Origin: Balamuthia mandrillaris
Lineage: Eukaryota; Discosea; Longamoebia; Balamuthiidae
Direction: 5' to 3'
DNA length: 64,000 nt
Assembly: GCA_031835245.1 (NCBI GenBank)
Contig: JAVKOQ010000241.1
Span: 1 to 64,000 of the forward strand
Of the stretch, positions 1-64,000 are shown in pieces. The position numbers were made by a program, and so were the translations under genes. The notes beneath the pieces were generated by a model that was not told the origin of the DNA, made no database searches, and saw only the letters and a list, made by a program, of their open reading frames with translations. The first letter of the stretch is position 1; each line of letters starts with the position of its first letter.

Positions 1-225
1 CATCCTTTTTCTTCTCTCTCCTCTCTCTCTCTCTCTGCTCTGCTCTCCTCTTCTCTCGCCTATCTTCTCTGCTCTCTGCTCTCTGCTCTCTGCTCTCTGC
101 TCTCTGCTCTCTGCTCTCTGCTCTCTGCTCTCTGCTCTCTGCTCTCTGCTCTCTGCTCTCTCCTCTCTGCTCTTTGCTCTCTCCTCTCCCCTCTCTGCTC
201 TCTCCTCTCCCCTCTCTGCCCTCTT
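1..225. repeat. CT-rich tandem repeat (ctctctg units)
   Basis: Nearly pure C/T with a 7-base unit of the form ctctctg repeated about 15 times (roughly 65-160), flanked by degenerate CT sequence. No gene is supported here; the reading frames across it are repeat artefacts. Confidence 0.85.
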
Positions 226-579
226 GTTGGGTCGACAAAAAAGAAATTAAAGTTCCACCCACAATCGTGTGGCAAGGGGCAGGCGCAGGGAAACAAGGAG
301 GGCAGAGGCTCCTTTGTCTCCAATCAGCCTGGCGCGGCAACAGTCAGCCTATCCTTCTAACGCAGCGCATGCTGCTCCATGAGGAAGATCCATCTTCAAA
401 TCCGGGTTGATGGTGGTTAAAATCCACTCCAGGCTTTTTTTTCCCTCCTGCTTCTCTTTCTTTTATTTGTTTTGTTTGTGCAAAAAAAAAAATGTGCCAG
501 AGGGTATGCCAGAGAGAAAGAGAGACCGTAGGTTGTTGCATGCAGAGAAAGCGAAGAGGGGGTAGAGCGAGTCAGCATT
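226..579. other. intergenic stretch downstream of the SAE1 gene
   Basis: No coding signal that I trust. It holds mixed-composition sequence with an A run and T-rich patches and probably includes the 3' flank of the minus-strand SAE1 gene, whose stop codon is at 580-582. Confidence 0.4.
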
Positions 580-2393
580 TCAAAGTTCAATAACGAGACT
601 TTGTTGTTCGTTGTTGTTTTGTGACGAAGAGGAAGAGGTAGGTCCAATCTTTTCCACCAACCCAACACCGCGTTGAACGTCATAGAAGAAGAAGTTGTGA
701 AGCGGCTCGTCTTTGCCGGACAGGACGTTGATGACTTGTTGCCCTAATATGCCGCCCACTATAGCGCACACTGGACTTAGCTCTGCCATTGCTGTTTTTG
801 CTGTTGTTCTGTTATTGTATTTGTGTAAAGGGAGTAAGAAACGAAGAAGGTTAAGAAAATATAAAACAAAGAAACATAGAAACAAAAAAAGCTACCGTAT
901 GAACTCATCTGGCAAAAATGAAGAAGACACGTTGCGAGCGCTCAACATCTCGTGAGCAAAGTTCAACAGACTTTCTTCCTCTTCTTTGCTTGTCGGATAG
1001 TGCCCTCCGTTCTCTTCGCTCCATCGTGAGAGAATGGGGAGAGCGAAAAAGAGTTTTGGAGTTCGTTGAAGGGTAGAATCTGCCCAATTCACTTTTGTGG
1101 AGAAGACATCTTCTAAACTGGGCGAAGAGATTTCTTTTGTGTGCACGGCTCTTTGTTTCTTCGGTTCGGTATTGTTGTTATTTTTGTTTTGCTTCTTTCT
1201 GTTCTTTTTTTCTTCATCTGTTTCTTCTCTGTTGGTATTTGTGGATTAGACTTTTGGAACATACAGGAGAAGGATAAGGAGAAGAAAAAGAACAAGAAGA
1301 ACGAGACAGAAAGGGTCAGGAGGAGAAGGAGAAACAAAAAAAAACTACAACAAAGGAAAGAAAAGGGAGAAACTAACTCTATGTAAACGTAACGGTCCAG
1401 GTCAGAGAAGATGAAGGCCTGATAGCCGAAAGAATCCGTAATGAAGAGTGGTATCTTGTGCTTCCGACAGATCTTATCCACTCGTAACTTGAAGCCAACG
1501 CGTTAGCCAAAAGGAGAAAAGAGAAGAAAGCAGAAAGGAGAGGAGATGGTACCATGGAGCTTAGGGAGCAGTTGCTAAGACATATGACATTGTAACTGCA
1601 CAATACTTCCTCTGTCATAGAGTCGAGGTCCACCGCCTCACACCGCACCTCCACTTTGGGGTTTAACGCTTTGATTTTTTCGAGACACGCTTCTCCTCTC
1701 TTATTATAATTCAACAAAAAATGAGTAAGCAGATAGAAAGACGAAGGATGAAGAATGAAGAAAAGAAAAAAAGAAGCGAAGAAGCAAACGAAGCAAGAAA
1801 GAAAGGACAAGAAACGATAAGAAAGAAGAGGCAATGGAATAGAGAAGAGAGGAGCAGAGAAGCAAGGAGAAGAGCAGGGAAGAAAGAGACAGAGAGGAGA
1901 GAAGGAGAAAGAGTAAAAGAACGAGGTAGCAAAGAAGTGTGTTCACGTTTTTGCCAATGTCGGCTTCGCCAAGAAAGAACTGAGCGCTGAGGTCAGCCTC
2001 CGAAACGGTGGCAGCGTCCAACAGCGTCACAGAACCAACGCCCGCCAAAACGATGTTCTTCGCTACCTTTTTTTTTTGTTTTAAACATTTAAAACATCAG
2101 AAGAAAAGGCAAACCGGACAAAGTTTTCTCAAAAAGAAATGAAAAGAAACCTCTACTAAAAGACCGCGAAGGTTGCACAGAAGAACGCGAGAGGCGCGCA
2201 TCCGTTGTTGAGCCTGCGCGCCCCACAGACGGATTTGACGGTCGTAGAGAGCGGCCTCCTCCTCTGAAATGGCAGGAGGAGGAGAGGCCAAAGAAGAAGA
2301 AGAAGAAGAAGCAGCGTCATGCCTTACGTTCGTCGTCCTGCGCCCTTCCGCTTCCTCTTCCTCTGCCGGCTGCTTTCTCTTTCGGCTTTGCAT
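580..2393 (-). CDS. SAE1: SUMO-activating enzyme subunit 1 (SAE1/AOS1)
   Basis: Non-catalytic half of the SUMO E1; in the family it pairs with SAE2/UBA2 to adenylate SUMO for transfer to UBC9, mainly in the nucleus. It is spliced from about six exons. Exon 1 (2151-2393) has a basic/acidic, Ser-rich leader and then the diagnostic [19 protein letters not shown]. Exon 2 (1947-2066) continues the ThiF Rossmann region with [16 protein letters not shown] and [14 protein letters not shown]. Later exons (about 1570-1690, 1380-1500, 890-1090, 580-800) carry the [11 protein letters not shown] strand, a [11 protein letters not shown] core and the C-terminal [16 protein letters not shown] block followed by [19 protein letters not shown], typical of SAE1 rather than UBA1/UBA3. 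The Gly-rich loop reads RGLLVEVAKN where human SAE1 has a second Gly, so its nucleotide loop is slightly degenerate. The start is the first ATG before the conserved block. Inner exon borders are approximate. Confidence 0.9.
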
Positions 2394-2466
2394 TTCTTTC
2401 TTTCTTTCTTTCTTTCTTTCTACGTTTTTTTGATGATGTAATTTTTGTCTATTTTTGGAAATTCTA

Positions 2467-2521
2467 ACGTCACCTTTTGGTGTGACGTAATACTATCCAT
2501 TTATGGGATATACCGACGTCA
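2467..2521. promoter_or_regulatory. cluster of three TGACGT (CRE-like) sites upstream of SAE1
   Basis: ACGTCA occurs at 2467-2472 and 2516-2521 and TGACGT at 2483-2488. All lie 75-130 bases upstream of the SAE1 start codon, and the first two form an inverted pair. TGACGT(CA) is the core recognised by CREB/ATF-type bZIP factors. That these are used is inference from spacing and position only. Confidence 0.3.
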
Positions 2522-2727
2522 TGCCTATTGTGGCTTTACAGACATTCCCCTTCCCCTATGGTGCTGCCATCCGGCTCTCTCCACCTCAACCACCAGAGCT
2601 TTCCTCTTCGTCAGCTTTCCCCAGAGTGGGGGACAGGTAAGGATTTCGCTTCCATCCCTTGTTCCAAACGAGTCCAAACAACGGACAGCAATGTACAAGA
2701 CTTTCAACTACAAAGAAAGTGCTGAGG

Positions 2728-2890
2728 CGTTGTTTCCGTAAACTGAGCCAAAAGCAAAGAATTCAACGCGGCAACATACTTCTCAAGCACTGGATCCATC
2801 TTGCTAAGAAAGCCCTTATGGTAGCTCTCAATCTCCCAATGATATGTCATCACATTTAAAGCCATACTCAAAATGTAGCTCACTCAAGTC
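2728..2890 (-). pseudogene. orphan fragment of a second adenylyl-cyclase-type gene
   Basis: On the minus strand this segment encodes about 33 residues (GFLSKMDPVLEKYVAALN and flanks) that match the AAA-region exon of the adenylyl-cyclase-like gene at about 11355-11470 (GFLSKMDPALEKYVAVLN) almost residue for residue. Nucleotide similarity is high over about 110 bases and then decays, with gaps, to about 2890. No neighbouring exons of that gene are found around it, so this is a lone duplicated exon piece or the relic of a lost paralogue. Confidence 0.75.
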
Positions 2891-2944
2891 ACTTCTTTCT
2901 AAGCTTCCACCAACACGTTAGCTTGTTTACACCTCCAAGTGCTA

Positions 2945-3716
2945 TGGAAGGGAAGAGAAGAGAAGAGAACGATGAAGAGAACGAGAAGAGAAGAGAAGAG
3001 AAGAGAACGATGAAGAGAACGAGAAGAGAAGAGAAGAGAAGAGAAGAGAAGAGAGAAGAGAACGATGAAGAGAACGAGAAGAGAAGAGAAGAGAAAGAGA
3101 AGAGAAGAGAAGAAGAGAAGAGAAGAGAACGATGAAGAAGAGAAGAGAAGAGAAGAGAGAGAAAGAGAAGAGAAGAGAAGAGAAGAGAAGAGAAGAGAAG
3201 AGAAGAGAAGAGAAGAGAAGAGAAGAGAAGAGAAGAGAAGAGAAGAGAACGATGAAGAGAACGATGAAGAGAAGAGAAGAGAACGATGAAGAGAAGAGAA
3301 CGATGAAGAGAAGAGAACGATGAAGAGAAGAGAACGATGAAGAGAAGAGAAGAGAAGAGAAGAGAACGATGAAGAGAACGAGAAGAGAAGAGAAGAGAAG
3401 AGAAGAAGAGAAGAGAAGAGAAAGAGAGAACGATGAAGAGAAGAGAACGATGAAGAGAAGAGAACGATGAAGAGAAGAGAAGAGAAGAGAAGAGAAGAGA
3501 AAGAGAAGAGAACGATGAAGAGAACGATGAAGAGAAGAGAAGAGAAGAAGAGAACGATGAAAGAGAAGAGAAGAGAAGAGAAGAGAAGAGAAGAGAAGAG
3601 AACGATGAAGAGAACGATGAAGAGAACGATGAAGAGAACGAGAAGAGAACGAGAAGAGAAGAGAAGAGAAGAGAAGAGAACGATGAAGAGAAGAGAACGA
3701 TGAAGAGAAGAGAACC
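2945..3716. repeat. long polypurine satellite (agaag / aacgatgaag units)
   Basis: About 770 bases of almost pure purine on the plus strand, built from agaag pentamers interrupted irregularly by aacgatgaag units. Only the C and T of the latter break the purine run. Long open frames on both strands across it are repeat artefacts. Confidence 0.95.
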
Positions 3717-3727
3717 AAGAGAAATCT

Positions 3728-3960
3728 AAGTTAGTTACACATCCTGATGGCTTCCTCAAACATTTCGGCGCTGCGGGCGGTGAGGACCACCTCGGCGCCG
3801 GCAGGAGAGGCCAGTGGCTGCACTGTTCTCTGTGTTCCTCCCTGTGTCTGCACCCACTCCAAAACGCGGCCACGGGCCTTAACTCCGTCCAACAACAACC
3901 TTTTCCGCCATTAGAGGTTGCCGCCCGTCGGCAATCCAGATATCCACCGATATCAACCTG
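3728..3960 (-). pseudogene. possible decayed coding fragment, function unknown
   Basis: On the minus strand two short frames with protein-like composition abut with a frame change near 3880-3900. One contains RLISVDIWIADGRQPLMAEK before a stop; the other contains GRVLEWVQTQGG and AGAEVVLTARSAEMFEEAI and ends in a stop at about 3730. I do not recognise the family. No start or splice signals clearly join them, and the segment is GC-rich next to the satellite. It may be the broken 3' end of a gene interrupted by the repeat, or chance. Confidence 0.25.
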
Positions 3961-4310
3961 GAGTCGCGGCTGTCCGCAATCTTGTCTCATCCGTTCGTCG
4001 TCAGTGGGCGCACAAGCACGGAAACTTTGAGCGTCGGGTGTAACGGTAGCCAGCCCCTGCGGCATGCAGCACACAGCCGCCCGCCAGCCAGACCTTTGGT
4101 GGTCGACAACGCCTTTTCCGTGGATTGCCTTATTTGAACAAGCACAAAAAACAATAAAGGATGAGACCGACAGGGGCCACGGTCCGCCGGGCCACCCATT
4201 ACAGGCTTATCCTGCTCTCATTCTTGGGCGACTGATGGTAACATGTTCTTTTATTGATGGTTTTGTGGCTGAAGGAATTAACTAACCCACACGAACTACA
4301 AACTGCAGGA

Positions 4311-7300
4311 CTCAACATAACGCTTCCTATTGTAGGAGTTATGGGAGCTGACTGTAATACCAACAGGGACACCTGCACTATCCTCCCATACCTGGACGAA
4401 GTCGCGATCACCGCGCACAAACACTACAATCCCCCTCCTTCTGCTGTTCAGCCATCCACTCCTCTCCGATACACTGTCACTTATTATGCAGGCAGTGTTG
4501 AACAAGTTATGGACGTAAAAGTCCAGATCAGTTTCAGCCTCACCGCTAATTTTAACCCTGGTCTTCCTACTTCCTTTGTTCCTGGGCAACAACAAGCCCT
4601 TGTTCCTTCGTTCAGCGTGTCCAGCACTGGGCCATCCTCTGTGCGGGATGGCTATTGTGTGGTGTCCCTTACGCCGCTCTCAGTATTGGATCGTTCCAGG
4701 TCGCCTTCTAGTTGTGGGGATGGACCTGATGGCACCCTTCGTTGCAACTTTCAAAATACGAACTTGCTTCCCGGCTCAACTGGTACAATGTTCCATTATG
4801 TCTCTACGTTGCTTAGTTTCTTACGCTTATTCTCGTTTCCCTGCTTGAAGAAAACTTTGCCTTGCCGTTGCTTCCTTTCGGTCCAACGATGAGAGACAAC
4901 GTGACGGTGGCGGTGCCAGTCTGCAATAACAACGCAGGAAGTCAGCTGAGCCAGTACACTGCTCCAACTCCTCTATCCATGAGCCCACATCCGGACATCC
5001 AACTCTCCCTTGCTTTGCTGGGTATGTATCTGTTTAGAGCTTTTCTTTTTTTTTTTCTTGCCTTCTTTGCTGAGGTATCCATCCAAACCATACAACAACA
5101 GACTCGGACAGCTTGATCATACCAGGGCATTCAACTGGAATTCGCTTCAAGCTTTCTAACACAGGGCTCTCCACAAGCATGGGAACCACTCTTTTCTGGA
5201 GTTTTCCTTTGGATATTAACATCATGGACGATACCTTCACTCAAGCGTTCTGCAAGAGCAATGCGCTTCCCGACCGCAGGGAGCTGAACTGCGCGTTGGA
5301 CGTCAAAGCTGGAGAGGAAGAGCACCAGCTCCAAGTCCAGTTGGCCTTCGCCTCCACCTTGTCTGCTGTGGATTTCTCGGTAAAGGTCAAGGATGAGGTG
5401 CAAAAAGAAACCATTGCAAATGGAAAGCTCATGGTATCGGTGGTGAACCTCACAGCTGGCTTTACTAAGAATCTTCCTGCCTTTTTTGTGCCTGGAGGAC
5501 AAGCTCGTGCTGTCTCTGCTTTCAACATCTCCAACAGCGGACCTGCTTTGGTGCAAGAAGGCTATTGTTTGGTCTCCTTCTCTCCGCTCTCTATGTTGGA
5601 TCGTGCGGCATTACCCTCAACTTGCGCAGACGGGCCCAAAGGAACGATTCAATGTAACTTCCAAAGTTTATCTCCAGCTGCACCCGGTTAGTGAATCCAC
5701 TTCTTTTTAGGTTACCCCGCACTGACTAGTCCAGCACAATGTAGCAAGTTTTGCATTACAAACGCTTCCTTTGGGTCCCGAGATGAGAGAAAAGATAAGT
5801 GTCTCTGTCCCTCTCTGTAACAACACTGCCAATGACCTACAGGTCAAATACTTTGCGCCTCAACCTCAATCCTCTCAACCTTCCCCCGACATCCATCTTG
5901 CCTTTGCTTTTATTTGTAGGTCTTCTTCATCCACAACTTTTTTCTTGTTTGTTCTAACTTGCTTTGACTTGTGCTTCCCTATGTAAACCGAAGATGACCC
6001 AACAGTATTAATTCAACCAGACAGGCCTTTTGCCATTAGCTTTAAACTCTCAAATACAGGCCTCTCTACAAGCCTTAACACAAACACGACATGGCTGTTC
6101 CCTTTTGGCCTGACCATTCTCGACAACTTGTTCACCCAATCCTTTTGCCATATGTCCAATACAAGCTTCTTTCAAGTGGTTCAGTGCGCAATGGATGTGA
6201 ATGCAGGAGAAGACGTGGAGGACAACATACTGGTCTCTGTGGCGTCATCCTCACCTCTTGCAATAGTGAACTTCTCTGTCCATATCACAGATGAGTTGAA
6301 AAACGAGCTCTCAACTACATCAGGACAGTTGAAGGTCTCCACTTTCAGCAAAAATGTGCTTATGCATGTTGAGTTCTTGTCTCTGTCAGTCCAACTTGAG
6401 GCACGTGTTCAACCTACGCTTCTTTTCTGCTCTTCTCGTCTCTCTTTCTGAACGTTGTGCACAACTGTTAGGATGACAAACGCCATGACTTTGCAATGGA
6501 CATCAAGAGTGCAGGACCCTCCTGGGCTCTCCAAGTGGGCTGCTTCTTTAACTTCACTGCTCTTCCAGATGGTTCCTCCCTCTTAAATACCACGTTTTCT
6601 TCATCCTTGCCTGACCAGGCCTGCACGATTTTAACAAACACCAGCATTGCCAACCACGTTCTCTGCCAGGTAGGCGATCTTTCCACCATTGCTTGGACCT
6701 CCTTCCGCTTTGGCCTCTCCTCCAGAGCACCATTGCATACCACCCTCCAGATTGGATGCCAAAGTATCACCCCCAACAACTTCCCTTGGGTGTCCTGGTC
6801 AGCTGTGATTGCGGATGGCGTAGCTCAGCCCACCATCGATCCGGGTGCAGACAACACCACCAGCCAGTTCCCCAACAACACGCCGAACCTTCAACTCGTT
6901 CCAAAGGAAGGCCCTGAACCTCAGGACCACCTCCGCTTGGACTTTACTTTTCACTCCATCAATGAAGTGGACGCCAAAGGGCACGTGCTGAGGAACATCA
7001 CCTTGCCATCATCTGGCTATCAATCCACTTATCTGGACAAGCGCACCATTCGGTTCATGTTGGATTTGGCGGAAGCAGACGGAAGAAAGAGAGTGGAATG
7101 GACTTTTACGGTGGTGGAGGAAGACAGGGATTTTCACGTTGGAAATACCTCATACAAGGTAGCTTCTGGCTTCAACAAATGGAGCGTGAACATCTCCGGT
7201 TGGCTTCCCTCTCCCTCCGCTGCTTCAGCTTCTGGCCCTTCGTCATTGGCAGCTACCGCGCCTCATAACCATTTGCACCAAATGGAAAAGCGATGGTTGG

Positions 7301-7845
7301 AATTGAAGGTAAGCATGAAAAGTTTGGATGGTGCTTTGAAGCCCCGCCGGCCACAACACAACATCGTTTCTAAGCACGAAGAGGAACATAGAGGAGTCTT
7401 GAACAGAGGATTGTGGCACACAGAGCACACCACAGTAATGTTGGGTTTGCTGCAAGTGTGCGTGGTTGATGGGGAACAGCAAGCCGCATACGCCAAAGTG
7501 GAGCAAGCAGCAGGCAAACATGGTCAATGGTTGCTCATCCGATTGCCCGTTGGGCAGAATATGTTTTACGATCCAGATGTGCAAGTCTTGGTGGATGGAA
7601 AAGGAAGCGGTCACGAAAGACTGAACGTGAAGTTGGTTGTGGTCATTTCGGTGGGAGTTACTGTAGCGGTGTGCGTGGTAGGGATGGTGGTATCCGGGGC
7701 GGTGGTGTGGAGGAGAAGGAAGATGGAGGAGTTTTCCGCCTCCTTGGGTGCCGTTAACTTTTCTGGGGAGGAGGACCTGTTGCCCAGAGAAGCAGGAGGG
7801 GCTGAGTATGTCCCTCTTGTGGATGAAAGCGACTGGCAAGACTGA
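4311..7845 (+). CDS. type I membrane protein with three tandem ectodomain repeats, 5' end unresolved
   Basis: The product resembles a large cell-surface protein; I do not recognise the ectodomain family. Coding is clear from the acceptor before 4311 (preceded by ctaac and gcag). Three copies of a roughly 230-residue unit follow. Hallmarks are FKLSNTGLSTS near the unit start, GYCLVSFSPLSMLDR in the middle (GYCVVSLTPLSVLDR in copy 1), then MREKISVSVPLCNN and SPDIHLAFAF at the end. Each unit is cut by an intron at about the same place. A unique region rich in N-glycosylation sites follows. It ends with a membrane helix (about 7630-7715, VVVISVGVTVAVCVVGMVVS), a WRRRK stop-transfer and a 40-residue acidic cytoplasmic tail containing GAVNFSGEEDLL. 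No signal peptide or convincing first exon is visible upstream, so either the 5' exons were missed or the gene has lost them. AATAAA lies at about 7919. Confidence 0.7.
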
Positions 7846-7979
7846 ACAATGTTAAATTTCTTCCATTCTTTTTATTTTATTTTTTTTGTTAGAGAATGCA
7901 TCACAGCAAATGTATAAGAAATAAAGAAACAAAAACAAAGAGGAAACCTTATTTTTTCTTATCACGTTTTAACGCGCAC

Positions 7980-9629
7980 TCAAGATGAAGCAAAAGAACA
8001 AGAAGAAGAAGAAGAAAAAGAAGAAGAAAGAGACAGAAGGAGCTGCTCGCATTGCTGAGCAAATGGTTGATAACCCATGCGTTGGAAGGCCTTCATTGCT
8101 GCCGTTGCTCGTCGAACTCTTTTTGCATTTGTGCGCTCTGCTGTTTCTTGTGAAGATGGCTGAGGAAAACGTGCTTTGGCGAGCAGAACCAATGCTCGTT
8201 CCACTGGGAAAAAGTCCGGTGCGCTATTGTACAGTTGCTTCGTATGATTCCAACAAATATGAGCCTTTGTTTTTTGGTTGTCAGCGGTAAAAAGACGAGG
8301 AAAGGAAAGAGCAGAGGAGAGAAGAGAAGGAGGGTTAACCTTTTCAATCATTCCAGAAAGAGCAAAGAACATGCCTTGAGAGTACCAAGCTCCACATCGG
8401 CCAAGCCTGAAGATGGCGCTCATCTTCCAGAAAATGCCTAACACAAACTCACACCGTCTTGCACATTCCTCCAGTTCAGCATTGTCGTTGTTCTCTTTCT
8501 CTTTCTCTCTAACAGCGATTTCGTACTCCCACAGCGCAATGCTCTCCTCGAAAGCGAGTTGCAAGGGAGCCAAGATTCGCATCTGTTGCAAGAAGGCATC
8601 TTCCCAGAGCGAAAGAGCTTGGGTCAAATTCTCTCGAAGGGCGTCCATTTGGCCGTCGGCCAAATGGCAGTAGGCCACACGAAGCAAGAAAGCGAAATAA
8701 ACGGAAGGACTAATTTTGTGCAGTTTCTTTTCCACCATTTCTTCGTTGTAATGCTTCACCGCTTCCCAGTTGCCCTTTCTGTGATCAAAAGAGTTAGAAG
8801 AGTAAAGAAAAAGAAATAGCAAAAAAGAAAGGCAAAGAACAAACCGAATGAGTATCATTGACTTCATGCGAATGGTAGATTCTTCATGAGTCGGATATTT
8901 GCGCTTTTTGACATTCTCCAGAAGCTCATCTGCGAGTCGAATGCCTCTCTCCAACTCTCCCTGCAAGTACAAAATGACGAGCAACAACGTTTTCATGCTG
9001 TCGCTCTCAGAGTGTTCTCCAACTTCCGTCAAAGCCTTGTTCAGCGCTTCTAAACGTTGAATTGTGTAGGTGAGAGAACAGCCAGGTTCGCCCATCAGAA
9101 GAAACTGGGTTCTCAACTCCAACATTGCCCTTGTCATGAGCTTTAGTTTCCTCGATTCCTTTTCTTCTTTCGTCTCGGCTGAATGTTGTTGCAGGTCTTG
9201 GTCGATGTGTTGAATGAGAGCATTGCATTTTCGCTGAAACAGGTTGTGCAGCCAGCCCCAATGATACCCAGCAAACTTGTTCCAATTGTGGTAGAAACGG
9301 TTGACATTGATGAGAACAAAGGAATAGGCAAAAGCTCTTTCCAGCAGAATATCGCACTGTTCCGCCAAAACCGCCAGTTGTAAAGTCAACACAGTGAATA
9401 TTTTGTTGTCCCATGATAACAAGATCCCTGACCTTTATCGTGAAGCAATGTTGAACAAGAAGAAGAAACAGATGAAGATTATGAAAAAAGAACGTACACC
9501 ATCAGGCGTTTATACGCGTAAAGTAGTTCTTTGTTCTTAGGGTCATCCTTGAGCCTTCCAATGAGACGGGAAGAATACATGTGATGCACCAATACTTGCT
9601 TCAACAAACGATGAATCGCTTTTATGTGC

Positions 9630-9676
<47 letters not shown>

Positions 9677-11315
9677 ATAAGCGTGACATTAAGAGTGAGA
9701 ACAAAAAGACAAAAACCTTCATCCATTGTTTCTTCTGTTTCAGGCACCGGCATTCCCAAAATTTGAAGCGCTTTCTTGGTGAAGCTAACGCTATCCAACA
9801 GATTACCAACTTGTCCTTTAGCCAAACCAACCATTCTATACCATCGTCCCACTCTCAACCCCGAATCTTGCTCCATCAGGTACTTTTCATATCGATGTCT
9901 TTTCTCTTCTTTTTCTTGTTTCTCGCTCTTCGTTGAAGCTGAAGTGCACATGTTTAAGATGCGTTCGTGAAGTTTGATGGCTTGTAACCAACTAGAAGAA
10001 GCTTCTTTTCCTGCATAATTGGTGTACGCAAACTCGCCGGCGAGGTCGTAGTAACGAATGGCCTTGAGAAAGTCTTGGGCTCGGCGCCAGTGGTAGGCCA
10101 GCAAAGGATAATGAGGCGCGCTGTTTGTGGAGAAAATTTGTTCATACCAATCAGCAATGATGGCATGGTACTTGTATCGCTCCGAAAAGGGTATCATGCC
10201 ATATATAGTTTCTATGTTGCTACAGTTCAGAAAGAGCACCAACAAAAGGAGAGCACATAGAACTCTGGAGAGAGAACACGAATGATAAACTTACTCTGAG
10301 TAAACGGGTTATCAAAGAAATAAAGCAAGTACTCTCGATCCAAAGACACAGACAAAATGGCCATCTGCCTTAACGCATCCAGTTCCTTCAAGAACTGCTC
10401 CTGTCCTAGTTCATCCTTTCCTGCTTTCGTAAGAACAGTTTGCAGCTGAGCAGCCGAAAAACGAGAGCCGATGACGGAAGCCACTTTTAAAATGATTTGT
10501 TGGTTGATGGAAAGTTTATCGATAGTGCTCGTTATAGCACTCTCCACTGAGCTTGGAAGTTGACGAATGGTGGAGGGATCCATGAAACAGACATCTTCGC
10601 TGCACACTAGTTTGAGTTTCGGGAGTGTTGACGCTTTTGGCACAGTTTACAAACAAATAGAGAGAACATGAGTGAAAGAACTAGAAAAAGAATGGAGGAA
10701 CAGATACCTAAAGAAATGGCGATCATAGGATTGCCTTGCGACTTGGAGAATAGAATTCCCTCTTCCGCTTCGTTTAGTTCCGATGTTTGCATCACAGCTT
10801 TGGCCAATTCTGCTATTTGCTCGTTGCTCATTCGGTTTAGTTCGATGGTTAAAACAACCTCCGGATGAGCTTCTTCTAGATACTTGATATTTGCAGCAAG
10901 TGCTGTGGCTTCTTGCCTACCTTCTTCTTCAATTACTACATCCACCTCTTCACGCTTTGGAGTGGAATAAGACCATAAGTACATAAAGACAGCAAGAACA
11001 ATGTCTATAGAAGAAAGAAGCAAAAGCAAACTACCATGCTTGTTGAGAATGTTCGTTCTTGCGGAGGCCTCGCTGTGAGCACCAAGAAAAGACCATGGTG
11101 CGCGTCCGCTGCGTTGAGCATGTGGGCGACGACGCTCCAACTGGCGCTGTCCAACCAGTGACAGTTCTCCATGACTAACACAATGGGTCGGTTGCCGTTG
11201 GCACAACGAAACTCGTGGAACATGAACGATAAAAATGCATGAAGTATATCACGCCGTTCTTTTGCTTTCAGTTGTTTGGACTCTGTACAAAACAATCAAC
11301 ACAAAGAAAATACCC

Positions 11316-11349
<34 letters not shown>

Positions 11350-12532
11350 GAACCGTCTGTTTCCGGAAACTGAGTCACAAGCAAAGGATTCAACACTGCA
11401 ACATACTTCTCAAGCGCCGGATCCATCTTGCTAAGAAAGCCCTTGAGGTAGCTCTCATCGGAAGAACGGCACACACTCTCATCTTCTCGATGATGCATCA
11501 TGACCGGAAAGTCAAAAGCGGTGCTCAGTATTTCCTGCCAGATGAAATAAGGCGTGTTCTTTTCTACCTCTGGTGCTTGTCCGTCGATGAGCAGCACTTC
11601 TTCTTTGCCGTTCTCCTGGAAAGTAGTCCAGTTGAGCAACTCTCGAACCATTGCTGTCTTTCCCATTCCTGCTTGCCCTTTGATGAATACCACTTTGAAG
11701 GGATGATGCTCTTGATGCATGAAAGTGTCGAAGGCGTTGCGAAAGAGATTCATTTCGTGAGTTCTGCCAATTAGTTGTCTGGGGCTTATGATAGCTTCGC
11801 GGAGGGACTTTCGTCTTCCTTCAATGGGGGTGTAGATTGGTATTGGATTTTTTTTCCCCTGTTTGTAGTTTCATTTGTTTGTGGTATTTCACGTTAGCAA
11901 GAAAAGAGAACGATGAAGAGATGAGAATGACAAAACGATGATAAGAAGGAGAGCGAGAGGAGAGCGAGAGAGAACGAACTTTAACAAGAATAGGATCTAA
12001 TGGTTGTAACAAAAAACGGCTTTCGGATTCTGTAACAACACGATAGGTTTGTTCATCAACATAGATAGCACCAGAAGTCTTCCCTCCATTCGAAGCTCTT
12101 CAGTTGTTGGTATGAGTACGTTCATTGTAATATGAAAATAAAGAGAAAAGAAGAAAGAAGGAAGAGAAAGAAGACAGAAAACCGAAAGTAGAAACAAACT
12201 TTGCAGAAGCAACCATGAGCCTGGCACTAAGATTGACTGAATCTCCAACTACACAATACTCACATCGCTTGGAGCTTCCCACGTTTCCACAGAACGTTCT
12301 TCCGGTAGCGATACCAATCGAGTTGAATAAGTTCAATGCATGCAATCGTGCGTTGATGACGAGGGCGGCATTCACAGCACGAACGGCGTCATCTTCCAAA
12401 GTCATATGAGGCAACCCAAAGACAGCGATGAGAACGGCTCCTTTATCATCGATGATGAATTGTCGTAACGCTCCTTTGTAATGCAACAACACTTCCTGTA
12501 AATGAAAGGAAGGAGATGTTTGTTGTTTGTTA

Positions 12533-12570
<38 letters not shown>

Positions 12571-14579
12571 TAACCTCGGCACTGGTTAATGCTTTTTGCA
12601 ACGGTTCGAAACAGTTCATAGTGGTGGTGTCCACTTTATTTAGGAAAAAAAAGGATAAGTGAAGTGAAGAAAGCGATAGTGGAGTTCCAGAGTTAAGGGA
12701 GCAAACGAACGAAAGAAAGAAAAAGAAATTACGCACGTCCACACAATCCGATAAACAAAACCGTGGTTCGACGTATGTCGGCCAAGTGATGGAGACTATA
12801 CCCTTCTTCCAACCATTTTCGTAGAGGTTCCGGCACATAACCTTGCATCCAATTGAATCGGCCTTTTTGCTCGGAAGAAGACATGGAAAGTTTGATGAGG
12901 GCTCGTTCTTTGCGTATTCGCATGAGAGAAAAAGATGGTGATAATGCACTCCCAACTATGGCGTTGGAACGAAACTTTCTCGTGGGAAGAAGCAGTTGAT
13001 CTTCGTCTTGTTCATAGTCTTCTGAATCTTGCATCGTTGTCTGCGTTGATAAGAAGACATCTTCGTTTGGTTGGTATTTTTTCAGAATGATGAAGTTGCC
13101 AGATGGAATTTGTTTGGCAAAGTATTCTCCTCGCGCGTCTTGCTCTTCGTTTCCTTCTGCCGTTGGACCTTCTAGCTCTTGTGATAGATCTTTTGCTTCC
13201 TGTAGTTTTTGGTTGTTGTTTGGCTTTAACATGGACCAAACGTATGAGGTGACGACAACAGTGGATACGGCAGCATCTTGCTCCGTTGCTGCTATTTCCT
13301 CCAGTGGCTTTCCAGCCAAAAGGTATTCCCATCGCCCATTCACTCCGCCTAATTGCATCGCCACTACCTCTCCTGTACCACAATTAATGACAACAAACAA
13401 AAGAGTTTAACGAGAGAAAGAACGCAGAAGAAAAGAACAAGAAAAACAGAGTGGGAGAGCTTGAAGAGATACCAGCGCTAACGCTGACTTTAACACGCAA
13501 AGTGATGTTTTCCAGAATGGAGAGCACCGAAGTATCAGTAACAAAGTCCTTAATTAAGATATCCTCTTCCTCCTCTGCTTCCAGGTTCATCTTCCACTCG
13601 AACTTGGAAGCAGCCATTGCAAAGCGGGTGGCCAAACGAACGGTTGCAGCCAACGTCGATCTATGGTTGGTGTTGCTGGTAACAGGCGAAGAAGGTGAGG
13701 TGTCTTTGTGACTGGCATCATCTTCCTCTTGTGAGCTCCACACTATCAGCAAAGCATCACCAGCAAACTGCATGCACGAAAACAAGGAGTAAGACGAAGG
13801 TAGTAGAATGAAAAGGAGAAGCAGAGAGAAGAGAGGAGAGAAAGAAGACAGAAGGAAGACTACAGAAGGAAGAAGTTGGAAGAAAGAAATGACAAAGAAG
13901 AAAAACCTTTATAACATCACCGCCATACTCTTCCACTAAGTTCAACAGTTCTGTGAAGAATCGCTTCAAGACCAAATGCATCAACTCTCCTCCTTTCTGC
14001 AAACATTTTTTAAAACAAAAACATCAGGATAACACAACGCTGAGAGAGAAGCGAGAATAGCGAAAGAGAAGAGAACAGGAGAAAAGAAGCGAACAACGAC
14101 GAGAAGCGAGATGGAAGATGCAGAGGAACAGTAAAGCAAAGAGCAGAAGAGCTTGACACGCAAAGAGCACGAGAAAGAGATAAGAGAAAAGAGAAAAGAG
14201 AGTAGCGAAGCAGAGGGGAGAGAGAGAGAGAGAGAGATGGAGAGAGAGAGAGAACCTCAGCACTGGACCGACAGAGCGCTTCTGTCAACGGAGTATAGCC
14301 ACTGATATCCACAAAGACAACCGCTCCCTCAAAGGCAAAGCAACGTGGACAGTCTTTTTCCTCTTCTTCCTCCGCCTGTTCTTTCTGCGTCGCTTTGGTC
14401 TTCTTCTTCTTCATCTGGAGTCGTTCGCTCGAGAGGGAAAGGCATCTCTTCTTGACCAGCCAGGGCACGTAGGGCGAGAGCATCTCCTCCAGCGTGCCGC
14501 CTTGGAGGCCATCGAAGGACCGTCTCCTGCCCCTCTTCTTCAGCATCCGCTCCTCGCTGCTTGTTGCGTTTGAGCCCAT
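7980..14579 (-). CDS. soluble adenylyl cyclase-like protein (ADCY10 type)
   Basis: Class III nucleotidyl cyclase with the ADCY10 plan: CHD1, CHD2, an AAA/NACHT-like ATPase and a long helical-repeat tail, over about 20 exons. CHD1 (14579-13000) has VFVDISGYTPLTEA with one metal-binding Asp and FAGDALLIVW with the second. CHD2 (about 12950-12200) has NSIGIATGRTFCGNVGSS and CVVGDSVNLSARLM. The ATPase (about 11780-11050) has Walker A IKGQAGMGKTAMV and a Walker B-like IVLVMENCHWLDSASW. The remainder (to 7980) is alpha-helical, TPR-like, ending in poly-Ser coded by a GAA/TTC tract. The family makes cAMP and in animals is bicarbonate-regulated; regulation here is unknown. Both CHD1 Asp residues are present, so an active enzyme is likely. 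Several introns hold (CT)n on the sense strand. The start is the ATG at 14577-14579. Confidence 0.9.
9630..9673. repeat. (GA)n microsatellite in an intron
   Basis: A run of about 20 GA dinucleotides on the plus strand, which is (CT)n on the sense strand of the adenylyl-cyclase-like gene that contains it. Similar runs occur in other introns of that gene at about 11321-11345, 12535-12567 and 14219-14253. Confidence 0.9.
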
Positions 14580-15613
14580 CTTTTCATTCTTTTTTGGTGT
14601 GCGTGTGTGGTCCGTTCAGTTGCAAGAAACAAAAAAAAAAAGAAGAGAGGGAAGAGAAGAGCAGAGAAAAGAAGAGAAGAGGAGAGGAGAGTACTCGGGT
14701 TTTTTGTCCTTTTTGTTTGGGGAGGGGACGCTGTCAAACCCAAACCCCAAAAAGAAAACACACACACCACACAACTCGTCGTTCCCATTCTTTTCATGGG
14801 TTTGACTTTCTTTCTTTTTCCAAGCTTCCGGTCTTGCGGCCCCGGGCAGGCAGGCGGGCGGGCGGTCATCGCACGCCACGACGTCGATACGCCTCGTCGA
14901 AATCTCAGGGACCTCTCTCCTGGTGCGGTTGTTTTTTCTGATGTTGTTGTTTTGTTTAATGTGATGAGGATACGAGCAAGTTGAATCGGACCGATTCCGC
15001 CCTTGGCGAGCCCTTGCTCTCACTCTCGAGCTCTTTGTAGGGACCGGTAGGGTAGGAAAAAAAAGATATGAAAAGGTGGCGTGACCGATCGTCCTCATCA
15101 TTATTATTTTTTTTGAACCAACCGCCTTCGAAGCCTGCCCCTGGTGCGACAAGTTAACAACAACCCGAAACGGAAGTTTTTTTTTTTTGTTGGGGAAACA
15201 AACACAACCAACTTGTTGGGGTATATTGGGCCTTGACCAATATTTATTTGTTTGTTGCTTCTGGTGGTGTGTTTTTCAGCTTCTTGGAAGTTGCTACAGG
15301 ACGGCGAAGAGGAAAAAAAGGCACAACGGGGACAACACAGTTGAGGGCCAGAAGAAGCGGTTAGCGGCCTTGCATCATCGGACCTATCGGCCCGTGCCCG
15401 TTTACTTTCTTACCTTCGAAAGTAAAAAGCTTCGTGAGCTGTGGTTGTGCAGCAACTGAGCAATTCAGTTTTTTGTTAAAATCTTTATATTATGGGATAG
15501 GAAATGGAGTAAATTTCAGGACGACACGAAAATCAACGGAGAACAGCTCCGTAAGGTATCCTTAAAATCGGTCGACAAAAACAAATCCGAAAAAGTTAAA
15601 AAAATAAAAGGAG
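14580..15613. other. divergent intergenic region between the cyclase-like and MMACHC-like genes
   Basis: A 1.0 kb shared upstream region of two divergently transcribed genes. It contains A/T runs and a GC-rich patch at about 14830-14890. A plus-strand frame (about 15284-15459, opening after a tttttcag acceptor-like site and ending in a stop) has basic composition but no recognisable match. I do not call a gene in it. Confidence 0.4.
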
Positions 15614-16884
15614 ATGTGTTACGACGAGCGGACTTCCACTGCCCCATCATCACCGATGACGGCCACGGAGTCCGAGGACGCTTTCGCTTTCGTCAAACAG
15701 CTGCAGACACGTTTGAAGGATAGAGGTTTCGACATATGTTCTCCCTTTCGGGTAAACACAGAGCCAAAACGAAAATATATTCCGCCCTGACCAAAGCAAA
15801 AAACAAACACAAACACCAACTCTAGGTCTCCGACTATAACGCCAAAGCCAAGAGGCATCCTTTGCCTGACTTTGAGGTGCCCGACGCCCTGGGCCTGGTC
15901 ATCGGCTGCACCAAAACCTTTTGGCCCAAGTTCATAGACTGGCTGTTCGCCCAGTATCAACAACAACAACAACCAAACCCTGAAGAAGACGACGAGAGCA
16001 ACAGAACCACAAGCAGAGAAGATGAAAAAGAAAAACAACAAAAGCAACAAGTGAACACAACTGCAGGGACGGGGCCAAGGCAAAGGGTGGTGGTGCCGAC
16101 GTTGCGACGAGGCACGGTCATCAAGGACCCTGTCGACACGTGGTGCAAGACCGCGGTAGAGGGCGTCCTGGCGGAGGAGCCCTTTGCGAGCAGTCGCTAT
16201 GACCTGCGGTTCGACTGGCATGGCCCTCGTGGCGGCAAGTATGTTCACATACAAACAGCTGGACATGTTACAGGTTCGTTTCTTTTCTTCTTCTTCTTTT
16301 CTTTCTTTTTTCTTATTCTTTTTTTATATTTTTTCTTTTGATGTTCTTTCTCGGTATTTGTCTTTGTTCTATTTACGTTCTCATTTCCATTTTCAAATGT
16401 TCAAAAAATTAAAGGTCATTTCCCGTACGACCAAGACACGATGTGGTGCTGCCATCCCGAATACGGCGTCTGGTTCGTGTTCCGCTGCGTGGTTGTCTTT
16501 GACCTCCCATTCCCCAGCCATCTCCCCGAACCACCCAAACAGCTTCTCTCCATCATGCCCGAGGCTGCCAAACTGGAGATCAAACAGTGGACGGCAGTGG
16601 CCTGCAAGGAAGGTTGGCGTAACGCAGCCACCTTGTTGCGGATCAGGGATGCCTGTCCCATAGGAAAGGAGCGGTGGCGGTACGATGGCGACGTGTTGGC
16701 CTACTTTTATCCTGTGGAGGAGAGCAAGAGCGATGTGCTATGGCGGGTGCTGTGCGCTGTAGCGAAGGAGAAAGGGCTTTCGGGTACCACCGCGGAAGAG
16801 CAGGCGCTGGAGGAAGAGAACAAGAAGAAGAAGAAGATGGAAAGGAGTGAGAAAGAAGAAGAGGAGGAAATATTAACAACGTGA
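15614..16884 (+). CDS. MMACHC: MMACHC-like cobalamin-processing protein (CblC)
   Basis: Cytosolic vitamin B12 chaperone/reductase; the family removes the upper axial ligand of cobalamin before delivery to methionine synthase and methylmalonyl-CoA mutase. There are three exons, 15614-15751, 15826-16273 and 16415-16884, all joining in frame. The fit to the animal protein is collinear: GFDICSPFRVSDYN at the start; DALGLVIGCTKTFWPKF; a Gln/Glu-rich insertion not typical of the family; DPVDTWCKTAVE; YVHIQTAGHVTG (animal protein: ILAQTAAHVAG) across the second splice; then CCHPEYGVWFVFRCVVVF. The C-terminus is a Lys/Glu-rich tail. A second in-frame ATG at 15656 is an alternative start. It implies a B12-using organism. 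Confidence 0.87.
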
Positions 16885-17609
16885 TTTTATCGAAATTTCG
16901 GTATACTTTCTTTTATTGAAAATCGACCCGAAAACAGGTGGAAGCAACGATGAAAACTCGTGTGGAACTGAACCTAAAAAATGCCGATTGGCGACAGAAA
17001 ATCCGTATTTTTCCGTAAGATTTCTTCGAACCACGACGCCGCGGCGAAAACAGTCCCAGCGAATGAGAGCGGTAACGCCGCTCTTTGCGGCGGACATGGT
17101 TCGCTGGGAGGGCGTTACCAGCTCGTTTCCTCTGCGTTGTATTAGGACGTCCTTTCCCGAAGAAAAAAATAAAAACCTGAAAAAAACAAAAAAGAAAGGA
17201 ACCAAAAAAAAAAAGTAGTGTAAAAAAGAAGAGAGCGTTGCGAGAGAGAGAGAGAAGAGGTAAGGACCTTTTTTACTCCAAAGATTGATTTTTTTTTCAT
17301 TTTTGTGTGAGTGAGTGTGCGATCATTCTCACCAAAAAAAATCAAATTAGCTCCTTGATTATCTTTTTTGTAGAGCTTGCAAGCAGTTCAGTCATTCGCT
17401 CCACAGCTACGATTTTTCTCGAATCTAACTAAATCAGCGGTACGTTTTTTTTTTCTCATCTCTTTCCTTTCTCTTTCCCTCTCTTCTCTCTGTTTCTGCT
17501 TTCTCTCTATCGTTCTTTCTTTCGCTTCACCTAAATCTTTTTCCTTCTCTTTGGGATTATTTTTTTTGCTTTCAGTAGTTAGCAGAGAAGCATCGAAACA
17601 AAAAAAAAA
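16885..17609. other. intergenic region upstream of the HIP1/Sla2 gene
   Basis: No gene is supported. It contains two interleaved perfect inverted repeats (17054-17109 and 17071-17119), a T/CT-rich stretch at 17440-17530 that may be a 5' UTR intron, and an A run just before the start codon at 17610. Confidence 0.4.
17054..17119. repeat. two interleaved inverted repeats (A-B-A'-B' order)
   Basis: Arm A tcccagcgaa (17054-17063) is repeated inverted as ttcgctggga (17100-17109). Arm B ggtaacgcc (17071-17079) is repeated inverted as ggcgttacc (17111-17119). The arms alternate rather than nest, which in RNA would be a pseudoknot-like topology. Confidence 0.7.
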
Positions 17610-20600
17610 ATGAAACCCAGAACAACCACCATGGAGAAGGTGCAAACGCACGTAACAGGAAGGATCAACGTCTTCAACTCGGACAAACTGTACAAAGTGA
17701 CCTTCCCTCGTGCCCTGTACAAAGCCACCGAGTCCAAAGAGCTGCAGCCCAAGACCAAGCACATTCGCAGGCTGGTGCTGGAGACGCACAACGTCCATGG
17801 AGGAGTGAGCTTCTACCGCGAGGTGGCCAAGCGCCCCGTATTCAAGGACCAGGTTGTGTGCTGGAGAGCCCTCAACTGCATTCACAGAGTGATGATGGAC
17901 GGCCATCCCAAGGTAATTTCTTCTCTCTCTCTCTCTCTCTCTCTCTCCTTCTCCCACTCCCACTCCCTCTCCCTCTTCCCTTCTCATCTCCTCTATGTTT
18001 ATTTGTTTTTGTTTCAAAGGTGTTGAAAGATAGCGCCTATGAAATGAGAATGTTTGAGGATCTCAGAGCAAACTGGGCCAGAGCTCGCGATATGGGTTTT
18101 TTGCCCCTCTTTTCTGCTTTTTGTTGCAAGTCATTTTAATAACTTTTTTACAATGATCATTAGGCGGCTATGGCGTGTTAAACGTAGCCTACATCGACTT
18201 TCTGATCAGCAAGATTCGTTTCCACAACAAACATCCTGTTTTTGATGGTAACATCTCTTTGGAAGCCTTTCTCCGCAAGACCAATAACCGACTGCCGGAT
18301 CACAACACGAGGTCAGTATACATATCTTCTTTTCTAGCTTGCGTTATTCTGTTCATGGCTTTCAATAAGTCTTCACAAAAACTGTTTCTCACTTATTGTT
18401 GGTTCTTTACCAACCATCAGCTTCGAGATGATTGCTCATTTGTTGGATCACCAAGAAAACTTGCTTAAGTTTGAGAAATTGATCTTTGCTCATCGTGAGT
18501 TGTTGAACGAATTGGAAGTCTTTGCCTTGATTCCCTGCGTTTTGGAGTCATATGCCATTTACAGCGTTATCACCTACTTTATGAAACAACTGATCAATTG
18601 TACACACACACGCGCGCACTCTTTCTCTCTCACTCTCTCTCCCCACGTAAAACTGACCCAAACTTTTTTTTGGAATTGTTAACAGCTATTGACAACATGG
18701 AACTGTTTGACTTCTTGGCCAAGCGATACTACGCTCAATACATGGATCTGCGCGACTTTTACTTCAAGGCCAACAATATCCAAGCCATCACCCGAGTCAT
18801 CCCAGTGCCAATGCTCCCCGTAGATCCTCCGCAATTCGCCAAACCTCGCCAACGCGGAGGCGACAGGCAGAGACGAAAGAGGGCCCCCTCCAAGAAGAGG
18901 AGAGAGGATGAGGAAAATGGTGAACATGAGCAGCCACAACCTCAGCCCAAAGTTCAACAGGCACCATCCTTATTTGATCTTCCTCTTGAGCCCAGGTCCA
19001 ACCAAGCCACTGGCCCACAGGTGAGGATCCTGTTTTCTATCTCTCCTCACTTTTTTTTCTTGGCTTTCCAGTTTTATTCTTCATCGTTAACCGCTGCTTT
19101 TTTTTCTTCTTTTGAACAGGGCTGGACCACATTCGCTTCTCCGTTCGCTCGTCCGTTGATTCCACAACCAGCCTTTGTGCCTCAACCACAACCGATGCCA
19201 CAACCTCCGCTCAATCCTTTTGCAGACGACTCGGATTTGCGCAAAGAAAACGAAGCACTCAAGAAGCGCGTTGCCGAACTCGAAGGTTTTTACCCTTTTT
19301 TTGTTTAAAGTAATATTTCAACCACCTCTAACTGGAGTCCACAGAACAAAACAGGTTCTTGTTGACCAGAAATGCTCAATTAGAGAGGGAAAAGGCCGAG
19401 CTCAAAGATAAGATTGCTAACCTCATCGAAGAACACGATGAAGAAAGACGCTCTCGCATGCGTATGTTTTTCTCTTTTTCTTTCCGTCCACTATATCTAA
19501 TGGTTGTGAGGCATTTTGTTTTTTTATACAGTCAATGAGTTGGATGGAGCCTACAAGATGGTGGACACGCTACTGTTCGACCTGGACAGTCCTGCCAACG
19601 CCGGCAATGCCAACGCCACCACTCAGATCCTGATGGACTCGAGCCACGCCCTCGCCCAGGAGATTTCCCGCTTGCTGGAAAGCGTGGCCTCTGGCGACGA
19701 GACCAAGATTCGGGAGGCCATTCAAGCTGTCATCAACCGCAACAGGGACCTCCTCAACAACGCCAAGGGCCTGTCCTACCTCACCGAGAACCCCGAGCTG
19801 AGGGAACTCATCCTGAAGATGGCCCGAGAGGCCGGAGGCTCTGTGGCCGAGCTCCTCAACGAGCTGGTTAACTCAGTGGAGAACATGGAAGACTGGAGGG
19901 ACATCAAGGACCTGGCCGCTCGCTCCGACATCATCCGCCGCATCCTTGCCGAGCTGGAGAAAGTGGCCGGCCGCGTGGAGGAGGAGCAGACCGCTACCTC
20001 CAACGAGCCACAGGAGGACCTGGAGGAACTGGCAGAGCAGGAGCTCCTTGCTGCTGCCAGGGTCATCGAGCAGGCCGCCAAGGACCTCATGGCCGCCCGA
20101 GCCAGGCCCCGACCCAAGGAGCTCCCCGAGGGCGCCGTCGATGTGGCCGGACCCATCCTCGATGCCGCCACCGCTATCACCGACGCCGCCGCCAGGCTCG
20201 TCGCCGCCGCTACCGAAAGCCAGAAGGAGAGAGTCCGCCAGGGCAAGCTCCCCAACAACAGCAGCGTCTACAAGAGGGACCCCACCTGGTCGGAGGGCCT
20301 CATCTCCGCCGCCAAGTTTGTGGCCATGGCCGTCTCTCAGCTGGTGGGCGCCGCCAGTAAGACTGTGGAGGGCTCCCTTGACGATGCCGGCTTGATTGCT
20401 GCCAGCAGGGCTGTTGCTCAGGCCACCGCCCAATTGGTGGCCGCCAGCAAGGCCAAAGCCGATCCCTTCAGCAAGAACCAGGAGCACCTCGTCCGCGCTT
20501 CAGGCCTGGTGAGGACCGCCACCGAGAAGCTCGTCGAGGCGGCGCGCGCTGCTGCCGCCAAGCAGGACTCGGAGGCCGTCTCCTCCATGAACTTCAACTC

Positions 20601-20781
20601 CATGTCCTCCACCGCCTACAAGGTGGCCAGGATGAACCAGGCCCAGAAGATCATCGAGCTGGAGCGGGAGCTGCAGAAGCAGAACGAGGTCATGCGGAAG
20701 ATGAACGAGGCCGAGTATCGGGTGCAGAAGAACGTCTTGGCCGAAGGTCAGCCTGGCTTTGAGAAGCAGCTACAGGAGTGA
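17610..20781 (+). CDS. HIP1/Sla2-family clathrin-actin adaptor
   Basis: Endocytic adaptor linking phosphoinositides and clathrin coats to actin. The ANTH domain is coded by exons 17610-17912, 18020-18092 and on to about 18830: the lipid-binding start is in KVQTHVTGRINVFNSDKLYK, followed by CWRALNCIHRVMMDGHPK. Then come a Pro/Gln-rich linker with FDLPLEP- and NPFADD-like short adaptor motifs (about 18960-19230), a coiled coil (RKENEALKKRVAELE onward) and a long GC-rich final exon (about 19532-20781). That exon holds the rod and the C-terminal I/LWEQ (THATCH) actin-binding module: LVGAASKTVEGSLDDAGLI and ending in a helix with AQKIIELERELQKQNEVM. Two in-frame ATGs compete; the one at 17631 has the stronger context (accaccatgg), the one at 17610 is first. 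The length is normal for the family. Confidence 0.92.
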
Positions 20782-21152
20782 AAGAAGAGAAGGGAGTGAA
20801 ACACTTGGTAAGAAAAGAGAAAGAAAAGAATTCGAATTTTTTTTTCTGTTGTTATTTTTTTTGATTATTATTCTGTGTTCAAAAATTTATTTTAATTGTC
20901 ATAATTTTTTATCGATTATTGATCAATTCTTTTTGATTTTTGGTTGGCCCAGCGTAAATATTCAAAGCTAACAGCTGATTGGTGGAGTAAATCACCTGGT
21001 TTGACGTTCGTTGACGGTTATATCTTTGTTTTGCCCAAAGATAAAAACTGAAACACTCATTTTTGTTTCTCTCCATTGGAGTGTTACAAACATCGAAACA
21101 AACAAACAAACCACAACGAAAGGAAAGAAGCTTTCAATACCCTCACAAGGCC
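20782..21152. other. AT-rich intergenic region
   Basis: AT-rich sequence with T runs between the HIP1/Sla2 stop and the next gene; it probably holds the terminator of the first and promoter of the second. No gene seen. Confidence 0.4.
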
Positions 21153-22099
21153 ATGGACAGAAAGGCAGTCGTCAGCTTGAGTTCGACCGGTGTTGGGAAG
21201 AGCACCCTAGGCAACACCATTACAGGCCATAACCACTTCAACGTCTCCAGCGACCCCAGCTCAGAGACCAAGGAGACGATAGGCAAGGATGGCGTGTTCA
21301 AGGGTCTTCCCATCCACTTTATCGACTCGCCAGGCATCAACGACAGCGACGGCATGGACAGCCAACACATCCACAAGCTGGTGGTCTACCTGCGGTCCCT
21401 CCAGGCCATCCACGGCGTCCTCATCGCGCTCAACTATCAGGACCCCAGGCTGTCCTCCTCCTTGAAGGACATGCTGAAGCTGTTCTGCTACATCTTCCGA
21501 AGCAGCCAGTTCCCCCGCAGCGTGGGCTTCATCTTCACCCACTCCTTCCGCACCAGAGAGGAGGTCAAGCAGCGCAAGCAGCAGGAAGTCACCGATGTCT
21601 TCAAGCAGATGCTCGCCGCTGCAGGAATGACCGTTCCTCCCCAAGAAGAGCTCATCCCTTGCTTCTTCCTCGACAACAACGACACCGCCCCAACCGCGCA
21701 GAACGAGGAGGAGCTGACCAGGTTGAAGGATTGGATTGCCTCTCTCTCCCCTCTTCGTACCGACCTCCTCAACCACGCGGATCCGCAGTTCGAGAAGATC
21801 GAGGAGGAGACGCGTCAGGTCGTGGCCAAGACGGAAACCGTCCCCATCATCTCCACCCGGCAAAAGGCCTACAGGTGCAGGAGCCGAGGCAGAAGTGGGA
21901 TGGCGACCTGGGCAAAATCTTTGGCAAGAAAAAGACCGTCTGGGAGACGGTCACTCGCTACACCACGGAGAACGTCCAGACGGGCACCAAGACCACCAAG
22001 TTCCACGAGGAGCAGAAGAGGCTGAGGAAGACCACCTGGGGAGGGCAGACGGTCCACACGGAGTGGGAAACCGTGCGTGCATGGCAGACGGTCCAGTAA
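21153..22099 (+). CDS. AIG1/GIMAP-type GTPase, reading frame broken near the 3' end
   Basis: Small septin-like GTPase of the AIG1/GIMAP group; in animals and plants these act at endomembranes, sometimes in defence. It has P-loop STGVGKSTLGNTITG (residues about 10-24), switch DSPGINDSDGMD, and a helix-rich body. It is apparently intronless. In the starting frame the protein turns into an Arg/Ser/Pro run after about residue 235 and stops at 22025. The -1 frame instead gives a sensible continuation (QEPRQKWDGDLGKIFGKKK, then several short ETVTRYTTE-like beta-hairpin units) to a stop at 22097-22099. A single indel between about 21845 and 21880 would explain this: sequencing error, a recent lesion, or programmed slippage. 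No usable intron spans it. The ATG at 21153 has a good context and starts right before the beta-strand leading to the P-loop. Confidence 0.75.
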
Positions 22100-22390
22100 A
22101 AATGGTTCCTTTCATTTTTTGGTTGGAAAAAAGAAATCATCCAGGGACGATGCATGCAACCCTGACCTCCCGAAACAACAACAACAACAACGTGTCGAGT
22201 CCCAATGGGAACACACCCCTTGTTCTTGCTCTTCTTCTTCTTCAGTCGTGCTTTGTACAAATTTATCGTCGACAATATACCATTTAAAGTAATTTTCTGA
22301 TGTCATATTTAACTAATATAGATAAAAGCGACGTCAGTATTCAGAAATGGATCTGTCCAACCAACAACAAATAAAAAAGAAAGCACAAGC

Positions 22391-23078
22391 ATGTCAGAAG
22401 GAGGAGGAGACGAGCCATGGGAGACGGTTGCTGCTGCTGCTGCTTCTTCTTCTTCTTGGGATGACTCTTCGCCGTTTGATAGGTTGCCGCCGGAGGCGTT
22501 GTTGGAAATATTCTCTCACCTGCAGGACACCGCCGCCGACCTGGCCAGGGCGGCTGCCGTTTGTCAGTCGTGGAAAGTGTGGGCCTACCATCCCTCTCTT
22601 TGGCCGGTCATCGACCTGTCCACACGCTCCAAGGCTTGTTTTCTCTCTCTCTTTCTCTCTCTTCTCTTTCCTCTTGTTGACTTTCGTAGTTGTTGTTGTT
22701 TGCAGGAAGTAAATGATGAAACCCTACTGCAAGGGGTGGTGGGCCGAGCGAGTCTTTGTCAGAGGCTGTCGTTGAGAGGCTGTTGTGGCATTTCCAGCAA
22801 GGCGCTGCACCTCTCGTTTCAGTCTTCGTGGAGCCTGCCGCCTCATCGCTTGGTCAGCTTGGACCTAAGCTACGGTTAGTGAGTCTTCCTCTCTGCTTCT
22901 CTGTTCTTCTCTCGTTCTCTCGTTCTCTCGTTCTCTGCTTCTTTGCTTTCTGCTTCTATGCTTCACTCTCTCTCTTCTCTCTCTTCTCTCTTCTCTCTTC
23001 TCTCTTCTCTCTTCTCTCTTCTCTCTTCTCTCTTCTCTCTTCTCTCTTCTCTCTTCTCTCTTCTCTCTTCTCTCTTCT

Positions 23079-23118
<40 letters not shown>

Positions 23119-24079
23119 TCTCCTCTATAGCCTAACATGGGTGGCTGTGCTATTGGCAGTAAATGTGACCGACGCTACGATGGCTTTGATTGCCCAACAC
23201 AACAAAAATACGTTGCGTCATTTGGTTCTCCGTGGTTGTCCATTTCTCACCGCAGCTTCCTTTTCCGTCGAACTACTGCAAAAATATGAACATCTAAGAA
23301 AGAACGAAAAGGAGGAGGAAGAAGAAGAGGAAGAAGAGGAGGAAGAGCAGGAGGAAGAAACACAAGAAAAAGAAAAAGAAAAGGAAGAAATGAGGATAGA
23401 TGATACAGCAGAGGAAACACGGTTTGCGTTTCCAATGCTTGAAAAGCTGGTATTGAAAGACTGCCCGAGAGTAAAAGACGCATCCATCCTTCTTCACGCT
23501 CCTTCTCTTCAAGAACTCTCTCTCACGCCTTTCTCTCTAGTAGAGAGCATAACCACCAACTTCCCTGAAGAGACTCAACGGCAAAGAAGAAGAAACGTTC
23601 CATTACAAGAGGGTGACAAAGAAGAAACAAAAGAAGAAGGCGCTTCCGCTCTTCAACAATTCTACAGACGAGTCAAAAGAATGGATTGGAGAGAAAAAGC
23701 TCAATCACAACAAGAACAAGAAACAGAGATGGAAGAGAAAACGCTCAATCACAAAAAAGAAGAACAAGACAACGAAGTAGAGATGATGCCAAGCATTGAC
23801 GTATGGTGCAACACTTGTCACATGCTGTTATGGAAAGGCTTGACGCAGTACACTCTCGCACCACCCTCTCAACAGCACATCACTACGGAAGTTTATACTA
23901 ATGTTCATCCGATAGCTAGCAACGTCACTCCAAATGTATTCTACCGAGTATGTTTCTTTCTTCTTTCACTATTTTTTCGCCTCCATTTCCTGTTTTCATA
24001 TTCTTTTCTTTTCTGCCGTTTGCATTGTATGTGCTCACTCTTTACTGTATGCTCCTATATCTCTTTTATCTCTGATTGC

Positions 24080-24119
<40 letters not shown>

Positions 24120-24497
24120 CTGTTCACAGTCGCACACTCAATTGAACTGTGCGAGGCACTGCCATGGCATGAAATGGCTGGTGGACGCTGGTTCTGGCGT
24201 TGTTGACCTTTATGGCTTTCGTTATGGAATTGCCTGCGGTCCTCGTACGTACAATACGTTTTTTCCTTTGCTCTTACTCTTTCTTTATTTGCTGTCGCTT
24301 CTTTGTTGGTTTCTTTTCGCTTCTTCTTTTCTTTCTTTTCTTTCTTTCACGTTGATGCCTTTTTTTAAATATAATGTTTGAAACATCAAATAGGATTGGC
24401 GATGTTTGGCAATCTTGATGAGTGGCTACAACACCACCAGCACCAGCAACAAGAACAAGTGGCACAGCGAAGAAGACGAGCTCTTTGGCAACACTAG
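22391..24497 (+). CDS. F-box protein with degenerate leucine-rich repeats
   Basis: Likely substrate receptor of an SCF ubiquitin ligase. Exon 1 (22391-22635) has an acidic leader and an F-box with PFDRLPPEALLEIFSHL and VCQSWKVWAYHPSLWPVIDL. Later exons (from 22706, 23160 and on) carry LRR-like segments (RLSLRGCCGISSKAL, LRHLVLRGCPFLTAASF, LEKLVLKDCPRVKDASI) split by a long Glu-rich insertion. The C-terminal part has Cys/His-rich pieces (VWCNTCHMLLWKG; then NCARHCHGMKW after the intron at about 23950-24130) that may bind zinc; I do not know this module. Final exon: AMFGNLDEWLQHHQHQQQ and a stop at 24495-24497. The intron at about 22875-23150 is filled with a 7-base CT repeat. The family fit of the N-terminus is strong; the C-terminus is unassigned. 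Confidence 0.8.
22965..23121. repeat. (TTCTCTC)n intronic minisatellite
   Basis: About 20 copies of a 7-base pyrimidine unit ending in a plain (CT)n run. It occupies most of an intron of the F-box gene, sense strand pyrimidine. Confidence 0.9.
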
Positions 24498-24681
24498 TAG
24501 ATGTGATGCTAAAGCACAAAAAAGTAAATAAAAAAATAAAAATAAATAAAAAACAAAAATTAATTTATTGTAAGAATGCAAAGAATGAAAAGAATTCAGA
24601 AATTCCAACCATGCTTGACGTTCCAACCATTTTTTATATATTTCATATTCTTCAAATAACAAAGAAAACAAAGGAGTAAAG

Positions 24682-26284
24682 ATGAAGAATTGGCCCCAAG
24701 GCCTTGGCTTTGTGCAACGACAAGGCGGTCGAAGCGGTGTTCGCCTCCTTTCGCCACACACTCCATTAAGTACCCTGAACGGAGTTCGCTTCAACGTGCG
24801 CTATTTTTTATAATATATATATATATATTTTCCATTCTGATTCCTTTTTTTTAAAAAAAAAGTCATCAAAAGCGTCCCCCAATTATACTCGTGTTGGATG
24901 GATTGGCACTGGGTTCGTTCGATCTATCCAAAACCAACCAACCAACCAACCAACCAACCAACAACAAAACTTGACTTAACAAAACCAAATATATAGAGTG
25001 ATGGGGCGTCATATGTGTCAGCGGGTCATGGCTGCTGGCTATCCGGCCACCGTTTACAGCAGGACGGCAGCAAAGACGGAGCCGTTGAGGCAACTGGGTG
25101 CACGTATCGTGGACTCGCCTCGAGAAGTGGCCGCTTGCTCTGATGTTGTTTTCACGATGGTGGGCTTTCCTTCTGATGGTGAGTCTCTTGTTGTTTGTGT
25201 TTTTCTTTTTCTTCTTGCTTGTTCTTCTTCTTCTTCTTCTTGTTCTTCTTCTTGTTCTTCTTCTTCTTCTTGTTCTTGTTCTTCTTCCGCTTCTTGTTCT
25301 TCTTCTTCTTGTTCTTGTTCTTCTTGTTCTTGTTCTTGTTCTTGTTCTTCTTCTTCGTTCTTCTTCGTTCTTCTTTCTTCGTTCTTCTTGTTCTTGTTCT
25401 TGTTCTTGTTCTTGTTCTTCTTGTTCTTGTTCTTGTTCTTGTTCTTGTTCTTGTTCTTCTTGTTCTTGTTCTTCTTCTTCTTCTTCTTCTTCGTTCTTCT
25501 TCGTTCTTCTTAGTTCTTCTTCGTTCTTCTTTCTTCGTTCTTCTTCTTCGCTGACCTCTGCTTGTGATTTGTGTTTAAGTTCGAGAAGTAATACTGGGTG
25601 AAAAAGGAGTGTTGTCGGGCATGCAACAAAGAGAAAAAGCTAGCAAGCGAGGCATCATTTGCGACATGACCACCAGCGAACCGTCTCTTGCTCTTCACGT
25701 CTATCACAAAGCCAAGGAACAAGGAGTGTACAGCATTGACGCTCCCGTATCTGGTGTGTCTTTCTCTTCTATTTAGCACTTATTTTCCTGTTTATCATTC
25801 CTTCTTTCTTGCAATTACTTTCTATTTTTATCATTGGCGTTTTGAAAGGAGGAGACGTGGGTGCAAGAGAAGGACGGTTGTCCATAATGGCGGGAGGCGA
25901 TGCAGAAGCCATCGATAGCATTCGACCTCTGTTTGAGTTGATGGGTACCAACATTTTGCACGTTGGCCCTCCTTCTTCAGGTTCTCTCTCTCCCTTTCTC
26001 TCTCTCTCTCTCTCTCTTTCTATTTTGTTACAAAGGTGTTTTGTTCTGAATAGGGCAACACACAAAAATGGTGAACCAGATCCTCATTGCCACCAACATG
26101 GTTTGTTAAAACATAACTCTTTTCGTATCAAGGCTGTAAATGGCTTTATTTTGTTAAAAAAAACACATAAACCATTAGATAGGAATGTGTGAAGGATTGA
26201 TATATGGACACAAGGCCGGGTTGGACCTGAGCACCGTCATCAAAGCCGTCGGCAGTGGTGCCGCTGGTTCCTGGTAGCTTTTGT

Positions 26285-26319
<35 letters not shown>

Positions 26320-26674
26320 ACCTCAGCTTTATATTCTTTTGTTCTTTCTTACAACAAAAAGGAGCATCAACAATTTGGGGCCGCGCATTGTTCAACGCAA
26401 CTTTGATCCCGGTTTCTTTGTGGACCACTTTCTCAAAGGTAATGTTTCTTCTGCCGCTTGAAGCAGAAAAAAAACAAAAAAAAAGCAACTAACTTCTTTT
26501 TTAACGAACAATATAGATATGGGAATAGCTTTGGAAGAAGCCGCAAAGATGAACTTGAGTCTTCCGGGTTTGGCTTTAGCAAGACAGCTATATCTTGCGG
26601 TCAAAGCACAAGGCCATGGCAAGAAAGGAACGCATGCTCTTCAACTTGCCTTGGAAAAACTTAACAACCTGTAA
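24682..26674 (+). CDS. 3-hydroxyisobutyrate dehydrogenase-type enzyme, probably mitochondrial
   Basis: Beta-hydroxyacid dehydrogenase family, which oxidises 3-hydroxyisobutyrate in valine breakdown or reduces related semialdehydes with NAD(P). Exon 1 (24682-24796) encodes an Arg-rich leader without acidic residues ([20 protein letters not shown]...), as in mitochondrial presequences. It splices in phase to an exon opening [17 protein letters not shown], and the Gly-rich NAD loop is completed across the next intron as [16 protein letters not shown]. Further motifs: [14 protein letters not shown] followed by [13 protein letters not shown]-like sequence, the catalytic-Lys segment [14 protein letters not shown], and a C-terminal [10 protein letters not shown]. 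About eight short exons. The intron at 25180-25580 holds a long TTC/TTG tract. Which hydroxyacid is used cannot be told from sequence. Confidence 0.85.
25205..25548. repeat. TTC/TTCTTG triplet tract in an intron
   Basis: About 340 bases of ttc and ttcttg units on the sense strand inside an intron of the dehydrogenase gene. The long poly-Leu, poly-Phe and poly-Ser frames across it are artefacts. Confidence 0.9.
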
Positions 26675-26760
26675 CAAACATTTTTTCAAACATTCTTATT
26701 GTTCTTCGTTCTTGTTCTTGTTCTTCTGCTTCATCTTCTTTCTGTTCTTCTTCTGTTCTT

Positions 26761-27987
26761 TTACCACAGTTGCCCAGGAGGAAGCAGGACGGCGCCTGAG
26801 ACACTCTCCGAACCCACTTCCGAGGAAGAATCAAATCCACTTTCATCGTATCCGTCGTTGCCATCCTCTTTGTCAGGCATGGTGCCAATGAGAAGGGCAA
26901 AGTTGGTGAAGTGGTGCGTGACTCCGCAGTAAACTTGAGGAGATGTATCGCCGCTTGCCAGCGTAGTATCGTCCAAACAAACCCATGCGCTTAACCCCTC
27001 ATCAAAGTAAGCTACACAGGCCCTCTCGCCCTGACAACGATATCAGAATAACAACGACGAAGAAACAATGACAAAGAACAAGGACAAGAACAAGAACAAC
27101 GAAAAGACGAGCAGGAAGAGAATGGACTCACCTTCTGGACATCTCGTGAGGCCTGAAAATAGATCTCAATGGGCTCGTGGAACTCGTCCGCCTCCAACTC
27201 TCTGCCACCCATCTCAAAGGATGCGTTCAGCGAGATGGTGCTCGAAATGATGGCCCGATACACCACGTGATAGTAATCGGCATAGTAATCGGGGTAGGAG
27301 AAGTAGAGCTCCCCCTCTCCATAGCGCATGGGCTGCGCCTGGATGATGGTGTTCTGCGAGAAGGGAGAGACAGCAAGTCAAAACATAGAAGCGAAAGCAT
27401 GAGCAGGAAGAGAACGGTAAAGACCTTATCTCGCCGCACTTAACATCAGAAAAGACTTCGGCGCAGCCTCCGACATAACGAGTGTCATTATGGCAGTATT
27501 CCATGCTTCTCGCTGCAGTGCAGGCAATAAAGAAACACGAGACACATAAGAAGAGTGAAGAGCATGCGCATCGAAGAATGGAGGAAATAAATAAACCAGA
27601 AGCAAGCAAACGTGAAGACGTTACCGGTTTGACAATCGTGTCCACCCCAACCGGGAAGGCAGACACACCAAGGAGAACTAAAACTGTACAAAAAGCCATT
27701 TGGGGCTTGGCAACTCTTCGACGCGTACATATTCCACACTGGAGAATGGTGGATGCTTATGTTAAACCAACAATTAAAAAAAAACATCTCTGAAGAAAAA
27801 AACAGGACTTACCGTTCATCGCGCTGTCGCTAACCTCAAAGAAACTGCAGCTTAACCCCGCGAACTGGGTGCATTGTTCGATGTAAGAAGGAGGTTCGTC
27901 CATCTGCTTGGTGGCTGGTCGACAACCCAAACAAGGAGGGACGGTATTGGTAATGCAACTGTTGAATTCACGAGGAAGTACAGTTCA

Positions 27988-28040
<53 letters not shown>

Positions 28041-28240
28041 TAAGAGAACGTTTACGTTTTGTAAAGATGTTGATCGATGAACTTCCAGTGGTCGCAGAAC
28101 CGATAGCATGCTTTTGCCGAGCCGTCACGCAGTTGTTTCTCCGAACAAGTCTGTGTTTTCCAGTCTATCTCCCCAGCAACCAACCAAGAGAGAAACGCTC
28201 CACAAATTACAAGCCCGACACATACTGCCTTTGACCTCAT
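26761..28240 (-). CDS. secreted or truncated surface protein with EGF-like and GPS-like motifs (copy A)
   Basis: Paralogue of the next upstream gene (28555-30432), with the same order of modules. Signal peptide (VCVGLVICGAFLSWLVAG); Cys-rich head (CSEKQLRDGSAKACYRFCD); a CLGCRP segment; an EGF-like core (SPWCVCLPGWGGHDC); CHNDTRYVGGCAEVF; a beta-rich stretch; then a juxtamembrane block with ACVAYFDEGLSAWVCLDD and THHFTNFALLIGT. The last resembles the GPS cleavage site of adhesion receptors (H-[LF]-[TS]). Then come an acidic linker and a stop at 26761-26763. Unlike its sister it has no membrane helix. A good donor (tg|gtaaaa) overlaps the stop, but only 86 bases separate it from the convergent dehydrogenase stop and I see no membrane exon there. 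About six exons; a (CT)n intron tract lies at 27990-28034. Confidence 0.7.
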
Positions 28241-28554
28241 CGCTTTCCCTAAGGTTGTTGCGTTTGTGGTATTTTTTTTTTGGTGTTCTATACGTTTATA
28301 TATTTTACTGTTTGACCTTTTCTCAAGAGTTAGGGTTGAAGGGAAAACACAAACCAAGGAGAAGTAATGCCGGTCGATAAAAGATAAAATGACTGATAAA
28401 TGAATGAATGAATTAGATCACCTTTGAAACATTCACTTAAAAGTTGCATGTCTGCAGGCCACGTTTCGAAACGCTTATCATTGACTTCCTTGGCTGCCCT
28501 CATTGCTGTGAAGTGAACGACTCAGCAAGTGGTTCTATTTATAAAGAGAAACGT

Positions 28555-30432
28555 TTACAGGCCATCTTCACCAACAAAGTTAACGGCTCCTTTATGTCCC
28601 TTACGCCTCTTTTCTCTTCGAACAAACCACGCCAACGCCAACGCAGTTGCGAACAAGAGAACTACAATGCAAACGCTCCCTACGACTCCGGCTATGACAG
28701 GCACCATGTTGTCATTGTCCTCTCCTCCGTCCTCCTCTTCCTCGTTGGGCGTTCCCGTAAGCAAAAGAGTGAAGTCGGTAAAATGGGGAGTTTCAGCGGC
28801 GAAGACCTGCGGGTATTGGTTCGCAATGGCAGTTTGAGGTAAGCATTGCCATTCCCCTCTTGTTTCATTCAAGAATGCAATGCACACCTCTGTCTTTATA
28901 GAAGTAAGATGAGTAACTGAAGAGCCAACACGAAGGAGGCTAGCAGTAAAGCTAAAAAGGGAGCAGAAGAGAGAAAGCCAAGTAGAGAAGAATGAGGGAA
29001 CAGAAGGGTAATGTAGAGATGAGAACTCGGAATGAAGATGAGATAAAAACAAGAGTGAAGACGTACCAAATTGACCTCTTTGGTTGGTCTGAAAGAAACT
29101 AGCACGGGTTGCAAGAAGTCAGTGGGAAGAAGCTCTTGTCCTTCTTTCGAAGAGGCCGTCAACGTAACAACACTCGACATCAATCTCTCCCAGTTGAAAC
29201 TTTCATTCAAATAACCTTTCAGTTTCACAAACGAAGTGGAGCTGACGGAAACTGTTGTTACGTTCATGAAGGACCCAGCTCGCACCTGAACCGTTCCAAC
29301 AAACTCTCCGTTCTCCACAGAAAGAAAAGGGACATCCAAACTTTCTGTCCGATCCGGCTCAAAGCTGCGAGAGAGAGAAGTGACCACCGAAGGAGCCAAG
29401 GCGTCACAATCGGAGGCGATAGCAACGCACTTCCCATCAGAGCAGACGATATCGGTGATAACTCCTCCTTGTGGCCCTGACTTATAACAAGATTCGTCGT
29501 TAATGATGCATCCGAGGCTAAAGCAATCATCCTCGGTGGAATTGTTTGTGTTAGAGACAACGGAAGGGCATATAAGATCCCGGAGTTCATTGGTGGTACA
29601 GACTCCACTTTCCCTGTCACATTCGCTTAATAAAGCGGAACAAGTAGGAAGAACGTGAGACCCTTGTGGTGCAGGAGATACAATTAGATATCAACGCACC
29701 TGAAAGTACAACCCAGCTCATCCACCAAAGACACACAACCCCCCTCGTAAAAAGTGTGTTTGCAATTGTTAGAGCTTCGTTCTTTTTCCAAAGAAGTTAG
29801 CACAATACTCTTTGTAAAATGCAAAATCCTTTGTACCCAAGTCACACTGAGGCCCTCCCCATCCAGGGGAACATATGCACAACCCTCCACCTCTGGTGGA
29901 ATGGTACCATCCCTCACCACAGAAATCGTAGAATGTCCATACTTGCAAGAACAAACAAAACGCCCAACGGAGCCAGATATGAGTTTGAAAGAAAGCAAGA
30001 AAACAAACAGAAGCGAAGGGAGGGTATTCCTACAGTCTGAAAGGGAACCCATGTCCTCGACCTGATAACAAACACTGCCGACGAGAAGAGTACACTCTTG
30101 CACAAAAGCAGGCAAATGACGCGAGTACGTGGCATTCGGATAACAGTCTAGACACGGGGTTATAGTGGTCTCAATACACCTTTAGTGAAACGGTCAAGAA
30201 TAAGCAACAAGAAAAAAACCACAAAAGAAATGGAGAACACATACTGACGGTATAGAGTAGCGTCAACGAATTTTAGGTAGTCGCAGAACTGAAAGCATTC
30301 TTTTGCTGCGATAAAGTCTTGGTCGGTGCACTCTCTGTACAAAGAAGGGTCAATGTGCTGGCCGTTGCACTTTCCTCCACAAAGCCAGAGGAGGCAGAGA
30401 GCGACAAAGAGGCAAGAAGCGGTTCTCTTCAT
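28555..30432 (-). CDS. type I membrane protein with EGF-like and GPS-like motifs (copy B)
   Basis: Signal peptide (SCLFVALCLLWLCGGKCNG), Cys-rich head (CTDQDFIAAKECFQFCDYLK), CLDCYPNATYS, an EGF-like core (GGLCICSPGWGGPQC), a Cys-rich stretch (DRESGVCTTNEL, CFSLGCIINDESCYKSG), a beta-rich domain with N-glycosylation sites, then EVCIAFLNETRGEWQCL and PHFTDFTLLLTGTP. This looks like the end of a GAIN-type domain with its GPS. An acidic linker leads to a membrane helix (VIAGVVGSVCIVVLLFATAL) and a short basic tail ending GAVNFVGEDGL. The final exon is 28555-28890. GAIN/GPS proteins in animals self-cleave between L/F and T/S; here H-F-T is kept but the CxC before it is not. It is head-to-tail with copy A, 315 bases apart, so a tandem duplication. 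Confidence 0.72.
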
Positions 30433-30669
30433 TCCGTGCTGTGCGAGTTTATGTGGAATGAATTGGCAGCATCAGCGGGAATTAAATTGCAATATAGCTG
30501 CAATCATTACACGTTATTAACAAACCTCAATCAGGGCTAAACTCGTCGACAAGAGCCACGTCAGTCAAGCACCAATAAAGCGATAATTGCCAAGGGTTCA
30601 TTCAATTCTGCCTCAATTGGAGAATCGTCAGATCAACCCTCTATCTAGTGTCCGTTAATCTTCTTTTTG

Positions 30670-30897
30670 GGGTGCGCATGGACAGAAAACAAAGTAGTGA
30701 AGCAAAACTGTTGACCCCAATCTCAAAACAATAATGAGATTTGACTTCAAACGGAAACAATTTTGAAAGTGGAGGGAACCCGTTGTCTGTTAAGTTGTGA
30801 GATTGGGGTCAACAGTTTTGCTTCACTACTTCGTTTTCTGTCCATACGCACCCCAAATCTCATTATTGTTTTGATTGGAGTCAACAGTTTTGCTCTA
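30670..30897. repeat. compound inverted repeat (MITE-like mosaic)
   Basis: A 56-base segment starting ggggtgcgcatggac (30670-30725) reappears inverted at 30799-30856 with very few changes. The adjoining segment aaaacaataatgagattt (30725-30742) reappears inverted at 30857-30874, and a third, partial copy of the inner arm follows at 30875-30897. The order is A-B ... A'-B'-A'', so alternative hairpins are possible. No open frame or transposase. Confidence 0.8.
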
Positions 30898-31230
30898 AAA
30901 CCAATGCAACGACAAAAATCCCAAGTATATTCTGAAAACTTTTGCATTCTTTGTTTCAATTTTACCAAAACTCGACCGTTCAGCTGGCTTCTGGCAAACC
31001 AATGGCAGAGGGAGGCAATCTGTCGATCGATTCCGATTGTAATAACGGACCACTACCTCTCGTTCATTGGGTGAACTGGGATATCTCCAGTTCTGCTCAA
31101 CGGAGTAACCAAGAAACCCGATCGCTAGCCTTGTGCTTGCATTAAAGAGAACGGCATCTCGGCCGTGTCGCCGAACTACCAACAGTCCATTTGGAATTCG
31201 TTAGACTTCCGCAAAGCAAGACCACCCAAC

Positions 31231-31237
31231 TATAAAT
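31231..31237 (+). promoter_or_regulatory. TATA-like box of the first aquaporin gene
   Basis: tataaat at 31231-31237, 107 bases before the ATG at 31344, in otherwise non-coding AT-mixed sequence. A similar tataaag lies at 32787 upstream of the second aquaporin, 360 bases before its ATG. Confidence 0.4.
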
Positions 31238-31343
31238 GGCAAACTTTCTTTTTCCAGTTTTTCTTTTTCCTTCTTACACATTTAACAACACAAACTCTCT
31301 TTACTATACCATACATTTCTCTTTATACATATAACACACAACA

Positions 31344-32398
31344 ATGGAACTGTCAATGCCAGAGCCCATTCACAAAGTCTGCTTGGCCGCCGCTCCGTTC
31401 ATCGTGGAGTTGGTGGGGACGTTCATGTTCATGCTGTCCATCGGGCTGTCCGTGCTGTCCGGAGGGGAGTTGGCCCCGTTGAGCATCGGTGCCACCTTGA
31501 TGATCCTGGTTTACTCTGGAGGGCACATCTCTGGAGGCCATTACAATCCTTGTGCGTATTCCAAACTTTTTTTTGGTGGTTATTATAGTTTCGGGTGTTC
31601 TTTTTTTTCTGACTCTTGGTTTTCTCCCAGCGGTATCCTTGGGCGTGTTTCTTTCGGGCAGAGGAAAACTTACTTTGCCACGACTTGTGGGTTACTGGCT
31701 GGCTCAGTTCTTTGGCGCCTTTCTCGGTGCTTTGGTACTTAGCCCCCTATTCTCTGACCCCTAACCCACTCGTTTTGACAATTGTTTTTGCGTTTGTTTC
31801 TTGAAAGATGTATTGGGCGATTTCACATGAAACTTTCCAAGTCAAACCCGGCGCTGGGTTCACCTCCGGGCAAGCACTCGCCTCCGAGTTGTTCTTCTCC
31901 TTCCTGCTGATCAATGCAGTGATCCAAACGGCCACCACCAAGACCCAAGCCGGCAACTCCTTCTTCGGCTTGGCCATTGGCTTCTGCATCACCGCTGGTG
32001 CCGTTGCTGTTGGCCGTACGTTTTTTTTTAGGACCCTCTGTACTCCATTGTTTTTTTATGTGCCGAAGTAGCCTTACACAAGAACAAACAAAACAGAAAA
32101 CATGCCAATCTCAGGCGGAGGGTTCAATCCGGCGGTCATGACGGGAGCCATCATCGCCAACGCCATGGACGCGGGGGCAGAACGGTTCGAGTACATCTGG
32201 GTCTACTGGTTGGGTCCCTTCGTGGCCTCCTTTGTTGCTGGCCTTCTGTTCCGCATCACCAACCGAGGTGAATATGTGGAAGGAGATGACGACGAGGAAG
32301 AAGCCGACTCCATGCGGAAAAAACTCAAGAGGCTGAACAAAGCCACCGAGGACACAAAGGACTCGGCCTCTTCATCCGACGCCGATGACCAAGTTTAA
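31344..32398 (+). CDS. aquaporin-family channel 1, unorthodox NPS/NPA motifs
   Basis: MIP-family six-helix channel for water or small solutes. Exons 31344-31551, 31631-31734, 31808-32015 and 32097-32398 join in frame to 273 residues. Hallmarks: VELVGTFMFMLSIGLSVLSG (TM1), HISGGHYNP with the first motif completed across intron 1. The splice gives N-P-S rather than N-P-A, followed by VSLGVFLSGRGKL. Then ALASELFFSFLLINAVIQTA, and the second half-helix ISGGGFNPAVMTGA. The residue after the second NPA, an Arg in the selectivity filter of most aquaporins, is Val. The C-terminal tail is highly charged and ends DADDQV. Neighbouring copy 2 (33153-34210) is nearly identical in the membrane part, so the duplication is recent. 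Confidence 0.88.
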
Positions 32399-33152
32399 GA
32401 GAGAGAGCAAAAGAACTGAAAAAAACAGCGTCTGTGTGTGTACAAAAAGTTGTCCATTGTTTAATTTGAAAATAGAACCAAATTGTTCCAAAAAGGAATA
32501 ATTTGAGATTGGTTTAATTTCAAAATTGATCACTTTATCCGAAAAGAAAAACCAAATCTTTATCTGGTCGTTCTATCTCTCTTTTGCTTTTTAATGCGTT
32601 CGTTCCCCGCTTTTTTTCCTCTTTAACCGGGTTGTTATTCGACCGGTCTGCATTACCGTGGTCATAGATTCTCGGGGCATTCCCCTCAAAATGTGGAAAA
32701 GGGAGGGAAGCGGAAACCTCCCTCGTTTGGAATGAACCACGATGGCATGGCGGTTCAACAGGGTTACCAGACGACAGAGCAGAGCATATAAAGCTAGAGA
32801 CGGACACGAAACGAACGCTAAAAAGCGGTATCGGGTTGGGGAGAGAGCGAATTCCCTGGACTTTCAATAGGGTGAGAAGGACAGTTCTTTCGGTGGTGTC
32901 CGGCCTACCGATTGACCAGGCTGATCTAGATGTGCTCTGAGATTCACATTAAGACGAACTGCAATTGTGCCTCATAAGAAGTCTTTTTTTTTTTTGCTTT
33001 CCTTGTCTTTCTTCCATCTTCTTTTTTCTTTTTCCCATCGCAACACTCCTTTCACCTCCACAGCCACACCACAAAACGAAAACCACACCCACCACCACCA
33101 CCACCCCCTTCTCGAAAACGGTGCTGAGGACCAACACAACATACAAAAGAAG
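32399..33152. other. intergenic region between two aquaporin genes
   Basis: No gene seen. Holds a TATA-like box (32787-32793), a possible 5' UTR donor at about 32871 (ggtgag) and a CCA-rich stretch before the second aquaporin start, so the 5' UTR of that gene may be spliced. Confidence 0.35.
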
Positions 33153-34210
33153 ATGGGTGGCCTGACTTTTCCTGAACCCCTGCACAAAGCCAGCGTGATG
33201 GCGGCCCCGTTCATCGTGGAGCTGGTGGGAACGTTCATGTTCATGCTGTCCATCGGGCTGTCCGTGCTGTCCGGAGGGGAGTTGGCCCCGCTGAGCATCG
33301 GTGCCACCTTGATGATCCTGGTTTACTCTGGAGGACACATCTCTGGAGGCCATTACAATCCTTGTATGCACATCCTTCTCCGCTTCCTCTTCTGTTGCGT
33401 CTCACTCCGTTTGTTGTTGTTTTTGAAACATCGCAACATAAAGCTGTGTCGTTGGGCGTGTTTCTTTCGGGCAGAGGAAAGCTCTCCATCTTTCGTCTGT
33501 TGGGTTACTGGTTGGCTCAGTTCTTTGGCGCCTTTCTCGGTGCTTTGGTACTGTTGCTTGCTCAGCTTTCGCTTCTCTTCTCGCTCTCCTCTGACCGTTG
33601 TTTCAAAATAGACGTATTGGGGGATATCCCACCGAACCTTTGAGGTCAAACCGGGGGACGGCTTCACCTCCGGGCAAGCCTTTGCTGCAGAGTTGTTCTT
33701 CTCCTTCCTGCTGATCAATGCGGTGATCCAAACGGCCACCACCAGGACCCAAGCCGGCAACTCCTTCTTCGGCTTGGCCATTGGCTTCTGCATCACCGCT
33801 GGCGCCGTTGCTGTTGGCCGTACGTCTTCTGCTTTGTGAATGTGTTTGAAAAAAAAGACTAAGCGTTAAAAATAACACACACAAACATAAAAACAGAACA
33901 CATGCCAATCTCAGGCGGAGGGTTCAATCCGGCGGTCATGACGGGAGCCATCATCGCCAACGCCATGGATGAAGGAGGAGAACGGTTCGAGTACATCTGG
34001 GTCTACTGGTTGGGTCCCTTCGTGGCCTCCTTCGTTGCTGGCTTGTTGTTCCGCGTGACCAACCGAAGCGAGTTTGTGGGGAAAGAAGAAGATGGCGATG
34101 ATGCTGAAGACGATGAAATACGGATTAAACTCAAGAAGCTCAACAAGGGAGTGCGAGCGAGCGAAGAAAAGAAGGACTCTGACTCGGATTCGGCTGACGA
34201 CCAAGTGTAA
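33153..34210 (+). CDS. aquaporin-family channel 2, unorthodox NPS/NPA motifs
   Basis: Tandem copy of the preceding aquaporin. Exons 33153-33363, 33444-33547, 33612-33819 and 33897-34210 join in frame to 278 residues, with introns at identical positions to copy 1. TM1-TM2 and TM4-TM6 are nearly identical to copy 1 at the DNA level, while introns and the charged C-terminal tail differ. First motif N-P-S across intron 1; second ISGGGFNPAVMTGA with Val at the usual Arg position. The tail ends SADDQV, as in copy 1. Substrate cannot be inferred safely. Confidence 0.88.
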
Positions 34211-34306
34211 ACGTTGCTCTGCTTATTACCCAGATAGTTTCTCTTTGACCAAAGCAAATGTGTTGTAAAGTTAAATATTTGTTGTAAAACATAAACAGAA
34301 AGAAAC

Positions 34307-34876
34307 CTAATCGGCCTTCTTCGCTTTGGAGGGACGAGCAGCAGCGGGGCGAGCAGCTGGCTCGGGGTAAGGCATAAAGTAGTTGATGACGAGGAACATG
34401 AGCAGGAAGAAGACGGAGGCAGTGGCGACGCCTGCTCCAAAGGTGATGCCCAGAGCGAGTTTCTTGTTGACAAACAACACTTTAAAATCGCTGACGATTT
34501 CTTCCAAAACAGCCTCACTGTTGTTTGTAAGTATAACAAGGTTTGTTGTTGTGAGTAGGGTGAAGAAAGAAGGGAAAAGGAAGGAGGTGAGAAAAACTTA
34601 CAACATGGAAAGTTGGTGCTGGATATCCTGGGGGTCAACAGACTTGTAGCCACCAAGAACAAACTCTTTCATGTCCTCAACAGTTCTTTGGCCGCTGTAA
34701 CGATACTGCTTTCCGTTCTTCAAGCTATGTTATGGCATTACACAAGCAAAGACACGATCATCAGAAAATTTTAGCAGAGAAAGAGAAGTGAGGAGAGGGA
34801 GAGAGAGAGAGAGAGAGAGAGAAAAGAGAGAGAGAGAAAAGAGAGAGAGAGAGAAAAGAGAGAGAGAGAGAGAAAC

Positions 34877-34919
<43 letters not shown>

Positions 34920-35497
34920 AACAGAGAGAGAGAGAGAGAGAGAGAGCAGAGAGGATGAGGTGAAGGAAAGACGCACAAGTAAATGGAGGGATAGCCCGTA
35001 ATCTTGAAACGCTTGGCGGTGAGGGGGTTGACAGTGGCGTCCAGCTTGGCAACGACCACTTCTCCCTTGAGTGCTGTGGCCAGCTCCTCCCAAGCAGGAA
35101 CCAGTCTCTTGCAGTGGCCGCACCACGGCGCATAACTTTTTTTTAAAGCGAATAAAAATCAGCCAAACAAAAAAAGAGTAGCAACAAAAATCAATGCAAA
35201 AAAAATAATCAATCCATCACCAAAAAAAATAAATGAAAGCAAAGATCAAAAAGATAAATAGAAAGAGAAGGGTGGTACTGCTGCTACTTACAATTCCACA
35301 AACCAGTCTCCAGTGGTGGCCCCAGTGGTGGCCTGCGTCAAGTGCTCAAAGTTGTCGTCCGTCAGCACGATTACATCGCTGGGCTTGTCGGCCGCCTCGC
35401 CACCACCAGCTGCCTGTTCGTCGGCCCTGACCAACACCACCGCCAGCGCCACCATGCACATCAGCGCCACCACCCAACAGCTCGCCCGTTTGGCCAT
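34307..35497 (-). CDS. membrane-anchored protein disulfide isomerase (thioredoxin-like, TMX type)
   Basis: Single-thioredoxin-domain ER oxidoreductase of about 230 residues. Signal peptide (CWVVALMCMVALAVVLVRA), acidic linker, strand VIVLTDDNFEHL, then across an intron the active site YAPWCGHCKRL, KLDATVNPLTAKRFKITGYP with the cis-Pro, then NGKQYRYSGQRTVEDM. After a helical linker comes a membrane segment (ITFGAGVATASVFFLLMFLV) and a short Pro/Ala/Lys tail ending KKAD. K-K-x-x at the extreme C-terminus is a canonical dilysine ER-retrieval signal on type I proteins. Four exons; the intron at about 34735-34975 carries a 150-base CT tract on the sense strand. The ATG at 35495-35497 starts the signal peptide; an upstream in-frame start would add an unlikely extension. 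Confidence 0.88.
34796..34946. repeat. (GA)n microsatellite with AAA and ACA interruptions
   Basis: About 150 bases of GA repeats on the plus strand inside an intron of the minus-strand disulfide isomerase gene; pyrimidine on the sense strand. Confidence 0.9.
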
Positions 35498-36053
35498 TTT
35501 GAATCCACAATCAAAAAAAAGACAGTGACCGTGTCTGCTGAGTCTCTCTCTTTCCCACAAACAAAAAAAAAAAAGGAATGTGGGTGACGTGGAGCCCTTT
35601 TTTTTTTTGGGACGAATGAATTCATTTATGAATTTGTTCCAATCAGAAATCAAAAATACATTTATGCCGACATTCATTTGTCTACAAATATTTGTTTACA
35701 ACCAATGGTTTGGTTTGGTTTGGCAGTGTGTCCTTGTCGACATCGGTTTTCGTCGCCAAAAGCGCTACCCCTTTCGTCTCTTGCCATTTCTTTTCGTTAA
35801 AAAAAATATATCATGCTTGGGATCCGCGTCGAACCGGCGCAGGGACATTAGCTGCACCAAAAAAAAAAAAATTAATTTTATTGCTGGAGATGAGGATCGA
35901 ACCTGCGCCTGCATGTTCACTGAACAAAAATGAAAGGAAAGAGACAAGAAAGACAAAGCAGCAGTTACATAGTGCACGGCTTGTTGGCATAGTGAACGAC
36001 TGCAACAGGGGAGGGTGTGCGTGTGTGGCAACGCCATCATCATCATCATTGTC
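35498..36053. other. intergenic region between divergent genes
   Basis: Shared upstream region of the disulfide isomerase and the Ser-rich protein gene. Contains two short segments with B-box-like cores (tcgaacc at about 35831 and 35891) but no foldable tRNA. No gene called. Confidence 0.4.
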
Positions 36054-38700
36054 ATGTCGGCAACGGTGAGAGAGGGGGAGGAGGTGCTCCTGCGACGCGT
36101 CAATGTGTGGGTCCAAGGCATCGTCAAAGGCGTGGACACCCGCTACTCACCGCCCATCGCTTACGTGGCCTGGGGCTCACGCGGCTGGAGAAATACCAAG
36201 GAGTGCTGGATTGCTGGTAGGACGCAATACATCATCCTTCTTTATCCTGCTCCTTCTTTATTCGTGTTCTTCTTCTTGTTCTTCTTCTTCTTGTTCTTCT
36301 TCTTCTTCTTCTTCTTGTTCTTCTTCTTCTTCTTCTTCTTCTTGTTCTTCTTCTTCTTCTTGTTCTTCTTCTTCTTCTTCTTCTTCTTCTTCTTCTTCTT
36401 CTTCTTCTTCTTCTTCTTCTTCTTCTTCTTCTTCTTCTTCTTCTTCTTCTTCTTCTTGTTCTTCTTCTTGTTCTTCTTCTTGTTCTTCTTCTTCTTCTTC
36501 TTCTTCTTCTTCTTCTTCTTCTTCTTCTTCTTCTTCTTCTTCTTCTTCTTCTTCTTCTTCTTCTTCTTCTTCTTCTTCTTCTTCTTCTTCTTCTTCTTCT
36601 TCTTCTTCTTCTTCTTCTTCTTCTTCTTCTTCTTCTTCTTCTTCTTCTTCTTCTTCTTCTTCTTCTTCTGATATGATAACCCCACAAACAGCTGTTCCGG
36701 CCAATTCGGATCTGTTAAAAAAAGTTCCGGTGGAGGACAAACAGACAAAGAAGCGCAGAATGAAGAGCAGGAAACAAAAAACAAGAACCGTTAGCGAACG
36801 CGACGACTACTCTCACGATGAGTACCACAACGACTCTGAGGAAGAGCATAATACCTTGTCGTCCTCGTCGTCATCCTTTTATTCGTCTTCTTATTCTTCA
36901 AGGAGACCGCTTGCGTCTGGGCAAAACAAATCTCAGCAACCGGTACTGATCCGTTTTCAGGGTCGCGTCTTCACTTCTGAGGAAGAGTTCATGAAGTTCA
37001 ACGAAAAGTGGAAACAGGAACTTGAGGCCCGACGTCAACACGAACAGGAAACCTTTAAGCAACAGAGAAGAGAGTTCTTTGAGCGTTACAGCGTAGAAAG
37101 AGCCGAAATGCAGGCAGAAGCAACGGCGGAGAGAAACGTTTGGAGACCGAGAAGATTCCGACAGGAGGACAGTTGGAGCATAGAAACGGAGGAAGACTAT
37201 GAAGAAGAGAATGTGGATTGTTCCGCTTGGGCAATGGAGGAAGACTATGAAAGAGTGCCGACGAGAGGAACAAAGGAGAAAGTGGTGAAAGCTTCTGGTG
37301 CTGCTTCATCATCAGCGCAAAAGGATAAAATGAAAGAAGAAGTGACAACGGAGCACAACTATTCGCAGGAGAGGGAAGACTACGGAGAAGAAGATGGAGA
37401 GGAAGAACCGCTTCACCTTTTCTCTCCCTCGAATGAAGAGGAACAGGAAGAATACCAATCATCCTCCTCTTCCGCTTCTTCCTCATTTCTATTTATTGGA
37501 AATGACGAAAGCAACGTTTGGAGCTTTGACCACAAGTCAACAAACAATCACTCAAACGTGTCTCACTTAGATTCTTTCACTTCTGTTCCATCTTCATCTT
37601 CCATCAACTTTGATATTGACGGTACAACAAACAACGATATTAGCAGTCGCTTTGGTGTTCCTGGGCTCTCTTCGGGGCGTCATCAAGAGATAACCGACTT
37701 TGGCTTGCCATCTTCATCAGCACCCCTTTCTTTTTCTTCTTCGTCTTCTTTCGTTCCTTCCAACGCAAGCTACGATCTTCCTCAATTATCGTCCTCTACT
37801 TCTTCTCATTCGTATTCTCTTCCTGTTTCAAACGACCTTAGTTCATCTTCTTCAGTTTCGCTTTTGCTGGAAAATGCAGAGAGAAATATGCACTCTTTTT
37901 CTCTTCCAACGTCTTCTCCTTCCTCTTCTTCTTTTTCTTTCGACATTGAAATTGATGAGGAAGAGGAGAACAAACAGAAGCAACTGAAACGAAGCTATGG
38001 CCCACCGCTTCATTCTTCTTCATCGTTATTGCGAACTTCATTTGACGCTTCTTCCGTTTCTGCTTCCTCCTTATCTTCTTCGGATGACGGCGGTTACACT
38101 CTGCCATTGCCTCTGGACGCGGATTTGAGCCAAACCAGCAAGAACTATTCTTTGCCTCTCTCTCCTCACGTTCGTTCCATCACTGATGTCGATTGCTTCA
38201 CTGTCCCTTCTTCAAAAGCTTCATCTTCCTCTCATTCGATCCACATGACCAAGAGTACAAGAAATGATGAAAAAGCAACATCAGATGATCTTCTTGTTCA
38301 ACAAAATGGATGGGCAGAAGGAGACTCGACTGATGGAGAGGATGAAGCTTCTTTCCTTGGCGCCTTCATGCGAATGCAAGACCGAAAGTATCATCACGTG
38401 TTCAAGAAGCAACAACAACAATCCAACAACGCCGACTCCGCATCTTCTAACAACAGCGTCAACCACACGAAGAAGACAAATAACAAGAAGAAAGAGAGCT
38501 CGTCACAACTGAAAGCAACAACAACAACAAAACCGAATAAGAAGACAACGAACAGCAACAACAACAATAGCACGAGCGCCGCAGAAGGACTGAGCAAACA
38601 GGAAAAGAGACGGCTCAAATGGGAGCAACGACAATGGAAAAGAGAGCTGTTCAAACAGAAACAAAAGCAAGCGCACAACTGGGGTACCGGTGCGCCTTGA
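36054..38700 (+). CDS. Ser-rich disordered protein with a possible Tudor/chromo-barrel-like N-terminus
   Basis: Function unknown. Exon 1 (36054-36216) encodes MSATVREGEEVLLRRVNVWV, KGVDTRYSPPIAYVAW and NTKECWIA, resembling a small barrel such as Tudor-knot/MSL3-type chromo-barrel; this is a weak, pattern-based guess. An intron of about 475 bases, mostly (TTC)n, runs to an acceptor at about 36692 (acaaacag); splicing restores the frame (WIA-AVPANSDLL). Exon 2 continues to 38700. A basic stretch (KKRRMKSRKQKTRT) is a likely nuclear signal. A conserved-looking helix follows (FQGRVFTSEEEFMKFNEKWK). Then come long Ser/Glu-rich low-complexity regions in which a short aromatic-x-[LV]-P motif recurs about nine times. 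The C-terminus is basic and helical (GLSKQEKRRLKWEQRQWKRE). Without splicing, exon 1 meets a stop at 36669-36671, so the poly-Ser reading of the tract is not expected. Confidence 0.6.
36246..36669. repeat. expanded (TTC)n tract in an intron
   Basis: About 420 bases of TTC repeats with scattered TTG interruptions; the final part (about 36482-36668) is an uninterrupted run of roughly 62 TTC triplets. It lies wholly between a GT donor (36217) and an AG acceptor (about 36692). Confidence 0.95.
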
Positions 38701-39228
38701 ACAAAGAAACGTTCTCATCCCCCATCTCTGCTTGTTTCCCTGTTAGAACAAAAATAACAGAAGAAGATTGTAAGCTCTCCTCCCCCATCGGGTCATGCAT
38801 GGAATGGAGGGGCGGGCGGCTCGGCAAGGAGGAGGAGCAGTACGCCTGGGTGGGGGCAGCGTCCCTGCCGACACGTGTCGAGGGAAAAGGGGGCAACAAC
38901 TCCAATAGCACCGGTGGTGGTGGTTGGGGTGGTGCCTCTTTGAGGTTCATGCGGTAGGCTGGCTTTTTGCGTCGTTCTTGGCGGTTGAACTAGGCTCCGC
39001 CTTTACTCAAGGCGCTTCTTTTGGAAGCAGAAAGCAAAGCATCCGCTCATTCTGCTGTGGTGCCGCAGGGTGGACACAAGTGTATAACGCAGAGGTCACT
39101 TACCAGAAGACAGAAAGAAGGGAGTAATGGGACCCGCAGACAAGAAGGAGGAGGAGAAGGAGGAGAAGGAGGAGAAGGAGGAGGAGAAAAGAATTTTAAA
39201 GAGAAGAAAAGGGAGGGAGGAGGAGTAA
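38701..39228. other. intergenic region upstream of the LRR gene
   Basis: GC-rich in its first half, with a perfect 12-base palindrome containing an E-box (cgacacgtgtcg, 38869-38880), and AGG/GGA-rich in its second half (39140-39225). It probably contains the promoter and a missing first exon of the LRR gene; I could not place that exon. Confidence 0.35.
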
Positions 39229-40716
39229 AGCAAAGCTCTTCCTCCCCTTCTCCAACCCTTTGCACACTCCACCGACTGCGACCTCTCCAACAAGCAGCTG
39301 CGCTCCTTGCCAAAAGAGTTTGGCCAACTCTCCGCCCTCACCCACTGCTACCTCTACAAAAACGAGCTGACCTCCTTGCCCGCTGAGTTTGGCCAGCTCA
39401 CTGCTCTCGTATGCTGCTACCTCTCCAACAACCAGCTGCGCTCCTTGCCGAGAGAGTTTGGCCAGCTCACCGCTCTCTCCCATTGCTTCCTCAACAACAA
39501 CAGGCTGCGCTCCTTGCCTGCTGAGTTTGGCCAGCTCGCTGCTCTCGCCCACGGCTACCTCCACGAAAACGAGCTGAGCTGCTTGCCGAGGGAGTTTGGC
39601 CAGCTCACCGCTCTCACCCGCTGCTACCTCTACAAAAACGCGCTGACCTCCTTGCCTGCTGAGTTTGGCCAGCTCTCTGCTCTCACGGAGTGCAACCTGT
39701 GCTGCAACCAGCTGCGCTCCTTGCCGAGGGAGTTTGGCCAGCTCGCCGCTCTCACCAACTGCAACCTCGCTTACAACCAGCTGACTTGCTTGCCGAGGGA
39801 GTTTGGCCAGCTCACCACTCTCATCTACTGCAATCTCTCCCACAACAGGCTGACCTCCTTGCCGAGAGAGTTTGGCCAGCTTGCTGCTCTTACCCGCTGC
39901 GACCTCTCCAACAACAAGCTGCGCTCCTTGCCGAGAGAGTTTGGCCAGCTCACCGCCCTCACCGGCTGCAAGCTCAACAATAATGAACTGACCTCCTTGC
40001 CAAGGGAGTTTGGCCACCTTACTGCTCTCAAGCATTACTTGCTAGATGGTAACCCCTTGGCGGCACTGCCTTGCTCAATAGTCTGGCTTCTTCCGTCCTT
40101 GTACACACTCTCCCATCAACCCTTTCGCCGGCAAGAAGCACTTCTCCAACAAATGGAAGAGAATGAGGAAGAAGAGCAAGAGGAGAAAGAGGAGCAGCAG
40201 CAGAAGAATAGAGTGGATTCCAAGAAATCACCGCCCATGAGGAACCACCAGGCAACTGTGGAAAGTTTGTGGCACCTGAGCGGAGTGGCGGTGCTGAGGA
40301 ACAAGCTTTTGCCCACTGGCCTCTTGACCCCTGTTCCAGACCCGCCCTTCACTTGGGTTTCTTCCTCTTCTCCTTCTTCTTCTTCTTCCCTTTCTTCTTC
40401 TTCTTCACTATCTTCTCTGCTCAATGAGGGCCATGACAAGAAAGGCACAAAGGAAGAACAGACAGCAACGGAAGAAAGTGTGGAGGGTGCAGAAGCGGTG
40501 CTGCCAGAAGAAGTGAAGGAACGATTGCAAAGATTGCAAAGACGATGTGATGTCTGTGCACAGCTGTTTTTGGAGGCAGAAGAAGAAGAGGCGGGGGAGG
40601 AAGCAGCAGAAGAAACAAGGCAAGTGGTGAGACGGTATTGGGACCAGGAGAGAGGAGTTTGGTGGGAGTTGCTGTGTTGCAGCCGGAGCTGTTCCCACCA
40701 GGCCCTTCCAGAGTGA
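39229..40716 (+). CDS. leucine-rich-repeat protein with a Cys-rich C-terminus, 5' end unresolved
   Basis: About eleven very regular 23-residue LRRs of the form LPREFGQLTALTHCYLYKNE (about 39280-40060), each 69 bases and nearly identical at the DNA level. This is the SDS22/shoc-2-like plant-type spacing used as a protein-binding scaffold. A cap follows (CSIVWLLPSLYTL), then a Glu/Gln- and Ser-rich linker, and a C-terminal segment with CDVCAQLFLEAEE and WWELLCCSRSCSHQAL that could bind one zinc (C-x2-C ... C-x3-C). The frame is closed by TAA at 39226-39228 and no in-frame ATG precedes the first repeat. The gene must therefore start in an upstream exon that I cannot place, or this is a 5'-truncated copy. 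An inverted repeat (taatcgataa/ttatcgatta) follows at 40722-40808. Confidence 0.72.
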   Translation, partial: SKALPPLLQPFAHSTDCDLSNKQLRSLPKEFGQLSALTHCYLYKNELTSLPAEFGQLTALVCCYLSNNQLRSLPREFGQLTALSHCFLNNNRLRSLPAEFGQLAALAHGYLHENELSCLPREFGQLTALTRCYLYKNALTSLPAEFGQLSALTECNLCCNQLRSLPREFGQLAALTNCNLAYNQLTCLPREFGQLTTLIYCNLSHNRLTSLPREFGQLAALTRCDLSNNKLRSLPREFGQLTALTGCKLNNNELTSLPREFGHLTALKHYLLDGNPLAALPCSIVWLLPSLYTLSHQPFRRQEALLQQMEENEEEEQEEKEEQQQKNRVDSKKSPPMRNHQATVESLWHLSGVAVLRNKLLPTGLLTPVPDPPFTWVSSSSPSSSSSLSSSSSLSSLLNEGHDKKGTKEEQTATEESVEGAEAVLPEEVKERLQRLQRRCDVCAQLFLEAEEEEAGEEAAEETRQVVRRYWDQERGVWWELLCCSRSCSHQALPE

Positions 40717-40721
40717 GCGGA

Positions 40722-40808
40722 TAATCGATAATAAAGTTGGATCTATTCCGATAAATAACCCAAATATGGTAATAATCTCTTCAAATTTTATAATAATTAT
40801 CGATTATT
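40722..40808. terminator. AT-rich inverted repeat after the LRR gene
   Basis: taatcgataa just after the LRR stop and ttatcgatta about 75 bases later form a 10-base inverted pair in AT-rich sequence. It could mark the 3' end of the transcript. The same core, atcgattatc, recurs upstream of the kinase fusion gene, so it may instead be a protein-binding site. Confidence 0.3.
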
Positions 40809-40991
40809 TTCAATCATTGGGAATGATACAAAAATAAAAATATTTGACAACAAAGACAAAGCAAGCAACGAGACGAAACCAACAGACGAGCAGAAGAAGG
40901 AGACGAAGCAGAGGAAGCAAGGAAGAAGAAGAAGAAGAGCAAAAGACAGACGTAGTTGCTTCTTCTCCAAAAAAAACTAAAGAAAACCATA

Positions 40992-41477
40992 ATGACACAA
41001 AGAGCGGAGAGCGGGCATCCTCTCATGAGCCTCCGCTGCATCGGTTCATTCTCCGGTTCTTCTTCTGCCTTGGGGCGGTGGTGGTTTGCGAGCGTTTTGG
41101 TGGCATTGCTTTTGGTTGTTGCTTCCGCTTCTCCTTCTCCTGCCCTATGCGACACTACCGGGAGCAGCGTGAACGTTACCGCCACGACGGCTGTGGAAGC
41201 AGCCTACAGTTGCAATGCGACAGGCTCGACATGTGAAGACGGCGAAGGAGAAGAGGGGTGGGAGCAACCGTTCGAGATAGACAGTGAGGTATGTACCATA
41301 GAAAGGAGGCATGGCTTGTCCGTTGGCGAGTTTCGTAGGTAACCTCTCTTTCGCTAGTTTCTGCATGGCTCCTTCCGCTTCTATTCGTCGTCCTCTTTGG
41401 TCTTCTCTCTTCGCTCTTTGCTCCTCTTTTCTCGTCTATCTTCTCATTCTCTGCTGCTGTTCTCTTCACCATTCTCT

Positions 41478-41518
<41 letters not shown>

Positions 41519-42417
41519 CAATGCTTTCTTTTTCTCTCTTTCTTCATTACACAGAGTGTACGAAGAACAGAAGCCGGTGATCGTTGTGGGCGTGAGCGAC
41601 AACTCTCTCTTTAAAAGCCTAGCTTCTGTCGTATGTTATCTCCATCGCTCCTTTCTTGCCGTCCTCATTCTTGCCTTCACTCATAAACATAATAATAACA
41701 CGTAGGAACGCTTGTTGGCGGACTATGGCAACTATACAGTTATACTGAGTTCCTCTAATACGTTTTCTTACGAGAAGAAGGAGTCGACATTGGCGGAGTA
41801 CATCAAAGAGAGAATGAAGCCCCAAGACCTTCAGACGTTGGCCAACGAGACCTTTTACCACTTTGGCGATAACGACCACCAGGTTCTCTTTGCTTCTTTC
41901 AATCTTCCTTTATTTCTTCTTTCATCTTCCTGACCTCCCCTTTTGCGTCCTTCTTTTATCTTTCATGCTCCTTTTATCACATCATAAAGGCATGGGAACC
42001 TCTGTTTGATCATTACGTGCTGCCTCCGTATGTGCCGGCCACTCAACAGGCCTCTCTTAGTTTTGGCCTCGGCGGATGGGGCAGCGGTGTTCCTCTTCAC
42101 AAACATGGTCCTGTCTGGGCAGAGGTCTTTCATGGTTCTAAGGTGCTTAACTTTTTTGGTTGTGTTATCTTATCCTCTGTTGACCAACCAAACAAAACTT
42201 GTTGCAGAGATGGTTTTTGTATCCGCCGGAGCATGTTCCCAAGTTCGATCCGAACCAAAGCACTCTGCGATGGTTCCACGAGGAATACTCCCAACAACAG
42301 GAAGGACTGTTGGAATGCGTGTTGCGACCAGGAGAGCTGCTCTACCTTCCTTCCGATTGGTGGCACAGCACTTTGAACATTGGCCATGAAGTTGTGTTCA
42401 TGTCCACGTTTGTGTAA
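40992..42417 (+). CDS. JMJD8-like ER-lumenal JmjC/cupin protein
   Basis: Closest to animal JMJD8, a JmjC-fold protein of the ER lumen. N-terminal signal/anchor (WWFASVLVALLLVVASASPS), then CTIERRHGLSVGEFRRVYEE spanning intron 1, PVIVVGVSDNSLF, SSSNTFSYEKKESTLAEY, KPQDLQTLANETFYHFGDN, and the cupin core GSGVPLHKHGPVWAEVFHGS, RWFLYPPEHVPKFDPN and LLYLPSDWWHSTLN. His residues of the HKH and WWH segments sit where JmjC iron ligands lie, but as in JMJD8 the second carboxylate position is unusual, so hydroxylase activity is uncertain. Five or six exons; a CT tract lies in intron 1 (41480-41516). A shorter start at a downstream in-frame ATG (about 41025) is possible. Confidence 0.87.
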
Positions 42418-42503
42418 CACGTCTGACAAAAACAAACACACAAAACATAAACGAACGACGAACGAAACACGACTAACCTTCTTTTAAACAAAACCAAAAA
42501 AAG

Positions 42504-43603
42504 CTACAATTGGTCGTCGGCGAAAGAGGAGCCTGAGTCCTGCTGCTCTTCCCTCTCCACTTTATTCCGCCACCTCTTCTTGCGCTTTGGCCTGAGCGAT
42601 GCATCTTCCTGTTCGTCTGGGTCTTCGTAGCCTCTCTTGAACTCGACTCGGTTGGTCACACGGAACAACAAAGCAGCAACAAAGGAGGCCACGAAGGGAC
42701 CCGACCAGTAGACCCAGATGTACTCGAACCGCTCTCCCCCTTCCGCGATGGCATTGACGATGATGGCTCCTGTCGTGACTGCTGGGTTGAACCCTCCTCC
42801 TGAGATAGGCATGTGCTCTGGTTTGTTTGCTTCTGCTTAGCCCTTTTGCTCTTCAACAACAACAACAACAAGCAGAACAGAACAGAACCATGTTAAATAA
42901 CATACGTCCAACGGCGACCCCGCCGGCAGTAACGCTCAAGCCAATGGCCAAGCCGAAGAAGGAGTTGCCGGCTTGGGTCTTGGTGGTGGCCGTTTGCAGG
43001 ACCGCGTGGATCAGCAGGAAGGAGAAGAAGAGCTCGGCCGCAAACGCTTGCCCTGCGTTGAACCCAGCTCCTGGCCTGAGCGGAAAGGTACGGTAGGTCA
43101 TCCCCCAGTACGTCTATTTGTTTAGAGTGTTGGAGTCAGACAAACCCGGAGGCTCCATCGAACATCGATGAAGAAGTTCTGTACCAAGGCTCCAAGAAAA
43201 CCACCCAAGAACTGTGCGACCCAATAGCCCACCAAACGAATGAAGGAGAGCTTGCCTCTGTCCGTGAGAAACACTCCCAACGACACCGCTTGTCGATAAA
43301 GATCCGTTGTGGAGCAACCATGAGTTAGCCGCTCTGCGGTGAGGCACAAAGACAAGAAGGGAAAAGAAGGTATAGCATACAAGGGTTGAAATGACCTCCA
43401 GAGATGTGTCCGCCGCAGTAGACCAGGATCATCAGGGAGAGCCCGATGGCCAAGGGAGCCAGCTCCCCTCCGCTCAGCACCGAGAGCCCGATGGTGAGCA
43501 TGAACATGAAGGCGCCCACCAGCTCCGTGAGGAACGGACCCACCGCGGCGCAGGCCTTGTCCAGTGCTCCAGGGAAAGCCATCCACGCCGTCCTCAGCTT
43601 CAT
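42504..43603 (-). CDS. aquaporin-family channel 3, unorthodox NPS/NPA motifs
   Basis: Third intact member of the local aquaporin family, more diverged than the 31-34 kb pair but with the same four-exon layout. TM1 LTELVGAFMFMLTIGLSVLSG; HISGGHFNP, with the first motif completed across intron 1 as N-P-S; VSLGVFLTDRGKLSFIRLVG; AFAAELFFSFLLIHAVLQTA; and ISGGGFNPAVTTGA, again with Val in place of the filter Arg. The tail is basic-acidic and ends SFADDQL. It is transcribed away from the aquaporin pseudogene's side of the cluster and convergently with the JMJD8-like gene, whose stop is about 87 bases away. Confidence 0.87.
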
Positions 43604-43861
43604 GGCGAGGAATAGGGAGGAAGCAGCAAAATCAACAACAATAACCGCAGACGGACTCTCGTTCGGTTATTGGTATAAACGAGCAAGATGGAGCTCGATG
43701 GGCTTTCAAAGGCTCGCTTTGGAGAACACAGCAGCCGTGGATTGCCATCGGCCTATCCTCCAACTTTCCCTTGTATTTTTTGACACGTTGGACATAGCAA
43801 CTCCTCTTATGATAACAGAGTGACAAACATTTTCATCTACCTCCTCTCTCTCTCTCTCTTC

Positions 43862-43895
<34 letters not shown>

Positions 43896-44018
43896 TCTCT
43901 CCACTCATATATCCCTTTGCACTCTTATCTCTTCTTAGCTACAGGTTCTCATACAGTTAAATAAGCATATATATAGCTTTGTTTTGTTGCGCCTGTATAT
44001 ACAGTCCTCTCTCCTATC
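43604..44018. other. intergenic region with CT microsatellites
   Basis: Upstream of aquaporin 3. Contains (CT)n runs at 43840-43892, which are in the plus orientation, then AT-rich sequence. No gene seen. Confidence 0.5.
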
Positions 44019-44019
44019 T

Positions 44020-44732
44020 ACAAACCTGGTCGAAGCTGAGCCCTTCTTATCTTCGCACTCCACTTTGTTTAACGTGTTGGGCTTGAATCGAACGACTTCA
44101 TCCTCTTCCTCCTCCTCCTCCTCCTCCTCGCCCTTTACAATTTCACCTCTATATTTGGGGGACGGTTTGGTCCAGCAGTCATGCCAGCAGACCTCTGTGT
44201 TCTAGTTTGTTGCGGTTGTTGCGTTAGTTTTTTGCCGTTAACTCTGAAAGAAAGATCTTTCAAAACATACGTCCAACAGCAATGGCACCAGCGGTAATGC
44301 AGAAGCCGGTGGCCAAGCCGAAGAAGGGGTTGCAGGCCAGGGTGTCCGTGACGGCCGTTTGTACCACCCCATTGATCAGAAGAAACGAGAAGAACAGCTC
44401 AGCAGCCAAGGCTTGTCCTGAGTTGAACCAGTCTGCTGGGTGGACCTCGAACGTTTCGTACGATATCATCCAATACGCCTTTGTTTTTTTTTAAAAACAA
44501 AAACGTTTAGCAACAAAGAAATGGTGGGTGGAGGAGGTGAAAGCCAAAACCGTACCAACACGCCGAGAAAAGCGCCAAAGAGCTGAGCCAGCCAGTAACC
44601 CAGCAGACGAAACAAGGTGAGCTTCCCTCTGCCCGAGGACACAGCGGCATTTTTTGTTGGTTTCAACTCCACTATGAAGGAGGCCGCCATCAGGCTGACT
44701 TTGTGCATTGGTACTGGCAGAGTAAGTCCCAT
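44020..44732 (-). pseudogene. aquaporin pseudogene
   Basis: Decayed fourth aquaporin. The first exon begins normally (LTLPVPMHKVSLMAASFIVE) but jumps straight to SSGRGKLTLFRLLGYWLAQL. The rest of TM1, TM2, the first NP motif and intron 1 are deleted, and the sequence kept after the break matches the 3' side of the intron-1 junction of the intact copies. The third exon (44272-44470) is intact (AYWMISYETFEV, ALAAELFFSFLLINGVVQTA). The last exon, which should carry the second NPA and TM6, is missing as such, but a recognisable tail remnant (RGEIVKGEEE then EDEVVRFKPNTLNKVECEDK) lies in frame at about 44020-44160. No functional channel can result. Confidence 0.8.
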
Positions 44733-45276
44733 CTTTCTGTGTCAGTGTTTGTTGGTTTGTCTTTGTTATATGAAAAACAAAAAAAAGAAGGAGAACGCTC
44801 AAAAAGCACAAGAAAAATGGTATTGGGGTCGGTTACTTCAGGAAGAGCCTGTATTAATTGAGATCTCAGTTGCGTTGGCCTGTTCCTGGATACGGGGTCG
44901 GTGCAGTCCGCATTTGTTCCCGGTTGTACCCCTTTCTTTTAGGGTCTTGCTGGAGAGGTGTATCTCGTCTTCCACCAATTGCGGTGTTGTCTGAGATAAG
45001 AAAGAGAGCAGAGATTCATTCATTTAATAATTAATGATTAAATCTAAAACTATAATAAAACATTTCGTTAACAAAAGTCTTTTTATGTTAAAACAAATCT
45101 AAAATAAACATCGAGAATAAAAAACATAAACAAACGTGTACAAGTCGCATAGCGAACAGCAATAACATAACATTAAAAAAAAAGCATCAAACTTCTTTTG
45201 TTCTCATCTCTTCTTTGCTCTTGCTTTCTATTTTTTTTTTTTTTTTGTTGGGAAAAATAAAGAAAAATAAAACACT
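44733..45276. other. intergenic region downstream of myo-inositol oxygenase
   Basis: AT-rich in 45010-45270 with no coding signal; 44820-45000 is of mixed composition with a tgagatctca palindrome at about 44857. Probably the 3' flank of the oxygenase gene and the 5' flank of the aquaporin pseudogene. Confidence 0.4.
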
Positions 45277-46523
45277 TCACCACTTTAGCTTCTCAGGAAA
45301 GTACTTCTTGATGAGGCCCTGGTAGTAGGGTTTCAATGCCTCCACATCGATTTTGGACTCCTCGTCCTTGCTGTACAAATCGCACTTTTGGAACGCCTTT
45401 TATGTTGAAGTGGTTAACACAGTGTAAAACAACTGAAAATAAAAAGAAAACAAACCTTTATCCAAGGGAACATAGCATGATCTGTTTCGTTGGTGAATTG
45501 AGCATAGGCTCCGGCCTGATGGTAAGGATAGAAGGAGTGAAACCGGATGATGTAAAGTCCCTCAGGCGGCAATGTGCATCCATTGCCCACGCACACTTGA
45601 TACATGTACTCGTCGTGGCCCCAGCTCATGAGCAAGTTCTCCAGCCCACAACCAGCAGAGTAGATGCCGTTCTCCGATTGTTGGTACTCACTCACATTCA
45701 TGTCAGGATTTTCCTTAAAGTACTCTCTGTAGACGATCGAGTCGGAGAAGGGGCAGCCGAGGGGGAAGGTATCGCCCACAACGGCCCATTGGGGTTGGTT
45801 GAAGCATTGAGGGAAGCGGGGATGAGCGAGCAGCTTGCCGAGGTCATGAATGAAGCCGGTCAGGTGGAGCCAGTCGTACTCCTCTCCTGGGAATTGGGCT
45901 CGAAGGGCCTCTGCAAAGTTTGGTTTGTTGTGCGGTGAGTCGACAAATTATACCAAAAGGGAGAAGAATAGTCGACAGAAAAGTAGTCGACAGGAATAGG
46001 AAGTCGACAGAAACAAATGTCGACAGAAACCGGAAAAAAAAGGAAAAATAAGAAAAGAAAAGAAAGAAATGAAAAGAAAGAAAAAGAATGCGAAAAAGAA
46101 CTTTAGAAAGTTACCTGCGGTTTGTAGCAAGTGGACGATTTGAGGGAGGCCCAGGTCGGGGTCCGAGTCGTCCACAATGTCATTGAGAAGCTCGGCTGCC
46201 TCCCTTTTTTTTTGAAAAAAAAAACAAAACAAAAGAATATTTTTGAAGGAAATAAAAAATGTTAAAAAAAGAAGAGAAAAAAACAGAAAAAGAAGAAAAA
46301 AAACAAACCAAATGCTCATCTCAATGCCTGTGTTGAGCTGAGAGTACTTCTTCTTCATCTCGGAGGCAAAGGCGTAGGTCTGGTTGACGTGGTTCTGGCG
46401 GTAGTTGTTCCTCACGCGCTCCTCATACTTGTTAACTCCGTAGTTGCGAAACTGGTGGACCTCTTTGGTGAGGTGAAGCTCGTCGGTGACGCTGTCGCTC
46501 TTCTTTTCCTTGTGCTTGCCCAT
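45277..46523 (-). CDS. MIOX: myo-inositol oxygenase (MIOX)
   Basis: Di-iron enzyme that opens myo-inositol with O2 to D-glucuronate, the entry to the glucuronate-xylulose route. Exon 1 (about 46320-46523): FRNYGVNKYEERVRNNYRQN, NQTYAFASEM. Exon 2: NDIVDDSDPDLGLPQIVHLL with the iron-ligating HD-type helix. Exon 3: EYDWLHLTGFIHDLGKLLAH with the His-Asp pair, QWAVVGDTFPLGCPF, SWGHDEYMYQV, LYIIRFHSFYPYH, FPWIKV. Final exon: GLIKKYFPEKLKW and a stop at 45277-45279. All blocks that hold the ligand His and Asp residues in the family are present, and the length is normal. A CT/TTTCTC-rich stretch lies just upstream (46563-46690 on the plus strand as GA). Confidence 0.93.
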
Positions 46524-46562
46524 TTCTTTTGTTCTCTGTTTCCCTTCTGTTCTTCTCTTTTC

Positions 46563-46611
<49 letters not shown>

Positions 46612-47297
46612 GATGAGATGAGCTTAGAGAAAGAAATTGGGGGGAATAGAGGAGGAGAAAGAGAAAGAGAAAGAGAAAGAGAAAGAGAAAGGGGTTTTAC
46701 CACACCACAAAAACGACGTCGGCTTTCTTCTTCTGTTGCTTGCACCCCAAAAAACAAAAGTGTTACGCCTGCTTGTTTTCTTTCCTGGTTTGTCTGTTTC
46801 GTCAAGAGAAGCAGAAGGGCAGAAGAAAATAGGCAGCCTCCTCCCGAATTTTAATTCTCCCACCTAAAACAACTATGCACAAAACGACTTCGAGGCAAAT
46901 TGATGCAAGGTGGGGAGCATCAAAAACATGTCCATGCAGGAAGGGGGAGAGCCTGTGGACGTTACCGGAAGATAAATTAAGGTAGATATTAAGGTGATTT
47001 TCCTTGTTTGGTAATTTCAGCACGCGATTTTTCTTACGCTTCTACGAGGCGGAATGCCGTTACAAAACGTTTTGGTGCGCCAAGTTTCCGCTTGCATCGG
47101 GTTCTATCGATTATCATCTCACTTTATCGGATCGACATGATATTTTTTTAAAAAAATGCTTTCCTGGCTAAAATAGAGGAATTATCGATTATCTGCGCAC
47201 TTTAGATATATTTCTAGATTATTTGAGAACGGAGAATATATTGTCGACGAATAAAATACATATAGGACCAAACAAGAAATACGTGGAACGGGCGACG
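46524..47297. other. divergent intergenic region between MIOX and the kinase fusion gene
   Basis: Holds (GA)n and (GAGAAA)n runs at 46566-46692 and two direct copies of a 24-base element near 47103-47196. No gene is supported. Confidence 0.5.
47103..47196. promoter_or_regulatory. paired ATCGATTATC elements upstream of the kinase fusion gene
   Basis: Two direct copies, ctatcgattatcatctcac (from about 47103) and ttatcgattatctgcgcac (from about 47171), share atcgattatc followed by a cactttat/cactttag end. They lie 100-200 bases before the ATG at 47298. Direct repetition at a promoter suggests a factor-binding site; the factor is unknown. Confidence 0.35.
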
Positions 47298-47641
47298 ATG
47301 CAGAGAGAGGAGGACGAGGCTCCCCTCGGTTCCACCTCCGGCCTCGACCTGAACGATGCCGCGTTGGCCACCTACTTTGAGGACTCACTTCTGCTGAACG
47401 CGGAGGAGAGCAACCGAGAAGGCGGAGGAGGAGGAGGGGGCGGCCTCATCGTTACACCTTACTTACAAACCGCCTCCTCCGCCGTTTCTACGGAGGAAAA
47501 CCACGTGACGCCCACCACACGGGCGCCCTCCTTAGGACTTCCTTTCTCTCTGTCGTTCGGACAGATGTATCCTCACCGCGAAATAGACTTTTCCGAAATA
47601 CAGTTTGACAACGAACCGATCGGCCGGTCGGTTTCTTTCTT

Positions 47642-47687
<46 letters not shown>

Positions 47688-47911
47688 GGGCTTCTGCAAC
47701 ACTTTAACACAATAATACAGAGGAGCTTTTGGGACGGTCTACAGAGCGACGTGGAGAGGAGCACAGGTGGCGGTGAAGAGGCTGAACCTAGCTCGCATTA
47801 CCGAGGTGGAGTTGGAGCAAATCCGGAGGGAGGCCAGTCTCATGGCGTAACGTTTTTTTTTTCTGTGCTCTGCTGTGCTCTGCTATGCTATGCTCTGCTC
47901 TGCTCTGCTCT

Positions 47912-47949
<38 letters not shown>

Positions 47950-48473
47950 TCTAAACAGCAACTCGTTCTTTTCTTTTCTTGTGCTCTTGTTACCAATAGT
48001 TCCTTGGGCAGTCATCCTAATGTATTGGAGTCCATAGGTTCGTTCGATCGGTTCTCTTCTCTTTCTCTTATCGCTTCTGTTCTCTAGTTTTTCTCTTCTT
48101 GCTTCTCTTGTTCCTTCATTCTCGTTTCTCATCATCCCGCTTCGCTTCTCATATCTCACTTTCTTCACTCATCCTCTCGTCCTCTCCTTTCTTTTTTTTA
48201 AAAAAACAAAGGTGTATGTACGAAACCACCAAACGTATGTTTGGTGTCACCCTATCATCGCAACGGCAGCATTCACGACTACCTCAAGGCACATCCCAAT
48301 GTGGATTGGCTGACCAGAGTTGGGTTCGCTCGTGATGCTGCTGCCGGAGTGTTTCACACGCATTGCGAACACATCGTTCATCGGTACAGTACCGCCCTAA
48401 AACAAAAGAAAGAGAGAAGCATAGAGAAACATCGAGAAGCAAATGAAAAAAAGAATGAAGGAATAGAGCGGAC

Positions 48474-48566
<93 letters not shown>

Positions 48567-48877
48567 GAAGAGAACAAAATAAGAATGAAGCCGTGACCTC
48601 ACTCCTTTTATTGCACATAGCGACTTGGCGGCTCGTAACTTTCTGTTGGATGGTAACTTGGTGGCTATGGTTTCAGACTTTGGTCTCTCGCGGTTAGCTT
48701 TGGCGGAAGGCGGCCAAGGCGTTACCGGCACAAACTTTGGACCGGTCAAGCATATGGCTCCCGAGTCCATCGTCAATCGCGTCTACTCTCAAAAGAGCGA
48801 CGCTTTCTCGTTTGGAGTATTTCTTTATGAGCTTGTTACTATGTACACACTCTTCCCTTTCTCTGCTCCTCTCTTTT

Positions 48878-48926
<49 letters not shown>

Positions 48927-51900
48927 CTCATTCTCTTTCATTGTTTCTGTTACTCCAGGCAAGAGCCATATCCAGAAGAATCACTATTGAAAGTCGCGCT
49001 CGAAGTCGTGAAAGAAGGAAGACGGCCAGTGATTCCTTCCGACTGTCCTCCAGTCTTCCGTGACCTTATGACTCGGTGTTGGAAAGAAGATCCTGAAGGT
49101 GGGTTCGTTCTTGTTTGTTAGTTTGATGTTATCACCTGTTGAGAAAGCAATTATTAGAGAGACCAGGTTTTGCAGAGATATTGGAAATATTAGAAACTTA
49201 CAAACGAGAGCTGTTGGCACAAGAGAAGGCTGCTTCAGAAGAAGCTGTTGCTGCTCTGCCAGGTTCTTCCTTCGAACAAACGATCCACAAGAACATGAAT
49301 GAAAACGAATTCCCCAGTAACAACAACCACAATAACAACAAGAATGAACAAGAAAAAGAGCAAGAAGGAACTTTGGAATATTACATGTCTAGTGACGAGG
49401 TATACCATTCTTTCTTCGTTATATGTAATTATGTTGACGGTGTTATGTTTCATCAATAGCACTTGCATGACCTCGTCGTGAAAGCTATGAACACTGTAAC
49501 TGGATTCAATGTACAAAGTAGACGGTGGCATTTAAAAACCTATCCTTGTTGCTTCGTTGGTAAGTTCTCTCCTCCTCCTTATCCTCCTCTTCCTCCTTCC
49601 ATCTCCTCCTTCCTCCTCCCTCCTCCTCTATTATTATTTTTCTTTCATTTGGCTTCTTCTTATTGTTCTCTTTTATTTTGTTATATCATCCACCATCAGC
49701 CTCAGAAGCTGTCGACTGGTTATTGCAAAACACAAACGTCAAAACTAGAGCTGAGGCAGTTCAACTCGGCGACAGGCTCGTTCGCAAGAAGATCATCGTT
49801 CATGTGGTGGATCAGGACAAGCGCTTTCAGGACGATTACTTCTTCTATCGGTTCGTGGAGAAGGCGAAGCTGGTCGTTATAGGTGGGGGCTTTGCCGGCT
49901 CCACCATTGCAAAACGTTTAGAACGAAACTTGGACGTGACGCTCATCGACACCAAAAGCTACTTTGAGTTTGTACCGAGTTTTATTGAACTAGCGACAGC
50001 AGCAACAGCATCAACAAGTAATAACGATAAAGAGATAAACGAACGGCAGCAACAAAACTTTATGTTGGAGAGAGTGAGAAAGGAGCATACGAGTTATTTG
50101 GGATCGACTGAAGTTGTGGTTTGTAAAGAAGGTATCGCTTCGTTCTTTATGCCTTCAGCATTCTTTGCTTGCTTTTTTTCTTGTCCCTTTCTTTCTGTGT
50201 TTTCTCATATAACTACAACACAAAAGGAGTGTCGAGCGTGACTTCAAAGGAAGTCATTTTGATGGATGGCAGATGCTTCCGGTATAACTACCTCTGCATA
50301 TGTACAGGGTCTCGTTACGACGTAGCCGCTAGTTTAGGATTGTCCTTCTCCTCTTCCTCTACGCCCTCTTCTTCCTCTGAATCTTCCGAACCTATTGCCT
50401 CTCCATCTTCCAAAGATAGAAGACAAACACAATTGGAAAAGCTTACACAGCTCATCGAAGAAGAACAGCAACAACAGCTTCAAACCACAAAGAAACAGGA
50501 ACAAGGAGAAGACCAAAACATGAAGAAAGAAAAAGAAGAAGACAAAGAAAAACGCAGAGACAGACCCGATTTTCTCAACAAAGAAGTTCAAGACAAAAGG
50601 ATTGTAGATTGCAGAAGCGCTGAAAGCATCATCAACGCTTCCAACATTCTGAACGACGAACGAACCAAACATATTGTCATCGTTGGAGGAGGCCCAACGG
50701 CTGTAGAACTTCTTGGAGAGCTGACTTCTCGTTACAGCAACAAACACTTCACTTTGGTCTGTCCGCGTTCTCGCTTATTGCACCGAATGCCGGCTTCAGC
50801 ATCCGCTTTTGCGTTGCAACACTTTCAAAAGCACTTTGCGAACAACGTCACATTTTTGTTTCATCATCTCGTGGTTGGACTCACGAACGATGGTAGATGT
50901 TTGTTGCAACTTGTTGACTATGAAGAAGAGGAACGAGAGCAAGCACAACAACCTCAACCTCGAGAAGAAACCGAACAAGAAGAAGCAGATGACGATGATT
51001 CCACCTCCTCATCCTCCTCTTCGTCTTCTACTTCCATTTCGGCTCGTGGAGACAAACCCAAAGAAGAAGAAGAAGAAGAAGAAAGGGAGGAAGACGAGAA
51101 ACACTTTGGCAAGAAAGAGAAGAAGAAGAAGCACAAGGAAAAGCGGAAGAAGAGGAGGAGTCCTCTTTCACCTAGGATTCAATATGACGGAGGCCTATCT
51201 CCAAAAAGAGAACTTGGAGAGGACCAGCACCAACACTTTCTACCACAACTATCACCACCAACACGAGAACGACGAGTTCTCGTCAAGCTCGGAGGAGAAA
51301 CCAAAAAATCCGTTCCAGCGGACCTCATCTATGCTGCAGTCGGTTTTGCGCCCAACACGGAGTTTCTTCGTCGCTCCGACTCGCAACTCTTTGCCTCCGC
51401 GTTGAACGAGCGAGGAGAAGTTCGCGTTAATCCTTTCTTCCAAGTCGGCGGCATGCCTAATGTCTTTGCTTTGGGAGACATCGTTAGCATAGAAACGCTT
51501 TGCTTACCTCCTTCATCTTCCTCGCTGTTTTCTTCTTCTCCTTCATCGTCCTCTTCGTTTATCTATGATAGTTCCTCTGCCGCTTTCGTCACTCGGTCTC
51601 GGACGTTATCATCCGGTTCCATGCATCGTTATCGCAGACGAAAACAGAGATCAAGTCAACCATCACTATCTTCTTCTCCTTTAGAAACCTCCTCCTCTTC
51701 TTTGTCGTCGTCGTCTTCTTCTTCTCCTTCTTCTTCCTTTCGAAGGATCACTCTTGGAGGCTTGTCAAGATCTTCTCCGAAAGGAGAAACCTTGTCTTTC
51801 TCATCCATGTCTGCACAAAGCGTTTGGATTTCCGAAGAGAAACTTGCATCCAACGCGGAGAGACATGCCGAAGTGGTGGCAAAGAACATCAAACATATGT

Positions 51901-52118
51901 CCCGAAGCAGCGTTTGTAAGTTACGAAGTTACACTCCCATCTGTGCCTCGACGATGATGATGAATTGCGGTTGCGATCTTCAGCAGCAGCAACAACAGCA
52001 GCGGATAGTTAGTCTTGGAAGAACAAAGAGCATGAGCTTGAAGGGAGGGGCGGTGAGCAAGACCAAGACCGCTGCAAAGTTTAGGACGTTGTTTCCTTCC
52101 AGGGAGGCTCCATCCTGA
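47298..52118 (+). CDS. tyrosine-kinase-like kinase / DEP / FSP1-like oxidoreductase fusion protein
   Basis: Ten exons: 47298-47626, 47721-47846, 48000-48037, 48212-48383, 48621-48842, 48959-49098, 49158-49399, 49460-49559, 49700-50131, 50227-52118. They total 3693 bases and keep one frame to 1230 residues. Kinase (about 105-360): IGRGAFGTVYRATW loop, VAVKRL lysine, HRDLAARN catalytic loop across intron 4, SDFGLSR, KHMAPES, SFGVFLYELV; all catalytic residues present. DEP (about 424-510): HLHDLVVKAMNTVTGF, RRWHLKTYPCCFV, SEAVDWLLQNTNVKTR, FFYRFVE. Oxidoreductase (about 511-1230): FAD loop KLVVIGGGFAGSTIAKRLE in the same exon as the DEP end, a second Rossmann loop HIVIVGGGPTAVELLGEL, AAVGFAPNT, and MPNVFALGDI, with Ser-, Gln- and Glu-rich insertions. 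The last part resembles FSP1/AIFM2 and related NADH:quinone oxidoreductases. Separate genes are unlikely: the kinase-DEP intron is 60 bases and the DEP start has no ATG. Catalytic output and substrates are unknown. Confidence 0.85.
48478..48565. repeat. (GA)n microsatellite in a kinase-gene intron, purine on the sense strand
   Basis: About 44 uninterrupted GA dinucleotides in intron 4 of the fusion gene. Unlike nearly every other intronic tract here, the sense strand is purine. Confidence 0.95.
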
Positions 52119-52245
52119 TCTCATTACCCTGGTGTTCTTTTGGTTTGCTCCCTCGTTGTTGCTTCTTCTCTTTGTGTAATGTATGAAAAAAAAGAATGAA
52201 GTAAAAGATGGAGCAGCATTCATGACAACGCTGATGAATAACATC

Positions 52246-52516
52246 TTTATTTCAGAGGCTCTGATCAATACCAATGGTAAGGGCAAGGTAGGTAGCGAAC
52301 GCGACGACGGCATTCACCTCCACGTCTGGTTGGTTTGCCACAGAGGAAAGCTCCAGAGCGACCCCCGGTTATGACGCTTGCTGCACTTGTGGAAAGTCTT
52401 ACCACAAGCTTATGGAGTTCGCACAAGTTGCAAATGGTTTGTTGGCCGTCCTCCGTGGTAAACTCGAAGGCCAAGGAAGCACAAAGCTCACTCGAGCAGA
52501 CCCGAACGAACCACAT
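52246..52516 (-). pseudogene. small possible gene or relic with a one-base frame break
   Basis: From the ATG at 52514-52516 a frame reads VCSSELCASLAFEFTTEDGQ and ICNLCELHKLVVRL, then turns into an Arg/Cys-rich run. Skipping one G in the ccgggggt homopolymer near 52372 opens a much more protein-like continuation (GVALELSSVANQPDVEV, AFATYLALTIGIDQSL) that ends in a stop near 52258. The C-terminal pattern vaguely recalls tubby/LURP-type folds; I cannot name the family. It may be a pseudogene, a sequencing indel, or the last exon of something larger. Confidence 0.35.
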
Positions 52517-52739
52517 TTCGGACGTGAGTAATAATTTTGATGTCTTTGGCGGGAATCGAACCGAAGGAAGGAGGATGGTAGTGTGTAAGTTTTGCCAGTT
52601 GGCTATTGGTGAATTGGTTGAAATTTCAATGACGAATTAATTAATCATGTCGTCATGAATATACATTCCCACGTGCAAACCTCAATGTTTACTTTTAATA
52701 CTATGAAAACTTTTAATCGTTGCGAAACATTCGAAAAAC

Positions 52740-54907
52740 ATGCGAGAAGGGATGAATTACACCACAAGCTTGTTGCAAGAGTCGCTCCTGGAGGAGGGAG
52801 GACTTTTTCTGTTACAGGCGGCATTACTTTCTATATTGTTGCTCCTAACGGCCTGCTTTCTCTTTCGGCGATTCAAAAATGCCAACCAGAAGGTTTGGTT
52901 GTTGTCGCTTTCTTTCGTCCTTCAATTTCTCACCTCTCTCTCCCCTATATCCTCTCTCTCTAAGCTACCGCCGATTGTCTCCGGTTGGATTCCATTTGTT
53001 GGCGTTGGGCTCAACTTTGCTTCCGGCCCGTTGCAATACGCCACCAAAGTCTACAAGCAGAAAGGAGAGATCTTCACTTTGAAGCTCTTCGGCAAGAGGC
53101 TCACTTTTCTTGTGGGACCGGAGGCCCACGTCCCCTTCTTTGCCAAAAACGACAAAGAGTTGAGCCAGGATGAGCCTTACCAGTTCTCTGTGCCCATTTT
53201 TGGACCGAATGTGGTTTATGGAGCGGACTTGTGGCACAGGTTCTCTCTTTCTTCTTCATGCTTCTTCACTTGTTCTTCTGCTTCTTCTGATTCTTCTTGT
53301 TCTTGTTCTTGTTGTTCTTCTTGTTGTTCTTCTTGTTCTTCTTCTTTCTTCTTGTTCTTCTTCTTGTTCTTCGTGTTCTTCTTCTTCTTCTTGTTCTTCT
53401 TCTTGTTCTTCTTCTTCTTCTTCTTCTTCTTCTTCTTCTTCTTCCTTCTTCTTGTTTTTTCTTGCTTCTAATGCCGTGTTGTAAAAGGAATCAGCAATTA
53501 AAGTTCATAGCAGCAAGCTTGAGCTCAAAGGCGCTCATGTCCTACGTTCCGATGATCGTCAAAGAGGCAGAAGACTACTTTGCCCAATGGGGACAACAAG
53601 GGACTGTGGATATAAGACACGCTTTGTCAGAGCTGATCATTCTGACCGCGAGCAGATGTTTGATGGGAAGGGAGATAAGGGAGAATCTGTTCACTCAAGT
53701 GGCGAAGCTCTATCAGGACTTGGATGAGGGATTGACTCCCCTCAGCTTCTTCTTTCCTCATCTGCCTATACCTGCTCATAAACGGTATCTCCATTTCTTC
53801 TTTTTGCCATTGTTCTCCTTTTTGTTGTTTTGGTTTGTTGTTCTTGTTCTTCTGTGCTTCTTCTTCTTTGAGTTAGGTTTAACTTTTAACTTCCTACAAC
53901 AGACGCGATAAAGCGAGATTAGAAATGGTGGAGCTGTTCTCCAAAATCATCGAACAACGGCGAGCCCAGCCAGACGTAAAGCACGACGACGTGCTTCAAG
54001 TCTTCATGGATGCAAGGTACCCCAAGACCGGTGCCATGCTCACCGAAGTAGAAATAACCGGTTAGTTTGTGTCCTGCTTCACTTCTTCTTGTTATTCTTG
54101 TTATTCTTGTTTTCTGGTTCTTCTTCTTATTCTACTCTTTCTTCTTCTCCTTCTTCTTCTCCTTCTTCTTCTCCTCCTTCTTTTTTTATCATCTGTAACG
54201 TTTCTATGTGCAACCGAAAGGAATGATGATTGCCTTGCTTTTTGCTGGACAACACACATCCTCCGTTACGGGCTCATGGACTGGCTTGCTTCTGTTAGAG
54301 GTAGTACCTTTTGTTATCCCTACAACCTTCTTCGAGCTTCCTTCTAACAACACCACAGAAAGAAAACAAGAAAAAGTTTCTGCAAGGTGTAATGCAAGAA
54401 CAAGAAGACATCATCCACGAGCTCGGCCCCGAAATAACCTACGAGGCGCTCTCCAAGATGGATCGTTTGCATCGCTGCGTCAAGGAGGCTCTTCGCATGT
54501 ACCCTCCACTCATCTTTCTCATGCGGCAGGTGGTCCGCCCCTTCGACTACAAGGGCTACACCGTGCCCGAGGGAGACATTCTCTTCGTCTCCCCTGCCCT
54601 CAGCATGCGGCTGCCCGAGGTATACCAGCACCCGGACGAGTTCAACCCCGAACGCTTCGCTCTGGCGCCCGAGGAAAGAGAAGAGAGGAAGTACTCCTAC
54701 CTGGGCTTCGGCGCGGGCAGGCACGCCTGCATGGGAGAGAGCTTCGCTTACCTGCAGGTGAAGACCATATGGGCGGTGCTGCTGAGGAGCTTCGAGTTGG
54801 AGCTGGAGGGACCCTTGCCGGAGCCGGACTATCGAGCCATGGTGGTGGGGCCTTCTCGACCTTGTAACCTGCATTACCGAAGAAAAAAAAGCCGAAAACA
54901 TAAATAA
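52740..54907 (+). CDS. CYP51: sterol 14-alpha-demethylase (CYP51)
   Basis: ER cytochrome P450 that removes the 14-alpha-methyl of lanosterol-type precursors, so the organism makes sterols. Exon 1 (52740-52892) has a membrane anchor (FLLQAALLSILLLLTACFLF). Exon 2 (from 52965) has KLPPIVSGWIPFVGVGLNFA, VYKQKGEIFTLKLFGKRLTF and QFSVPIFGPNVVY; then FIAASLSSKALMSYVPMI and HALSELIILTASRCLMGREI. The I-helix AGQHTSSVTGSW is the CYP51 signature; the K-helix has KEALRMYPPLIFLMRQV. The haem loop FGAGRHACMGESFAYLQVK includes the Cys thiolate ligand and the CYP51-type AYLQVKT ending. About six exons; the intron from 53240 holds a 200-base TTC/TTG tract. Length is normal. The final exon is markedly GC-rich. 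Confidence 0.93.
53262..53455. repeat. TTC/TTG triplet tract in a CYP51 intron
   Basis: About 190 bases of ttc, ttcttg and related pyrimidine-rich triplets on the sense strand, inside the second intron. Confidence 0.9.
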
Positions 54908-55146
54908 ATAAACCAAAAATAAAATTTGAGTAAAACAAAAAATAAATAAAATAACAACTTAACATAATAGGTGGATCTTTAAATCATATTATTGTCATTT
55001 TAAGCTAATAGGAAAACCAATTTACGTAGACTTCATGTCGTCGCGATGTAACGCCCTTTCCGTGAAAAAGAAAAAAATTCAACAACAAAAAAAAAAGAGT
55101 GGTGCTATAGCACAGAAGAAGAAGTAAACCTCAAAACAACAGCAAC

Positions 55147-56907
55147 ATGGAACAGCCCAACAAAGACAAGGAGAAGAAGAAGGACAAGAAGGAGAAGAAA
55201 GACGAAAAGAAAAGAACGGATAAGAAAGGGAATGGCAGCAGCACCAGCAGCTGTAATAATACGGCCGGGTATTGGGCCGACGAGGTGAGGCTTGACGCTC
55301 TGCCGATCTTTGAAACGCTGAAAGACTGCGAGTCGGTGTTGTTGGCCGGGTGTGGCGGCGGTTACGACGTTTTCAGCGGTCTTCCGCTTTACTTTGCCCT
55401 CCAAAAAATGGTTTTCTTCCCTCCCATAAAGCTGTATTCCTTCCTATTCGCCCTTTTTTTTTTTTTTTTTTTTTTGCTAAGCTGCTGTTTGAATAGGGCA
55501 AAAAAGTGCATTTGGCCAACTTGTGTTTCACGGACTTGGCTCTGGTGACCGGAAAGCGCTTTGCTGATATCTGCATTGAAGTCACCGCTGACACTGTTCG
55601 TGAAAATGGTCTCTCTCTCTTTCTCTCTTCTCTCCTCTCTCTCTCTCTCTTCTCTCTTCACCCTTTTTCTCTTCTCTCCTCTCTCTCTCTCAGTTTCTCT
55701 CTCTTCTCTCGCTGTGTCTCTCATCTCTCCTTACTCATCTTTTTCTTTCGCTCTTCATTTACAAAAACAACTGTCGTTATAGTTCGCAACTATAGCGAAA
55801 ACTTTGAACGAGTGGAGTACTACTTTCCGGAGCTCTATCTCAGCAAATGGTTTCGCCAACACGAGCAGCAAGAGGTCCCTATCTACACCTTTCCTCGCAG
55901 CGGCGTTCAGCCCACCCTAAAAGTCTATAAAGCCCTCGTGGAGCACCTCCAGCTGGACGCCATCGTTCTGGTGGACGGCGGCACCGACAGCTTGATGCGA
56001 GGGGATGAGCAGCTGTTGGGCACCCCGGTGGAGGACATGCAGAGTATCGCCGCGGTGAGGCTGTTGGAGGAGGAACAGGTCAAGAGGAAGGTCATGGCTT
56101 GCATTGGCTTTGGTGTTGATGGTTTGTTTATGTCTGTCTTCTTTTGCTTGTTGGTCTTCTCGTTCTTGTTCTTGTTCTTGTTCTTGTTCTTGTTCTTTCT
56201 GCTTCTTCTTCTTCTGCCTGTACTGACATTGCAGTTGTGTTGAACATGAAAGCATTTCATGGAGTATGTCACAGTAGATTTTTGGAGAACGTTGCCACGT
56301 TGTCCAAGCAAGGAGCTTTCCTCGGCACTCTCTCCGTGCTGCCTCAACATGTGGAAGCTCAAAAGTTCATTCATGCTTATGAGCACTGTTCGCCTTCCAA
56401 CAGGTACTCTCTCTTCACTCTTGGTCATTCACTTCTCCCTCGCTTCTCTCTTCTTTATTTTAACAGTGGTCTTCTCTCTATCTCTCTTTGTAACAAAACA
56501 GTATTGTTTGTGCTAGCGTCGTTTCAGCCGTAAGAGGCGAGTTTGGGGACTACCACCACCCAGCCACCAAACAAAGAACAGCCTCCAGCACGTTGTTCAT
56601 CAATCCATTGATGAGCATGTATTGGTTCTTCCATTTGGACCAAGTGGCTGATAACGTGCATTACCTACATTTGCTTAAAGACACCACTACTTCCTATCAA
56701 GTACGTCTCCTGTTCTCTCCGTCATTGTCTTTCTCTTGTTCTCTCTTGCTCTCTTTCTCTGTCCATCTTCTCGCTCTGTCGTTCTTCCTCTGCTATCGCT
56801 CACGTCTCCACAAAACACAAACACAGGTCCAACGTGCGATATCTGAATTCCGACAGTCATATAACCCCAAGCTTCCCACTCGTCAAGATATTTCGTTTCC
56901 CCATTAA
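55147..56907 (+). CDS. DUF1152-family protein
   Basis: Function unknown. The Lys-rich leader (KDKEKKKDKKEKKDEKKR) is followed by the family core: LLAGCGGGYDVFSGLPLYFA, then across intron 1 GKKVHLANLCFTDL. Later exons carry YYFPELYLSKWF, IYTFPRSGVQPTLKVYKALV, DAIVLVDGGTDSLMRGDE, MACIGFGVDG, FLGTLSVLPQHVEAQKFI, SIVCASVVSAVRGEFGDYHH and LFINPLMSMYWFFHLDQVA. A Gly-rich loop after a beta-strand plus VDGGTDSLMRG suggest a nucleotide- or sugar-binding Rossmann-like fold, but that is inference. Seven or so exons; introns hold CT and GTTCTT tracts. The stop is at 56905-56907, 68 bases from the convergent transporter gene's stop. Confidence 0.8.
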
Positions 56908-56974
56908 AGCAGATAACAAACGTCAAGCGTTCTATTTCTATTTCCTTTTCATTTCTTTTGCTTGCATCTTCCCT

Positions 56975-58830
56975 TTATGGTGCTTCCTCTCCTCTAAACT
57001 TTGGTTCCTCCTCCGGAATCATTCGATTCAAGAACGTCGTTATTTGCGTGGTAAATGGCAGGAAGATCAACGCGACTCCGATGTTGAAGAACGTATTCGC
57101 ATTGGCCACTTGCCTTGAGATGCTCTCCGGAGAGTTCTCTTGTCCAGGAGGAGAGAACGCGCGAAGAAAAGAGGAGTAGGTGGAGATGAAGGGGAAGAGG
57201 AGGACAAAGCCGGCTATCTTGAAGAAGACGTGAGCGGCGGCCACGCGCTTTGCTTTCGGTGGCTTGCCAATGGAAATGTAAATGGCACTCATTCCTGTTC
57301 CCACGTTCGCTCCTGTTTGTTTGTTATTGTTATGGTGAGAAAGAGGAAAAAGGAACACAAAAGCAAATAAAAACGTAAGAAATAATAGAGAATTGAGACA
57401 AAACCTAAGATGAGGGCAACAGCAGCATCCAAGGTGAGAAGATGTTGCGAGGCAAGCATGATACACAACGTGGTGGTGACCGTGCTAGACTGTATAGCTG
57501 CTGTGAATAAGAGTGACAAGACAGCTGCCAATAAAGGATAACTGGAGATATGCGTGAGAAGCTCCAGAAAAGGAGCGAAGTTCTTCAATGGGTTGATGGC
57601 TCTCGTGATTACTTCCATTCCAAAAAAGACGAGTCCCAATCCTACAAAAGAAAGAATGCTGAAAATTAACAAACAAAAAGAGAAGACTAAACAAATAAGA
57701 ACAAACCCATTAGCATGCTTCCGTAATGTTGCACTTTTGTGAACATTGGCCACCTCCTTTCTATCGAATCCTTTGCCAGTTGCAAAAAGTATCCAAAGCT
57801 CACCATTCCCAAGCTGTACTTCCCAACGTTGAATGCAATGATTTGACCGGTCAAAGTTGTGCCAATGCCAACCCCCAATAACACGCCCACGCATTGAGGG
57901 AAGCTCATAAGTCCGCTGGAGACGAAACCTACTAACATACCAGCCACTAGTGCCGAGGATTGTAGAATTGCTGTTACGATGCTTCCTGTTTGAAAATGTT
58001 TGTTTTTGTGTGTGTACAAGTTGAAACACAGCAGAAGTTAACGAAATAGAAGAAAATGAAGAAGAAGAAAAAGAAGAAGAAGAAGAAGAAGAAGAAGAAG
58101 AAGAAGAAGCAGAAGACGAAGAGAATGAGCAGTTTTAAAGGAACGAACCAGTAATAACACCGACAAAGCGGTTGTACGACAGCGTGGCCAGAATGTTCTT
58201 CAACCCATCGCCAGCAATTCGGCGCAGCGCCCGCTCCAGCATGTGCATGCCCCACAGAAAGAAGCACAGCCCTCCGCTCAGGTTCATCACCACCTCAGCC
58301 CAGCTGATGTGATTTGTTGTCGACGCAGTCGGAGAATTATTATTTTTGTGTATCGATGTTTTCGGCGATGGTTCGATTATCGTTCCAGTTGAGTCGATAA
58401 TCGGGGTTGTCATCGATCTTTCGATATTTTGTCTTTCTTGTCGACTCGGTGGTGTCGACACGAAAGACCCCGTTGTGGTCGTTGCAGGCGGCGAAGAAGA
58501 AGAGGAAGGAGGAAGAAGAGGCCCATCGCCGTCTGCTCCTTCTTGCTCTCTGGGTGGCTTGAAAGAAGAAGGAGGAGAGGAAGAGGAGGGTTCTTTGGAG
58601 ATGACGGGAGGTTTTGCTTTGGTGCGATGTGCTGCCGCTGCCTCCGCTTCTTCGTCAGGGATGACGGTGGCTCGTTTGTAGCGGCGGTGGAGGAGGGGAG
58701 TGGTAGGGACGTGGCAGGATACATAGTCAAATAAACAACAACAAAAAAAGAGAACGAAGAGCAAAAAGAGAAGAAAATGAAGTACAAAAGAAGAAGAAGA
58801 GTGGTGCCGCTGTTTTGCTTCCAAGTACAT
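56975..58830 (-). CDS. Na/Pi cotransporter family protein (NptA/SLC34-like)
   Basis: Multi-pass sodium-phosphate symporter of the two-repeat QSS type. The N-terminal hydrophobic segment (FVLHFLLFLLFVLFFCCCLF) is followed by a 130-residue Pro/Ser/Thr-rich extension not typical of bacterial homologues. The core starts with WAEVVMNLSGGLCFFLWGMH and LERALRRIAGDGLKNILA. Repeat 1 has ILQSSALVAGMLVGFVSSG and GVGIGTTLTGQIIAF. Repeat 2 has TAAIQSSTVTTTLCIMLASQ and ANVGTGMSAIYISIGKP. The paired QSS motifs bind phosphate and sodium in the family. The C-terminus is short (KFRGEEAP); no PhoU-like domain is seen. Five exons; an intron at about 58020-58140 holds a TTC tract on the sense strand. The start at 58828-58830 is chosen because it precedes the hydrophobic segment. 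Confidence 0.85.
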
Positions 58831-59224
58831 TTTTGGATGTTTTTGTTTTTGTTGTTGTTGTTCTTTGTTGTGCTGTGTGCTTGAACTTCCTCCCCCTCAA
58901 AGCAAGCAAGAAAAAACAAACCAACACACACCAGTCAACTTTCTCTCACAAGAAAAAAGAGATGAGCTTTTTGTGGGTTGTTTTTCTCTGTCTCTCTCTC
59001 ACCTTATTTTTTTTTCAGCGCTGCGATCTCGATCATTTCGTTTTTTTTTGGGCAACAAATTTCAGGTGGCAGAATGGACATGAGAGTGGATAGGAGCGCA
59101 GATAGGAGATCGTTACCGGGATCGAGTCGTCATGAACCAGAATGACACGTGTATTTCATCGGATTAGGAATTAAATGATGTCATTTGTCTACAAAAATAG
59201 CGAAGGGAAGAGAAGGGGAGAGAG
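58831..59224. other. divergent intergenic region before the VPS9 gene
   Basis: T-rich at 58840-58860 and 59040-59050, with no coding signal. Likely holds promoters of both the transporter and the VPS9 gene. Confidence 0.4.
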
Positions 59225-60602
59225 ATGAAAAAAGCAGACGAAGATGACGACGTTGAAGGCGGGGGAGAAGGAGGCGGAGATCAAGTAGTGGGAGGGGGAG
59301 AAGGAGGCGGCAGCAGTAGTAGAAGGAAGCAAGCTAGCAACAACAGTCGATGGCTCGCGCAGGCGCTCGAACAGGCCAAACTTGCTGTCGCCAAGGAGAA
59401 GAACGGGGAGAAGCTTGAAGCCATCCCTTTCTACGAATCTGCCGTCCACTTCTTTTCTCGCTCCTTAGAAGAAGGTCTTCTTTCTCTTCTCTTGTTTCTT
59501 TTTTTTGGTTTTCGTTTGCTGAAACGAAAAAAAAATACTTTTTTGTAGAGCAAAAAGAAGAGGAAGCGAAAAGGCGAGTAGAAAGAAAGATGAGAGACTA
59601 TCGCACGCGGCTTTTGGTGCTGCAGGCTCAGAGGGAGGCCATGCTGGCCACCGCTCACGACCAGAAGCGAGAGTGGCAGAATGCTGTGCGCGCTTACGAG
59701 AACACTGTCGCTATCTTCCTCGAGATGTGCAAGTGTATGTCTTTGTTGTTTCTTTCCTCTAGCTTCTTTCTTCGTTCTTCTTTTCTTCTCTTTCTCCGTT
59801 CTTCTTTCCTTCTTCGTTCTTCGTTCTTCTGTTGCTTTCAGCTTACACCACGTACTTCCTAGTGAATACTCCACAAAGCGAAAACTTAAAAATTACTCTG
59901 AAGGACACCATGACCAATTATCTCAACCGTGCTGAAGTAAGCAACTCCCTTGTTGTTCTTCTTTCTTCCTCTCTCTTCGCTCTTTGTTCTTCTGTCCTCC
60001 CTGCTCTCTCTTCTCTGGCTAACTCTCTATTTAGGAAATCAAAGGCATGTTACAGAAGAAGCAACCATCGTCCAATTCAGTTCCTTCTTCTCCTTCTCCC
60101 TCTTCTTCGTTGCTCGCTCGCGCTTCTTCCGCTCCTGCAACCGGATTAACTCGTCGACCAAAATCCTTATCTCTTCTTTCTTCTCCCTCTTCCTCCTCTT
60201 CTCCTTCCTCTTCTTTTCTTTCTCCTCAAACCAAACGTCAACAAAAACAACGGGAACATCAACAACGGCGAGCAAGTCTAACTGCTGCAACACTTCACTT
60301 GCAACAACGCCTGCATCTTCAAGAAAATGGCGGAGAAAGAAGTCCTCCTCCAAAGCTGCTAACACCGGTGCTCAGCCCCTTAGAGCGACAACAGGCGAGA
60401 GAGATGGTTAGAGCCAAGTTGAGGCTGCCAGAAGCCTATGCGAACGTTCTTTTTACGGAGCAAGAGGAGTTGTGGCTGCAACAACCATTCATTGAGGCGC
60501 GTCAGAAAAACTTAAAGTTGAGAAGAAGATATCTGGAAAAGGGCTTCTCTTTTATTACTTCGAAAGATTCGCCGGATAAAGAGTCTGCTTTGATGGTTAG
60601 TC

Positions 60603-60646
<44 letters not shown>

Positions 60647-61258
60647 TTCTTTTCGTTCTCATTAATATTTCATCCATGTTGTTTCTTTCTTTTATTCCCT
60701 GAACAGCAAGCAGCTTTTGTAAAGCAGTGCAACGCAAACTACGACGCAGCTAGACAAGAACAAGAACTCATCCTAAAACAAATCGTGGCAAAGAGAGCAC
60801 TACAAAAACAATCGAAAAAGAATAATGATAACAGTCAACGAGAAATAGAAAGCAACAACGAAATTCCACCACAAGAAAATCAAGAACAAGAAGGATCCGC
60901 CTTTGCTCTCAATCCTATACAGTTGCTTTCATCACTTCGTCGATCTCGACGTAATTCTACCTCCTCCTTTGCTTCTGCTCCTACGACACCGAGTAGTTCT
61001 CCTCGCCACTCTGTTGTTTATCCCTTTTCGTCACTTACTGTTGTTGCCGACGAGCAGAAACGATTGTCTTTATCCGCAGCAACATCAGCCAAAACGGAAG
61101 AGGACGATGATGAGGAATGGCTTCAACAGATTGAGTTGCATCCGGACGCTGCTCCTTATCTTATTGCTGGTCATCTCGCCTTCTTATTAAGGTTTCTTCT
61201 ATTCGTCTTTTTGTTCTTCAATTCCTTCCCTTCTCTCGTCTTGAATTTAAGTTACTCT

Positions 61259-61296
<38 letters not shown>

Positions 61297-62925
61297 TCGT
61301 AACGTTGAATTTGTATTTGCTCTTTCTCACCTTTTTTTCTTAAGGCGCAAAGAACATTGGGCAGGTAAACTCATGACTCGATTCGTTTTGCGTTTCATGC
61401 AAACATACAACGAACTTCCAAAGAAAGAAAATAAATCACATCAAGGAGAGGAAGAAACAACGGAAGATACCTTTCAATCCATGAAACAAACGGTTCAACA
61501 ATTCATCGATGAGACGCTGGAAAAAGTTGGGACGATGCTTCCTCAGCTACGTCGTCATTCTGGTCAAGTGGAAACTGCGATTAAGTTCACCTTGTTCAAC
61601 TTCATATTTCCAACAATGTTCAAACATTATAACTTAAAGGTACCAAATCCTTTCCTTTATTTTTTCCGCTTTTTTCTTCTGTTATCGCTACTTTTTCTTT
61701 TCTTCTCGTTTTGTTTTCTTTCTGCTCATTTAGCCGAAATGAAAAACACAAAAATCAGTATGAGAAAGAAGACAAAGAGCACGCCCAAAAACTCAAACAA
61801 CTGCGTAATCTCACCCAACAAGACATGTCCATCGATCCTCGTCTCTGCATTCCTCTTTCTTCTTCACCATCGTCAACAAAAGAACGCCAACAACCCTATC
61901 AACCTGCAATCGACACTCTTCGAGAGCTTCCTCTCGTCAAAACCCCTGTCGAAAAGTGTCATTACTTGGCACAAACTTCGCGAGTCATTTGCGATTGTGC
62001 CATGTCGCACGTTCGCAACCTGCAGAGAATAAAAGAGGATGAGGAAAAAAGAAGAGAGAGGGACGCTCAAACGGCAAAAAAGAGCAAGATTGATGCTCTT
62101 TTGAAGGAACCGGTCGAGTTGTCGCCTTCGGCAGTAGAAAGAATAGAGGCAGAGGAGGAGGAAATGGAAGAAAAGAAAGAGAAACCGAAAGAGGAAGAAG
62201 AAGAGAACGAGAGCATAATTACAAAGACAGCGAAGCAGAAAAAGCCAAAACGGCCCCGTGCTATGTACGTTGGTTTATTTGTTTGTTTCTTTTGTTTGTG
62301 TTGCTCTGACTTTATTCTTTTTGGTGACTACAAACAAAGTGGAGCAGATGAGTTGCTGCCCATCTTTTGCTATGTGCTGGTTAAAGCACAGCTACCTCAT
62401 GTACTTTCTTTCTCCTTGTTTCTCTCTCTCGCTGTGAGGCCTTGTTCTTTCTTCTTCTTCTTGTTCTTCTTCTTCTTCTTCTTGTTCTTCTTCTTCTTCT
62501 TCTTCTTCTTCTTCTTCTTCTTCTTCTTCTTCTTCTCTCCATCTCTCTTGCTCATATAAAATTTTCGGTAACAGATTTATTCGGAAGTCATGTTCATACA
62601 AGATTGGATGGATGAAAGCTCCATGTTAGGAGAGGTTTGTTTTTATCTTCTTTTTTTTTTCTCTTCTTTCTTTCATTTAACATCGAAACAAAAGGATGGG
62701 TATTGCTTTGCGCAGTTCATGACAGCAGTACAAGCCATCCTCCACTTCGAAGAAGAACCAACGAACCAAAAACAAGAGGACGAGAAGGCCGAAGAATCTA
62801 CACCAGAAGAAGAAACGCAACAGAAGAAAGCAGAAGAGGGCGAAGTGAACGATGAGGAGAAAGCAAAACGGGGGCAGCTGCAAAAAGAGGAGACGGGAGA
62901 AGAAACAAAAGAACTGACATCATAA
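59225..62925 (+). CDS. tandem MIT and VPS9 domain protein, probable Rab5-type exchange factor
   Basis: Architecture like animal VPS9D1. Acidic/Gly-rich leader; first MIT-like hairpin (LEQAKLAVAKEKNGEKLEAI, FYESAVHFF, then KMRDYRTRLL); second MIT-like hairpin (EWQNAVRAYENTVAIFLEM, TTYFLVNTPQSENLKITL, NYLNRAEEIKGML). Long Ser/Gln-rich region; helical bundle (AREMVRAKLRLPEAYANVLF; ELWLQQPFIEARQKNLKLRR). Middle domain FVLRFMQTYNELP and FTLFNFIFPTMFKHYNLKV. VPS9 core split over three small exons from about 61960: MSHVRNLQRI; ADELLPIFCYVLVKAQLPH with the key Asp; YSEVMFIQDWMDESSMLGE; GYCFAQFMTAVQAIL. VPS9 domains charge Rab5-family GTPases on early endosomes; MIT domains bind ESCRT-III tails. Ends with a charged tail at 62923-62925. 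About ten exons. Confidence 0.87.
62447..62534. repeat. (TTC)n tract in an intron of the VPS9 gene
   Basis: About 28 TTC triplets with two TTG interruptions on the sense strand, just 5' of a VPS9-core exon. Confidence 0.9.
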
Positions 62926-62955
62926 CACAGCAAGCAAGCATTGTTGCTAACTTCA

Positions 62956-63754
62956 TCAATCTTTCAGCCGACAAACTTTGTTCATCATTTGCTCAAAGCC
63001 ATCCAACGTCTTCCTTATCTCTTTGCTGCAGTTTTGGTTAACTAAACGCTAAAAACAAAACCAAAAAGTTTCAAAACAGGAACCTACATTTGAGCAGCGA
63101 GCTCTTGAATGGGGAGCATGTCCTGGTGCAAGCGTTCGCACTTGGAGAGAAAGTCCTGCATGTGCTCCACCGCCCCGTTCGTCGTCTCCGCCAAGCTCTC
63201 CGATGAAAGCTTCAACGCCGCCATGTACTGTGCTGATAATCCCGTCATCTTTTGTTGTTGTTGTTATTGATAACGATGAAGAGAAGCAGAGAGAAGAGAG
63301 ACAAGAACGATGAAGAGAAGAACGATGAAGAGAGCGATGAAGAAGTATAGCAGAGAAGAGGGAGAAGAAGACATACCGAGTGAAGCTTGTGCCGCATGGT
63401 AACCATCAGCTTGGCCAATTCCTTGCCACAAACGGTGGCCTGCGCTTCGAGGTCTTCCAGAAAGTGTCTAGCAATGAGGGTGTCCTCCTCGGCGCTGCGC
63501 CTCAGCATCTGGAACTGAGCCAGTCGTTGCGCGGGCGTCTCTGCTTGTCTTGCGGGAGGGTTCGCCTCGCTTCCTCCTTTTGGCAACACCTCTGGCGAAG
63601 CAGCGGAAACGGAGGGTTGCTGCTGTTCGCCTGGGTGCTCATCGCTGTTGTGTGCTTGCTGTGGTTGTTGGTCAGGCATACCGCTGGGTTGTTCTTCTTT
63701 CACCGCTTGCTGTGGAGGAGGTTCTTCGTGGCTTGTTGTTGGCTCGACGTCCAT
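62956..63754 (-). CDS. BORCS6-like subunit of the lysosome-positioning complex BORC
   Basis: In animals BORC recruits Arl8 and kinesin to lysosomes. Three exons join in frame: 63754 to about 63380 (Gln/Pro-rich leader, then AQRLAQFQMLRRSAEEDTL, ARHFLEDLEAQATVCGKEL, KLMVTMRHKLHS), about 63247 to 63095 (TGLSAQYMAALKLSSESLAE, NGAVEHMQDFLSKCERLHQD, LPIQELAAQ), and about 63027 to 62956 (IKEIRKTLDGFEQMMNKV, stop). The collinear pattern of a long helix, a Ser/Thr turn, QDM-PIQELAAQIK and RKTLDGFE matches BORCS6 (animal: MQPVHQLAQQIRSIKRTLE). The start at 63752-63754 is chosen over an upstream in-frame ATG because the extension looks like 5' UTR. The stop is only 30 bases from the convergent VPS9 gene's stop. 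Confidence 0.82.
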
Positions 63755-64000
63755 CTTTCTTCGTTTTTCTTCCCTTCTGCGGCCAATTATGAATTGGACG
63801 TCAAACAATACCTCAAAAGGAATATTCCACGTCACCCTCAAAATCATCCGATCTTGATCTTTGCTCTGGAATAGGTGTGAATGCTTGGGTGGTTCAGTTT
63901 TGTCCATATCACACCATCTTTAGACGGAGACTGGAAGGCCTACCCGAGTACCATCCCAAAAATGACATTAGGCTAATTTAATTTATCTTGTTTGGCCAAT
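63755..64000. other. upstream flank of the BORCS6-like gene
   Basis: Likely promoter/5' UTR sequence with no independent coding signal; the window ends here. Confidence 0.4.

Follow-up and report, generated by a model that had tools for sequence, protein, structure and literature searches.

In the free-living amoeba Balamuthia mandrillaris, the predicted product of one locus combines a protein kinase with a DEP domain and a reductase related to FSP1. Animal membranes depend on FSP1 as one of their principal protections from lipid peroxidation, and the presence of these three parts on one natural chain would suggest that phosphorylation and the redox work of FSP1 belong together. Signalling and membrane redox chemistry may here be wired into one molecule, and the fusion is a single protein in which the coupling between kinase and reductase is measurable. 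The architecture is new and built from known parts; no description of it stood among the titles and abstract openings seen in an open-access library, in which Balamuthia together with 'DEP domain' gave no paper.

The Gene and Its Predicted Product

The gene occupies positions 47298..52118 of the window, i.e., the whole stretch of 64,000 nucleotides that was analysed, and it lies, with all features given below, on the plus strand. According to the original prediction, ten exons join into 1230 residues. All ten (47298-47626, 47721-47846, 48000-48037, 48212-48383, 48621-48842, 48959-49098, 49158-49399, 49460-49559, 49700-50131 and 50227-52118) were recovered where they had been placed, with nine GT-AG introns between them, so that 49399/49460 and 50131/50227 are exon junctions of the gene model. 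The spliced product is letter-for-letter identical to the public Balamuthia protein P0001, which is annotated merely as 'DEP domain-containing protein'. That it contains a kinase, a DEP domain and a two-Rossmann reductase, as had been proposed, agrees with a Pfam search, which returns PK_Tyr_Ser-Thr (PF07714; 1.2e-63, aa 106-354), DEP (3.9e-24, aa 439-508; 84.8 bits over model positions 2-72 of 72, above the cut-off) and Pyr_redox_2 (8e-29). An NCBIfam search gave nothing beyond matches far under the cut-offs.

An allele or duplicate of the gene is found on another contig (C22), syntenic with the window locus over about 10 kb. It retains all nine introns and every splice site. Aligned exon letters are 96.45% identical and intron letters 86.2%, and gap lengths are multiples of three in eight of eight coding gaps versus four of 23 intron gaps (Fisher p = 6e-5). 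The dN/dS ratio, 0.18 over 1218 codons, falls to 0.015 within the kinase (one nonsynonymous and 19 synonymous changes), while the ratio of 0.40 for the DEP domain alone (three nonsynonymous, two synonymous) comes from too few changes to judge. As read from these two copies, the reading frame and the splice sites of the fusion are conserved beyond chance.

The same order of kinase, DEP and reductase occurs in the metagenome protein P0002, which has 41% identity to the window product and runs as one continuous chain of 1020 aa through all three domains, encoded on a contig of 3678 bases. Among the matches listed (5 of 5, the best 120 of 168, and 12 of 12), only P0001 and P0002 have all three domains together. 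When the two proteins are aligned, the pattern LEYYxxSxxExL is conserved across the junction between kinase and DEP. The claim of a single polypeptide with kinase, DEP and FSP1-type reductase is in this way supported, at the level of sequence, by the C22 copy, by P0002 with its conserved junction and by the identical public gene model.

The Reductase Is of the FSP1 Type by Sequence

The FSP1/AIFM2-type FAD/NAD(P)H reductase extends over 49861..52118 (aa 511-1230), with the FAD motif GGGFAG in exon 9, and ends in a C-terminal domain of FSP1/NDH-2 type (51834..52118). Its predicted identity as an FSP1-type enzyme holds when a profile is made from five relatives: six FSP1 sequences score 150.0-163.4 bits, and the next reductase, the best NDH-2, scores 74.0. 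A single-sequence search also has FSP1 first (E 2e-9). By sequence, the reductase is thus of FSP1 type and closer to FSP1 than to NDH-2 or AIF. With FSP1/AIFM2/AMID (human, chicken and a reconstructed tetrapod ancestor; PDB 8wik, 8jsc, 7xpi, 9ift) it has in common the FAD/NAD(P)H fold and the C-terminal domain, but it lacks a myristoylation signal, carries the kinase and the DEP domain at its N-terminal side, is interrupted by three inserts and has changes at the positions of Y296, R54 and K118. The type II NADH:quinone reductases (NDH-2; PDB 4nwz, 5na1, 5kmr) reach at most 74.0 bits with the profile, compared with at least 150 for FSP1.

A structure model of P0002, built from 20 aligned rows with NDH-2-like proteins among them, has a mean pLDDT of 56.6 and is good for the reductase only (84-96 in 20 of 23 ten-residue blocks over 491-720, and 66-93 over 841-920), and its kinase and DEP parts were set aside. 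With this model the first five ranks by E-value in Foldseek are FSP1 entries, whereas VIA-align ranks several NDH-2 of bacteria higher than FSP1; the class was assigned by the sequence profile, over these conflicting structure searches. The 50 structure-search rows listed contain no kinase or DEP fold, which is uninformative, as the reductase fills the lists.

Key residues of human FSP1 are defined in excerpts of PMC10643123 and PMC10896247. The NAD(P)H motif GXGXXGXE is present (GGGPTAVE761), with E761 and E765 corresponding to E156 and E160; G973, and D1018 of the GD motif, correspond to G244 and D285 and are invariant among the aligned relatives, and K1139 and A1141 stand for K293 and A295. 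K1214, in the C-terminal domain, corresponds to K355; its column, invariant in the five relatives, belongs to a short C-terminal piece aligned with inserts trimmed by hand and is matched to position 376 of C. thermarum NDH-2, beside which K355 is listed in the excerpted PMC10643123. By its end coordinates (profile 68 to chain 356), the match to human FSP1 is in line with this assignment. Other residues are lost. Y296 of the quinone clamp, strictly conserved in five vertebrates according to an excerpt of PMC10896247, is S1142 in the window and Q in four relatives, and F1219 is a possible, weakly aligned match to F360 of the clamp. Where the alignment is loose, N49 is replaced by V548 and R54 by E553, and K118 has no Lys counterpart in the window. 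The chicken variants R53A, K117A and K292A/M293A/Y295A are reported to be almost completely inactive (PMC10516921, excerpt), R53 and K117 being equated with human R54 and K118 by our own numbering. E164 is R769 in the window, and E164A is tolerated in FSP1 (PMC10643123, excerpt).

Three low-complexity inserts interrupt the reductase. Insert 1 (50322..50549, about aa 633-708) is nearly missing in P0002 and in the kinase-less protein of locus C31, and insert 2 (50892..51311, about aa 823-962) is mostly missing in P0002. Insert 3 (51498..51833, aa 1025-1136), 47% of which is Ser and Thr, follows the FAD GD motif and precedes the quinone-site helix. At its site P0002 has 139 residues, the kinase-less C31 and C24 have none and C261 has seven. 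In both kinase-bearing proteins insert 3 is predicted to be disordered, and the ten-residue blocks of 721-840 in the P0002 model have pLDDT 26-46.

The reductase part is predicted to function as an NAD(P)H:quinone reductase. Consider instead that it binds NAD(P)H or quinone and switches the kinase, without being a working quinone reductase. Such a redox sensor would fit the loss of the Y296, R54 and K118 equivalents, the large insert at the quinone gate and the retained flavin and NAD(P)H motifs, but the five aligned relatives retain counterparts of E156, E160 and K355, for which a proton relay has been proposed in FSP1, and the change at Y296 occurs also in relatives without a kinase; we regard the sensor as unlikely.

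The Kinase and the DEP Domain

The kinase domain (47583..49198, aa 96-356), whose catalytic residues are invariant between P0001 and P0002, carries the full usual set: K129 (the VAVK Lys), E147 (the alpha-C Glu), HRD at 221-223, N228, DFG at 241-243 and APE at 268-270. From its sequence it is predicted to be active. The loop HRDLAARN is present as predicted, split by intron 4. Specificity for tyrosine may go either way: this loop, PVKxMAPE and the best single-domain solved match, the Src-Abl ancestor (170.5 bits, next to 220.8 bits summed over the two domains of an EGFR chain), speak for it. The full tyrosine-kinase signature includes also an activation-loop Tyr and PVKW; the window kinase has no Tyr in its activation loop and H in place of W (PVKHMAPE), and these two changes speak against it, as do the near-equal scores of CTR1 (147 bits), a Ser/Thr kinase, and ABL1 (148 bits). 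HRDLAARN, PVKxMAPE and the catalytic residues are common to these tyrosine/TKL kinases (Src-Abl ancestor, ABL1, CTR1) and the Balamuthia loci C256, C19 and C35; the window kinase differs from them by the two changes above and by being joined to a DEP domain and a reductase.

In a tree of 22 Balamuthia kinase loci, drawn from the better of at least 171 matches and including some near-identical pairs, several rows assembled from exons and two long outgroup rows, the window kinase is sister to that of P0002 with support 83/83, which is under the usual bar, and the branch is not starred. Its identity is 48% to C256 (205 aa) and 45% to P0002 (262 aa). When the P0002 kinase is searched against the genome, C256 and not the window gene ranks first, because exons are scored separately and C256 has one long exon. 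Against spliced kinases, the P0002 kinase scores 226 bits with the window and 159 + 43 bits, in two pieces without one exon, with C256.

The DEP domain (49460..49857, aa 424-509) lies N-terminal to the reductase, at the place of the myristoyl anchor of FSP1. The product itself begins with MQREED, which is no N-terminal myristoylation signal (MGxxxS). The nearest solved DEPs, when the DEP of P0002 and a five-sequence profile serve as queries, are those of DEPTOR and P-Rex; both have tandem DEPs, whereas the window protein has one, and DEPTOR is a separate protein that acts on mTOR. The tandem DEPs of DEPTOR bind phosphatidic acid (PMC8439649, excerpt). The net charge of DEP is just +3 to +4.

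A Possible Signalling Flavoprotein at the Membrane

In the explanation that we prefer, one gene would give, through one transcript, a signalling flavoprotein of roughly 1230 residues with two activities, in which a tyrosine-kinase-like kinase is followed by a short linker, the DEP domain and an FSP1-type NAD(P)H:quinone reductase. Where animal FSP1 has an N-terminal myristoyl anchor, this enzyme would be brought to a membrane by its DEP domain, and the reductase would there reduce quinones and protect lipids. The kinase would act in cis, or in trans inside reductase dimers, on the reductase, where insert 3 next to the quinone site is the best candidate target, and on neighbouring proteins, and one membrane platform would couple phosphorylation with the redox state of quinones. 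Confidence in this bifunctional protein, taken as a whole, was lowered by the loss of several FSP1 residues, and we give it an even chance. The excerpted part of one human study (PMC12510807) has Src raising the stability and the membrane localisation of FSP1; since this goes via USP10 and NMT1, Src reaches FSP1 indirectly.

The arrangement hints at more than one route by which FSP1-type enzymes came to membranes, a myristoyl group in vertebrates and perhaps a DEP domain in the window protein; in two other Balamuthia relatives a hydrophobic N-terminus may perhaps serve.

The fusion could also merely bring kinase and reductase to the same membrane, with no control of one by the other. A weakly constrained linker (aa 357-423; dN/dS 0.37, eight changes between the window and C22) speaks for such co-location, but P0001 and P0002 have conserved both the sequence of the junction and the position of insert 3, and we find co-location rather unlikely. 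Regulation of the reductase in cis, whereby its own kinase would phosphorylate insert 3 and the state of flavin or quinone would feed back on the kinase, is a still more doubtful proposal when taken by itself. If true, one molecule would comprise both a lipid-redox switch and the kinase belonging to it, with a DEP domain in place of the myristoyl anchor. The motif RxxS/T, as a sign of phosphorylation, is enriched in insert 3 of P0002 (8 against 3.1 in shuffles, p 0.003) and shows no enrichment in insert 3 of the window (3 against 4.6).

One Product or Two

The exon with the end of the kinase and the linker is joined to the first DEP exon by intron 7 (49400..49459), which is, as had been predicted, 60 nt long and of phase 0, and which ends in the anticipated in-frame TAG (49457-49459). 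Its homologue in C22 has 65 nt, the acceptor CAG and no such TAG. Retention of the intron leads to a stop after the kinase in both copies, and for this reason a kinase-only isoform is possible as judged from the genomic sequence. It is highly improbable that the gene mainly gives two products, a kinase from frequent retention and a DEP-reductase from an internal start such as Met434, with the full fusion minor or absent: the read-through stops, an in-frame Met five residues ahead of the window DEP core (P0002 has one too, a residue earlier in the alignment) and the own start of the kinase-less DEP-FSP1 gene C31 speak for it, but both copies retain the splice sites though the intron length has changed, C22 lacks the TAG, P0002 is continuous and the public gene model is full-length.

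Related Architectures

The DEP-FAD part of P0002 is 60% identical to the window and 57% to C22, followed by the paralogue C31 with 39%. P0006 is a DEP-reductase of 518 aa on a contig of 1911 bases, whose sequence ends before any kinase could appear, and P0003 is a multi-DEP protein without reductase. In P0131 (Nitzschia inconspicua) and P0011, a DEP domain is joined to a pyridine-nucleotide-disulphide reductase like dihydrolipoyl dehydrogenase; these differ from the window protein by a Pyr_redox_dim domain, which belongs to another reductase family, and by having no kinase. A locus with a DEP domain and, about 3 kb further on, a kinase (C19) has a DEP-exon open frame of the same length as the window gene (225 aa) and was considered as its allele, but alignment makes it a different locus. 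Kinase and DEP without reductase occur in one protein in P0128, and Dictyostelium GbpC also combines a kinase with a DEP domain.

Gene model and second copy

On splicing, the ten exons at 47298..52118 join through nine GT-AG introns into a single reading frame, as the original prediction had it, and one predicted protein carries a kinase (Pfam, residues 106-354), a DEP domain (439-508) and a Pyr_redox_2 reductase matched in three stretches. The 60-nucleotide phase-0 intron said to join kinase to DEP is intron 7 (49400-49459); the exon before it ends the kinase and linker, the one after it begins DEP, and exon 9 indeed holds both the remainder of DEP and the FAD loop. The product is identical over 1230/1230 residues to the NCBI Balamuthia mandrillaris 'DEP domain-containing protein'. 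The assembly of strain ITSON01 (about 65 Mb) is described as annotated by Funannotate using RNA-seq reads (PMC10471605); the window presumably belongs to it, and such reads presumably lie behind the public model of this gene. A myo-inositol oxygenase exon lies at 45414-45947 on the minus strand (Pfam MIOX, 2.7e-64).

In the assembly used here (64.8 Mb, 775 contigs, the window being its contig C240), a second copy of the gene, of 1233 residues and with all nine introns at equivalent places, lies on contig C22, and the synteny extends for about 10 kb. Over aligned letters, exons are 96.45% and introns 86.2% identical, and gap lengths are divisible by three in 8/8 coding gaps and 4/23 intron gaps (p = 6e-5). 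The introns contain long GA/CT microsatellites, one of them at 48480-48565, and several of the intron gaps sit in such repeats. Overall dN/dS is 0.18, with 0.015 for the kinase, 0.26 for the first FAD part, 0.17 for the NAD(P)H part and a near-neutral 0.99 for insert 1 (about residues 633-708); DEP, with three nonsynonymous and two synonymous changes, has too few for judging constraint. At the end of intron 7, the TAG with which a kinase-only transcript could stop in the window is replaced by CAG on C22, and the intron differs in length by 5 nucleotides while its splice sites are kept in both. Judged from these sequences, intron 7 retention would yield a kinase-only protein from either copy alike.

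Elsewhere, contig pairs with DEP or kinase matches at identical coordinates (e.g., C145/C153, C39/C43, C102/C160) are duplicated or haplotype contigs, so that gene counts from the assembly may be inflated.

Ancestry of the fusion

A metagenome protein of 1020 residues, P0002, encoded on a JGI contig of 3678 bases, repeats the order kinase, DEP, reductase and is 41% identical to the window protein overall; conserved L, E, Y, Y, S, E and L columns of their alignment span the exon 7/8 junction. That 1020 residues fit so short a contig, when the Balamuthia gene has nine introns, suggests that the contig is cDNA. In a kinase tree including 22 Balamuthia loci picked from the better of 171 matches, the two kinases are sisters with moderate support (83/83), and the DEP-FAD part of P0002 is 60% identical to the window, 57% to C22 and 39% to the next locus, C31, so that both halves point to one ancestral fusion. 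Against this, the kinase of the window shares slightly more identity with one on contig C256 than with that of P0002, and C256 ranked first in a genome search with the P0002 kinase. The original observation is confirmed, and the predicted kinase-DEP-reductase fusion is well supported by four lines of evidence: the C22 copy, the stop-codon change with kept splicing, the architecture of P0002 and the kinship of kinase and DEP-FAD parts. The kinship of the reductase to FSP1 is well supported too. The fusion combines known families in a new way and occurs in at least two sources; our search of open-access papers found no description of a kinase-DEP-FSP1 architecture.

On C31 (176800-186700, minus strand; L023), our gene model gives a kinase-less DEP-FSP1 protein of 498 residues in seven exons, with its own start in the first exon and reading frames resembling actin (by eye) directly upstream. 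FSP1-type proteins on C24 (L024) and C261 (L025) occupy long single reading frames, and no DEP match falls at either locus among the 89 listed for the assembly; their N-termini, hydrophobic-looking by eye, may offer a third route to the membrane. An FSP1-type reductase probably came first and gave rise to a DEP-reductase, to which a kinase was then added.

Separately, in P0131 (Nitzschia inconspicua) and P0011, DEP is joined to dihydrolipoyl-dehydrogenase-like reductases, which is a separate DEP-flavoenzyme fusion.

Proposed mechanism

We infer the function of the fused protein as follows. It would reduce quinones with NAD(P)H at a membrane to which it is targeted, and its built-in kinase would act on the protein itself and on neighbours. 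DEP occupies the position at which vertebrate FSP1 carries its myristoyl group; DEPTOR DEP domains are reported to bind phosphatidic acid (PMC8439649). Dimerisation would bring two kinases together; chicken FSP1 is described as a dimer via its C-terminal domain (PMC10516921) and human FSP1 as a monomer (PMC10896247). In human cells, Src is reported to act by an indirect route that makes FSP1 more stable and favours its localisation to membranes (PMC12510807). Equivalents of FSP1 residues Y296 and, in a loosely aligned region, R54 and K118 are lost in the window protein, which slightly lowers our confidence, and we regard the mechanism as a whole as evenly poised between right and wrong.

The best candidate site for control by phosphorylation is insert 3 (residues 1025-1136), between the FAD-holding GD motif and the quinone-site KLA helix, the only one of three inserts present at full size in both kinase-bearing proteins. 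It adds 112 residues in the window protein and 139 in P0002; the kinase-less relatives have none (C31, C24) or seven (C261). It is rich in Ser/Thr or in Lys/Arg/Ser, its counts of RxxS/T motifs are mixed, with enrichment in P0002 but not in the window protein, and it is disordered in the predicted structure of P0002.

Additional observation

Contig C3 (570 kb) has 26-32% GC over the 10 kb examined (415000-424900; L048), where TGA encodes Trp and the genes resemble, by eye, a pyruvate dehydrogenase cluster; it comes from a mycoplasma-type bacterium whose DNA was assembled together with that of the amoeba, probably as a culture contaminant.
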